Assembly (NCBI RefSeq): GCF_025698545.1
Contig: NC_068569.1
Span: 6,076,001 to 6,140,000 of the forward strand
Source: Gossypium raimondii
Taxonomy: Eukaryota; Streptophyta; Magnoliopsida; Malvales; Malvaceae
DNA length: 64,000 nt
Direction: 5' to 3'
Shown here: positions 1 through 64,000 of the stretch, piece after piece
How positions within the stretch are numbered: position 1 is the first letter of the stretch
How the letters are laid out: every line of letters starts with the position of its first letter
Notes under the pieces: model-generated
The model's database searches: none
Told to the model about the DNA's origin: nothing
The model's input: the letters and a program-made list of their open reading frames with translations, nothing else
Made by a program: the position numbers and the translations under genes

Positions 1-687
1 AATACAGTTAATTCATATCATTTACTATTCATATCTGAAACTAAACATATTCAATCATATTGCCCCTCAAATGGCCCCTCGAGGTCCAAATTATGCGTTA
101 GAAACAAGTCGGGACTAAGCCGAGAACTTAAGAAATTTTTCACAAAAATTCAAAATTTTCCTTATGTGCAGGAGACACACACCCGTGTGCCCAGACCGTG
201 TGGTTCACACAGCCAAGTGACACACCCGTGTCTCAGGCCGTGTGGGCATTCGATGTGGAGCACACGGCCGTGTCTCAGCCCATGTCCAATTTAGGTTGCA
301 TACTGACTTAGTCATACAGCCGAGCCATACGCCCGTGTGCTAGGCCGTGTGAGCATACTGACTTGCATAATTAAGGTACAGCGTTCACACGGCCAAGTCA
401 CACACCAGTCTCTTTGCCCGTGTGAAAATACCTAAGCATTCTGTTTTGAAATTTTAAGATGCAGGGGACACACTGCCGAAACACACGCCCAGGTGCTAGG
501 CCGTGTGTCACACACGGCTGAGACACACGCCCGTTTCTCTACTTGTGTGGACAAAATAAGATCATTTCCAAGCCTTACTTCTCACCAAACTTATCTTCCA
601 CCCATATCAACATTTTAACACATTCATCCACCAATTCAAGATATTTAAACCACTGTTTCTTACGTCACTAAAAATCGAGCTATTACA
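1..687 (-). mobile_element. Partial LTR fossil, Gypsy-like (runs off left edge)
   Basis: The stretch is rich in repeated CCGTGTG / CACACGGCC words, a texture I associate with Gypsy LTRs of cotton. Read on the minus strand it begins TGTAATAGCTCG at 687, a typical 5' LTR edge. The other end lies outside the window, so a target duplication cannot be tested. No coding part is visible; treat it as a fossil. Confidence 0.6.
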
Positions 688-1889
688 ATTATTAGGAAGC
701 TCCGGATAGCTATATATCAGGAAGTTCAAGCGAGCCATATAACAGGGAGCTCACGAGGAGCCATATATCGGGACGCTCATAAAGAGCTGCGGTATGTCCG
801 CAATATATTCAGGATCAATACCAATTATATAACAGGACGCTCACCAAGAACTGCGGTATATTCATAACATATGCACGATCAATACCGATCGGGATGCTCG
901 TAGTAACTATATAACGAGAAGCTCGAGAGCGCTTATAACAAGATGCTCTTTCAAGTTATGGTGTGTCCGCAACATATGCAGGACCACAACCAGCACGAAA
1001 AATCATGTATCCATCGAATTTCATTTATTCAAACGGAACTCATTATTTATCGAGCATTATCGGACATGTGATCAATTTGATACATAAAGCATTTACGCAA
1101 TTCACATATACAACATTCAATTCAAGCATATAAATATAGACAATTTAGTTACACGAACTTAATTTGACACTTGCTCGTATATAAAAATCTACTGATCTGA
1201 CACTTTTTATTTTCTTCGATCTAGCTCATTATTTGATAATTTTGGATCTATATAAATGAATTTAACAGCAATTTAACACATTTCATATCCAATTCAATCT
1301 AATTTACATATTAGGAAAAAGTAACATTTTTCCCCTATACTTTTGATTAATTCCAATTTCATCCCTAGGCGCGGAAAATGAAATTCATGCAATTTAATCA
1401 TTATTCCAAGCCTAAGCAAAATTTTCATATAACATTTAGAACCCTATATTTCACAAAATTCAGAAATTTTCCATGAATTTTACATCTTTTCAATTTAGTC
1501 CTAAAATCACAATTTCTTGAAAATTTCCTTTACAAAAGTTATCTATCTATCAACAACCTTTCATTTTCTACCATAAATTTCAAAATTTCAGCATACTTAT
1601 CCATGGTAAAATTTTAATACTTTGATAACTTTGCAAATCAATCCCCAAATTAACTAGATTAAGTTATTACGATCTCGAAATATAAAAATTACTAAAAACG
1701 GGATATGATTGCAATTTGGTCCTTTCTATAGTTAAACATGTAATCGGTATAACTTTCGTAACGAAATTTTCATATGAATTCTCTATCATAATGCAGACCA
1801 TGCAATAATATTAAAATAAATTTTCTTTCTGACTCGAATTTGTAGGCCCGAAACTACTATTCAAATTTCATTGAAAACGGGCTGTTACA
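688..1889 (-). mobile_element. LTR fossil, Gypsy-like, abutting the first
   Basis: On the minus strand this stretch starts TGTAACAGCCCG at 1889, a canonical LTR start. At 690-960 it carries short repeated words of the type AGGAAGCTC / ATATAACAGGACGCTC. No gag-pol sequence is seen. The neighbouring LTR at 1-687 probably inserted into it or beside it. Old, with no open coding part. Confidence 0.6.
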
Positions 1890-3628
1890 ACATAAAATAT
1901 AAAAATAAACATTTTCTTATCATGTTTTTTGTTCCAACAGTCTCCCTCAATTCACATCCCTATCTTATGTCTTTACGCTCTTGCATACCTAAATTATGTT
2001 TATTTTTGGGGACTCATGTGTTATTGGACTAATCAAATAAATTGATTGAACATGTTAGAAGCAACAAAATTTTCTACAAGCAACTTGAAGTAATTGGTTC
2101 AGTTTAACTCGCCATGTCAATTAAAGAGTTAAATTGAAAATAACAATTATATTTAATGATAGAATGAAAGACATAGATGCAAAGATAAAAATATTGCTGT
2201 GAAAAAAAAAATTCTTAACTCTAGTCACCAATATGTAATATATGAATTTTCACATTAAATCTTGAGATTTCACAGATGCTTCATCATGGATTGGCAGTGT
2301 AATGGAAATGTTCCAATATATTACTTATATATAATAATAGAGTGAAATGACCATTTTGGAGGTTAGTCGCTCAAAATCAGGATTCAACCTCCCCTCCTTA
2401 AATACGATTGAAAGGTGAAAAAGGAAAACTGTTAATTTTTTATACAGTAATAGATTTAAATTCATACTAAATTAGTATTTGAAACAATCCTTATTACATG
2501 TCAAAATAAAGATTCAAGTTTTTAAATTTATAACAAATTAGTTAAACATGTCGTGTGAATTATTGTAAATTAATGAAATAATATTTACCATAAAATAAAT
2601 CATTTGTCGGGTGTGACAGGAAATATATAATTTTTAGTATAAACAAAATTTTGGCAGCGTGGTTGGTTTTGTTTATTTTTCTGTCGGTAAAAGAACACAA
2701 CTTTTTTGCTCATTCATCAACATTAATTTGATTTCTTTCCTGAATGATTAGAGCTAATAGACGGATATATGATCTATAAACACCCACGTAATACAAACCA
2801 ACTTATTATTTATATAGCAAATAATAATAATAATCTAAACTAAGCAGTGGGACCCACGTGGCAGTCTCCTCCACACGAAAGCTAAAGAAAGGCCAAAACA
2901 TGCGGGTCCAGTCACCGTACGATAATCATCTTGCAGAGGCGTCGGCATCTGATCACATTTTCTCCACATATGGAGCCCACAATCTTTTTGATAAATGCTT
3001 AAAAAATAGCGTCATTTACACGCGTCTAATCGAGAGCACGCTCGCGTAAGTGCGGACCCACGCTAAAGATTCTGGTATTCTCCCAATGAGAGGGGTCCAA
3101 AGCACCATCACTTAGAGGACTCCACGTGTCCAAAAATTTAATGGATTACCCAATTGGGAACTTGTGGGCCTTCCCAGTACAATAGTTTTTTTGTATTGTG
3201 GATACATAGATGGATGGATTTATAATAAAATAATAATATTCTTGAGAGAATCGTGTCGGCTGCGCTATTCTGACACGTGGCAACCTATGAGGTGTTTGAT
3301 GATGGAGGTATAATCTTTAGTATTTTATGGTGACACCTTGTAAATTTCTTTGGAACTATGTACCCCCTATCTGTCGAAGTGTACCAAGGGATGGGAAGCA
3401 AACGGGTTATTATTTATATATATATACGTGGTAATGATTTAATGGTAAAGTTTGAGACTTTGAAGGCTTCAATTTTAGGTTTCAATCTCTACACGTTTAA
3501 ATATGGTTTATACAGTTATTATTTATATATATACTTGGTTTAAATACAAATATATTTTAACCGTGAATTCGTTCATTTGTGTATTATAATGATTAATTTT
3601 GATTGAAATTATATAAATGTATTGATCG
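1890..3628. other. Intergenic DNA with an orphan G-box cluster
   Basis: No gene is supported. The stretch is AT-rich except for about 2,840-3,300, which is less AT-rich and carries three perfect CACGTG boxes (2855-2860, 3123-3128, 3274-3279), described separately. Short open frames at 2858-3049 and 3358-3543 have no recognisable protein features. Confidence 0.5.
2840..3300. promoter_or_regulatory. Cluster of G-box / ABRE-like sites
   Basis: Three CACGTG cores lie within about 430 bp: CCCACGTGGC at 2853-2862, TCCACGTGTCC near 3121-3131 and ACACGTGGCA near 3273-3282. CACGTGGC is the classic ABRE/G-box bound by bZIP and bHLH factors in plants. No open frame or TATA-led gene follows within 1 kb on either side, so the cluster could be a distal element, a dead promoter or chance. 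Confidence 0.35.
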
Positions 3629-4110
3629 TAGGCCTGTTTATGGACTAGGTTATCTGTCCAAACTCGAATGTTCATATGAAATTTGGGAGGATATAGGCAA
3701 AAATATTCGAGCCGAAAAATGAGTTTAGGAAAAGAAATTAGGCTAGTTTATAATATGGGCTAGGCTCGGGTTTAAACATTCAAGGCTTGAGCCCAGCCTA
3801 ACCTATTTTTAAGTTAGTAATGATTTATGTTATGTTATATTATTTTTATATATTATATAATTTATAACACATAAAATTAAATCTATAGTAGTATATAAAA
3901 TTAAAGTGACTATATAACAAATTTTAATAAATAAAAATATTAAATATTAAATTAAAATTGTATATATATATTTTTTTTAAATATGGGTGAGTCTAAAATG
4001 AGATTGAGTTAGCCATTTACAAATATAGATGAGTTTAGACAAAAGTTTAGATCCATGTTTCGGGTCGGACTGAGCTTAGGTAAATATAAAGTATATTAAT
4101 ATCATGCATA
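3629..4110. mobile_element. Decayed copy of the GC-rich hAT miniature family
   Basis: The left edge TAGGCCTGTTTATGGAC resembles the TAGACCTGTCCATGGGC end of the intact copy at 46862. The inside repeats the same phrases in the same order (GGGAGGATATAGGCAAAAAT, then ATATGGGCTAGGCTCGGG) around an AT-rich core. The right inverted end and the target duplication are not recognisable, so this looks like the oldest of three copies in the window. Confidence 0.45.
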
Positions 4111-6220
4111 AACCCAAACCCAACCAATTGTAATTATAATTTGATTTATTCATGTAACTATGATTATAATTGTATGATTTATTAACGATAACTGCAATTG
4201 TAATTAGAAAAACGTGTACGCCAAATTCATCCTAAAAGATAGGTTATTTATAGTTACATTTGGCCTGGTTTATTTGTTTGAGATTTTATTTTATTAAAAT
4301 GTTTTTTATTACTCAAATAGTAAATCACACTTCATCAAATGGGTTTGGATTGAAAATCACTTATGATTAAAAGGAAAGTAGAAGATAATTGCGTGCGATT
4401 CCAATTATATCTTATCCGATTTTAAAGGGAGAAAACAATGTGAAGGTGAAAGGACTGATATTTTCTAACCAAATTGATATTAGTATCAATTTTATCTTCT
4501 TTTTCCATACTATTTTTATTGTATATAAATTTTCAATCGGTTAATATACTACCATTTAACATACTAATTTCATCCAATGGGATTTCGGTATTCATATATT
4601 CACTTTTCATATACATTGTCTCCAAATATATTCCAATATCCAATAATGATTTTATAATGCTTTAATTATTCAATTATGTATTGTTTGTGTTGTAGTCCTA
4701 CCTCAATTTAGATCCAGTTGAACCCTTTATTGGATCATTTAGAACACAATAAGTGGTATAATTGGATAGGAACCCTCACTTTCCTATAAATTTTCAGCCC
4801 TAATGATCAACATAGTAGGAGGATTCCGCTCCTTTCTCAAAACGCTAATACACTAAATCTTTTTCCACCTCTGCCTATGTCCCTCTACTTTTTCCGATTC
4901 TCAACCCTATAATGGATAAACCGGTTTCTTCGATTCCACCCTCTCTTCTCTTCTATCTCCATTGATATTGTATATCAATAACTTGTAATTGTGGTTTTAC
5001 TTGTAATTTCTATGCACCAATAAATAAATAAAGAAGATACTAATTTGTAATCGTTGCAATAAATTTTCAAAAATGTGACTATTTTAAAATTCATAAATAC
5101 CAAACTTCTTAATTTGTTTGTAGTGGTAGGAATTCAAACTCAATAAATTGCACTGTTCGGTAATAGTAATTAGATTATTGTAGGTGATTAAAGTAGCAAA
5201 GGTGGGTTATTTTTAATTTAATAATTAAAATTGAAAACCCAATCATGTTTGCTGTGGTTCCAAAGTCTTTTCTAATGGCCCCCTGGAAAAGCGAAGACTT
5301 TTATTATATTTTGGTCGCTTTTCAACAAATTAAGCGACAATCAGGCTCAAATTTCAAAGTTAGAGGGGAAATTTTTCATGTAGTTATGGTGAGTATATAT
5401 ATTTTGGGGTAGAAATTGATATTATTTTACATATTTCTGGACTGTCGGAATTTGGGGTAAACTTGGAATTTAATTGTCACAATCACACTCAACAACGAAC
5501 ATAACTGAACTACAAAAATGTTGTTTAATTGCAACTACTATTTGGGTTCAACCGAGACAAAGAGGTATACAAGGGAGTCAAAAGGTACCTACTGATGAAC
5601 TAGTGCAGAGATTATAATAAGAAATGACCAAGGTGCATCATAGCTAAACTTAATTCGATAATATACATAGTAATTACGATGTCCTTCTCGATGTATCTAT
5701 GCATGTTTTTTTCCGACAATTTCCTATAGTTTTCTGTAATAGAAAGTATTCCCCAAGCCATGTTGCTTTATACTGCTAATCAGAAATGATTATGATGATA
5801 ATAATAATAAAACCCTTATCTTAGTACTTTTGAACTTTGATATTTTGTATGTGAAAAAGATTGAAAGGGAAGAAATTTGTTTATTTATTTTTGACTGACA
5901 TGTTCTATGTTATTATTGGTAAATGGGTTCAATCAAAAGCTTTTTCATCATTTCTATTCTCAAAAATAGTTTGTATGCTGAAAATTACATTTGTATTAAG
6001 ATTAAAATGATTAAATCCTTTGATGGAAGCATCCCCTTTTTTGAATTGGTTTAATCAGTATACACGAATTAAATCCTTGAATTGAAGCATAATAGTTGGG
6101 ATGCATGCATAAAAGTATTGTTCTTCCGAATATAGCAATATTCATCTATACCCATTTTTGCCGCATGTTGAGTAAATGTTATCACAGTTCATAATATAAT
6201 CTCATTGTTTTGTCCTGATT
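4111..6220. other. AT-rich intergenic DNA, no gene seen
   Basis: I see no gene. An open frame at 4474-4665 is low-complexity hydrophobic translation of AT-rich DNA. A pyrimidine-rich patch at about 4,830-4,960 could belong to a degraded retroelement end, but nothing decides it. Confidence 0.5.
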
Positions 6221-6226
6221 CCGCTG

Positions 6227-6402
6227 TTCCTAGCACTCACATTCTGTGCAGGCATCAGGCCTACTAGACACGTGTTTCACTTTGAGTCACCTACGGAGCA
6301 CGTGATCATTTTTATTCCTAGCACTGACATTTCATGCGGACTTCAAGCCTGCTGGACACGTGTTTCACCCTAGGTTGCCTGTAGAGCGTGCGGTCCCCCT
6401 TC
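6227..6402. repeat. Two-copy 88-bp direct repeat in a GC-richer island
   Basis: A segment starting TTCCTAGCACT at 6227 recurs at 6315 (period 88 bp) with perhaps 70-75% identity by eye. Each copy has a GGCCTRCTRGACACGTGTTTCAC-like core with a CACGTG box (6269-6274 and 6357-6362). Two further CACGTG boxes lie at 6299-6304 and 6453-6458. The island (about 6,210-6,620) ends near TGTAACACC, which is LTR-like, so it may be a retroelement piece. Confidence 0.5.
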
Positions 6403-6619
6403 TGCGAACTCCTTGGACGCATGCGCACTGATACCGTGGCCTTCCCTCGGTTCACGTGAGCGAGATCCGTGAGCTTGCCTTGCGAGCTAGGTCCATAAAC
6501 TCCCTTTATTGTCCTCTTACGATTCGCTTCTCAATCAATCATCTGATGGGATCTATTCGAGTTAGGGGTAGGTGACCCAGATCCTATCTAGGACTCGGGT
6601 TGGTGGTCATTGATGTGTA

Positions 6620-9600
6620 ACACCACCAATAATATATTTCCTCTTTTTTTAATATATATAATAACAATATATCTATCAACCACTTACATCTATGAAAAAC
6701 TAATATAATTTTTATAATTTTTTTACGATTGATATTTTAATGTTTTAACCGTTGAATATATAAATATAGTTATACTCGTTATGCATGTAAAATTTCAAAT
6801 CAATCCAATATCTCTGTCAAATAGATTTAAAATGTTATCTGTATTAATATATATTTGATGATTGATTTTTTTTGCATAAAACAAATAAATAAAATTTATT
6901 TACTTTAAATTACTTAACATGCATAATTTACATGAATGAAACATAAAAATCAACAGTTGAATTGTTAAAATATCAATCATAAACAAAATTAAGAAGGAAG
7001 GTAAAGTTTTACATCAATGTAAATATTTTACACCCGTGTAAATAAAATTTTTCATTTATAAACATATAAAATTTTAAAATTGAGATTGAATACATAAATA
7101 TTTACTACTTAACCCAGCTTTAGAAATTCCTTCCATCCACCAGGCTGTGCATAAACAGAGAAAGGGGTGATTGGACCCCAAAAATACAAAAAGGGTGAAA
7201 GGGATGTGGCCTGGACAATAGCATGAAAATTATGTCATGTCATCTATAAACTAATCAAGTTTTAAAGGCCACTCGGCCAACGTACATCTTAAGCTCCCTG
7301 TCTTATTTTTAGATTTGATGAATAAAAAAAAGAGTTGATAGTTAAATAAGTATTGGGATTGCTGCATTTGTACTTTCTACATTGGCTTAGGAGGTTTGTT
7401 GATGTTTCGCAAAGTATAAACAAACATATATTTATTTATTCTCCTAAATCTTTTCATCTTCTTCCCTCCTGCATTACTTAATTAATTCCATACGATCAAA
7501 GCTCTCAAAACTGCTCCACAAGATACTAAAATTCTTTAGGACCAGTTTATGAAAGTGACACAAAGCCATCGGTTGTCTCAATTGTCTCCCTTATACTCCA
7601 AGGACTTCTTTATTCATCTCCCTTCAATTTTCAAATAAAATTATTGACCTACATCCTACTTATCTATAGGTGGATTTAGATGGACGATTGGATACTGTAC
7701 GGTGTATTTGACATATTTTTCATTTCTCGCTATAATATTCTTACAATATTTAATCTTTCCACTACTGCTATTTTTAAACTAATAACCATCTACACACATA
7801 AATTAGGTTTTAAGTAATTTTTAAGTGCTATAAATTGCTGTCATGTTTTCCATTACCAATTTTATATGGATTGTGCTCATGTTCATATATCTTCATGCTT
7901 TCTAAATGTTTTTCCTTTATATAAAATTTAATAGGTATAAATACTATTAATAAAACCCTTGATTGAATAGGTGCCATAGGTTAACTGGATATCAAATCGG
8001 TTAGAAAATGATTAGTATACCATTTTATTAAATGACTATTATTATTATTTTGATGACATTTTATCTTTTCATACTTTTATATAGTTTTCAAATAAAATAA
8101 CGAAATTTAACATGTCTAGAGATTGAGTTCATGTTTAATGAATTTATAAACAATTTCTTTACCACTATATCAATAATAATTCTTAAGTAAACTTAAAAAT
8201 ATTAACTTTTAACATAAATGTTTTCTCTCACCAAATTTATATGTTATTTTAAACATGCACCTATGTTCTAGATATGTGATTTCCACACGCATACACACGT
8301 GGTAGAATTTTTAGTATATTTCATGTGTATATAAATTTGGACAATATACTAAAGAACCTTAAACTACTACGTTTTATTTAAACAAACCATTAAACTATTT
8401 TTGTAGTTAAATAAGCCCTAACCTACGATTTTTACTCGTGCAATTTCTTGATTCTAATATTAAAGTAAGAATATTTTAACTTTTAGGCTTTTATTTTAAT
8501 TTTTTTATTGATGTAGTAGAAATTATATGCACTTTAACGTAGGCATTAATAATGTTTTTGAAAGAGTGATTAAGTGTCATGTATATAAATTGTATTATCA
8601 AAATTGGAAGAATAATACATACTTAACCAAACTTGAATCTGTATGTTTTAGTCATTGCAATAAGAACGTTACCTACCAACTAAGGTAATATATAATATAA
8701 GTTTGATTTCATTTGGTTAAGATATGGTCTTGCCTATCCAAATCCAATATACAAAACAGAGCCCAATAATACAACAAGGCCTGGACTTCAATCTCTTTAC
8801 TCTGGGCAACGTTGGAGCCCCATATTTGGTCGACTTGTGATGGGAATTTCCTTTTTGAAACATAGTTTTTCTTTAGGCCCAACTTTATTATGCAAGTGGC
8901 CCCTACTGAATGATAAGTTTCTATTAACTTGCTATCATCACACTGTAGGGGTGAATTCTCTTTCTTTATTTTTTAATGTTTGATTGAGTAAATCACACTC
9001 TTCCCTCTGCTCAAACATGAACCAATGCTTTAAAGAAGCAGAAAGCAAGGAGTTTTCTGAGTAAAAAAAAAAAAAGGTATATTTTACTGCCACCAAGGTG
9101 AACACTGAACAATAGTATGCCTTCTGAATTGGAATCTTTTTAACCCATTTCCCCACATAAATTACTAACCTATACAAAGAAAAAAAGAACCCTGACAGAT
9201 TAGGTGAAATTAATTAATCAAACCACCAATATACTTTGATCATTTGTATCGTGTGTGTGTCGAACATTAAAAAAAAAACCAACTCTAAAATAATGACTTA
9301 CAGTAGTAATTTACTTTATTATTTATGAAAAAAATAAGAAAGCACAAAAAGAAGCAGTCTCACGTGTTTCCAACTAAGTGCTTTATTTTTTTTTTATGCC
9401 ATCCCCACCCATTTCAACATAATCAATCACAGCCATTGATGCTTTAGGATCAGGAAATTGGGTTGTTAATCAAAGGGTTGAGAAATCGTCACGATATGGG
9501 GAAATTGAAGTCCTGTTCGGCCAAGCATTTCTTCCCAACTGGTCCAACAATCAAACCTACCTACCCACCAATGTTCTGATTATTAACTAAGTAGTAGTAC

Positions 9601-10304
9601 TTAGTATTTTAATTAAACATGTAATAACAAATTTAAAAAAAAAAAGCAACAGTATAGAATAGAAGCATTAAAAGTACACAACTGAAGGCGTAAATTTTGA
9701 AAAAATAAATTTAAAATTTTAAAGGAAAAGTGAAGACAATAACTGGCATGTCAGGCAAACAAAACATTAAAAAAAACAAAAGGGTCTTTTTATAAAGAGA
9801 GAAGTAGAACAAAACAGAAAACAACAACAAAAAGTAATATAAAACCTTATCTTATGAAAGAAAATTTGTAATTTATTTTCTAAAATATTGGATTTGATGA
9901 AATAAAGAAACTGTGGAAAAGAGGAATTATTTTGATAAAAAAAAAGTAATGGAGGAGCAATATTCAAAATATTACTGATGCCGGTCAGTCAAAGCAACCA
10001 GAAGTCTAATATTTTTAAAGATTAGTATTTGGAGAGTAGAGGGGTAAAATGTGAGGCGTCGATGCCACCTTGAGTGTAATAATAATGATAAGTTATATTT
10101 TCAAGAGAATGTGAAGGCCATTGAATCCAGCGGAGCCAAGGGTTTTGGTTTCCCAATGTATTTTTTATTTTTTAGGTTATGGGCTCAACACAACGCTTAA
10201 TTATAACTTTTAGGGTTATTGCTTATAATTATTTACCCTTACCTTTTCATTCTCACCATTTCCACCTAATATAAAAATAATTATTTTTATTTGTCCTACA
10301 TTAT
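6620..10304. other. Intergenic DNA, no gene seen
   Basis: AT-rich sequence without a supportable gene, tRNA or tandem array. Open frames at 8938-9177 and 9767-9967 (minus) are Phe- and Ser-rich products of AT-rich DNA and match no family I know. The G+C-richer patch around 9,410-9,560 holds no recognisable exon. Confidence 0.5.
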
Positions 10305-11615
10305 ATTTTAGTTTTTTATATTTGAAATGCTACGCTTTAGTCACATATATTATCGTTTTGTTACGAAATGATCACTTATCTCACAAATGATAGTCCGACG
10401 TGGTAGTTAAAATGAGTTTTAAATGCTAACATAGATGTCTAGCCAAACAAATTAAATAAAATTAATTAATTAATTAATCATTGGTTGAAAAAATCATTCA
10501 TTTTCATAGCCATTTTTGTTGAATCGAAATAATAGAAATCAAATTGAGTGTTTCATCAATCGATTGAATTTTTTATTCAAAATGGATGTACAAATGATCG
10601 ATTCAATAGAGGGTCAAAGCATGAATTATAGTAAGTAATGATTTTTTTTATTCTTTACCTGAGTTTTGAGTTTAGATATTATGATTTTTTTTCAAAAAAG
10701 TGGTCCATATTTTCATGTTTTTTTATATATGTGATAAACAAAAAATACATGTTTCATCTTTGTTTATTTGTGTATTGTGAGCAACCACAATAGCAAATAT
10801 GCATAAAGGTTGGTGCGTTCATTCCTTTTGCTTCTTCTTTTCCTTTTTTTCTATGTGGTTATACTATTCTCTTCTCTTCTCTAAAGGTAACAAAAAAAAA
10901 AAAAAAATCCAAACTTTTGCTTCTTTTTAAACAGGATAAAATTGAATTTCATGGCAAAAATTTGTATTCTATTTTCATAAAATAAAATTAACTTTTCTCA
11001 TATTAGTTGGACATCCATGTTAGCATTTAAAACTTATTTTAATTGTCACGTTAGATTGTCATTAGAGGTGCTCATGGGCGGTAGGCCCATAAAAAAATTT
11101 CTGCCCGGGTCCTAGGCCTGGGCCTGACTCGACCTGACCTGAAATATGGGCCTAAAATTTTGCCCAGGCCCGGCCCGGGAAAAAATCATAAGCCCGGGCC
11201 CGACCCGACCCGGCCTATTTTTTAATAAATACAAAAAAATTGTTTTAAAAATTAAAAAAAGTATTTTAAAAATATTTTAAAATTAAAAAATTTAAAAAAA
11301 TATTTTAAAAATATTTTAAAAATAAAAAAGTATTTTAAAAACGGGCTGGGCCGGGCCCGAGCCAAAAAAGTTGTGCCCGAGGCCCGGCCCATTTTCTAAA
11401 CGGGCCTCTTTTTTTGCCCAAGCCCATATTTCGGGCTTATATTTTTACCCAAATCCTCCCATATTTCGGGCGGGCCGGGCCGCCCAGCCCATGAGCACCT
11501 CTAATTGTCATTTGGGAGGTAACAAATCGTAACGGCAGAATAATTATTTCGTAATAAAATAATAATATAAGTAACTAAAATGTAACCTGAGGCAAAGTGA
11601 CTATTTTGGTAACTT
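10305..11615. mobile_element. Fold-back element with a hAT miniature in its right arm
   Basis: The left arm (about 10,305-10,445) reappears inverted at about 10,985-11,615. For example GTTTTAAATGCTAACATAGA on the left matches the reverse complement of the sequence around 11,015-11,036, and TTGTTACGAAATGATCA matches the reverse complement around 11,550-11,565. The right arm is broken by a complete hAT miniature at 11063-11503, which therefore arrived later. No coding region is seen; this is a non-autonomous fold-back or MULE-type element. Confidence 0.6.
11063..11503. mobile_element. hAT-type miniature element (GC-rich ends) with 8-bp TSD
   Basis: The element begins TAGAGGTGCTCATGGGC and ends with its inverse GCCCATGAGCACCTCTA. 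It is flanked by the perfect 8-bp duplication ATTGTCAT (11055-11062 and 11504-11511). An 8-bp target duplication with TAGAGGTG-like termini is the hallmark of the hAT superfamily. The subterminal parts are rich in GGGCC/CCCGG words, and the core is an AT-rich run of TATTTTAAAAA units. It has no transposase. The intact ends and exact duplication suggest a fairly recent arrival. Confidence 0.88.
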
Positions 11616-11838
11616 ATCCTATAAAAAAATCTTAAGTTTATAATATTTTAATTAAATATTATCAAAAATATATATAAATATAAAAATTAAAATATAAAAA
11701 ATAACATCAAAATATTATGACAAATAGAGTACAATTCACAATGTATCAATTAAATTATTAAATAAGAGTACTAAGGTAATGAAAACTTACCCCTTTTTGG
11801 GTATGTACAGTAATTTCAGCTAACTCACAGCCGATTTG

Positions 11839-11844
11839 TATAAA
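11839..11844 (+). promoter_or_regulatory. Candidate TATA box of the LHW-like gene
   Basis: TATAAA lies upstream of a purine-rich leader (GGAGAGAAGAGAAAT, about 11,870-11,884), with transcription likely starting about 30 bp downstream. It would give a 5' leader of about 560 nt before the start codon at 12432. This is inference from spacing only. Confidence 0.35.
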
Positions 11845-12201
11845 CCATCCCCCCTTCTGCACTTTATCAGGAGAGAAGAGAAATAAAACCTGAAAGTGAG
11901 CACTCACAAAACTGGGAAACCAAAAGCACATCCAAGTTTCAACTCAAAACAGCGACATTACTTCATTAAAGAAGAAAACAACGAAAGAAATCCCAAATTC
12001 TCTTTCAACTACTTCTTTGATTCTGTCTATTCTTTTGTTGTTTCTTTCGGCAGTGTAAAAGAATGGAGCAAATTTTAGCTATCTTCAAGCTTGAAGCTTG
12101 TGGAATCATCTAGGAACCACACCAACACCAACAACAAAAAAGCTCTACTCATTTTTTGCTTTGTTCTTTTCTAGTTTTTCTTAAACATAAACAAAAGGTT
12201 G

Positions 12202-12312
12202 ATGGGGAGGGGTTGCAGGAGGATGATAGCAGGGAATTTGGATCCAGAAAGAAAAAGAAGTGGTGGGTTGAGAACCAAGCAAGCTGGGCGAGGCTCTTGC
12301 AGAGGAAGTTAG
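12202..12312 (+). CDS. Candidate conserved-peptide uORF in the LHW-like leader
   Basis: A 36-codon reading frame starts MGRGCRRMIAGNLDPE and ends CRGS, closing 119 nt before the main start codon. The peptide is basic (Arg/Lys/Gly-rich) and hydrophilic, unlike chance translation of the surrounding T-rich DNA. From memory, Arabidopsis LHW-like bHLH genes (At2g31280 and relatives) are annotated with conserved-peptide uORFs, which makes translational control plausible. A longer frame (12156-12353) overlaps it in another phase and another sits upstream (11896-12078). Only the 36-residue frame looks protein-like to me. Its conservation has not been tested. Confidence 0.5.
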   Translation: MGRGCRRMIAGNLDPERKRSGGLRTKQAGRGSCRGS

Positions 12313-12431
12313 CTTTATTTTCTTTCTTTTTTTATGAATGTGAGATATTATAAAGACTGAATCTTCACTCGTTTTTTGTTGGTTGCATTGCCTGCAATAT
12401 CTGTATATTTTGAGAAGTAAGAAAAAAAAAT

Positions 12432-12918
12432 ATGAGTGGTTTGTTGAAAGAAGCTTTGAAGTCGCTCTGTGGGGTGACTCAGTGGTCTTATGCTGTCTTT
12501 TGGAAAATCGGCTGCCGGAATACTAAGTAAGTTTTCCTTCTTTCTTGTCTTTTTTTTTTCTCTTGGGTCTGTTTGGTTGTGGAGAAAAATGAAGGAAAAA
12601 GAAGAGAAAGTTGGTATTTTTCTATAATGCTGTGCATGTTTTTGCTTTGGCCTATTGCTCTAATACTTATGTGAAGTTTTACTTAATCTGACTCGTGCCT
12701 GTATCTTTATTCTGAGCTTTTTAAACCAATTGTAAAGTACTTTCTTTTTTCTCATGATGGGTTAAAAAAAACTGAACTTTTTCTTAACGATTTTCTTGGC
12801 AACCAAACAGATGAAATCCAGCATAGATGAAAATCTTATCTTGGGGTAGTACTTTTGGTCTTGAGGTGCTAAACTTGTTTTTAGACATGTTAAAGTTTGG
12901 TTGGTTCCACTCATCTTG

Positions 12919-12957
<39 letters not shown>

Positions 12958-15900
12958 TTCGTAATCTGAAGCTGCTTTTTTGTTTTTGGAACTTCATGCT
13001 TTGGATCTTTCTGTTTTGTCGTAAAGAATCTTAATGAAAAAGTAGATTTGTAATTAAGTTTGGCAAGATCACAAGAAACCCTTTTTTATTGGACCTGTAT
13101 ATTGCTGAAAATTCCAATGATTCAATATTTTGCTATCATTCGTTTGGATTCTGTGGCCATATTTTTACCTGTTTCAAATATGGCAAAATTTCTATTTCTA
13201 ATAGTGCCTGACTATAATCTCCATTAGTTGCTTTTTTTTGTCATGGTCTGTTTGGCTTCTGGAGAAAATTTAGTGAGAAAAAAAACAATGCTAGAAACTT
13301 ACTTATTTCCCCCAATAGGACGAGATTTATCGGAAATTAATGAACTATCTGCATTTATTTTCTTTTGTCATCTCCTTTGAATATCAACAGCCGAAAGCAT
13401 GGTGTGGGGTTTATGGTTTAACTTTTGGCATTATTTGCCTAATGGAGTGTCTGTATTAAGAGTTTAATGATGATTGTGTATTTTACACTTTTGCAGGTTA
13501 CTAATTTGGGAGGAATATTATTATGAATCTACACTGTCAGGACTTCAGAACCCTGAATTGCGAGAGTGGGGCGAATGCTGTGGTTCAGACACTTCCTCTC
13601 AGCTTGGTTGCCAACCATGGGACAAAGTTGGTTTGCTGATTAGCAAAATGATGAATAATCGCATTGTTATAGTCGGCCAAGGGTACACGTCTCTCCATTT
13701 TCCAGTTTGCAGATTAATATATTATATTAAAGTCAATTTCCTTTTATGCAATTATGTGAGGCACTTTTTACTGTTGTTTTTCAGGTTAGTCGGCCGAGCT
13801 GCATTTACCGGCAATCATCAGTGGATTCTTGCAAACAGTTACATGACAGATTCTCAACCCCCAGAGGTACTACAAATTTAGCCTCTGAAAAATGGCCACA
13901 ACAGAAAGTTCTATCTTGATTAAGAAGAAATGAGGATTGTTGCCTTATGTGACGACTGCATGATTCTGCATGTACTAGTTTAATGAACATCCTAGTTAAC
14001 ATATGCACCAAATATTAAACCTGACAAACTTTGCATAACTTAAAGTTTTGTGGATGCTTCTAGGTTCTAAATGAGTTGCATCTCCAGTTTTCTGCCGGCA
14101 TGCAGGTTGATAACTTCTGCTCTTGCTTGTTATTTGCTTATTATCTCCTTGCTTCATTATTGAACTTTTTTCCGTTGCAGACCGTTGCAGTTATTCCTGT
14201 TTTTCCTCATGGTGTTCTTCAGCTTGGGTCTTCCACAACTGTACGTACTAATCTATGTTTGATTTTATTAAGCCAAAAATATGTTAGCCGCCTTTAAGTT
14301 TAAGTAATTTTACCTGCCCTTCCAGATTATCGAGAATATGGGATTTGTGAACGACATAAAGAGCTTAATTCTGTGTTTCGGATGCATCCCTGGATCTCTT
14401 TTCTCCGACAGTTGTGGAACAAGTGAATGTGTTGAGAATAATGGGATCCCTATTTCTTTGGAAAAGCCCGTTTCAATGGATTCAGCTGGAATTTATTGGT
14501 CAACGAATTCCTCGATTTTAGTTACTGAAGGCTGCAACCGACAGAGCAATTCATCTCAGGCTTCGGGGATTGTTGGTGAATCATCCTTCCCCACAAAACA
14601 GATTCAAGAAAACCAGACTTTGTGGCTGAACCCTCATGTTTCTTTTTGCAACTCGCAGTCCGAGTTCAATTGTCAGCCTGTAATTGGTCAATCAGCTGCC
14701 AGTTATAGCAACTTAAAATCAATGGAGAAACTGATTGTGTCGGATACTGGTCTGCAAAATCATGTTACCAACAGCACTAGTACATCAAATAGTCAAAATA
14801 AACCAAAACCAATCCCGGACATTGTCCCAAGCTTGGAGAAAGTAGAAGATGTTACTTTATCCATCCCGGCCAATCAATTATCTAGCATTGCCATGTTTTC
14901 AGGAGTTTCTAATCAGGGGCATGATTCTGAGGATTCTAAGTGTAGTCGAGCTGATGTGGTTTCGAACAAAGAAAGTAAGGATAATGGTTTGTTTCAAGCA
15001 CCTAATATTTCATTGCTTCCCTTTGATGATGGCTTAACTTTTAGCGAGCAACTCCCAATTAAAAGTTTCAGTACAAGATCACCGAATTCTAAGTACGAAG
15101 ATGCATGTATCAAGCCGCCATCAGGGGATGACTTGTTTGATGTGTTGGGGGCTGATTTAAAGAGTAAACTACTCGATGGGAAATTGAATAATGCGCTTTC
15201 TCAGGGACCAGATTCTAAGATGCAAAATTTAGAAAAGGATACTTGGGTGTTTAGGGATATGCACAATTTGTATTCTGATACTTTTACAGCTAACGAAGGG
15301 ATAACAGACCGGGGCACTCATTCTTCGGTGGTTACGGATCATCTTTTGGATGCTGTGGTTTCTAGTGCACAATCCACTGCAAGGCAGATATTAGATGATG
15401 ATGAGTCGTGCAGGACAACATTGACTAATTTTAGTAACTCAGTGCAATTCAGTTCTCCAACCTTTGGCCGGGTTAATATTTTCAATCAAGTGGAAAGGGA
15501 GTTACATGGCGGCCTTCCTAAGTCGTCGTTAAAAGGGGGAACTCCTCCATCCGGTTCTTTTCGATCTGGCTGTAGCAAGGATGATGCTGGGACTTGTTCT
15601 CAAACTACTTCTCTTTATGGGTCTCAAATCAGTTCATTGGTTGAGCTGGGTCATACTACAAGGCACAATAGCAGTCTCTCGACCGCATATTCAAAGAGGA
15701 ATGATGAAACAAGCAAACCGAATCGCAAAAGGCTAAAACCTGGAGAAAACCCTAGACCGAGGCCCAAAGATCGGCAGATGATACAAGATCGAGTGAAAGA
15801 GTTGAGAGAAATTGTACCGAATGGAGCCAAAGTAGTGCATCTTTAAACTATTGACATACCTACATCCTTCTTTAATATGCTTTAGTGTAGTAAACAATTT

Positions 15901-16995
15901 TGTTAATGACCTCCCTTTAATGTGATTTAACAGTGTAGCATAGATGCTTTGCTAGAAAAGACAATCAAGCACATGCTTTTCATGCAAAGTGTAACAAAGC
16001 ATGCAGACAAGCTAAAACACATGGGCGAGTCTAAGGTATGGATTTTATCTTTGCTTGTAGCCTAGTTTCTCTATTATCCAAGCCTTTAAGTAGTCAATAG
16101 ATCAAGTTCGATTGCTTATGGCAAAAGTCGAAATATTAGCAAAACTTGTTTGACCATTTATCCAAAGCAAGTGTTGAGTAGAATAGATATCACAGTGACA
16201 TTTTGCACAAATGTTTGACCATAATCGGTTTAATGCTAAGATGTTACTCTTGTTTGAGTTCGCAGATTAAGGAGAACTTCAAGGGAGGAACAACATGGGC
16301 ATTTGAGGTCGGGTCACGATCAATGATCTGCCCTATTATAGTTGAGGATCTGAATCCACCTCGTCAAATGCTTGTGGAGGTAGCAAGTCTTATACTTGTA
16401 TCTGAAGTTGACTTACACATGATGTACCTTTTCTTGCTCCATCCACGTGACTGCATTTATGTCCTGTGACAGATGCTTTGTGAGGAACAGGGTTTCTTTC
16501 TGGAAATAGCGGACTTAATCCGGGGAATGGGATTGACCATCTTGAAGGGAGTTATGGAAACTAGGAATGACAAGATATGGGCGCGTTTTGCGGTGGAGGT
16601 ATCCAAAAGCTACTGAATTTTAGGCATTAGTTGAAAATCTTATTCTATAGTTTAAGTTCATGCATTTGCCGTCCATCAGGAAAGAAAACAATGCATTTAG
16701 AGTTTAGTCTGTACGCGCACCAATAATGAAGAATTTTGATGTGTATTTTCTTCATAATGATTTGTTTCCACTTTGCAGTAAGATATTTCTTTAAAATAGA
16801 TAGTTTGGTGTGCAGGCAAACAGGGATGTTACGAGGGTGGAGATATTTATGTCGCTTGTTCGCCTTTTGGAGCAAACGGTAAAGGGCAGTGCATCATTGG
16901 CCAATGGTTTGGATGGCAACAATATGATGGTTCAGCAATCATTTCCCCAAGCTGCCTCTATACCTGCAACCGGAACAGCCAGTAGCTTACAGTGA
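12432..16995 (+). CDS. LHW-like atypical bHLH transcription factor (LONESOME HIGHWAY / EMB1444 group)
   Basis: Ten exons give 830 residues: 12432-12526, 13497-13682, 13785-13866, 14064-14105, 14181-14240, 14326-15831, 15934-16035, 16266-16379, 16473-16598, 16816-16995, all GT-AG with matching phases. The start MSGLLKEALKSLCGVTQWSY is the family N-terminus, opening the bHLH-MYC_N/GAF-like domain (about 1-170). A long Ser/Asn-rich middle is encoded by the large sixth exon. The bHLH (about 620-690) has the family's RPKDRQMIQDRVKELREIVP stretch, lacking the usual His-Glu-Arg DNA contacts, followed by CSIDALLEKTIKHMLF. The C-terminal ACT-like part (about 700-800) contains LKGVMETRNDKIWARFAVEA. LHW proteins act in the nucleus as heterodimers with TMO5-type bHLHs to drive vascular cell divisions. 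Which LHW-like paralogue this is cannot be settled here. Control by the leader uORF is likely. Confidence 0.93.
12921..12955. repeat. (AT)n microsatellite in intron 1 of the LHW-like gene
   Basis: About 17 uninterrupted AT units lie inside the first intron. Length polymorphism between accessions is to be expected. No effect on splicing is evident, since it is far from both splice sites. Confidence 0.9.
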
Positions 16996-17138
16996 ACCAG
17001 CTTATTGGGTGGTTTTCGGGTTTAGATATGTTGAGAGCGAGCCCTAGCTTTGCTCGCCATGACTAACATACAGTTTGTAGATTTCGGTGGTTCCAAGCTG
17101 ACCCTTTTAATGTTTCATCTCCGGCTTGACCGACCACT

Positions 17139-17151
17139 GGGGGGGGGGGGG
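17139..17151 (+). repeat. 13-base G run in the LHW-like 3' UTR
   Basis: Thirteen consecutive G bases lie about 145 nt after the stop codon. It is the longest G run noticed in the window. Such runs are prone to slippage in replication and sequencing, so the exact length may be unreliable. Confidence 0.85.
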
Positions 17152-17489
17152 TAGATTCATTCATGGAGTGAAATTTTTCTTAAAACAACTTTTATATGAC
17201 ACTGTTTTTGAACATGGAGGGTTTTCTTTAAATGTTTTATAACTTGCGACAGTACTGAAATTCTTACTTTCTGCTAATCTTATGTAATTTGCTGCATTAT
17301 CCTTGCTGTTTAATGGCATTGTATGCTGGCCCCTGACCTTCAGTGTGAATTTGATATGAATATATCGGCTCTTCTAGTATCAACTGTAAATTATCACCCA
17401 AGCATTTTGACTTTGCCAACAAATTCAAGCGCCACCAAGAAAGTAAAATCACGTCATAAACTTTTTTATTATTATACACTCAACCCTAT

Positions 17490-20400
17490 ACAATAACATC
17501 TCTTATTCAGTTTAATTTTAATTAAATTATTTAAAACAAACATTGAAACTTACTTAGGGATTATTGTAATAAATTATATAAAATATTAAATGAATCAAAA
17601 TATGACACAAAACATCACTTAAAAAATATTGCAATTGTGTATTCTAAATTAAATATTATTTAATTCCAGTTGTTTGAATGAACCCTACTCTGTTTTTTCC
17701 TGTTTCTTTTGAATAGTAGTGTATTATTATTATTTTAGTAAAATAAATGGTTGTCTTTTGCAAATGAGTTTTTTTGTTTCACTCTAAAGTAATTCTTGAG
17801 GGAACACAATTATTTAGTCTCTTTTTTTTTAAAAAAAAGAATAAAAAATTAAAAGGAAAAATCATTTTAAAAAAGAGAGAGTTATAATTGTTGAAGAATA
17901 GCATGTGGAAGTGAGTCCAGCCAATAGCGAAACAGTTTTATTTTTAGGCAAATTGGACCACTCAACCCACGTTTATAATATCGCACACAATCTTTAACAG
18001 CAACATGCTTCCCTTTGGGTTTTAGCCTTTTAAGGCTGCCTGTCCTCACTTTCTCTGTCAATGCCCTCTACTCCCCAAACAAAATCTCTTATTATTATTT
18101 ATTTATTTATACTATTATTAGAGTTTACCATTGATAACTGCAACTAAAACTAGTAACAGATTACATGCCTGTTAATATAAAAATCAAAGTAAATTGGTGT
18201 TGTTTATTAAAAATTTTATTTGGCATAGTTAATAGAATAATCGACATGGTATGTCACATATACCTAATACTAACGTATAGAGACTAATTTTTAATAATAG
18301 AAATCGATGAAAATTTTGACAGAAAGATGTAAAAAATTAATTATCCATTTTTTTAATAGAAAAATAAAATGCAATTTAGAGAGTAGAAAACCTTCAAACT
18401 CTAATAGTTGGGATGTTTGTTGAAGAGACGACCCTACTACCAATAATTTGTTTAGGGGTAAGTTTTGGTACATTGATGAGGAGAAGTAAATATTATATTA
18501 ACCATTGGCTTCTTTTTGGGGGTATTTTCCCTTGCTTTTAGGCAAGCCTTTTGTTTCCCCCAATGGCAGTGGTGTGGTTAGGGTATCCAAGAGATTAATT
18601 CCCCACTTAGATCCTTTCCTTTTTTGCCTTTTTCTCTTCTACTGTTTTATTACCAGCAATAATTCCATTTCTTAAATTTAATTATGTTGCTGTTGGTGAC
18701 ATATCCCAATTTCATATGATCTGTGGGACTAACAATAGGATTAGACCTCAACTGAAACTTATGCATTGTATTAACCTCTTTTTAGATTCTCTTTCATTCA
18801 TAACAAAATCTTCCCTGTCTCTCCAATAGTGCCAAACAAGAGTTTCACTTTACAATCAATTACTCTCATAACCATCATTACACGAATCAAATAGAAATGT
18901 GGATTTTGAAATCATAGTTAAATTTGTTCCCTTTAAAATGACACTTACTAATAAATCTCAACTCCAAGAAGACATTTCAATGGTTAAATTTGTAAATTGG
19001 AAATTTTCAGATAAAATATCCAATATCCTATCTTCTTAAAAATAATATGATACCAATATAACATCTTTTATAAATATATTAAAGTCATATAGTAAATACT
19101 GCATTGTATTTACATTCATTATAATAAATTTACATTCTCGGATGAATTTTTTAAATTTTAAAATGTTTATAATTTCTTTTTTGTTCTTTGCTAGTAGATT
19201 TTAAATATATATATATATATATATATATTCATTTTTTGAACATTTAAAACAAATATATTTAAACCTTAAACACATAAATGTTCCATATAGCCAACATAAT
19301 GCGAGTAATTTTCTTTTACAGCAGAAAATCCCTAATGTATCAAATTTTCAATCACGAGATAATAAGCATCCAACAACAATAATTTCAAAATTAAAATATT
19401 AAATTTTAATCAATTCTAATTTATTGGAGGATTTGTATTAATTAACCTCTAAAATTATTATCCAAACACTATGTTATGAATTTAATACAAAATCAACAAT
19501 CCAAAATCATTCAATAAAAAAACTAAATTTTATATAAAATCCTAATCTATTGTAACAAAAGTCATAATCCTAATTTTCAATAAATCATGAAAAGAAAAGA
19601 AAGAGTTGTTACCAAAATGGGAGACCAACATGAAAATATTGAACGATTAAACATTTATCTTGTAAAAATTCTAGAGAGTAAGAGAATAAAAAATTAGACA
19701 AAAATGAAAAGTTTTAAACGAAAATAAAAAAAGGAGGTTTTTGAATTTCTGGGAGATCATTTATTTTATATAAAATATTTTTTCAAAAATTTGGTGGGAT
19801 CAATTTTTTCTAAATTAATATAACAATTATATAATAAAATAAGTACTATATTTTTGGGTTCAATTGATCCACAACCTTCAACATGATTTTACTATGATAA
19901 TCAAGTATTCACCACCTACAAGTATAATCGTGACTAATCTTCTCATCGTTCTTCAAAAAGTAAACAAGTAACTATAAAATAAATTTTATTTTCATGAGCG
20001 AAAATAATTTATATTTACAATATCACATTTAATTTTGACCCAATCATTTGTATTATTTAAATGCTCGCAAATCGCAATTAGTTGCTCACTTAATAAGACA
20101 ACTAGCGAAGTAAAAATCAATAAATCAACTGAACAAAGACAGCTAAATACGTTCATTAGTTTTGGTGTACAAATCATTATTGGCAATGAAGTATAGTACT
20201 TAGCTCCTCTTTTGTTTATAGCTAAGTTAATAATAAAATGGGATCATAGCAAGAATAAAGACAACCACTTTATTAGGGAGCAAAAGTTTGTTCACTATAA
20301 TTGGAGTCCTTTATGAAAGACAATTCGTATAGTAATTTTGTAACATAATTCAGAAATAATATGTTACTTGATTCATATATATTTATAGGAAATTAAATGA

Positions 20401-20780
20401 GAAGAGCTTTTAACAAACAATTATAACAATTTGATTTCTATTTATTTATTTACGTTGGATAATTAAGCTAATCAATTATTATGAACAAGTTTATTTTATT
20501 TAGTTTAAAATAAACTAATTTGTGAATCGTTTAAAATTTATTTAATAAACCATTTGGGACCCTATTTATTTTATTATAATATAATTAATATTTTTATAAA
20601 AAATCATATTTATCTTTAAAATTAAAGATTATATTTAAAAAATATTTTTTTAAAGTAGTGTTTTAGTGGGAGTTTTTAAAAAAAGGAAGGTTATAATAAA
20701 TTTTTAAAATATATAAATACTTTCCAAGCAATGTTTATTAATTTTTAAAATGACTTTTTAGATTTTTTTTCCAATTAAAT
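17490..20780. other. AT-rich intergenic DNA, no gene seen
   Basis: No supportable gene, tRNA or inverted repeat with clear ends. It includes an (AT)n tract at about 19,205-19,229. Short open frames at 17297-17479, 18291-18473 and 19992-20186 (minus) are not protein-like. Confidence 0.5.
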
Positions 20781-20781
20781 A

Positions 20782-21044
20782 TTAGTATAAGATTGAATCA
20801 GAATTCAAAAGAAAACATATGTATCGTCCACACACAGTCGCCAAAAAGAAAAGAAAGGTGGTGGGGTCAGACGGGAAAGACACGACCCAAGATGTATGCG
20901 TCATTTCCCGTAGCACATGTGCGCATGTTAGCGAAGAGCAAGGTGGGGAATAATCCAGACCTGGCAGGAGCGGAGCGTGGGAGACAAACTGGGCCAATGG
21001 CAAGGCGCCATCTAAGACATCCATGTCAGAATTATTTAACATAG
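20782..21044. other. GC-richer patch open on both strands, function unknown
   Basis: Within AT-rich surroundings a 260-bp patch is open on both strands at once (plus 20793-21044, 83 codons; minus 20782-21042, 86 codons). Neither translation shows a domain, signal peptide or family likeness. It lies about 2.3 kb upstream of the NEK gene and could be an exon of something unrecognised, a non-coding transcript or a regulatory patch. Nothing in the sequence decides. Confidence 0.25.
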
Positions 21045-22059
21045 GAAGGAAATTTATTCTTCTAAGAACCGGTGCATGTTAGTACTGTTACAAAGAGGGA
21101 GGGGAAAAGCTGCATCCTGCTCAAACAAAACAACGCTCCATCTTTCCATAATGATATATAACATTAAAAGCTTACCATTATTCTTTTATTTATTTAAAAT
21201 AAGGTTTTGCAAGTCACTCTTATCTCCTGCTAATCATTGCTTTGGATTTCTCAACTATTTTGGATGATGTAACTTTTTGCTGTTATTTTTTAATTAAATG
21301 ATTTTTATATTTATTTTAAGATTAATTATTTAAGTTCAGGATAATTTTTATAGTGTAAACATAAATGTAATATGATAAACTTTATTAATTAAATTTATGG
21401 TCTTCATGCATTGTTTATCATCAATTTGATAATACGATATTATGGGATAACCATTATAGTAACAACTTTTAAAATGAGAATAATGAAAATTAAAATAATT
21501 TTAATCATTAGATAAAAATAAATAATTTTAAAGTTTAGATTTTGTATTTATATCGTATTAAAATAAAACCAGCAATATTCAATCTTTCCTTCATTTCACC
21601 ATGTAGTCGAAGTCTTAGGATAAATTTTTTATAATCTTTACTTTTATATATATTTAAAAAATTAAAATGAAAAGTAAAAGATTAGGGTTATTAAGATGAA
21701 TCAATTTAAGTATTAGGTGTTTATTTTAAATCATTTATTTAAAAATAAAATTAAATTCATTTTAATTCTCACTATTCACATTTTTAAAGTTCCCACTATT
21801 ATCTGTTATGAGCCATATAAATTATATATCCATAAAAAACAATGAAACTGAATACAAATAATTTTAAAAACGTAAACGTCATTTTTCTTGCTTTAAGAAA
21901 TCCCAACAATTTCTTTTTTTCAATTTTGTCTGTAAGGAAAAAAAGAAGAAGCCGAAAACATTAAAACTTTGTGCACTGCCAACTACATTAATTGCTCCCG
22001 CCTCCCATTAAAATCCACTAAAAATATAATATTAAGCACAACAGAAAATGTTATTCTAT
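21045..22059. other. AT-rich intergenic DNA, no gene seen
   Basis: No gene, RNA or structured repeat is supported in this stretch. Confidence 0.5.
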
Positions 22060-22905
22060 GGGTAAATTCCACGAATAATTACTCAACTATAAAAAATTTT
22101 TATTTTAGGCATACAAAATGAGAAAATTTCAATTCAAGTATCCACGTTACATAGTCATTTTAGTCACTCCCATTAAAATCACAAACGACAAGTTGACATA
22201 GAAATTAAAAAAATCGATATAGTTTAGACCTCAAATTTTACAAATTATATCAATTTAGTCATGATTTTAAAAGTTTAACTCTCAAAATTTATAAATATTT
22301 TCAATTTGATTCTAATTCTAAAAAATTGAAAGAAATGTATAAAAGTACATAAATATTTTTTTAAAAATATAATAATAAATTAATATTAATATTAAATAAA
22401 ACAAAAAAAACTCTTCCCCACTCCTCGCCACATGACTTTGAGGGTGAAGACCTTTCGCTACGAAGATTGATGAATGTATTGAGAAAGCAATAGCTGTGTG
22501 TGGAGGGACCGGGGTGGGGGAGAGGGATGGGATTGGGGAGTTTTTTTTTTTTTTTAAATATTTATATACTTATTAAAATTTAAATTTATTATTATATTTT
22601 TTGAAAGTATTTATGTATTTATATATATTTTTTGAATTTTTAAAATTAAGATCAAATTGAAAATATTTATAAATTTTGAGAGTTAATTTTTAAAATTATG
22701 ATTAAATTGATATAATATGTAAAAATAAGGATTAAAATTATTATCATATCAAAAATTTTAACTGTCACGTTAACTTGATGATTATGATTCTAATGGAATG
22801 ACTAAAATAGCTGAATTATGTAACTAGGTACTTAAATTATAAAATTTTTATTTTAAAGTGCCTAAAAAAACATAATTGGATGGGTATATGTATAGTTTAT
22901 CTTAT
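22060..22905. mobile_element. Long fold-back (hairpin) element
   Basis: The two halves are inverted copies over about 370 bp each. Left words such as TTTTTATTTTAGGCA, ATTTTAGTCACTCCCATTA, GACAAGTTGAC and CTCAAAATTTATAAATATTTT occur reverse-complemented in matching order on the right. A 100-150-bp GC-richer loop (about 22,410-22,540) itself starts and ends with inverted CTCTTCCCC / GGGGAGT words. No coding region. Ends are approximate and the target duplication is not certain. This is a non-autonomous DNA element that would fold into a long hairpin if transcribed. Confidence 0.6.
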
Positions 22906-23334
22906 TTTTATTTAGGTTAGGTATATTACAACACTTTAATGTTTATTAAATTCAAAGGATTCCAAATCAATCCCATAAGCTCCACCTCTCAGCCCACTTT
23001 CCCAAAATAAATAATTAACTAATGAGAGAGTTAATTAAGCTGTTCCTTTGGTTAACTATCTTGCTTAGTTACTTAACCGCCTTTCTCTTACTCTACAAAA
23101 TTCCTAACTGAAAAAAACAGCTTCAAATTTGTTCTCCTCTTGTTTCCTGCTATAGAATAGAAGTGAAGTGAAGGAGAAAGCTTCAGAGAACTAAATAGCA
23201 CTGGAAAATGGAGGAGAAGATTTCGATGTCTTTGAAGAATCATGATTTTCGTTTCTTTATTTCGTCTTGATTGCTCTTTTTGTTTGTTATTTTGATTTGG
23301 AAAAAGAAAAAGAAAAAGTAAAGAGTTAAAAGCA

Positions 23335-26300
23335 ATGGAGTCTCGAATGGATCATTACGAGATCATGGAACAGATCGGCCGTGGTGCTTTCGGCGCTGCC
23401 ATTCTCGTTCACCACAAATCCGAGAATAAGAAGTAATTTTCTAATTTCTCACTTTCTGGATTTTTAATAATGCGTTAAATTTTGTTTTTCTATAATTTCC
23501 AGGTATGTACTGAAGAAGATCAGATTGGCGCGGCAAACGGAGCGTTGCAGGAGATCGGCACATCAAGAAGTTAGTTTAATTTGTTTAACTAATTCAATCT
23601 GTAATGTTAGAAAGTTTACGTTTTCCAGTTTATAACTTTGTTTGACTTTTGTGGAATGTAGATGGCACTTATATCACGAGTCCAGCATCCTTACATTGTT
23701 GAATTTAAGGAAGCTTGGGTTGAGAAAGTAAGATACGATCATAGGATACTACTTTTTTTGTTAGGAATCTCGAGTCAAAATCTACTTTTACTTAATAGTT
23801 TTTTTAATTTGTGACTGGCCTTTTTATGTTGATTTTGAGTTTTTTTACTGTAATGCAGGGTTGCTATGTTTGCATTGTTACTGGATACTGTGAAGGTGGA
23901 GATATGTGAGTTTCCTAGCTTGTATGGTGAACTTTGGTTCAGAGCTTTTTGTTCTTCAACATCAGCAATTTTTGAAATGTGTCAATATTGTTCCTTTTGT
24001 TGTTCCTTTTTAACAGTGCTGAATTGATGAAAAAATCTAATGGGGTCTATTTCCCCGAGGAGGTAATCTAATGCCTTGTTGATTTTACAAAGTTATTTTC
24101 TTCGTGAGTTATGACTTGCAAGTTAACACCCATGACTGTAAACGTTGTGCAGAAACTCTGCAAGTGGTTTGCGCAGCTTCTTCTGGCTGTTGAATATCTG
24201 CATTCAAATTTTGTTTTGCATCGCGACCTAAAGGTATTGTTTTAAATTTAGACTAGCCTTTCTGGTATCATAATGATGTATGGGCTGACTTTGGCACTAT
24301 ATTTTTCAGTGTTCCAATATTTTTCTTACCAAAGATCAAGATGTCCGCCTTGGTGAGTTCGTCTTTTCCCTTTCCTTATTGTTTTTTACAGGTTCCTTCT
24401 CCCACATTTCATCCTTGAGCTATATTAGATATCCTACATAATTTCATATTGTTATCAACAATTTTATCCCTGGTCTGTACTGGTTTAGGGGATTTTGGAC
24501 TTGCCAAGACTCTGAAGGCAGATGATTTGGCTTCCTCGGTATGTACCATGTAATAAAATAAATTTTTTATATGCTTTTTGTTTTTAATCTTTTTCATCCA
24601 TCTCCAAGGATGGAACAGATTTTTGGGTTCATTTTTCTATATTAAGCATTTAAGCTTATGCTGCTAAGCCTAAAAGTAGAGCTTTGTTAATACTTGTTTT
24701 CTGTTTGCTGATACCTCAATTTTCCCATACGTTCTATAGCAAAAATCTTGCATCGAACCATGGTACTAATAAACTATCTAATTCATAAAATGCTCCAATT
24801 GTTGAGGAACTGATAGAATCGGAAATTAATATAATTCGGTGTGCCACAGCTTGCAAGATGATCATTATAATCAGAACAACCAAATGAACATAGATAATCA
24901 CTTTTTTCTTCAAGGGAAGAATTAAAATGAAAAAAAATTGATTATTCTTTTTAGCTTATATTACAATTTAAGGGGAGGAGATGTCAATATTAAGTCTCAA
25001 ACTTTGGATCTTAAGGTGCTAACTCAGAGTTTCAATCACTTGCTTTTTAGAGTTATTAAAAAATAAAAAATTACAAAAAAATCAATTGTTAATTCTGGGA
25101 TTGATGTTTCAGTTGCTGAAAAATTGAGAATACATGCATGTATGCAACTTCCAGTTACCAAGCTTATATCTGACGGTTGGATAGATGTACTTTTGAATGG
25201 CAAGTATTATTATTATTATTGATAGTGGGTTGGGGAGGAATGTCTAGGGTTTGATATCACTACATCGATAGCTTAGATGACATCACCTTGCATTAGTAGT
25301 TTAACATAAAAAAAAGAAGCTAAAAACTGCAAAAGGATATGCCATATTAGTAAGTGTACGAAGATGAACAGTATCTTTAGAGTTAGATTTGTACTCCTCA
25401 ACCCCCAATACCTGATACTCGGAACGTTTGGACAAAAGCCAGTGGGAAGGAGGGGGTTGAAACTTGCATCTTCAACCTCCAATTGTGGGGGGCTTGACAA
25501 TGACCACTAGTCTACAACCAGGCGTACTTAAGCCCTTTTATTGACGACCAACCATACTTGGACCATTTTCAGTGAAGACAAAATTTATATACCTTTGATA
25601 TCATTTTTTTTCATTTGTTTATTTATTTTTCCTTATATAAGAATATGCTAATTATTTGTAGTTTCAGTGCAATTTAATAGTTGTTTTATACATGGCTCAG
25701 GTAGTTGGAACTCCCTATTACATGTGTCCTGAACTGCTCGCAGATATTCCTTATGGTTTCAAGTCTGATATTTGGTCTCTGGGTATGTCTTTTCCTAATT
25801 ATGTGTTTGACATGGGTAAATCTTTTTCTTTTTTAACCGCTTCTTGTTGAACAGGGTGCTGTATGTATGAGATGGCTGCTCATCGCCCTGCTTTTAAAGC
25901 ATTTGTAAGAGTTCTCACATTTCTTTTGGTCGAATCTGTTTCTTGTATTCTGGAATGGGTTTACATTAACCCTTCTTTTAGGTGTAATTATATCCATTTT
26001 GGCAAGTAGCGTGTATTTCATTTGATATTATATTAAAACAAGAAAACTCTAAGAGTTCTAGTTTCTCCCTTTTATCTTGTTGTGGAATATTCACCATTAA
26101 CAAATGTAGCAAAACTTTGTATCTGTTGTTTATCTTAATTAGGAACAAGCAGTAATCCTGTTCTAGGTTCATAACAGTTTCCAGGAATTAGTCAAAAAAA
26201 AAAAACAGTTTTCATGAATTCAATGCTCGTCTCTTTTAAACAGTGCTTTAAAGTGCTTATGGTTGTCTGCTTGACTGGTTTAAAGTAATGTCCTTCTCTC

Positions 26301-29300
26301 ATTTGAGAGGTTTTCTGCAACTGCTAATTTTATGCTTCCACTAGCCACGTAAATGATGCAATTTTAATTTGAATAACTTTTATCAAACTTCTTGTTCTAG
26401 GACATGGCAGGGTTGATAAGCAAGATAAATCGTTCCTCTATTGGCCCTTTGCCTTCTTGTTACTCTCCATCCTTGTAAGTCTTAATGTGCATTTTAGAGC
26501 TCACCATTGTTTGTGTGCATGATGACCTGAGTATTCCGCATAATTTTTTATGCTCTACTAATGCTCTTATATCCTTGTCGGTTTTTCTTTTGCTTTTAAT
26601 TATTCTTTCACATACCATGTTTGGACAAAGTTAAGGTCTCTAAATCCTTAGTACATGATAGTTAATTTGTTTAATGTTACACACACAGGAAAACACTTAT
26701 CAAGGGCATGCTAAGAAAGAATCCAGAGCACCGACCAAGTGTAAGAGTTTTTTGTTTAAAGTCTGAGAATACTTTTTCAAAAAAAAAAAAAAATGGTCTA
26801 AGAATTCTACATCTGCAAGACTTCGAAGTAACAGTTTGAATTTCAATCTTGATTAGGCATCAGAGCTTTTGAAGCACCCTTATTTGCAGCCATATGTTGA
26901 TCAGTATCGTTCATCCTTCAGCTATCCTTCAACAAATTGCTCCTTGGATAAGCATATTTCCACTGGTCGTGAATCTCGTGATAATAGGAAAAATATGGCC
27001 GAGAGTCAGAGCAGTAATAGCTCATGCAGTGATAAAGATAGTTTACTTTCAAGTGACAGAAACACTGCCACAATGGTTTCAAATAGCAATAGTAAGGCCA
27101 CTGACAGAGATTCAATTTCTAATGATGAAGAAGGAAGCACTGAGCAGCACCTGCCAAGTAAAGAAGAGAATGGCCCCATTGTTTCCACAGGCAAACTTGA
27201 TGAAAAAGGAATGACGAAACCTTCTTGTATGGAACAGGGATCTAACGTTCAATCAAAGCAACCAAAAACCATCAGAAATATAATGATGGCTTTGAAAGAA
27301 GGGAAAGTAAGAGAAAGTGGTTCCCCAATGAGAGGCAGCCGTACAAAATCTGCAGGTGGATTGACTCAAAGAAATAATGTAGAGGCATCACCCAAAGTTC
27401 TCAAACCCCCTGCTCCCAGTCCGAGTTCAAAGTCTAATGCAGATACACCAACTGTTGCTTCAACAAAATTGCCATTAGATTCTGCAAAAAGGATACCAGG
27501 ATCACACCATTTGAAGCACCAGGTATGGCTTCCAGTAAGTGTTCCTATTTAAATCTATTATGTTATCAATATCCTCGCTTATTTTGCAAGATTCTGCTAT
27601 CCAGTTTCCTTTAATTGAATCCTCCCCAAAGGCCAAACCTAGACATGAAGGGATTCCTCAGCCTGCGCCTGGGACGCATGTTGCTGAAGATGGACTACCT
27701 TCTAAGCCTAGGCAAACAACTCCTCCTTCCAATGTTGCAAGAAGATCACCTATTACTGGAAGAATAAAACATGCTGAAAGTGATGTTTCAAATGGGGCAA
27801 GTAACGGACCAAAGTTAGGATATAGTGAGATAAACCAGGAGTGTGAGGTTATTCCTTGTCAAATGCTTAATGGTCGCATTGCAAATGCTTCTAGGGGTGT
27901 AAAACCAGAGGCTGAGATAGCTCTAATGGCAGGTACCAAGGGGGCGCAAACAGATAGCAACAATTCTGCCTCATCTTCAATCTCAATTCAAGCATTTGAG
28001 GTATGTGATGATGCGACAGCCCCTTTCATCGACATGACAGAACAGGTGCATGATCACGAGACAATCACCGACATGAAGAGCTTGGAATCATTTCCACCAC
28101 ACAGCTCACCTGCTCTGAAATCAGACAAGCCTGAAGTTCTTTTGAGAGAAAGCTTTGGGTATGACCATAAATCAATCATGTCTTCAACTGAAGAGTCTGG
28201 TCCAACCAAGGATCTTTTTCATTTTAATTCAGTTGATGCAAAAGTGAGTCTGAATGCCCCTGTGGACCTTCCAGGCGCGGTTTCAGAAGAAATGTATGTT
28301 CATAAAGATGATTCCACTTCAAGCTGGACAATTAGCAGGCATGATGCTTCATTAATTCAGACAAGTTATATCAACGATGCTCCTTTAAGCGGAGTAAATA
28401 GAAGGGATGGTCTCCTTATAAGCGACACAAGTAGTAGGGGTAACACCTCAATAAGGAGGCCGAGTAGCGGTGATGATCCCCCTATAAGCATATTAAGCAG
28501 CTGGAATGATACCCCGATAAGCAGGTCAAGTAGCAGGGATACCCCTGTAAGGGGGCCAACTATTGAAGAAGATTTCCCCATTATCAGGTCAAGTATTAAG
28601 GACGAAACTGTGTCAAACGGACCTAGTAGCAGACTTGATATGATGCACCATTCAAATCTTTCTTCTGCATCCAGCAGCGATGACAAGTTCACTGTGATGG
28701 AACTTGTCTCATCAGTTGCAGGAAATATGCCTTGCAGTTCCCAACCAATTTCTTCTACCCAAAAGAACACACAGCCAGAGAAAAGAACAAATGAGCACAA
28801 CCCAACAATTGAAAAACCAGCAGTGACCTCTCCTCCGGTTTTCGATGATGTTATACATGTTATAAGGCATAGTAGCTTCCGTGTTGGCAGTGAGCAACCG
28901 GGGATGGAAAAAGCGGAACCGGGTGTGGATGTTGGGAATTTCATAAATGTAGTGAAAGATGAATTGAACATGAGAAACATGACTAGTCCAGTGACCCTTA
29001 AGTCACCAAGTTCAAAATCAATTGTTTCAGGTTATGACGGTGTTAAGGAAGAAGATATTAGGAACTCCAATTCCTCATCTCTAGAATCTGGTTCAACAGA
29101 GGTGGTGAAGGAAGAGGAGACAGCAGAAAAAGAAACATTGGATGTCAAGTGTGATAGGCAAAGGGCAGAGGCACTTGAAGGACTTCTAGAATTGTCTGCA
29201 GAGTTACTGCAAAATAAAAGACTGGAAGAGCTGTCAGTTGTTTTGAAGCCATTTGGGAAAGACAAGGTGTCCCCAAGGGAGACAGCCATATGGTTGGCCA

Positions 29301-29347
29301 AGAGTATGAAAGGGATGATGATTGAGGACTGTCGACGGAGTTCATGA
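23335..29347 (+). CDS. NIMA-related Ser/Thr kinase, plant NEK6/IBO1 type
   Basis: Fourteen exons give 1,054 residues: 23335-23432, 23503-23569, 23662-23727, 23859-23905, 24017-24062, 24153-24233, 24310-24352, 24489-24538, 25701-25782, 25855-25904, 26401-26474, 26689-26740, 26857-27522, 27605-29347. All are GT-AG with consistent phase. The kinase domain spans about 8-262: Gly loop GRGAFG (15-20), catalytic-lysine region YVLKKIRL (Lys37), HRDLKCSN (131-138), DFGLA (151-155), GTPYYMCPE (169-177). All catalytic residues are present. A long Ser-rich tail has an 11-residue degenerate repeat (733-808) and a conserved-looking C-terminus ([20 protein letters not shown]). Arabidopsis NEK6 (956 residues) phosphorylates tubulin and limits ectopic epidermal outgrowth and microtubule stability; the same role is inferred. 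For exon 14 the acceptor before FPLIESSPK was chosen because it keeps phase; one 34 bp upstream does not. Intron 8 is the longest (1,162 bp). Confidence 0.93.
28379..28606 (+). repeat. 33-bp degenerate tandem repeat coding an 11-residue unit in the NEK tail
   Basis: Seven in-frame units follow a loose pattern (T/P)[83 protein letters not shown] (one unit is a residue short). They fall in the disordered, Ser-rich part of the protein. The frame is preserved despite divergence, so length change was tolerated while coding was kept. Confidence 0.7.
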
Positions 29348-29739
29348 ATCATTCCTTTTTTTTTTCCCTTTTACATATCAAGGTTGGCGGCCGGATCAAT
29401 TGCAATTAAACGCATTTAGTGCCTGTTTCATGAATTACTGTTCCTGGGTAAGCTTTTATTGCCTGGTTTATTCACATTGATGTCGTAAATTGTAAGTGTT
29501 GGCTTCTTAATTAACCATTCATATCTCCTTTCACCATTCCCCACATGTATTTCTGAAAGAACAAATCAGATGCTGTGTTTTCACTTCAGTTCTGTAATTC
29601 TTTGAGTGCATTTTATTGCTGCTGTTGTTGTACATAGTTGAAAATACGAACCAAGTAAACTTCTTCCTAGACACATGATATGGATATGCTATATAGAGTG
29701 CAATTGTTGGTTATGGTTTTTATTAGTTATCTGAACCCA

Positions 29740-30725
29740 TACGATTTGTGTGAGTAAAATTCTATTCGATTCGAAAAAATTAAAAAAAAATTCAAATTTC
29801 GAGTTAATCGAATCAAGTTATTCGAGTTATTCGAGTCAACTCGAATAAGAAATTTTGGATTTCGAGTTCGAGTCAAGTTAAATTTTTACTATTTGAATAA
29901 TTCGAATAACAGATTAGTATAAATACCGTTTTGATCCTTGTCAATTTTGAAAATGAGCAAATTGATCTCTCTTAACAAAAATCAAAATAATTTTCAAAAT
30001 TTGAAAATAATTTTAAAATTCAAAATATTTATAAAATTTTAAAATTATAAATTTTAAAAATATATCAAAATTTAATAAAATAATAATTATAAAATCAAAA
30101 TAAGGGACTAATTATTCAAGTTTATCATACTAAAAATTTTATTTTTTATTATTTGGCTTTAAAACATTTTCAAATATATATTATTTCAAATTTATGTGTT
30201 CTAACATGGAAATAGTTATATTGTACAATATTTTAATTTAATATTATTAATTTTTATAATTTAACTCAAGGTTTCACTCGATTTGATCGAATGCTCACCC
30301 CTAATTCAAGTTATCCGAAAATCCAAATAACAAAAGAAAAAATTACGTCGTTTTGATAAATGTTTACATTTTCTAAAGTTAAAAGTAAAAAATATCAAGT
30401 TGCAAAGTTACGTTGTTTTGATAAATGTTTACCCATTAGTGTTACTTTTCTTCCTGAATTGCCCCACTCTCCTTTTTTCCTTTATTCAAAATTAATCTAA
30501 AAGCTTGTACTTTGTCTACTAGTAAAATAATCGATCTATGTAAACGGAACATTAAGTATAAATAATAAGATTCGTTAATTCGACTTGACTCGAAATTTTT
30601 TGACTCAATTTAAAAAAAATTCAAACTGAGTTCGATTGTTAAAATATGATTCGTCAACTGGACTAACTCAAAATTTTTTGATTCGATTCAACTCAACTCG
30701 ATTAAATACTTACCCTTAGATACGA
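29740..30725. mobile_element. AT-rich non-autonomous repeat with TCGAGTT/ATTCGA words
   Basis: Both flanks of an AT-rich core repeat ATTCGAGTTATTCGAGTCAACTCGAA-type words, partly inverted. The inner boundary ATCGAATGCTCACCCCTA at about 30,286-30,303 is the inverse of a TAGGGGTGAGCATTCG end that I associate with hAT-like miniatures. The left end is too decayed to place and no exact target duplication was found, so the limits are approximate. Confidence 0.4.
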
Positions 30726-31500
30726 GATCGCAATCCGCAATTACTGTCAGTAAAATTTTATTCAACGGTAGAAAAAAGAGATGTAATATTCTGAAACAAA
30801 AATCTTAAAAAAATAAACATTATTGAAGGGTAGAAAGGAGAGTCCAAGGAGTAGGATGTGTTTTTATTTTGATTATCAAATTACATAAACTTTCAATTTC
30901 ATTGTTATATTTTGATAATTCTCTATTAAATCATTAATGGGATGATAGTGTGATATTTTTAATTATACAATAAAATATTTTATTTTGAGAATTTATAAAT
31001 TTTATTCTAATTTTAATCTTCTATAATTATAAATTTGATTAATTTGAGCATCAATATGAAAAGAAAAAACAGATAGGTTATAATCAAATATAAAACATCA
31101 AAAATGAAGAGAATCGAGAATAATGATTTTAGCAAAACATCCTACCCACCTTTGTTGAAGATGTTTGTGTGATGGCCGTCTCTTCAAGTATAGCTCTACA
31201 TGAGTTTGGATTTAATCATGTTTTTTATTCCACTGGTAATCTGTTTCTGTTAAAAATATGAAAGAGACTGCTTTTATAGTTGTAGTTTCCTTGTGGATGA
31301 GGGAGAATTTAGGGGCCGCAGGGAATTTCTGCTATTTCACCCCCACTTTTGGTCACTGTTTAGGTCTAATAATAAAATGTTTGCTTAGCCAAAAACCAAA
31401 AACCTCACCTGCATCAGACATCAAACCCAGGCTGTTTTAATGTCTAAATTACAAAATACTCCAAACATATTATTTCATTAAAACCCCATGCATATGTAGT
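30726..31500. other. AT-rich intergenic DNA, no gene seen
   Basis: No gene is supported. A 60-codon plus-strand frame at 31258-31440 shows no domain or signal peptide and overlaps nothing recognisable. Confidence 0.45.
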
Positions 31501-31572
31501 GGATACATTGGACAAACGATCGAGATGAGGACTCCCTTCTTTTCCCCATGAGTAGTTGGATCATCATTGATG

Positions 31573-32076
31573 TCAAACGCATATGCGTTTACCATTTACA
31601 ATGCTACACTTAGGACTCGGCCCTGGCCTTGGCTTTGGGCTGCTATCCTTTTCTGCACCACTCAAACCCCACCCCCACTTTGTTTTAACACTCAGACGCA
31701 TATACCATTAATATCTCACTATCAAAATACTCAATCTAGCATTTAAATGAATCACTTATTCAAATATAATCTTTACCCACAACTTACAGATTGAATATAT
31801 TTAGATACACGAAAACCAAATACTTAATATAAAAAGATTACCATAAGCAATATATTAAAGATGCAATTTTAAGGGAATTCACTAACAAAATATCACAAAA
31901 CACAAGGATGAAGATGCAATTTTAAAAAGATAAAAATTTTGTATAAATTAATTAGTAAGCAATTTGATCTTACTTAGGGCAACTAGTGGTCGAGCTGAGG
32001 CAGGTGCAGTGAAAATAGCCAGACTGAAAAGCAAGAGAATGCAAGCTATAAGAAATGCCTTCTTTTTGGGCATCAT
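31573..32076 (-). CDS. Small secreted peptide candidate, two exons, 60-residue precursor
   Basis: Exon 1 (31974-32076) codes MMPKKKAFLIACILLLFSLA and on to PASARPLVAL: a lysine-rich start, a hydrophobic core of about 17 residues and a likely cleavage after Ala-Ser-Ala (residue 28). It ends at a GTAAG donor in phase 1. Exon 2 (31573-31652) joins after a GTGCAG acceptor in the same phase and gives KKDSSPKPRPGPSPKC, then a short tail ending KRICV and a stop. The inferred mature peptide has about 32 residues, is basic and Pro-rich, and has two Cys nine residues apart. A TATA box lies 48 bp upstream of the start. The acceptor has a G-rich rather than pyrimidine-rich lead, so the join is less sure than exon 1; unspliced, the frame stops after 42 residues. 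I do not recognise the family. Plant peptides built this way act outside the cell as signals or defence peptides, but no role is shown here. Confidence 0.55.
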
Positions 32077-32123
32077 TCATTTCCTTCCTCTAGTTGTGTA
32101 AATAAAACATTCTTCCCTCCCCA

Positions 32124-32130
32124 TTTTATA
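32124..32130 (-). promoter_or_regulatory. TATA box of the small secreted-peptide gene
   Basis: On the minus strand CCTATAAAATGGGG lies 48 bp upstream of the first in-frame ATG, placing transcription start near 32,095-32,100 and leaving a leader of about 20 nt. One out-of-frame ATG (32078-32080) lies 2-4 nt before the start in a moderate context and could lower initiation. Confidence 0.5.
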
Positions 32131-32134
32131 GGCA

Positions 32135-32870
32135 GTTCTAAATTCAGAGTTTCAAGCTATGATGATATCAATGTATGTCCTCAAATCATAAAACTATTTG
32201 CATTTGACTACAACATTTTTAATCACCCAGTTTTCAAATCTTATTCATTATAGAATGTTATCTTTTAGAATAAAAAATATTATTGTTTACCAATTTTTTA
32301 AACTTAATATCACTCTCACTTTGAATAATACCCAATACATATATAAATGTCCTGGTAAAAATGGAATCAAATTTCATTGCTTCCACCTTCATCTATTAAT
32401 ATATGCTTTTCTAGTCAATTAAAACTTCTCTTTTGAGTTTGAGGTTTACTTCAATCAAATATAGCTCTCCACGACTTCGACGTCCAACTCCTACATCCCT
32501 TCTCTATTCTTTTATTTGAATCTATCTTAATATCGATATTAAATTGATTTTTCATTATCAAATAATTTTTTTTAAGGTTGAGTTTATATTTAGTGTTCAA
32601 TTTAGTATTTGAATTTTATTGCCCAAACTAAGTACTTATCGAATTGACCATTAAAGTCAAGCACATGTACTTAATTAAGATAATTAAAAAATCTCAAGAA
32701 ATTGAATATATTGATGTTCAACATCTATTTAAACGAAATCACTATCCATTTGCGTCAACACAAGAAGTAAAATATTTGAAATATACACAGCAATATTGAC
32801 TACATTTAATACAAAACAAAAGGAAATATCCATTAATTAAAGAATAAGAAAATAGAAAGATGAAGAGTTT
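32135..32870. other. Intergenic DNA, no gene seen
   Basis: AT-rich. A 74-codon plus-strand frame at 32198-32422 is Phe/Ile/Leu-rich translation of AT-rich DNA with no family likeness. The upstream promoter of the peptide gene must lie in the first part. Confidence 0.4.
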
Positions 32871-32874
32871 GCGT

Positions 32875-33150
32875 CAAACTGTCCCTTGACACTTTCCATT
32901 GTACAACATTTCTGAGTCTGTTTCAACAACACAAGATTGAAAACCATTTTGCTCTCACAGCAATAGCTTCAGCCTCAATTGGAGTATCAACTTGTCTAAA
33001 ACCAGCCTACGGCCTGCAACAATCATTCCTCACAACCACCCCAATTCCTGCTCTTTCATTTAGTCCCCCAGGCCCCATCACTATTAACCTTCACCACATC
33101 TCTTACAACACCCTTTCTCCTCTCTTTTATTAGCCAACCAAATCTCATTT
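32875..33150 (-). pseudogene. RNase H-like domain fragment (LINE-associated type)
   Basis: On the minus strand, broken frames read VKVNSDGAWG, then a stretch like RAGIGVVVRNDC, then TPIEAEAIAVRAKW. This is the order of the plant RVT_3/RNase H-like domain (Asp of NSDGA, Glu of EAEA) that follows reverse transcriptase in plant LINEs or stands alone in related genes. Stops and frame changes interrupt it, and no reverse transcriptase lies beside it. It is a short dead fragment. Confidence 0.55.
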
Positions 33151-33159
33151 AACATACAT

Positions 33160-36100
33160 CTGATTCCAAGTTATGAAATCACCCATAAAACCCTTCAACC
33201 TTCAATCACATTCAACCCTTCTACTTTATGTAATAAAGAAATTGGCATTATAATGAATATGAATTTAATAAAATAAATTTAACAGTGTTAATAATTAGAC
33301 TTACATCGTAAAAAATTGAATAACAAAGCGACTAAATTCCTTAAAATAAAGAGTATAAGGACTTAAAAAGCCGGTAAATAATTATGAGTAAGATATATAT
33401 TAGGCCTAGACGGTTTGCCGATGAAGCAGCCCAAGCATAGTCCAAGACTACAATTCAATCTATGAAACCCAACAATCAGGATCGTCGAGATTCACATGGG
33501 GCACCAATCATATCAACATTGTTTCTAAAATGGTGTTTAATGTTGTGTTTTAAAAGTATTTTTTAAATTAAATTAGTTAAAAAGCAATCTAAATCGATAG
33601 CTTTTCTAGTTAGTTTGAAAATTTTAAATGATAAATATTGTCTACAAATGATTGTGGATCAATTTATTTACTATTAGTTTCTAATGTTATGTGTGTTGTA
33701 TGTGATTCTGCATGTAATTTTTAATTAATTAACTTTTAAATAACATATTTTTAATTATTGTTCATTGTTAATTTGAAAAAAACAAAAAATAAGGTAAAAC
33801 AATATGCAATAATTCTAATAATAGCACATGACAAGGAGCACATAAAAAAACCATAGTATAAACAATTTATAAAAACATTTATCATAATATTATATTTATT
33901 TCATTATCAAATAAAATAATGTTGAATCACTTTTTATTTGATATTCCCTCTTCAAATAGTCATTTTTTTATATTAATGCTAACAATTTTATTTTTTATTG
34001 ATATTTTTCACAAAATACTAAAATTAATAAAATACAAACAAAATAACAAGACACGTCTAAAACTTAAATAAAATAAACTATGAAATTTGTAATATATAAT
34101 ATGTTAATATTATTATTTCCTTTTTCATATTAATTTCCCATGATGTAGAGTGAGTTTTCCGGCCTTTTCTTTCTATTTCATGGATCCCTTATTCTCTTTT
34201 AAGTCCAAAAGAATTGATGTATAATTTTATTATTAGATTCCATTCTCTGTTATGAACTAAACTTATCCGCATATAAAATTATTGATGACAAAAGGGAAAA
34301 GAAAGAACCTACACTTTCAGTCTTTTGTCGTAGTAAGAGATGAAAGCCACGCATACTACCCAAGGCATATTCTTGTATTTTATTGCTTAAGAAAAAGCAT
34401 TGCATTGCACATTCTTTTCTACTTTTCACGAATGGGAATAAAGCAAAGTAATGCATTGGAAAAGAAAATCATATTAAGATAGTGGTCATCATGGCCTTTG
34501 TAGGTTTCGATTCACCCTCAAAAATGATTATAAAATTTTATTTAAATTCAACTTGAATAAAAATGTTAAAATTCGAGCTTGATTTGGTCCACATTGTTTT
34601 TATATAAAAATAAATTTAAAAAATATAATACTTCAAATACACTAAAAATATTAAAATAAATATTTTTTATGCAACTTAGTAAATAAATACCTTTAAAACA
34701 GTAGCAAAATTAACAATAAAACAATAGTTATATAATATTCAAATAATAACAACAAAATAATAGTCATATAATAGCAGTGACAAAAAAGCAACGAAAAACA
34801 ATACAATTTTCTTTTCAAATTCGATCTGAACCAAAAGAAACTTGCCTGAGACCAAACTTATTTAGAACATGGGTCTCGATATTTTACTCAAATCTATTTT
34901 CAAATTTATATTTTTCTTTTCAAGTAGGTTAGAGATTTATATTGAGATTAATGGATTAATTATATTGTTTGCACAAAGGATACTTGGGAACCATATTTTC
35001 ATATTGTTACCTATTGGCCTACATGTTTCCCTTTGACGTCAAGGCAAAGCAAAAGATTTTCCACTTGTTTCCATTTTTTTTTTAACTTATAAAACTATTT
35101 ATCCTTCTTTTATTTTTCTTTTCAACCACCATATTCTAACAATTTTGGGGTTTTCCCATATTAATCATTGATTTATATATATTAAAAATGAAATAAACAA
35201 TGTAATCTCATTTAAAGTTAAATTTATTTGTATTTATTTTTAATTTTTTATCTAAGTAATAATATCCAATTGGTTAGCAATGCCATCAAATATAATTAAT
35301 CTTAATTTGATTTTATAAAATTAACAAATGATCCACATTATATATTAAACACTTGATTAAGTTGGCGTCGATTAGTGTCATGAGTCAAATATTTTATTTA
35401 CAAAATAAATTATATTATTTTGAGAGTGATTTTATTATTTTTATATTTATAAAAATAGAAGAATATACATATAATAATTGAACCTAATCCTCTATTCTTT
35501 TTAACATTTATAGTATATAAACTACCTTAATATTTATTCATAATTTCAGAGGTTTTTTAGAATAATGTCATATTTATTATTAAAATTTCACAGTTTAAAT
35601 ACATTCATGTTTTTCTTTTTCTCCATATGCTCAATATTTTGCCTATGAATATCCTAAAAGTAGCTGTAAAATTTACATATCTTCATTCAATATATAATGA
35701 ATAAATTTCTATCAATTATTGCATTGAATTTAATGTTATTACTGTAGCATGGCAGGTCCATATTATATTTTATGTCTTGGTTTTTTTTTTTTTTTATCAT
35801 ATGATGTATATATAGCCAATATTTTTATTATTGTACGTCCATATACAATTACGAGTGTATTAAAAACCAAGCTATTCCTGCACCTGCAGTTCTAGTCCTT
35901 AGAGGGCAAACAATTTAATTCAATTACAATATTAGGCTTTTCCTGCAATCTCACTTCAACCACATGTGCCTAATTACTCAGATTGTAACAGATAAAAGTA
36001 AATGGTAAACTCAGCTTTTTATTTAATTTGCTCCTACCGATAACCCTGTTTGGTGCATCATGCTTTTTTCCTCCTCCAACTGTATCTTACAAATATAAAT

Positions 36101-37100
36101 GAATAACTACTACATAAAATAATCAAATTCCTAAGGAAAGAATGTAGGCTTGAACTCAAGACACAACATTGTAAAATAATTATGAAAAATTAGTACAAAA
36201 GCACAAAAAATGAAGAACGAGACAGAACTTATACATGGCATGTGCATATTGTGAGGTTGGAGATGTACACATCACGATTACGCATAATAAGTACTCAAAA
36301 ATTAGGGATGAAGTCAAGAATACGATATTGAGGGGCGAGAATAAAATTTTTGAAAGTTTAGAGGCTAAAAATAAAATAAAGAAAAGTTTAAAAAGAAACT
36401 AAAAGTACTATTCGAATAATTAAAAATATATTTTAATAGAATCTAATTCTTGGAGAAGAATTTTAAAAGAAAAAAAAAAGAAATGATACAAACCATGGAC
36501 ACTTGTATTCTCCTCGTAGAAAAAGAAATTCAATTCAGGGTTTCAAACTTTGTCTGCTGGGAATTTCTTTAAAAAGAAACTGTATAAGGAATTCATGTAA
36601 TAATTAGGCTCAACCTTTGCTTCACATGTGGGTTCTCCATAATTGTACTGTTTCTTTTCTTAGCATCACTTATTGGTTTCAAAGAAGAGTTAGACTTGAC
36701 CAAATTGGGATGCAAGTTTAGTGTAGTAAGATAAATGTAATAAGCATCCCATTTAATATTGTTTTTGCTTACAAAAAGTGGAATTTCCCAGCAGGAATGC
36801 ACCCCAAGACAAGGTTGCACCACCCACCATCTCCCATTTAACACCATCCAATTCCCAATCATAAGCATACATCAACTTCATTTCCACATCAATTTAAGTA
36901 CCGAATGAATTAGATGATAATACTTTAATAAAAATAAAGTTATTGGCATTTATTTTTTAATAATACAATTATATGATTTTACATATAAATATTAAATTGT
37001 TATTATAGTCAACCATGATCATTAATATTTCTAGTACTTTATATATATATATTTTTCATTTACAAGCTAAAAATCGAAACCTTACACCAGTACATTTCTC
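33160..37100. other. AT-rich intergenic DNA, no gene seen
   Basis: No gene is supported. Frames at 34250-34456 (-), 34282-34482 (+) and 36593-36868 (-) show no domain, and their composition follows the base bias. A stretch at about 34,500-34,930 has a repeat-like look (GACCAAACTTATTTAGAACATGGG), but its ends could not be placed. The last few hundred bases must include the promoter of the NHL gene; TATATATAT at about 37,040 is one TATA option. Confidence 0.45.
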
Positions 37101-37229
37101 TATATATCTGAAGTCATGTATCAATTATTTTTTTCTCTTGCCATCACCCCCTAAACCTTTCCCATCTCTTTGTACTTTCTGAGCTAGAGATCTTGTCATC
37201 TCCACCAAAAGCAGCGTCTGTGCACCACC

Positions 37230-37862
37230 ATGTCGGCCAAGGACTGCGGCCACCATGATGACGAGGAACAGCTAGCCAAGCGCATAACGGTAGCCATTGT
37301 TGGGGTATTCGTCGTTGTGGGCATAATTATTTTCCTCGTATGGGCCATTCTCCACCCCGACAAGCCTCGCTTCATCCTCCAAGATGTCACCATCTACGCT
37401 TTCAACCTCACAGCTCCGAACATGCTCACTTCCAACATGCAAATCACATTATCTTCCCGAAACCCCAACGACAGGATCGGCATTTACTACCAAAAACTCG
37501 ACATCTTCGCATCTTACCATAACCAGCAGATAACTTTACCCACACTGGTACCCAGAACATACCAGGGGCATCTCGACGTCACTGTTTGGTCCCCATTTTT
37601 GTACGGAAATGCAGTGCCAGTGGCTCCGTTTCTGGAGGAAGGGTTGAGCCAGGACATGAATACCGGCATGGTGTTGCTGAACATCAAGGTTTACGGGCAA
37701 CTGAAATGGAAGGTGGGGACTTGGATTTCGGGTCGGTATCAAATCAACGCCAATTGTCCGGCTTATATTTCCTTTACGGATCGAACTAAGGCGATCCAAG
37801 TTGGTTCGGCTATGAAGTATCAACTTGTGCAAACCTGCACTGTTGACGTTTCTCTTAACTAA
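37230..37862 (+). CDS. NDR1/HIN1-like (NHL) protein, LEA_2 domain
   Basis: A single exon of 210 residues. A short cytosolic start with Lys/Arg before the membrane (residues 1-18) is followed by one transmembrane segment (about 19-41, ITVAIVGVFVVVGIIIFLVW). The extracellular LEA_2 beta-domain (about 50-205) has the family's RNPN motif (77-80) and the typical GNAVPVAPF and LNIKVYGQLKWKVG stretches. Length and order match NHL proteins of 200-230 residues. Family members sit in the plasma membrane, several rise in pathogen response or senescence, and some resemble NDR1 in linking wall and membrane. Which member this is, and how it is regulated, cannot be read here. Its codons are much GC-richer than the surroundings, as expected of a functional intronless gene. 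The start is the first ATG of the open frame. Confidence 0.92.
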   Translation: MSAKDCGHHDDEEQLAKRITVAIVGVFVVVGIIIFLVWAILHPDKPRFILQDVTIYAFNLTAPNMLTSNMQITLSSRNPNDRIGIYYQKLDIFASYHNQQITLPTLVPRTYQGHLDVTVWSPFLYGNAVPVAPFLEEGLSQDMNTGMVLLNIKVYGQLKWKVGTWISGRYQINANCPAYISFTDRTKAIQVGSAMKYQLVQTCTVDVSLN

Positions 37863-37869
37863 GTTCATA

Positions 37870-40070
37870 TTATTTTTCCATCCCCAAAAAATACTTGTGT
37901 CTTTATGACTTGGTTTTTTTAAATATAATAATTATATTATATATTCAGTAGTTTTGCTAAGACGAAATTTCTTGGAAAATTTATGAAGGAGAAGATTTGT
38001 GTGCTTTTACTTTTCTTTGATTCTTATATGTCAATCCATTTTTAAAGTTTAAAAACTGCAAGATTACTATTTTATTGTCATGTTCCATGCAAGCGCATAA
38101 ATCAACTCAAGTAAGAATTGGGTAACTTAGAATCACTTTGGGGGTAATTAGTTGAGGACCAATTGGAGGTTCCATGAAAATATTGTGTAAAATTTTTGTC
38201 AATATGCACATGTTAGATGCAATTAATAAAGCTGATGGGTCACCATGGGAATTGTTTTTTCCGGAAAGATCTAAGCCTCAAAAAAACAAAAGAGAAAAGG
38301 AGAGATCGAGTAGGGAGAAATAAATGTAGTTTCCTTTTTCGTACACTTTAATAAAGTTGAGCTTTGCTTTGTAAAAAAAGGGATCGATTACCTCACCTGC
38401 TTACATATCTTTGGAATTATTGGAGTTTGGTATTGGAACTAGTCTTTACCACATCTACCTTGCTTCATATCTATTCCACAAAATTAAATTTTAATAACTA
38501 AAATTATTTATACAATGATGGGATTTAACTCTTTTCGTAAATGAAACTATTAGAAATGAAACAAAGATTCTCTTGAGACCAAAAAAAAAAATATATATAT
38601 CATAAGAATGATTCACCAAAATTGGGCCAACAACAAATCAATTATTAGCTTTGTTTAGAAGGAAAAGATAAGACTGAGGATTCAAATCCCTATTATGGTA
38701 GCAAAATATAAGAAAATCCCCATAAAAGATGCTACGTTGTGCACTAATGTACAAGAAAATGTATGGGTTTTATGTTAAAATTGCTTTGCAGAGAGTGATA
38801 TAGATTGTAGATAAAGTTGTATCCCAACCCTATCTACACCTCTGCTATAAGTAAGACTCCCTCAAATGACTGTTCAAGTTTAGTGCTCACAAATAATAAT
38901 AATAACAATAATATTATTGAAAGTATGATATCACGTTTCAACCAAAAGGAAAACAAAATTGGTGAAATAGTAAATGCATGGCATAACTAATTCGGTTGGA
39001 AAGTAAGTAGCGTAAATGGCCTTTAATCTCACCATGCTACAACACAATGCACTTTATCCTTTTTATATTTTCCACTTCCACTTTGGATACTTTCATATGA
39101 ATTTGGGTTAACCCAAATTACAAGTAAATTAAAGCAGTGAGTTTTGCAATTGGAGATGTGGGTTGGTTTTAAACTAGACATAGCTGAGCTAAGCCCAAAC
39201 AATTGACCGATGATAACCAAAGCAAAGCCCAGTCCAAACAAAGCCTGTTTTCAGTGTCGTTGAGGAATCAAATTGATGGATAAATCAGAGGTTATTTGAT
39301 GAGTTATTTGGTTCAAAACTGTGAAGAAGATCAGCACATGCATGAGGCATGAGCAGTGCAAAAGATAAATTAGAAACAGGAATTTTCTCCAAATATAATA
39401 AATGATGAGAAAGGAGTCATAAAAGATGCAATTTCACAAATGAGCTAATCCTAGCGGCTTAGGCGAATCTAGGGTGCTGGGCTGGTCCCCATAAATAAAT
39501 CCCCCAACATTTTTAATTTATTATTAAGTTAATTAAGCACCTCTATTTCAACATAAAATTTTTGGATTTAACTTTCAGTGTAGCAAATGCAACGGCGCAA
39601 TTGCAGGATCTGTCAGTATAGGGTTGGCAATTATGACCATTTTGACATCACCAGCACTTAAAAAGGCCTAATTAGAAATTTAACCCTCCACTTGATCACA
39701 TCTTGTTTTGCATATTCCTATATACTCTGGAATAATATGATCACCCTTGACTTAATAATTTTATTCTTTTTTACCATAATGGTAATGGTAGTATTCCCAT
39801 CAAATCATCAACAAATGTGCCTTCGCTGCAGGGTATAAAATATTCTACAAGGTAACTTTGTTTAGTATAATTATTAAATGATTCTTTTGTTCAATGGATC
39901 ATAATTTCCTTTCAGGATGGCTGTTGAAATCTTTAATCAGGAAATAGTTGGATTTTTCTCATTGTCCATTTAAGTTTCTTACTCGTTACGTTCTCTTGTA
40001 TATATAAAAAGTAAAACTTACATGAAAAGATGAATTAGTAGAAAATGATAAGTAAGATGATATATTTACA
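37870..40070. other. Intergenic DNA, no gene seen
   Basis: Contains the 3' flank of the NHL gene and AT-rich sequence without a supportable gene. A minus-strand frame at 39029-39241 (70 codons) has no recognisable domain. Confidence 0.5.
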
Positions 40071-40076
40071 AAGACC

Positions 40077-41850
40077 GTTAGATAAGCTGCTACCGACGGA
40101 CATAGCTAAGATGTAGAGTAGCCCATCCATTGACTCTTGCCTGAATTTCCTCCAAAAGAGAACCACAATCATATTCATTAATAGACAACTTCCTAGAAAC
40201 CAGGGGCACACCCAACTACCTTACGAGCAGCCTTCCCAACTTAAAACCAGTGACCCTTTGCACAGTTACCAGATCATCCTTGGCCATATATACCGGCAAC
40301 AAAGATCTCAGTCTTAGAAACGTTAAGTTGCAAACTAGAAAAATAGTAGAACTCTTGAAGGATGCACCAAATACCAATAACTGAATCAACTGTGTCCTTT
40401 GCAAAAATAAGAAGATCATCAGCAAATTCAAGATGAGTAAGATGGAACTCTAAAACATTTAGGATGGAACTTGGAAAACTCCTTGCATCGCTGCCCTATT
40501 CAACAGTTTTGAAAGAATATATATAGCGATAACAAAAAGGTAGGGAGAAAGAGGATCTACCTGTTTTATTCCCCTAGCACCTCCATTTACGGAAATAGAA
40601 AACCTGGGAGTAATACTACAAGCTGAAATCCACTGAACAAATTGACCGGGAAAACCCATGTTCCTTCCTCCGAACCAAAATCTTAGAGATGCATTTATAA
40701 ACAAGAGAACAACAGGAGATAGGCCTATATTCCTTGATATGGCTAGGATTAGCACAGATAGGAATAAGGGTAACAGTAGTTGCATTAAAAGCTCCCAACA
40801 GCTTTGAAGAAATAAAGAAAAACTTCACAGCATCAACAAAATCATCTGCCACGATATTCCAAGCTGCCTTGAAGAAAAAACCTGTGTAACCATCAGGTCC
40901 CGTCATTACCTTGATCAAAGATAGCTTGTTTAATTTCATCCCTCGTAACAGGCCGAACCATATCATTTTGTGCTTCCTCAGAACAAATCACTAAGAAGCA
41001 GATCGGTACAACCCACAACCTTAGCATCAGCACAACCAAGCAGATTTTGATAAAACTGAATAGTCTCAACCTCAATTTGTTCCGGCGTGTCCAACTTGGC
41101 GCCCTTATCATCAACCAAAGCACGAATAGTATGCTTATTCTTTTTAACTGCAACAGCATTATGGAAAAACTTAGTGCTGTGGTCCCCTTCCTGCAGCCAC
41201 TGGACTCTTGCCTTTTGCCGATAAAATCTCTCTTTAGCACCCTGCAACCCTTTCACCTCAGCTTGCACTCTTTCAATTTGCCTCTGACAGTCGAGGTTAT
41301 AATCGCACCTTAAGCTAGCAATTTGTAACTCTTCAAGCTCAGCCCTCTTTTTTCGCACCCGATCAGAAATATCTCCAAAAGCCTCAGAATTCAAAGCCTT
41401 TAAACTCCTTTTTAAGACCTCTTCAGCTTAAGAAATAATTTCATCAAAGGATCACCATCAACCTCATCATGCCAAGACTCAGCAACAATACTCATAAAAT
41501 CACTATGCTTAACCCAAAAATTTGAAAGGCTTATCCAGCCAAACAAGAGCATTCACAGCAGTAAACCCTCCTTTCCACACTATCATTACTAGCAGTAAGA
41601 AAGAAGTCAGAATTTTGAAACTCCAATCTACATTAAATACTTTGACTAGTAGTCACAAATCCATCCGGAAACAATATGATTCTTTGAAATAATCCAAATA
41701 ATTCCAGCCACTGAAATGTTTCCCCAAGATAGCCAATGCATAGCCTCCTTAACCCTTGTTTCAAGCAAATAAAGAACTTCAACATGCCATTTATTACTCC
41801 TATTAACATGTTTTTAATCCTCTTATGTTCCAAAAAACAATTATCATAAG
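40077..41850 (-). mobile_element. LINE (L1-type) ORF2 remnant
   Basis: On the minus strand the order of a plant LINE ORF2 is kept. A weak endonuclease part (41,400-41,850) contains LLETRVKE-like and HIVSGW-like pieces out of frame. The linker comes next (ARVQWLQEGDHSTKFFH, 41,150-41,230). Reverse transcriptase follows: MTGPDGYTGFFFK, EYRPISCCSLVYKCISKIL, RGIKQVDPLSPYLFV, and EFADDLLIF near 40,400 in place of YADD. The end reads EIQARVNGWATLHLSYVRR and breaks off near 40,077, so the remaining tail and the poly-A end are absent. Several frame changes split the protein and it cannot be active. No target duplication was found. Confidence 0.85.
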
Positions 41851-41854
41851 GAAG

Positions 41855-42774
41855 TAAAATCTAATTCATCCTCTACTTCTTTTCCCTTTATATATGAAAG
41901 TGATGAGCTAGAAACCATAAATAATTAGGGATGCTGGAGACCAAACAACAGATACAATGGCTAACGTTTCCTCCCACCTCAACTGCTTATAGTTTAAGCT
42001 AACTTCACTTTATTTGCTTAATCTAATCATTCTTAAATTTGACATTGTATGGGTTTGGAATCCTATCCTTTTTCTCTTTTATCTGACCTAGTTTTTAAGT
42101 TTTTTTTAAAATAATATGTTAATATTACTTATATTTTTGTTATATACAACCACAAATCCTATCAATTCTAAATATTATAAAGGTACAATCACAACTTTAT
42201 CCCTTCTTTTGTTTGTTTTTTTATCAATTTGAACTTAAACCTTCAAATTTTATTCAATTATTTTTTATGAAAAATTTGATTGAATTTTTAAAGTTTTAGC
42301 ACAAATTACTAATTTCCTTAAAATTTTAACAATTTCTCGTAAAAATTAATTTAACTAATATTTGGTGATTAAAAATAAAAAAAATTGACAAGGACTCTTA
42401 TAAATTTCGAAACAAATTATGATACAAGTGAGTGTTATTAATATATTATTATGATTTGCAAAATTGGAGTGCAGCAGCAATTATTGAACGTTAAGTCCCT
42501 TTTTGGTTTTTGTTTGCTTTTAGAAACAAATCAAAAACCCAAAAAAACGAAAGGAATCCAATTTTGCCAAAATATATAAAACATACAAGTTTATGCTTTG
42601 TTTCTTTTAGTAAAACAAAAATGCAATACCCCAAAATGGACAAGTATTTATTCAAATATGCAATAAAGAGTTCTTTAATAAAATTTCAATCATTTTTTTC
42701 CAACATTTCAATCTTTTTAAAAAATTATGAAAACTCTAAATCTTACCCATGTAAAATGAGGCCTTTTTTTTTAT
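41855..42774. other. AT-rich intergenic DNA, no gene seen
   Basis: No gene is supported. A 90-codon frame at 42510-42782 is Lys/Phe/Ser-rich with no domain. Confidence 0.45.
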
Positions 42775-43340
42775 ATGAATAACTTTAAATTTTTAATTAT
42801 TTATGAAAATGACTTGGAAAAAAATTATATATGAAAATGACTCGTTTGTTATAGTAAAAGTTAGCACTGTCTGATCAACCGGTGGCACCATTTCCTTTTT
42901 CCCTTTAATCATTACTCAATCATCATTTTTTAAAAATTTTCTTGGTGTTGACATTGTGTCAGACAACACCTGTATGTATTTTTCTAAATACCTGTAAAAA
43001 ATATGGATATTCATGGTGGAGAAAAAAAAAAGAAAAAATATTTTTTAATGGGTGTCGTCGGTCTGTCAAGCGGCATTGGTCAAATTTCTTTTAAAAAAAA
43101 GAAATTTATGTCAATGAAAAATAAATATTTTTTTTGTTGCCATGCTGTCGAGCGTCACCACCCACTATATATACCCCATCTCCGGTGCAAAATCTGTATA
43201 TTTTGAAGTGTTGTTTTTTGTTGAAGATGAGAAAAAAAAAAAGGAAGAAAGATTTGTGGCTAGTAGTAGGGGAGAAAACTAAAAAAAAAAATCAGTGTTC
43301 AATAGAAGTGGGGAAAACAGAAAAAATTTGATTTTTTTTT
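42775..43340. repeat. Left inverted arm of the large MULE
   Basis: Pairs with the reverse complement of about 48,285-49,025. Similarity is by eye and gapped; the right arm has an additional inner part with repeated GTGTCGGGCGACACCA-like words. Open frames in this arm (43003-43331) are by-products of purine-rich DNA. Confidence 0.65.
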
Positions 43341-43434
43341 GTATTTGGTGTTCAAAATTGAGGCAGAAAGATTTATTTATGTTGGTGTTTTAGGGAGAAA
43401 TTGTGATAGTTTTAATATATGTTTAAGTTCATGG

Positions 43435-43625
43435 TGATGTGGTAGCGCTTAAAGACCCACACATTTCATTTGCCGCGTGGGAAGTGCATATCACCTTAGA
43501 AGATGTCACATTGCAACTCAGACTCCCAATTGATCGTGGTTATGCAATCACGTATTCAAACTTTGTCACATTGCAACTCAAACTTGCGCAAGGAAAGTCT
43601 CACCAATTGACAGTGGTTATGTGAT
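43435..43625 (+). pseudogene. Plant-mobile-domain (MAIN-like) fragment
   Basis: The frame reads ISFAAWEVHITLEDVTLQL then RLPIDRG. The plant mobile domain of MAIN-like/PP7-long-form proteins has TFHLPCGECTITLEDVXLQLGLPVDG at this place. The piece is short and contains an internal repeat of the phrase TLQL(R/K)L (THVTLQLKLAQGK-like), with no start or continuation of the domain. It is a decayed remnant inside the MULE's left half. Confidence 0.45.
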
Positions 43626-44893
43626 CAAGTTTAATATCACCAGAAGATGATGCTTTATAAACCCCATATGAGTTTGAGAGCATAATCATACGAAAAAAAT
43701 GAGTTTAATTAGTTTTTTTTCTCCATCAAAGTAGTATTTTTAATCTTATTGTCCAAAACTTATGTGGAGGTGGGGGCAAGAAGATCGATGGCGAGGGAAA
43801 TGACAGTGACGATAGAAACAAGCTGAAATGCGACTCGAGGCGGCAACAGTTGTAATTATTATAGTGGTGCATGAAAGGAAGGGTAGACTGAGAAAAAAAA
43901 CTAATAAAAAAAAAAAGAAAATATGGGGAGCCCATGGCCGCCACTTTGTTATGTAATTATTTCAAGTGTAATTAGTATCACTATCATACAAGTTAAAATG
44001 ATAACAGGGATCATCATATTTTGATTCATTATTTTTGAAATTATAATTACGATAACTATAAAAAAAACTTTCCGGATCATTCAAAAAAGAATGATCGTTG
44101 TTATGCACAAAAAAATTATTTTCGTATAAAAATATATGGAATACTAGTCCTGATTTTCCTGTGAAATAACACTATCACTACTATCAAGTTAAAATTTTAT
44201 TAATAGGTGAAAAATATTTTAACGGGTATTCACGGTGGGAAAAAATCGGTTTAAGAAAAACGTTGAGAGTGGGAAAAAAAAAGAAAACTAAAAAAAAGGA
44301 ACTGAAAAAATTGAAAGAAAAAAAATAAAGGGTGGGGGAGCTCGTGACCGTTTGGTCACGTCGACAGTATGGTGTCAGTCCGGTGTCGCCTAGAAGCAAC
44401 CATTAGGCATTGGAACATCAACAAACGGTGGAAAATTCTTCTTTCGGGTTGTAGTTCGTCGTCTAGACCAGAAGAAGGCAATGTTTGCAAGTTAACCACA
44501 GTACCTGGCACGTACTCCTACATCGCGGCTAACCACCCTTAAAATTTATTGTACTACACACCACAATCTTCGTACAACTACTCATTGGTCATTGGTTTAG
44601 CCCATCATGCTTTTTTGTGACCAATACAGGAATGGTTGTCATGTCTTTTACCAGCGGCATGATGCAGTTATAGATTGTTTTCGCATCAAGTTTGTTATAG
44701 TCTTGCATCATATGTGCAGTAGTGAAGGTATAAGACCCTTCAAATCTTCGAATTTCCCACAGTTGTGACATTTGAATAAATGCAGCTCGTACCTGCCAAT
44801 TTCACTCTTCTGCAAACCTTCAACACTCTCCAACATATAATATCGATGTAGATTTAATAACTTTTTAGTCCACCGACACCTTTATGTTATATC

Positions 44894-47800
44894 TGTAATA
44901 TCCCGAAAATTACTATAGTAAGAAAATAGGTATACTTGATATAGTAAAATAAGGAAATAAAATGTTAAAAAACAAAATGTAATATCCCGAAAATTACTAC
45001 AGTAAGAAAGTAGGTATACTTGATATAGTAAAATAAGGAAATAAAGTGACAAAAAGCAAAATTTTGATTTATGTCAACATTGGAAGTATATTATGACATA
45101 TTAATGCAAGAAAGGACTAATTCGCAAAAGTGAGAAAAGTTTTGTTGCCCAATAGTAAATATTTAAAATTTGAGGGGTTAAAGTGTAAATTTGAGGGGTT
45201 AAAGCAAAATTTTGATTTATGTCAACATTGGGAAGTATATTATGACATATTAATGCAAGAAAGGATTAATTGTGCAAATATTTTAAGGGTGGAATGATCT
45301 AGAATCTAAGGAAAATGGATGAATTAGGACCAAATTGAATAAGTGAAGAATTATGAGGGACTAAATCGTAATTTTACCAAATTAAGTGATGACTCAAGGA
45401 TGGAATTTTAAAAGATCATGAAGGGAAAAATAGTCAATTAGACGGAGAGAGAAGTCTAGAAGGCAATGATGATGTTGGAGATATTTTAGATAAATAAATA
45501 AATATTAGTTTATAATATTTGATTTGATTTTTTTAATGATATTTTATTATTTTATTTTGTATATATATATATGTGGAAAGAAAGAAAAAAAGCCACCATC
45601 CCACCATTTTTCCCATGCACCAATGTGAGAAGAAGAGAGAAAGATAACAATGAGACTATGGGGAGCTAAAATATCAAGTTAGATTCAAGAAATAGAAGCT
45701 AGAGGAGAGAGAAAATCAAGTTAAAGTTTGAAACCAATAGAATAAGGTAAGAACATCAAGATTTAAATATATTTTTAAGTTTGATATTATTGAAAAGCAT
45801 GGAAATGATGTTATAGTAGAGTTTTCTTATATCAGGTCTTATGTTCTTGATATATTAGTGAAGGAAAAAAAGTGAAAGTGATGGGAAATATTATAGAGAA
45901 AGGGAATAAGGGAGTTATAAACTTAGTAATCAACATCTTGCACTAAAACAGTTTTGGACAACAGTAGTAGGTTAACTTTGAAAAATCACCATAAATTGTG
46001 GAAATTGAATTAGAGGATGAAAAAAATATGGAATTAAATCTTATTTAGTATAGTTTCTCATAGAAGAAATGGTGTAAATAATGGAATTGTAAATCATGAG
46101 ATATAATAAATTTTGTGAAACAAGGTGATCAGAATGATTTCGGGTTCCCCTGTTCTGACTTTGGAAAATCATAAAAAATTGGACAAAAATAATTAGGGGC
46201 TTAAATTTATATTTTTAAATCCTTAATGAATATATTTTCAATAGAAACAAACGGTAACATCATCCGAATCTCGTACGATGAGATAATTAATTTTTAGTGA
46301 AGAAGAGTCGAAACTGTAAGACAACAGAACAGAGATGACTTTAAAGAATAAACTGTACTTATTGGCTGGACCAAAAATTCTGAAAATTTGATGGTAATAA
46401 TATATGTGAATCTAGTTTCAGATAAAATTAAAGTATCTCAATTCTAAGTTCCGTAGCTTAAGATATAATTAATTTAGTGACCATGACTCAAGTGAACAAC
46501 TTGTTATGAGTAAACAAGTAAATAGTGGTATTATGTATATACCAAGGATGTGGAATAGAGAGGAGGAGGAGGAAAACTATATGTGAATATTCAACTAATA
46601 TGAGATTATTTTAAAATAGCTAATTTACATGTTTTAAGTTCAGGGACTAAATTGAACAAATGTGAAACTTTAAGGGTAAATTTTGTAAAATGTCAAAAAG
46701 TGACCAAATTGCATGAAATGAATTGTTTTATTATTTAAATTAATAAATTGAATGAAATATTAATTTAGATCAAGATTGTGTGAAAATTTGAGGAAAATAG
46801 AAAATTACCAAAATGTCCCTAAATTTTAGTATTTCTACAATTTAGCCTGGTAAGTTCGTATTAGACCTGTCCATGGGCCGGGCGGCCCGGCCCGGCCCGA
46901 TGGCCCGCCCGAAATATGGGAGGGTTTGGGTAAAAATATAGGCCCAAATATGGGCTTGGGCAAAAACGAGGCCTGTTTAGAAAGCGGGCAGACCTCGAAC
47001 AAGATTTTTTGGCCGGGCCTGCCCGCCCGCCCGAAAATATATTAAATATATATTTTTATTTTTAAAATATACTAGTTTTAGTTTTATTTTAAGTTACAAA
47101 ATTTTAGATTTTGTTACAACAATTAATACAATTAACAATTAATAATTTGATGTAATTTGATAATTTTACTAATAATTAATACAATTAACAATTAATAATT
47201 TTACTAACAAAATGTTAGTAACAATTAATAATTAATAATTTGATATAATTTGATAATTTTAGTAACAATTAATACAATTAATAATTTTACTAACAAAATG
47301 TTAGATTTTACAAAATGTTGATTGGTACAAAAATATATAATTTGATACAATTTTAATAATAATTAATTTTGATAACAATTAATTTTAATAACAATTAGTT
47401 TTAATTTTAATAAAATATAATTTTAATTTTAATTAAAAACGGGCGGGCTCGGGTTCCATATTTTTCAGTGGTAGGGCTGGGCAAAATCTCGAGCCCATAT
47501 TTGGGGCCGGGCTGGGCCCGGGCCTAGGAAGCGGGCTGAAATTTTTTGTTGGGCCCGGCCCGGCCCATGGACACCTCTAGTTCGTATGAACTATATTCTG
47601 TATAATTTTAATTAAAGTGAATATTATTTGGTGATGAATATTATATAAATATGTGTTTTATTATTGGAATTTAATTATTATTGGTAATATGTATAATTAT
47701 TAGATTGCATTGAAATGATTATCGAAAGCTCAATTGAGTTGGGGGCTTGTTGGAGATATATCACACTATCCATTGATTCTATCGGTAATCTTGGATGATT

Positions 47801-47982
47801 TGATTCTGGTAATAATGGCATGTTTAAGTTAAATTGGCCAACGTTAGCTCATTAATGTTTTGATTTTGATTGGTTATAAATTTGAATGCTTGATGAAATG
47901 AAACGTTTGTAAATTAATTTGTAAATTTCGGTAATGCTCTATAACCCTATTATGGCGATGGATACGGGTTAGGGGTGTTACA
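44894..47982 (+). mobile_element. Gypsy-like solo LTR fossil with 5-bp TSD
   Basis: It begins TGTAATATCCCGAAAATT and ends GGGGTGTTACA, flanked by the perfect duplication ATATC (44889-44893 and 47983-47987). No gag, pol or primer-site region is present, so it is a solo LTR. The raw length is 3,089 bp, of which 726 bp are a hAT miniature plus its extra target copy. The first 84 bp are repeated in tandem (44894 and 44978), and a block of about 65 bp recurs at 45,056 and 45,204. A clean target copy suggests moderate age. It lies inside a MULE transposase gene. Confidence 0.85.
46862..47579. mobile_element. hAT-type miniature element (GC-rich ends), second intact copy
   Basis: It begins TAGACCTGTCCATGGGCC and ends GGCCCATGGACACCTCTA, with the perfect 8-bp duplication GTTCGTAT at 46854-46861 and 47580-47587. 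The GGGCC/CCCGG-rich flanks, the phrase GGGTAAAAATATAGGCCC and an AT-rich core (AATTAATAATTTTACTAACA repeats) match the layout of the copy at 11063. It is non-coding. It sits inside the solo LTR and is therefore younger than that. Confidence 0.88.
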
Positions 47983-48284
47983 ATATCGCTTGATAGAAAA
48001 TACATAATCCTCCTCCTTCACGAATTGTTGGCCTACATACAACTCTTCCAATTCATAATCTATAACCAACCAATGAGAAGGTATTATATTTGGTACTCAA
48101 GGAACTTGGATGGATGCGTCGCATCGTGATCTACACTCAATATATGGGTCCCAAGGTCATTGCGTATGACAATGCTACAACTTGAGTTCTCAATCGAAGG
48201 GGCGTGTACATTTTCACCTCATCCGCAACTTTATCATCAATAGCTTTTATTTTTAAAAATAGTAGCTCCTACTAAAACAAATAT

Positions 48285-49025
48285 AATTACATACAAATAC
48301 TTACAAACTAACATTATAGGCTCCAATTTGATTTTTAAAAAACTTGCACAAAATTTTCTTCTTCTTTGTTTTTTCCCTTCCTATTAAACACATATCTTCC
48401 TTCTTCTTCATTTTTTTTGTCTCTCTCTTAAATAAAACCAAAAACTTCAACAAAATCCAAAACATCAATAGATATAGTCTTTTGGCTGGGCTGGGTTTAT
48501 ATATTTTGGGTGGCGGGACCACCGGTACCGCATGACACAACGGCGACATCGCTAATAATTTTTTCCAGTCTCTGCACAACTATTTTCCCAAAAAAAAAAA
48601 CACTGGTGTCGCCCGACACACTCGCCACACCCTTTAATTTTTTCTTGACATTTTTCCCACTGTGTTGCTTGATAGCATGGCGTTAACAACTAGAAAATTA
48701 TATTTTTTAAACAAAATCATTGGTGTCGCCTGACACATCAACAACACCCATTAAAAAAATTCCCTGACAACCATTGATACTACTTGACATGGCAGCAACA
48801 CAATTGTTTTTTTCCTTTTTTTTTATCACTGATAAATTTTTTTTTAAAAAAAATATACAAATGACACCAAATTTTTTTTTTAAATGATAATTGTGTAATG
48901 ATTAGGGGGAAAGGGAGTGGTGCCACCAATTAGTCAGGCACTGGCTTCCATAGTAGCAAATGAGTCATTTTCATATATAATTTTTTAAAGTTATTTTCGT
49001 AATTAATTAATTTTAAGATTATGTT
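48285..49025. repeat. Right inverted arm of the large MULE
   Basis: Reverse complement of the left arm, plus repeated GTGTCG(G/C)(G/C)CGACACCA-type words at about 48,540-48,800 that form short palindromic blocks. Frames here (48301-48579 and 48344-48535) are by-products of the same purine-rich tract on opposite strands. Confidence 0.65.
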
Positions 49026-49042
49026 TATAAAATGTAATAATT

Positions 49043-50202
49043 GAGTAAAATTATCAAAAATACCGATTTTAAGAAAAATGATCGGATTGGGCCGATTTTT
49101 TGAAAAATTACGAGATTAGGCCGAAAAAAGAAAAACACTTCCAATTGGAAGCGTTTTTAGAATATTGGTAAGGAAACCCCCAATCAGTTTTAGCAACCAC
49201 CTTAAATAGACAAGATTTCATGATTTATTATAATGATGTATGCCCGAGCATGTTGTTATTTTTCAATTTCACTCAATTCTGCATTGAGCCCACCAAAATT
49301 TCTTTCAACCAATTCATATTTATCCTGGCTCCATAAGTCGTGTCTGGAACCCTCCCTAAAAGTTGCTCGCATACATCACTCCAATCAGGTGCGACAACTG
49401 ACCCAATCACTACAGACCCATCCACCGGTAACCCGAGTTGTAACTGCACGTTCTCGAGTGTGATAGTACACTCGCCACATAGAAGATGGAATGTGTGTCT
49501 CGGGTCTTCACCTTTCCACTAACGCGCTTACAAGTGTGGGGTCCAATTTACACCCCATACCCATAAGGGTCACCTGCAAAAATCCCGCATCTCTCAAGTA
49601 TGGTTCAATTAAGGACGCTGGAGAAGCGGGTAGATTACAAATATACGTCTCCAAAATCTTATCTTCCAACTATATATATAAAAAACAAAATATTAAATTT
49701 TAGTATAATAAGAAAATATTTAAATTCAATTAAATTAAATGTAATAAAAAATTCTTATTGTTTGCAATTGATCAATGAAATGTATTTTCCATCGAAATGA
49801 ATTAGAGATTTTGTCATTATTAATTTCAATAAATACGAAATAATTTGTAATAAAAATAATAATACAATTTTAATTAAAAAAGAGAGTTGAGAGAGGAATA
49901 AAAATTGAGTGAGAAATTAAGAGGGAATTGAAAGAAATTTGAAAGAGAGTTGAGAATGAGAGAGAGAGATGAATTGAGATTGAATGGAAAAATGAATGAA
50001 ATTAGGGGTTTATATAAGAAAAAAAGTAGTCATTAGTAGAGATTAATTGGAGAAGCTGTCGCAAAAAACACTTTTAGCTGAAAATATTTTCCTGCAAATC
50101 CGCTGAAACGTTTTCAAGTAGAAACTTTTTTATTATTTTGGTCTAATCCCGTAATTTATCTAAAAATCGGCTTAACCCAATAAATTTTTTTTTATTTTAC
50201 CC
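49043..50202. mobile_element. 1.16-kb MULE carrying a plant-mobile-domain gene remnant, 9-bp TSD
   Basis: Perfect 9-bp duplication GTAATAATT at 49034-49042 and 50203-50211, the size typical of MULEs. The ends GAGTAAAATTATC... and, inverted, GGGTAAAATAAAA... pair over roughly 100 bp. The shared inner words are GCCGATTTTT, AAATTACGRGATTAGRCC and a (G/A)AA(G/A)CGTTT block. The interior holds a mobile-domain gene piece on the minus strand and no transposase, so the element is non-autonomous. The undamaged duplication points to a comparatively recent insertion beside the large MULE. Confidence 0.82.
49245..49690 (-). pseudogene. Plant mobile domain (MAIN-like / PP7 long-form type), N-terminal part
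   Basis: On the minus strand it reads LEDKILETYICNLPASPASL, IEPYLRDAGFLQVTLMGMG, CKLDPTLVSALVER, one stop where the family has Trp, RPETHTFHLLCGECTITLE, NVQLQLGLPVDGSVV, then APDWSDVCEQLLGRVPDTTY and GARINMNWLKE. This is the first half of the plant mobile domain in correct order and essentially one frame. The stop (TGA for TGG) and loss of everything after about 150 residues make it a pseudogene. Intact relatives (MAIN, MAIL1) are nuclear proteins involved in silencing and meristem maintenance; many others ride in transposons, as here. Confidence 0.8.
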
Positions 50203-50211
50203 GTAATAATT

Positions 50212-50570
50212 AGTATGTTAGAAAAAGCAATGAATGAAAAATGATGAATCGGACCCAACACAGACTATGAGCCATCTTTTATCATTTCAACATCAAAGTG
50301 CCTTTATTTAAAAATGAAGCACTTACAATAATTAGCTATCATGTATCCTACACTCTCAACATTATCATGATATGAAGATAAGCAAAAAAGGACAAAAGAA
50401 CATAGTTGAAATGTAAAATATTCCCCAACTCTAATTTTCTTCCCCCATTTTCCCAAGAAACAAACAATTATTCTCTTAGTCTTACTTCCCACCACCGCCA
50501 TTCCCAAAAATTGAAAAAAGGAAAAAGAAAATACATTTTAAGATCAAATATGGAACATATAGATGATTTG
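50212..50570. other. Short intergenic stretch, 3' flank of the protease gene
   Basis: No gene of its own. It holds the likely 3' UTR and polyadenylation region of the minus-strand protease; small frames on both strands are shadows. Confidence 0.5.
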
Positions 50571-50575
50571 TTTTC

Positions 50576-51994
50576 CTATATACATAACTGTGGTTTTAAC
50601 CCTAATCTTTGGTTCCTCAAATCATATTCCACGTAATAATTCTGCATCTGAAAACTCCCCAATACTATAGCTGGTCCGCTATGCCCCACTACAGCCTTTC
50701 CTCCACCGACATCGCCATCTGTCACCACCGTCAAGCACGCCACCCCTTCTCCAACCACCGCGAAATAATTCTCCAGCGGCAGTGCTATCTCAGCGCCGCC
50801 TTTAAAATGCAACCTCAACTCGGGTAACTCCACCGGTTTCCCCATATCCTTCACATCGAAACAAGGCCTCAACCCTGTTAATACCTCAACATCACGAGCT
50901 CTACTGTAGTTCTTAACTTGCTTCACAAATTCTACAGCTAGGGGCTCGAATATCTCACGAGCCATGAACGTGAAAGTCGAACCAGAATCCACGATGGTGC
51001 CACCATTACCATTATTTCCAGGCGAGAGAAACTTGCGGGGAACCTTAACGCGGCGCCCACCTACTGTTATCTTCCTTAAACCAACGTAGTAATAAACTTG
51101 GAAAGCTTCTTTGCCCCGGACAATGGGGTTTTTAATAAACGGTGTGTAGATTAAACCATTGGTTTTCCGATCCATATCGGAGGTGCTATCAAGTATCAAA
51201 GTGCTGCTACTAGGAGAGTCATCGAAGCGGCGAGAGATGAGACAGTAAGAGAATTTGTGTAGCTTAAGTTGAGTGGGCAAAGAAGGAAGGCCACGGCCGA
51301 AGCCGGCAATGCCGGCGGGTTGTCGGGAAGAGAAAATGGAGCATCCGACTAAGAAATTGGACACAGTTCTATCACCGAGATTCAGGGTTTCCGATAATGC
51401 AACCCCGGCAGTGGTTCCCGGGCCATAGAGGAGGAAGTAAGGGGGACATGCTTGAGTGCAGTTTTGGGGGGTGAAGCTGTTTCGGCATTCATCGCATTGG
51501 GTTTTGTTGGTGTGGTGGACCCATGAACACTTGGGGTTTCGGCAGCCGACGAGTCTAGAAGATGAAGATAGTTTAGGGATGAAGGAGGGGATAGTAACGT
51601 TTTGGTCGGAGGAAGGAGAAAAGGAGCAGTTTTTGCAGACATAGCGATGGGTACAAGGGAACCAAACGAAGTCACTGCCGGTGTCCATGACGAAAGGGAG
51701 GATTTGAGGTGGAGTGCCAAAGCTGAGAGAAATGGAGTAGCCTCCATAGCTGTGGGAAAAGAGTGGGGTGGTGGTGGTGGCGTCGCTGGTGGCAGTGGCG
51801 GTGATTTGGGGGTTTTTGAGGTGATGGGCTCTGGCTAAAGAGGAAGAGGCAAGGTAGCTGAGGATCTGGTACGGATCTCGAGATGGGTCATTGGCATCGA
51901 AATGTGTGAGCGTTAGTGGTAAATGCAAAGCGAAGGCGATGGCGGGGAAAATACAGAGCAAAAGAGATACGAAGCAGAGGACACGAGAAGACAT
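50576..51994 (-). CDS. Nepenthesin-type (A1B) aspartic protease, At4g16563-like
   Basis: A single exon of 472 residues, the usual length for intronless plant nepenthesin-like proteases. There is a signal peptide at about 1-22 (MSSRVLCFVSLLLCIFPAIA). A propeptide follows to about 80. The first catalytic Asp lies in DTGSDFVWFPC (Asp104), with the Cys-rich nepenthesin insertion after it (CKNCSF... CRNPKCSW... CDEC... CTQACPPY, about 120-185). GIAGFGRGLPSLPTQL is at about 228-243. The second catalytic Asp lies in IVDSGSTFTF (Asp336), and the C-terminal lobe ends GLKPQLCI. Both active-site motifs are intact, so an active endopeptidase is expected in the wall or vacuole. The family holds roles in defence, pollen and senescence; the specific role is unknown. 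TATATTATTA on the minus strand near 52,085-52,095 is a possible TATA box. Confidence 0.93.
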   Translation of the reverse strand: MSSRVLCFVSLLLCIFPAIAFALHLPLTLTHFDANDPSRDPYQILSYLASSSLARAHHLKNPQITATATSDATTTTPLFSHSYGGYSISLSFGTPPQILPFVMDTGSDFVWFPCTHRYVCKNCSFSPSSDQNVTIPSFIPKLSSSSRLVGCRNPKCSWVHHTNKTQCDECRNSFTPQNCTQACPPYFLLYGPGTTAGVALSETLNLGDRTVSNFLVGCSIFSSRQPAGIAGFGRGLPSLPTQLKLHKFSYCLISRRFDDSPSSSTLILDSTSDMDRKTNGLIYTPFIKNPIVRGKEAFQVYYYVGLRKITVGGRRVKVPRKFLSPGNNGNGGTIVDSGSTFTFMAREIFEPLAVEFVKQVKNYSRARDVEVLTGLRPCFDVKDMGKPVELPELRLHFKGGAEIALPLENYFAVVGEGVACLTVVTDGDVGGGKAVVGHSGPAIVLGSFQMQNYYVEYDLRNQRLGLKPQLCI

Positions 51995-51999
51995 GGTTT

Positions 52000-52860
52000 A
52001 CTTGTTTTTTCTTTTTTGGCAGCAAAAAAGAGAGATTATTGTTGAAGATTCTTTTATTGGAGGGAGAGATGAGATGAGATGGCTTTTAATAATATAAGAA
52101 AGCTTGATGGCGTTAGGTTTGGGTGTTAAATTTTTGCTCAACTATGTGCGAGAGTTTGATGAAATAGGAACCGTGGAAGAACAGTGCATTGAATATCATG
52201 GGTGCATGTGCTGCGGCAAGTGATAGCGAAATTGAAAGCTCAGAACAATCTTGTGAAGAATGTCACGCTGGCTTTAGCTGTCTTTTTATTCACTCTCGAC
52301 CTCTGTGTATATAAATGCATGTACACATATTGTGTTCAACCCAAGCACGTGGTTATAGAATGAAATCCAGACTGGGAACTTATATTTGTCACTTCCTTAA
52401 ATATAAGACGAAATATTTATACGACACTAATATGACTATAATTAAGCAGAACATGTTATGTTATCATAATATATACCATTACTTTAAATTTTAAATACCA
52501 TAATTAAATCGTTAACAAACCACCTGTAAATACACACATCGCAAAATCTAGCCACTATCCCCCAAATAAGCCTCAACTTGGAGCCTCGTCATAAATTAAA
52601 ATCTTCTTTTTTCCTAACTAAAATTAAGATGGCACCGACCCAATTAGTTGTTATAATCACCTTAAATTACGCCAAAATTCCAACTTTGACGTTTACAAAG
52701 CAATTTTCACTTTGTATAAGGAATTAGATAAAATGGGAAGTTTTCTTGAACTTGTTTCTAAATATGTAATATACAAACAGCAGCAACAAGGATATAAGTC
52801 TTGGGATTTTAGTCTCTTCCCAATGTAAATTGACTGCTTGTAAATCCATCTTTGGAGAGA
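52000..52860. other. Intergenic DNA between protease and NSRP1 copy
   Basis: It holds the promoter side of the protease gene and the 3' flank of the NSRP1 copy. No separate gene is seen; the frames at 52693-53092 (minus) run from flank into the pseudogene out of frame. Confidence 0.45.
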
Positions 52861-52874
52861 GGTAACTAACCAGA

Positions 52875-55803
52875 TCATTGCTGTTTAGCCCTCTTGCGTG
52901 GTAGAAAACGTTCTCTACCTGCAGTAACTGCATGTTCACCTCTTTTATGATGGTCACGCTTGGGTTGATCAACTGATATTTGTTTCTCCAAAGGGCTTTC
53001 TTGCACTGCTGTGTCCGGAAGTGTATCAATGGTAATATTTGGCCTAGAATCTTGGAAGCTGGACTCATGGTTTTGTGGACAACTTGTTTCATCCTGGTTC
53101 CGATCAGTCATCCTAGAAGACTCCAGAGCATTTGAGTCAGGCAACGGCTCAACACTGTTGTACACATCTATCTCCTCATCTTTCTTCTCACTCTTCCTTA
53201 ATTCAGTATTAATTTCTGGTTTCCGTTGCACGGCCTCATTCGCCCCAAATGCAACCATTTTTACCAAGGTTGAAGTAAAAATCACTCAAGTCCCTCTTCC
53301 TGGTAACCTTTAAAACAACAAAATGACCATCAATCAGGCAAGTTAAAACATCAGTAATCGAGGAGCAGTACCAAAGCAACCACAACTAGAACCAAGAAAA
53401 ATGAATATCACAAAAATCATTGATGCCAAAGAACAAACACTCTTTTAATAATTATTATTTATACACAGACACAAGGGCCAAAATGTAAATCATGTGGACC
53501 AAGCTTTGATTTCTTTCATTGAGTTAACTGTGAAAACTGCGAACTTCATTATCCTTTATTATCCATCTTTTATAGCACATGAACAACATTTTCACTCATG
53601 AACTTCAAGTTAAAAATTAAAAAAAAAAAAAAGAAAAAAAAAAGACATTAACCCTTTAAGCTAATGCTGACTGCATTTTTGCTTGTTCTAGATTAACAAA
53701 ATAAGTTAAACGTGTCTAAAGAAAGTCTTGAAATTCACTCTTTAACCATCAATTAATGTTTTCACCTTTTGAGTTCAATGTTACAATAAAATATACCAGC
53801 ATAAAAATATATCCAATAATGGAAAAAGTTTTTCAACCTAACTAATTCGATGGCCCTAGCAAAGAAAGCAATTTGAATGAATAAAGGCTCTAATATTTTA
53901 CCAGATGAATTTATGGTAATATGTGATAGAAAACCAGCACTGGCATGTAAGAGGGAAAAAGGTGAAGATTAAAACAGTTAGGTTGGAGTTGAACCAAGGT
54001 AAACAGTGATACTAGCAAGATGTAACAAATATATGAATGATAAAATTAAACACACACGTAGGCAAACAAAATAACATCTAAAGTGTGGTAAGTACTATAA
54101 AAGGTTTCAGATTTTGACATGCATTGAAAGAGGAACAGTTGAAATGCGAGGATAGAATGAGGTAAATGCTGGCATGAGGAATCTATTTTCTTCGTAGTCA
54201 TGGATGTATGGAGAAACAATATGACAGAGAAGTAGAAGGAAAGCATCACATAGCTAGAATTGTTCAAGAACACTAGACCTGTAAAGAAACCTGAATTCAC
54301 CTTTCTTGATCATAAAGGAAGAACAAAGAATCTAAACCATGAATTCCAGTAAATATTGCAATTCACACTCACTAAACATGTGGACAGTAGGACACCTGTC
54401 TGATTAATTAACATTCAAGTTGCACTAACTACAAGAGAAAAACAATTTCCTAAAAATGATATTACCCTAGCAAAGTCACAGTAACACCATTCTATGATCT
54501 GGAAAAGAAGAACCAAATTGAAGCTATATCTGTTCCATAGTAAGGAATAAGCTTCAAACCTGTAACTCTCAGAACAGTCGGGCACTTGCTCAGGATGCTT
54601 ACGAGAGGAAAATGGGATGTAAAACAGTATATCACTTATAAGAGGAAAATGAGATTTAAACAGTTTATCACTTATAAGAGGAAAATGAGATTTAAACAGT
54701 TTATCACTTACAAGAGGAAAATGAGATTTAAAACAGTTTATCACTTCAGCAATTATTTAGCTTATCAATTGGTGTCAAAATATCATCTGGTAGAACTTTT
54801 CTAGATCATTGGAAACTACTGTGAAAATAAGATGCCAAAAAAGAAAAAAACTAGTCCTGAAGCTTCTGTTTCAAAGAAATACGCCAATTAGCAAAAGCAC
54901 CTAAAACAACTTATTAATGCAATACACATGAATCAACAGATCTAGAACTACAGCAGTTATGCTTCACACCGCCAAATTTGTTAACAATTCAGTACCCAGA
55001 TCTAGAAGTGACAAGTAACATTAGATGAAGCTGAAGGAAAGGCTCAACTTACATCATCTTTCTCCTCTCGAAGTTGAGGTAAGCGCTCCTCTTCCATCCA
55101 TTTAGCCTGCTCAGCAAGTTTTTTCTTGTAGGCACTGGTCACAAACTTATCTTTGTCTGCATAAAGGTGATCCTCTTTACTCCTCTCTTTCACAAGCTTC
55201 CTCTCATACACTATCTCCTGCTCCCACTTTCGTTGCTCCACTTTTTTAACTAAATTATGAAAATATTTTGGCTGCAATAGTAGTAAGCGTTCTCATCAGT
55301 GATTAATCCTACATTATATTTTAAGCAATTATTTGTACAAATTTATGTCTGTTATGTTGGTATAAAGATTTACATAAAAAGTCAAGTAAATAAAAGTAAT
55401 AATTAAGGTTATTACAATCGAATAATCCTAGAAACTAGAGGGAAATTTCAAATTTGTTAGGAAAATTACCTTTCGCTCCTCGAGATCTTGAATGCGGGGA
55501 CGAACAACCTTCTTTGTCATCTCATCTAAACTCCATCGTAATCAAACACCAACGGGTCTTCCTCTAGCGCTTTCTTATGTTGCTCCTCAATCTTTGAAGA
55601 GAAAGTAAAAGATACAAAAGTCAGTTAAGTTATAGATACAGCTCTAATGAAATAGGGGGAAAAAGGAAGTCAGGTGAATCTCACATCCTTGAGTGATTTG
55701 TTCTTCCTAGCTTGCCGGGAAATCTCTCTCCACGTCGTCGCCGGAAACCGAGAGGGCGGGGGAGCAGCGGCCTTGCCGCCGGCTTTTTCTGCTGCGACGG
55801 GGT
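52875..55803 (-). pseudogene. NSRP1/CCDC55 (DUF2040) splicing-regulator copy, decayed but with introns
   Basis: Four exon-like blocks keep good splice sites: 55685-55803, 55470-55591, 55053-55271, 52875-53307. They read PSQQKKPAARPLLPRPLGF and RQARKNKSLKD; IEEQHKKALEEDPLVFDYDG and DEMTKKVVRPRIQDLEERK; PKYFHNLVKKVEQRKWEQEI and DKDKFVTSAYKKKLAEQAKW (intact); VTRKRDLSDFYFNLGKN, AFGANEAV, to a stop after RKRAKQQ. This is the family's full order. Lesions: no in-frame ATG in block 1; a frame change inside block 1 near 55,720; a lost base after FDYDGV (about 55,531) giving a stop; an extra G after LGKN (about 53,257). NSRP1 acts in nuclear speckles on alternative splicing; this copy cannot make the full protein. 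Retained introns mean a duplicated gene, not a processed copy. Assembly error is the alternative. Confidence 0.82.
54602..54746. repeat. 36-bp tandem repeat, about four copies
   Basis: Unit CAGTTTATCACTTATAAGAG followed by GAAAATGAGATTTAAA. The two central copies are nearly identical, and the outer ones are diverged or partial. It lies in the 1.7-kb last intron of the NSRP1 copy. The near identity of the inner units suggests recent expansion. Confidence 0.85.
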
Positions 55804-55809
55804 AACTTT

Positions 55810-56310
55810 AGATCCTAAAGTTAGGCGGGAGTTTTATTTCTTAATCTACACCTATATAATATTTAAGAGGGTAAACGAACCTGCTCCTATCAATTCTGAT
55901 ATTGACTAAATTAGTCCCTCTAGAAAAAAGTTAGAGCAATTTAATCCATACCAATTTTGAAAGTAAGGACAATTAATCACAACAATGTTAATATGTTTCA
56001 TCAATTGTACATAACTTTTATTCTCTAGCCCTCAAAATTTACACATTCTATCAATTTAATTTTAATTTAATAAATTTAGTTTGCAACATTTACACAATAT
56101 ATACAAATATTAAGGGAAAGTTGTTATTATATCAATCAAAGCAATTGGTAAAAAGCATTAATGTGCAATTAATTATCTATAGTTGCTCATTTTCTAATTT
56201 GAGAGGGATTAAATTGCGTCAATTTTTTTAACATAAACTAAATATTTCGATATCAAAATTGAGAGGGATTGAAAAGATATTCTTACCTATTTAAAAGGTG
56301 AATATATATG
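55810..56310. mobile_element. Possible fold-back / miniature element
   Basis: Left words TAAATTAGTCCCTCT and GCAATTTAATCC (55,905-55,960) recur inverted as GAGAGGGATTAAATTGCG and GAGGGATTGAAAAG (about 56,200-56,280). The ends are not exact and no target duplication was found. It abuts the 5' end of the NSRP1 copy and may have displaced its start region. Confidence 0.35.
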
Positions 56311-57190
56311 AAAGGTCACTCTATTATAGTTATGGGATTAAATTAACCACTTCACTATTAAATATATCAATTTAATCTTTTGTATTTTTAAAAAATAAAA
56401 TAAGAATAAATTTCAGTAGAATTATCATTTATTGTTTAAATAAATATCATTAACAAATATCATTTAATGTTTAATTGAAGTTTTAAATACTTAGAATTAC
56501 TTTATTTTAGATAAAAACAACTTAATTAAATTCACTTCAGAGTTAATATATAATCAAATTAAATATAAGACTAAAATATTTAATTTTATTTTATTAAAAT
56601 ATAATTTAATATTACAACAATTGAAGACAATTTTAAGCATTATTTTGGAATGAATTTTTTAATATTAATCTCATAAGTATTTTTAGGGATTAGTGTATTT
56701 TTCTATAAAGCTATGGGATTTGCTGACTGTACCATAATATATTATTAATCAAAAAATAAATATATTTATATGAAGAATTATTTTGTAATTACTTTTCTCT
56801 TTTGAAAAAAAACTGGATTCTTACTGTTACAACTAACAAAGTGAGATCCAATTGGTTAATTAACTTAAGCTTTTTTAATGGATTTGTTACATTATTGTAA
56901 AAGTTAAATTCTATAATTAAAAGAAATTATTTTTATATATAAGCATTAATAAATAATTACTATTTAAAGAAATTAAATTACATAAAATTGCAGTACTCCC
57001 AATAGATATACATAATTAATTAATTGAACTTTTTTATACACAGAATGAATTAAAATATTTTATATTCCTAAATTAAAAGATTTTATCAGATTACAAGGAA
57101 ATTTGAAACACTAGAATTCAAAGTCTTTAACCGATAGACGTCATCTAGAAAATCTCTTATGAATATACTTAAAATCATAAAAAGATTTTA
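56311..57190. other. AT-rich intergenic DNA, no gene seen
   Basis: Very AT-rich; no gene, RNA or structured repeat is supported. Confidence 0.5.
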
Positions 57191-57299
57191 TTGAATTTTC
57201 TCTTAATTATCACTATAATAATCATCAAGTTTCACAGAATTCGGAGTAAAGAGCTACAGAAGCAAAATCTTAGCTTTTTAAGGAAGAAATCAAATTACA

Positions 57300-57649
57300 G
57301 TATGTGTCTTCCTTCTGATTTAGTGTTGTCACTTATTTTATGCAAATCATCAAAAGATTCATTGATTCGATCTAGAAAAAAACCATCCGTTTCGTCATAC
57401 ACATCGTTGAAAGATTTATTGATTCCATTGAGAAAAAAGCCACTTGTTTCGTACACATCATTGAAAGATTTATTGATTCCATCGAGTAATATGTCGAGAG
57501 AGTTTAGTTGTCGGCGGTTGAAAAATTCCAACCCTTACCCAAAAAGATTAACGGTTCAAGCACCCGAGATTCCGTTGACCAACATAAAAGAAATTTTAGT
57601 TTATTTGCAGCCACTTGAATCAAATTCCAAGGGACATCGGTGTTTTTGA
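57300..57649 (+). CDS. Unassigned open frame with internal repeat
   Basis: The frame is open from 57191; a plausible internal start is the Met at 57300 (MCLPSDLVLSLILCKSSKD), giving about 115 residues. It has an in-frame tandem repeat of 18-19 residues at about 57,350-57,485: KDSLIRSRKKPSVSSYTSL, KDLLIPLRKKPLVSYTSL, KDLLIPSS. It is rich in Ser, Lys and Leu, with no domain, signal peptide or clear promoter. The opposite strand is also open here, so coding is doubtful. It could be a gene fragment or a repeat-driven chance frame. Confidence 0.2.
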
Positions 57650-59376
57650 CACATTGGGGATGAGATGAAATCTTAAATCCATGCTTTGTTTGGGTTTATT
57701 GGAAGGAATATAATCAACAAGATTGTTGCTGGTTTGGATGAATCTCATGCTGAAAATAGAAGGTTAGATTCAAATGTCATTTAAATTTTCAGCATGTAAA
57801 TAATGTGTTTTTTCAGATTAAGTTTTTTAATAGGAAGATTATAAGGTAGTAGTGATGTCAGATTTTCCAATATATCAATATAAAAAGTTATGGATGTTGT
57901 TTGGATTTTATCAGAAAATTTGCCTTTAAAGATAACAAAAATTGCTTTTAAGATATTAAAAACTCGAGTGGAGTAAATTTCAATGTATCTTCTAAATTAA
58001 AAGAGAATCATACACCAGGTCCATTGCTTTGTTTTCTTATCACATTGTGAATAATATTTTAAAGTGAAATAGGTGGCTTATATTTATTGGGTACGCCATG
58101 GTAGGCCTTGCATTCGGGCATTCTGTTGATAAATGCATTCGCTGCAGATTTTTTTATTTATGAGTGGATGTTTTTACCTAGGACCAACAATCTGCTGTAT
58201 TCTTTCTGAGGAGACAGCGTCTAGGTATAAAAATATTATGGTCCCACAATTCGATATATTCAGCCATGCCACTCAACTGTAGCAAAATATTTTAGAGGCA
58301 CTCCAACGTGATTTTGTTTGTACTTCAATATTTGAGGCACAATTTTGTTTTAGTGGAACCTGTTTTGAATGCCCATACGATGTTTTCTTCCTTGTTCAAG
58401 CGATTCAACAAAAACATATATCATCTTTCTTCACACATGGACTTAAAAATGATAAATGATACCACGGTCATGATTGTGGGAGTAGTCATTCACCAATTTT
58501 AATGTCTTTTGGTTTTCAATTTTCAATAGTGGCTCTTACAGTTAAATTGTAGCAGCGTCAACTTTTGTTAAATTTAAAATACTAATGTACAAAAATTGTT
58601 ATTTAATTAAAATTTAAAAATAAATAATTTTACTTTTTAACCCTTGGATTTCAATGGTAACGAAAATAGAAATTTAAATTTAAATATATTTTTTAATAAG
58701 AGAGGATTGTGGTTAATGTTAATATGAGTATTTAAATTCAACTTCTTCAGAAAAATAATTCCCTTAATCGAATTAAGTTCGGTTGGGTCGATTTTCAATT
58801 TAACCAAACTAATTTAACAATGTTAAGGTTTTTTAGTTTTAAGTGTCATATGCACTCTCACATATAAATTGGATTTAAACTTCTTCTTTTTTGTTCCATT
58901 GAGCTTCTGTACATATATAATATTTATTATTAACAATTTTGGTTCAGTGACTAATTTAGTTAATTAATTATTTTAGCTAAATCAATTGATAATTGGAATT
59001 TTAAAATTTCTTCTATTGATTTCTAATTGAATTAATTTCAATGATCGATTAATTCAGTTTTAACTAAACTTTCACATTTTTAGATGTCATTTAAAACTTC
59101 ATTTCAACAGGATTTTTTTCATTATACCACAAACTCATCTGAATGAAATATTTTAGATATATATATTATTATCATAATTAAAGAAATATGTATATCGCAC
59201 GTAAGGATAACAAAATCTAAATCTCCCGTGGATTTCAAACTAGTCCACTCTGGATGGAGCGGATTTTTTATTTGAAAAGTAAATGCAAGGCAGAGTCGGG
59301 TGGATTTTTTCTTTTGGACACTGGGTATGGAATGATTTTGGTAATGGCTTACCCCATTCTACTATATAAAATTATC

Positions 59377-59411
<35 letters not shown>

Positions 59412-59980
59412 TAGTAAAAGGAAAAAATGTAATATAGAAAAATCATATATTTTATTTTTTAAATTTTTTTAAGGATTATGTTTAAATATTTATTTGATTT
59501 TAAAAAGATTAAAAAGTTAAAAATAACTAGTAAAAATTAGATTGAAATGGAGTGAGGTGGGGTGAATGAGCATCTATGCATGGAAAGAACAGTAATTTTT
59601 AAGATTATAACAGTGAGAATATCTTGTGCAAACTGGAAGAAAAGGAATCGTTGAGTTTGAAGAGGATTGCTAAAATGTAGCTGGACTGCCCACCGTTTTA
59701 TGGCTAATAAGTTGCATTGGTCAAAGTAATTTTAAGTATTCAAGTACATAAGTAGAATTGTTGGTGGAATTTGAATTCAGATGGTAAAAGTTAGACATTT
59801 GGCTAAAAAACTGGAAGGCAGAATCAAAATAAAATATGCAACAAATTATGGTCCTCAAAACAAAATACAGATAATGATTTTATTATAAAACCTTAAATTA
59901 AACTAAGCAAACTGTTCTATGGCAAGAAAGAAAGAAAAACCTAGATAAATATAGAGGAATTGTAGACCTACCTTTTTTTT
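57650..59980. other. Intergenic DNA, no gene seen
   Basis: No gene is supported. The stretch 58,080-58,500 is less AT-rich and might be an old exon or retroelement piece, but no frame gives recognisable protein. An (AT)n microsatellite lies at about 59,380-59,407. Confidence 0.45.
59380..59407. repeat. (AT)n microsatellite
   Basis: About 13 uninterrupted AT units in intergenic DNA. Confidence 0.85.
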
Positions 59981-59985
59981 TCCTT

Positions 59986-60315
59986 TCAGTTGCTTGCCTT
60001 TTTGGCGTTGTGTTGGCTAAAAAGATCAAGCAAGACGGTGCTCTTGCATTTGGGGCACTTAGGATCCACTTCCGATAGCATAACATACATGAGACATCGA
60101 GGACATCCCACCAGCACCATCGACATTCCTTCAGGGCTACTGGGATATGGCATCATCGTCGTCGAGTCATCGGTCGGCTCCGAAGACACACATGAGCTTC
60201 CGGGTGACGAAGAAACTGATGTGTTTGGCGACACAATAACTGGTTGGTTAGCCGACCTAGTTGGTGATAACTTGAGCTTTAATTCCACTTTTGGAGTGTT
60301 GGTTCTTCGACTCAT
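59986..60315 (-). CDS. GIR1-like EAR-motif repressor (GL2-INTERACTING REPRESSOR family)
   Basis: A single coding exon of 109 residues. The EAR motif ELKLKLSP (residues 11-18, LxLxL type) recruits TOPLESS-type co-repressors. A Ser/Thr/Pro-rich middle follows. The conserved C-terminal module GMSMVLVGCPRCLMYVMLSE, DPKCPKCKSTVLLD has two CxxC pairs (Cys71/74 and Cys87/90), probably binding zinc. Arabidopsis GIR1 and GIR2 (about 100-120 residues) have this same architecture. They bind the homeodomain factor GL2 and repress root-hair and other epidermal programmes in the nucleus. The start is the only ATG before the EAR motif. A TTGTAG acceptor-like site 15 nt upstream of the ATG hints at an intron in the 5' leader, common in this family, but its donor was not placed. 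The C-terminal tail (FSQHNAKKASN) is not known to be conserved. Confidence 0.9.
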   Translation of the reverse strand: MSRRTNTPKVELKLKLSPTRSANQPVIVSPNTSVSSSPGSSCVSSEPTDDSTTMMPYPSSPEGMSMVLVGCPRCLMYVMLSEVDPKCPKCKSTVLLDLFSQHNAKKASN

Positions 60316-62950
60316 TATGTTTTCAATCTCCTACAATTATAATCGTGTATTTTACCTGTTTGATAATTGTTCGCATCCAAAAAAAAAAGAAGAAACACTA
60401 TCAGTTGAGAAATCAATGAAACAGTCGTCTGAAAATTAGAAAGAAAAAGGAAATGGAGAAAAAAGGGAACAAAGCATAAATATAAAATCACCTTTTGGAA
60501 AATTGTAGATAACAAATTGAAGGGTTTAGAAACAGGGATGGATTCAGCTAAAAATATGGGATAGGGGAAGTGAAAGAAAATGAAGGTTGGGGTTTGGATT
60601 CCTGGAAACTAGTCCAATAATATAACATCAATTTTTTAAATGAAGTTTGGGTTTGTCGAGCAGATTGATTTCGGGACCGCTCTTTAGTTATAGAGTTTAG
60701 ACCTTTACATATGCAATGATTTTCGGGGATGATGATAGCCAGACATCAGACTTGATTTTCTTTATTTCTTATTTTCATCGTGGGTATGAGAGTTTAAAAC
60801 CTAAATATAAGATGAATATGTTACAAAATAAAAAATAAAAAGTAAGTTATTAGTAAGTTTATTATAAAGTAATTGAATTATTTAATTTTTTTTTTAAAGT
60901 TATTGAGTTGTTAATCAAAAGTTGTTCTTCTCCTTATCTTCCACAACTCTTTTTTCTTTTTCATGAAAAAGCTTTGAATTTTACGAATATACAAATTAAA
61001 ACTCAAACAATTTGCTTCTTTAATTTCTGACATTGCTGTTAGATTGATTTGAATTTAAGGTATGTTCTTTTGCTCGTTGATTGGTATTGATCTATTGTAC
61101 CTGTCATCAAATCGTCGCTTGAGGTCCGCTACCCAATAACTTAAATAAAAAATTTTAAATAATTTAATGATTTAACTGAAAACTTTTGAATAGTTAAGAG
61201 ACAAATTTGTAACTTAAATGGTGCAACAAGAAGATTCAAATGAATATTTTAAAATTTGTCCTAATTTATCACATACCAATTTAAGTTTACGATTAAGTTG
61301 GTACAATGAAATTATTATTATTTATTTAAAAAATAATAAATGTTATTATGAAGATATTTTTTATAAATGCAAAATACTAAATCTAAAGAATATTATACGA
61401 AGTAACACAGAGTTGAAAGGTGAAAAAAATATAGAATAGTTGGGTGACGAAGATTGTGAATTGGTTCCATGAATTAAATTAATAAAGAAAAAAACATTTT
61501 AAAAATAGAAAAGGGCAGAGATGTTTGGTGGGGAGACACCCAATATTGCCTTACATAAGGACCGGAGGAGCTGGTTTCAGTAATTTTCATCCTACTTTAT
61601 ATTGATTTTGCAATGCCTTTATCACCATTTCCAACTTCAATTTCAGCTGCAGGATTAAACAAACCTACTACTCCTATAATTTTACAGATGATCCCTTTTA
61701 AAATAATATTAATTTTCAAACTAAGTCAATTCAACTTGTAATTATTTGCATTTATCCAAAATAATATATATATATGCAAAAAAAAAGTACAAATATTCTT
61801 CATAATAATAGAAAAGAGCAAAATATAGTTTATTTTTTACATATTAATTTAATGCGATGAAATTTAATTGAACTCAAACTTTGGAACACTTGATCCTCTA
61901 TATATATTTACGTACCAATGTAAAGCCCTTTAATTAATCCAAAAAAAAAAAAGCTTACCATTAATTTATCTGAAGGATTTTCTTTTCTCTTTATTCTTTT
62001 AATTTTCAATTGCCTGCTATAGATTCATATTTTCCATGTTAATATTTAATTTCTTTTAAATTTTGCATGATTAGATCTTTTAAATAATAATAATAATACC
62101 ATCGTTCTTTCTTTCTTTTCTTTTTCCTTTTTTAAAAAAAACGTTGTAAATTATATAGAAAATTTGGTCTAACCTAATCCGAAAGCTGAAAAATCAATGT
62201 GATTTTAAATCATTATTCAATAGAGAAGAATTTTGACTAGCTTCGGACTTTCGAAACTTGGAATTAATTATCATTAATGTAGGTTGATTGAATGAAAATG
62301 TGGCTTATGATTTTCCAGAGCTCTGAATGCAATTTTTCTTTCTTAAAAAAAGAAAAGAAAAAAAGAGGGTAGATATGTGAGATGATTTGTTTGAGATAAG
62401 TTGCTATCATGAATTGATATATAGCCATCCATCCACGGGTTGATTAGTCTACCAATATAAGCAGTGTTTGAAAGCCTCCCCATTTGAATATGACGAAGAA
62501 ACAGTGTTTAAATTCCATGTGAATGTATTAAATTTTAGCTAACAAAGTCACAAGCATTACTATCACGCACTAACATACTACCGAGCCAAAGCTGTTCACA
62601 CCAATGGCAATCCGGTCATCATTGTTAATCTATTTCGTTTATATAATAAAATAAAATGACCTAAAGTATACAATAGAGAACTCAATTAATGCACATTTTT
62701 GGTCCTCTTAATCTTCATCCAGATTGTTACGTAGGTGAATGAGAGTTTATGAGAAAATTGCTCATAGCATCATAAAGAATCACATCCATTCTCTGTTAAG
62801 TTCAGAGTTCTAAGTTTGGAACTACATCTTATGCAAATTCCCCTAATTCCCAACATGTAATAACACCAGATGATTAGTTAGCGTCAAAGCAGCTAAGTCA
62901 TTTAAAAATTATGATGGACAATCTATATTGTTCAAAGCTTCACTGCTTCA
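60316..62950. other. Intergenic DNA, no gene seen
   Basis: It includes the leader and promoter side of the GIR1-like gene (about 60,316-61,000). The rest is AT-rich without a supportable gene. The 73-codon plus frame at 61218-61439 is Asn/Ile/Lys-rich translation of AT-rich DNA. Confidence 0.45.
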
Positions 62951-63092
62951 TTTTAAAAGAGGTGGATAGGATAAGAGGGGTTGAAAGAAGCCATATAACT
63001 TACAACTTCAAACTTGCACTTGCATGAGTAAACAAGCATTTTACAAACACCAACACACCGCAATCGCAACACATCTTTTGAGATATCATAGC

Positions 63093-63257
63093 CTAGTCCT
63101 CCAAGATTTGCTGCCTCTCGAGCTCGAGAACATGTTCAGTTAAATGGCTTATAGTGTCATTTGTCTTGTTATTGCCCTTGCACTGCAAAAGTTGCTGCTG
63201 AAGGCTCCGCACAAGTTCCTGAAGTCTCTGAATGTTCTTCTCTTGTGATAAGATGAT
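63093..63257 (-). CDS. Last coding exon of an unidentified coiled-coil protein (rest outside window)
   Basis: On the minus strand a TTGTTGCAG acceptor is followed by 54 codons and a stop: IILSQEKNIQRLQELVRSLQ, QQLLQCKGNNKTND, TISHLTEHVLELERQQILED. Leu/Ile at heptad spacing and the many Gln/Glu residues indicate a coiled-coil end. The phase is inferred: the other two frames have stops. Neighbouring exons must lie beyond 64,000 or be hidden in the long upstream intron (over 740 bp without a further exon that I can see). I do not recognise the protein. Its 3' UTR should extend to about 62,950. Confidence 0.6.
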   Translation of the reverse strand: MILSQEKNIQRLQELVRSLQQQLLQCKGNNKTNDTISHLTEHVLELERQQILED

Positions 63258-64000
63258 CTGCAACAAATGAAAGATTAGAAGTTAATCACAAGTAGAATAG
63301 CCGGCAAAAGATATGTATCATACCAAAAACATAACTTCATTATAATTTGCCTTTTCCCAGTAGCATATTGTAAAGGAAATAGCAATGCTCATTCATGGAT
63401 AAGTGAATATGTGGCACCATAATTAGTTTCAAAATGAAATCAAGACTATCCAACAGATGCGACAACAGATAAAAGCAAGAATCATTTTATCAACAGAAAT
63501 GGAACGTGCTATATCACATTTATGGCTTTTCCTCAATGAAAAGCTTCCCACGACAACTATGTCGAGCTTTGAAGGTAAAACCTGTGTAAAATGCCAGGTT
63601 AATCACTAAACATAACAGGTTCTCTTGAGGAAAAGATGTAAACCTCAGCAGGAAAACAAGAAGCATCAGCAATATTTCCAACAATTTATTTACTATAATA
63701 GCTGCTAAAGCCCATTAACAAGAAGTATCGGTAAACTGTCTGGATATAATGGATCATATGATCTTGAACATAAATCCTGAATATAAAGATAAAACTCAAA
63801 GAAACAAAGTGCAATGTTGTAGAAAAGAAATTGCTAAATAGGGATGGAAAAACTTTATATTTTACAAGAACTAACCTCCTACACTAGAATAAACCAACAT
63901 CAGCAAGCTGATAAGAAAATGAATACAGAAAAAAGGTTTTGGAATTAAGCATATAGTAAAAACTACACATATATTACACCAATATAAAATGTGTACATTT
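63258..64000 (-). other. Intron of the partial coiled-coil gene
   Basis: No further exon was recognised between the acceptor at 63,258 and the window edge, so this is treated as intron. It is AT-rich with no repeat structure. Confidence 0.4.

Follow-up and report, generated by a model that had tools for sequence, protein, structure and literature searches.

A putative two-exon gene for a secreted, Pro-rich peptide with a C-terminal cysteine pair in Gossypium raimondii, and its paralogues

Plant peptide signals of about this size are regularly missed by annotation. The locus examined here lies on the reverse strand of a 64,000-nucleotide stretch of Gossypium raimondii DNA (the window; contig NC_068569.1, positions 6,076,001 to 6,140,000, hereafter contig C5), and it raises the question of whether two short coding segments form a gene for such a signal and, if so, what kind of peptide this gene specifies.

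Gene structure and paralogues

The initial annotation had proposed a two-exon gene at this locus (hereafter W), and its coordinates and phases were found to be exact (Table 1); the stop codon ends at 31573. When the exons are joined in phase 1, the product is MMPKKKAFLIACILLLFSLAIFTAPASARPLVALKKDSSPKPRPGPSPKCSIVNGKRICV, a precursor of 60 residues in which exon 1 contributes residues 29-34 of the mature part; with the intron retained, the frame stops after 42 residues, without both C-terminal Cys residues.

Table 1. Positions of the window gene, its neighbours and the truncated copies of paralogue B
Feature	Position	Strand	Remarks
TATA box TATAAAA	32124..32130	-	begins at 32130; 54 nt upstream of the main ATG
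Main ATG	32076	-	start of the 60-residue precursor
Out-of-frame upstream ATG	32078..32080	-	four nucleotides ahead of the main start
Coding exon 1, 103 nt	31974..32076	-	residues 1-34 and first base of codon 35
Predicted signal peptide, residues 1-28	31993..32076	-	predicted from hydropathy and from small residues at -3/-1
Intron, 321 nt, phase 1, GTAAG...GTGCAG	31653..31973	-	same position and phase in both paralogues
Coding exon 2, 80 nt including stop	31573..31652	-	KKDSSPKPRPGPSPKCSIVNGKRICV after the join
C-x8-C tail C50-C59, C-S-I-V-N-G-K-R-I-C	31579..31608	-	presumed single disulfide loop
Protein-kinase gene (exons; outer limits approximate)	23662..29347	+	Pkinase match 25662-25850; relatives on C7, C9 and C13
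LEA_2 gene	37230..37862	+	PF03168; relatives next to the kinase copies of C7 and C9
Truncated copy of B (L028)	C7:30546k
Truncated copy of B (L029)	C11:54532k
Truncated copy of B (L030)	C1:16627k
Truncated copy of B (L031)	C8:30292k
Truncated copy of B (L032)	C2:33628k

A tblastn search of the W precursor against its own genome (750.8 Mb) returned 14 matches (E up to 10) at eight or more places, W included. With the paralogues and a composed exon-2 sequence as queries, 16, 12 and 8 matches were listed, all of them at these eight places; as tblastn scored the best candidates only, the number of places is a lower bound. Intact genes were found at two of these eight places, 16 kb apart on contig C7, and are referred to as A (near C7:37870.8k) and B (near C7:37855.1k). 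The first coding exon is 103 nt long in each, the phase-1 intron site is that of W, with introns of 156 nt in A and 204 nt in B, and both genes encode products of 62 residues that align to W without internal gaps, W ending two residues earlier. Because exon-1 length, the phase-1 intron site and gap-free products are shared in this way, the splice join of W is supported; the two-exon model thus held up, and W is presumably spliced as proposed.

Identical residues occupy 29 of 60 positions across the three genes, and the identity among the precursors is moderate, at 57-63%. The invariant positions of exon 2 comprise K-K, four alternate Pro residues (P-x-P-x-P-x-P) and the letters of C-S-x-V-x-G-K-R-x-C. 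The intron bodies, by contrast with these exons, are nearly unalignable: on the donor side, 17 nt are common to W and A, a stretch of 42 nt is 71% identical between W and B, and no match at E 0.01 links A and B. Downstream, a flank of 122 nt is common to A and B only. TATAAAA stands before the ATG of the paralogues as well, at 43 nt in A and 75 nt in B.

Could the open frame of W have arisen by chance? As a rough control, 392 CAG sites on both strands of the window open a phase-1 tail of 15-45 residues, and a C-x8-C end combined with at least five Pro residues was found in one of these 392 tails, that of W itself, with a filter that was picked after W had been seen. The recurrence of the exons, of the intron position and phase and of TATAAAA in two paralogues argues that W is more than a product of chance.

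Additional ATGs precede the start codon. In W, the out-of-frame ATG at -4 has a purine at -3 and opens an overlapping frame of 36 codons in the unspliced and 38 codons in the spliced form; it may act as a brake on translation. In the unspliced form this frame ends at a TAA within the splice donor GTAAG. A further ATG of W, at -34, probably precedes the transcription start, judging from the position of the TATA box. Paralogue B has ATGs at -50 and -17, between TATA box and start, and paralogue A has one at -30.

Neighbouring genes, duplication and selection

W lies between a protein-kinase gene, which we take to be NEK-like, and a LEA_2 gene, presumably of the NDR1/HIN1-like type. On both C5 and C7, the order is kinase on the forward strand, peptide gene or genes on the reverse strand and LEA_2 on the forward strand, with identical orientation. 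The shared neighbours, in the same order and orientation, therefore indicate that W and the C7 paralogues descend from a block duplication. A third block, on C9, carries kinase and LEA_2 relatives in matching order; no peptide gene was detected in its continuous sequence C9:35076000-35111500 (L017-L020), where the best match had an E value of 0.21, and the block probably lost the peptide gene after the duplication. The kinase relative on C13 is the closest of the kinase relatives (82% identical); contig C13 gave no LEA_2 match, and no peptide gene was found in the 20 kb beside this kinase relative.

Among the neighbours, synonymous divergence from the C5 copy was 0.33 (C7) and 0.29 (C9) for the kinase and 0.70 (C9) for LEA_2; for W compared with A or B, it lay between 0.53 and 0.64. 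These values suggest that the peptide, kinase and LEA_2 pairs are of the same order of age, as would be expected after a large-scale duplication. Ka/Ks ratios (Nei-Gojobori, 60 codons) were 0.45 for W-A, 0.49 for W-B and 0.74 for A-B, and the observed ratio was reached in 3.4%, 8.4% and 34.8% of 500 neutral simulations, respectively, placing one of the three pairs below the 5% level. The genes are short, and the ratios lean towards constraint, which gives a weak indication of purifying selection on the three peptide genes.

These figures bear on the hypothesis that W is a decaying or non-functional duplicate, still open by chance and by virtue of its short length. The weak signal of selection, the C9 block without a copy and the two residues by which W is shorter than its paralogues would fit such a history. 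However, the two exons with their splice sites, the start codon, the TATA box and the Cys pair are all intact, and the synonymous divergence from the paralogues corresponds to a time long enough for stops or frameshifts to have built up; we thus regard decay as quite improbable.

The predicted peptide and its possible role

Signal peptides were judged by simple hydropathy together with the -3/-1 small-residue pattern. Residues 1-28 of W have a basic start, a hydrophobic core (mean Kyte-Doolittle value 3.08 over 15 residues from residue 8) and A-S-A before R29, and paralogue B has T-S-A instead of A-S-A before the Arg. The signal peptide with an Ala-Ser-Ala end that had been proposed for W fits this core and cleavage pattern, and ASAR or TSAR is kept in the paralogues, so that secretion appears plausible for all three products. 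Similarly, the Pro/Lys-rich mature part with two Cys residues was borne out by the retention of the C-x8-C tail in A and B. The predicted mature peptides comprise 32 residues in W and 34 in A and B, with a net charge (K/R minus D/E) of +7, +9 and +9 and with 6, 4 and 5 Pro residues in W, A and B, respectively. The two Cys residues stand nine positions apart counted C to C, with 8 residues between, and the common ending is C-S-x-V-x-G-K-R-[IV]-C, in which C50, S51, V53, G55, K56, R57 and C59 are identical in all three genes; from the first Cys onward, the tails read C-S-I-V-N, C-S-R-V-R and C-S-K-V-H across the three.

Pfam profiles (E up to 10) gave no family for the W peptide or for a provisional version of paralogue A that had one residue too many, and no PDB sequence matched the W peptide at E up to 10. 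In the open-access papers searched, six short stretches of the peptides were not found, two others ('GKRVCV' among them) occurred only in two papers on insect defence peptides, and no item combined SCREW, phytocytokine and Gossypium. The earlier suggestion that W may be undescribed is consistent with these Pfam, PDB and literature searches.

With gene structure, paralogy, shared neighbours and a conserved Cys pair with S-x-V-x-G-K-R in place, we incline to the view that W is a genuine nuclear gene for a secreted Pro-rich peptide, acting most likely as an apoplastic signal through a leucine-rich-repeat receptor kinase. W would be transcribed and spliced, and its 60-residue precursor would enter the secretory pathway, where residues 1-28 would be removed after A-S-A to leave a 32-residue cationic Pro-rich peptide. 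The last eleven residues, C-S-I-V-N-G-K-R-I-C-V, may then close into one disulfide loop, and the looped Pro-rich C-terminal part would be the ligand, acting in the apoplast. Its receptor could be a leucine-rich-repeat receptor kinase that works together with a SERK co-receptor, as in the published case of HSL3 and the CTNIP/SCREW peptides (PMC9191895).

The main rival to a signalling role is an antimicrobial one, which the composition of the peptide would also suit: cationic, Pro-rich and with a C-terminal disulfide loop, it would act on microbes directly instead of serving as a ligand. The strong positive charge fits this role equally well, the Pro content agrees with it, and one short disulfide loop would suffice for it. 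Moderate sequence drift is common in antimicrobial peptides, and the drift among W, A and B is in keeping with this. However, the best-conserved stretch is the specific C-S-x-V-x-G-K-R-x-C and not general charge, and no Pfam profile was matched; we consider a direct antimicrobial action rather unlikely.

Among known signals, CTNIP/SCREW peptides are proposed as the nearest likeness to W, judged by the published description of that family: in both, two Cys residues lie close to the C-terminal end of a small precursor that is Pro-rich and secreted (as predicted for W). CTNIP4 has 70 amino acids and a signal peptide, its residues 48-70 (the C-terminal 23) suffice for activity, and its C58 and C68 are required for binding to the receptor, HSL3, and for BAK1 recruitment (PMC9191895). 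Several Arabidopsis CTNIPs rank among the genes most strongly induced by flg22 within 30 min (PMC4191550). The precursors of W, A and B (60, 62 and 62 amino acids) are likewise short, though shorter than CTNIP4; they share with the family a predicted signal peptide, a Pro-rich stretch, a C-terminal Cys pair, a first Cys that opens C-[ST]-x-[IV] and the ease with which annotation misses them. Two Cys residues lie inside the C-terminal ~23 residues in all three genes, and the literal C-T-N-I-P is absent from all three. In CTNIP4 the Cys spacing is 10 counted C to C and 9 counted as residues between, each one more than in W, A and B; the filter for 'confident' CTNIPs takes a Cys pair at 9-11 amino acid spacing, and the passage concerned (PMC9191895) does not say how this spacing is counted. 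Because C-T-N-I-P is lacking and the spacing is borderline, the three genes are not filed as CTNIP/SCREW here.

An alternative hypothesis is that W, though divergent, does belong to CTNIP/SCREW and that the plant's HSL3/NUT is its receptor. The anatomy is the same, C-[S]-x-[V] echoes C-T-N-I with Ser for Thr and Val for Ile, and nine positions from C to C would fall within the published 9-11 (PMC9191895). In addition, CTNIPs are described from Amborella, eudicots and non-grass monocots, that is, from most angiosperms and not from grasses, and more than 40% of the members were unannotated in that study (PMC9191895). Against this, the literal C-T-N-I-P is missing in three of three genes, and the spacing falls short if the filter counts the residues between (8). 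The genomic context can also be compared. Arabidopsis CTNIPs lie next to a glyoxalase II gene, a position that is no published criterion of the family, whereas the neighbours of W are a kinase and a LEA_2 gene. Four loci with a glyoxalase II C-terminal domain were found in the genome, and in the 10 kb read at three of the four, no frame combined C-T-N-I-P with a second Cys. A frame in L050 (near 5100, forward strand) has C-N-I-P and a Cys 9 further on, and it was not counted as a CTNIP because it lacks a Pro-rich stretch and an in-frame hydrophobic leader. On this evidence, membership of CTNIP/SCREW is possible but doubtful.

Other families of small secreted precursors with a Pro-rich C-terminal part are PIP/PIPL, IDA/IDL, CLE and CEP; these are not known to have a conserved C-terminal Cys pair. 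Their C-terminal signatures were not seen in W, A or B. They have been grouped with CTNIP by a core PSGP sequence (PMC11331138). RALF, snakin/GASA and defensins resemble W in being secreted, cationic and disulfide-dependent. They and the other plant peptides rich in Cys contain at least four Cys residues (four conserved ones in RALF), in contrast to the two in the mature parts of W, A and B, and Pfam gave no match.

Taken together, W is probably a peptide signal of the CTNIP kind by its anatomy, of unproven family and not categorically new. Tentatively, the three genes might instead constitute an undescribed phytocytokine family apart from CTNIP/SCREW, with a Pro-rich stem and a closed C-S-x-V-x-G-K-R-[IV]-C loop as the ligand and with an orphan receptor kinase, in which the tandem expansion on C7 and the capture of one copy by a transposon would reflect quick turnover. 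In either case, three paralogues with a defined conserved tail provide a motif with which relatives can be sought and a ligand (the 32-mer or the C-terminal half of it) that can be tested directly. If W is a true divergent CTNIP, the ligand diversity for HSL3 would be wider; if not, W would be the ligand of an unknown receptor.

Putative captured fragments of B and other features of the window

The remaining five of the eight places hold copies of B that are cut short at the start, with TATA box, ATG and initial codons missing. These truncated copies sit in a repeated element of ~6.5-8.5 kb that is roughly 94-96% identical in the main alignments and carries the B sequence in two pieces (~350 and ~750 bp), the stretch between them missing. 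In three of the five element copies, those with both ends covered, related inverted ends were found that resemble GTTTGGTT-(C/T)-(G/A)-(C/T)-TGTAATG, though weakly so in the C7 copy, and a TTA or TAA of 3 bp was seen by eye at both sides. The C1 copy contains a DDE_Tnp_4 piece and a Myb/SANT-like domain. The element thus looks like a PIF/Harbinger-type transposon that captured a fragment of a peptide gene from its host and spread it; Pack-TYPE elements of plants are reported to capture genes. In the C2 copy (L015/L032), TAT (Tyr) stands where the first of the two tail Cys residues would be encoded, as expected for a decaying fragment.

Within the window, a further tblastn match at 47481-47546 (E 2e-4, KNFSPLPRPGPSP...) was rejected, as it is G/C-rich with repeated GGGCC-type words and has no gene-like context; words of this type recur over 47481-47580 on the reverse strand and produce a Pro-rich but spurious likeness to the peptide tail. 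Scans for Rfam families and tRNAs in the window found nothing. Two more genes of the window, at 14308-15846 and 50576-51997, encode an LHW-type bHLH protein (PF23176) and a TAXi-type aspartyl protease, respectively.
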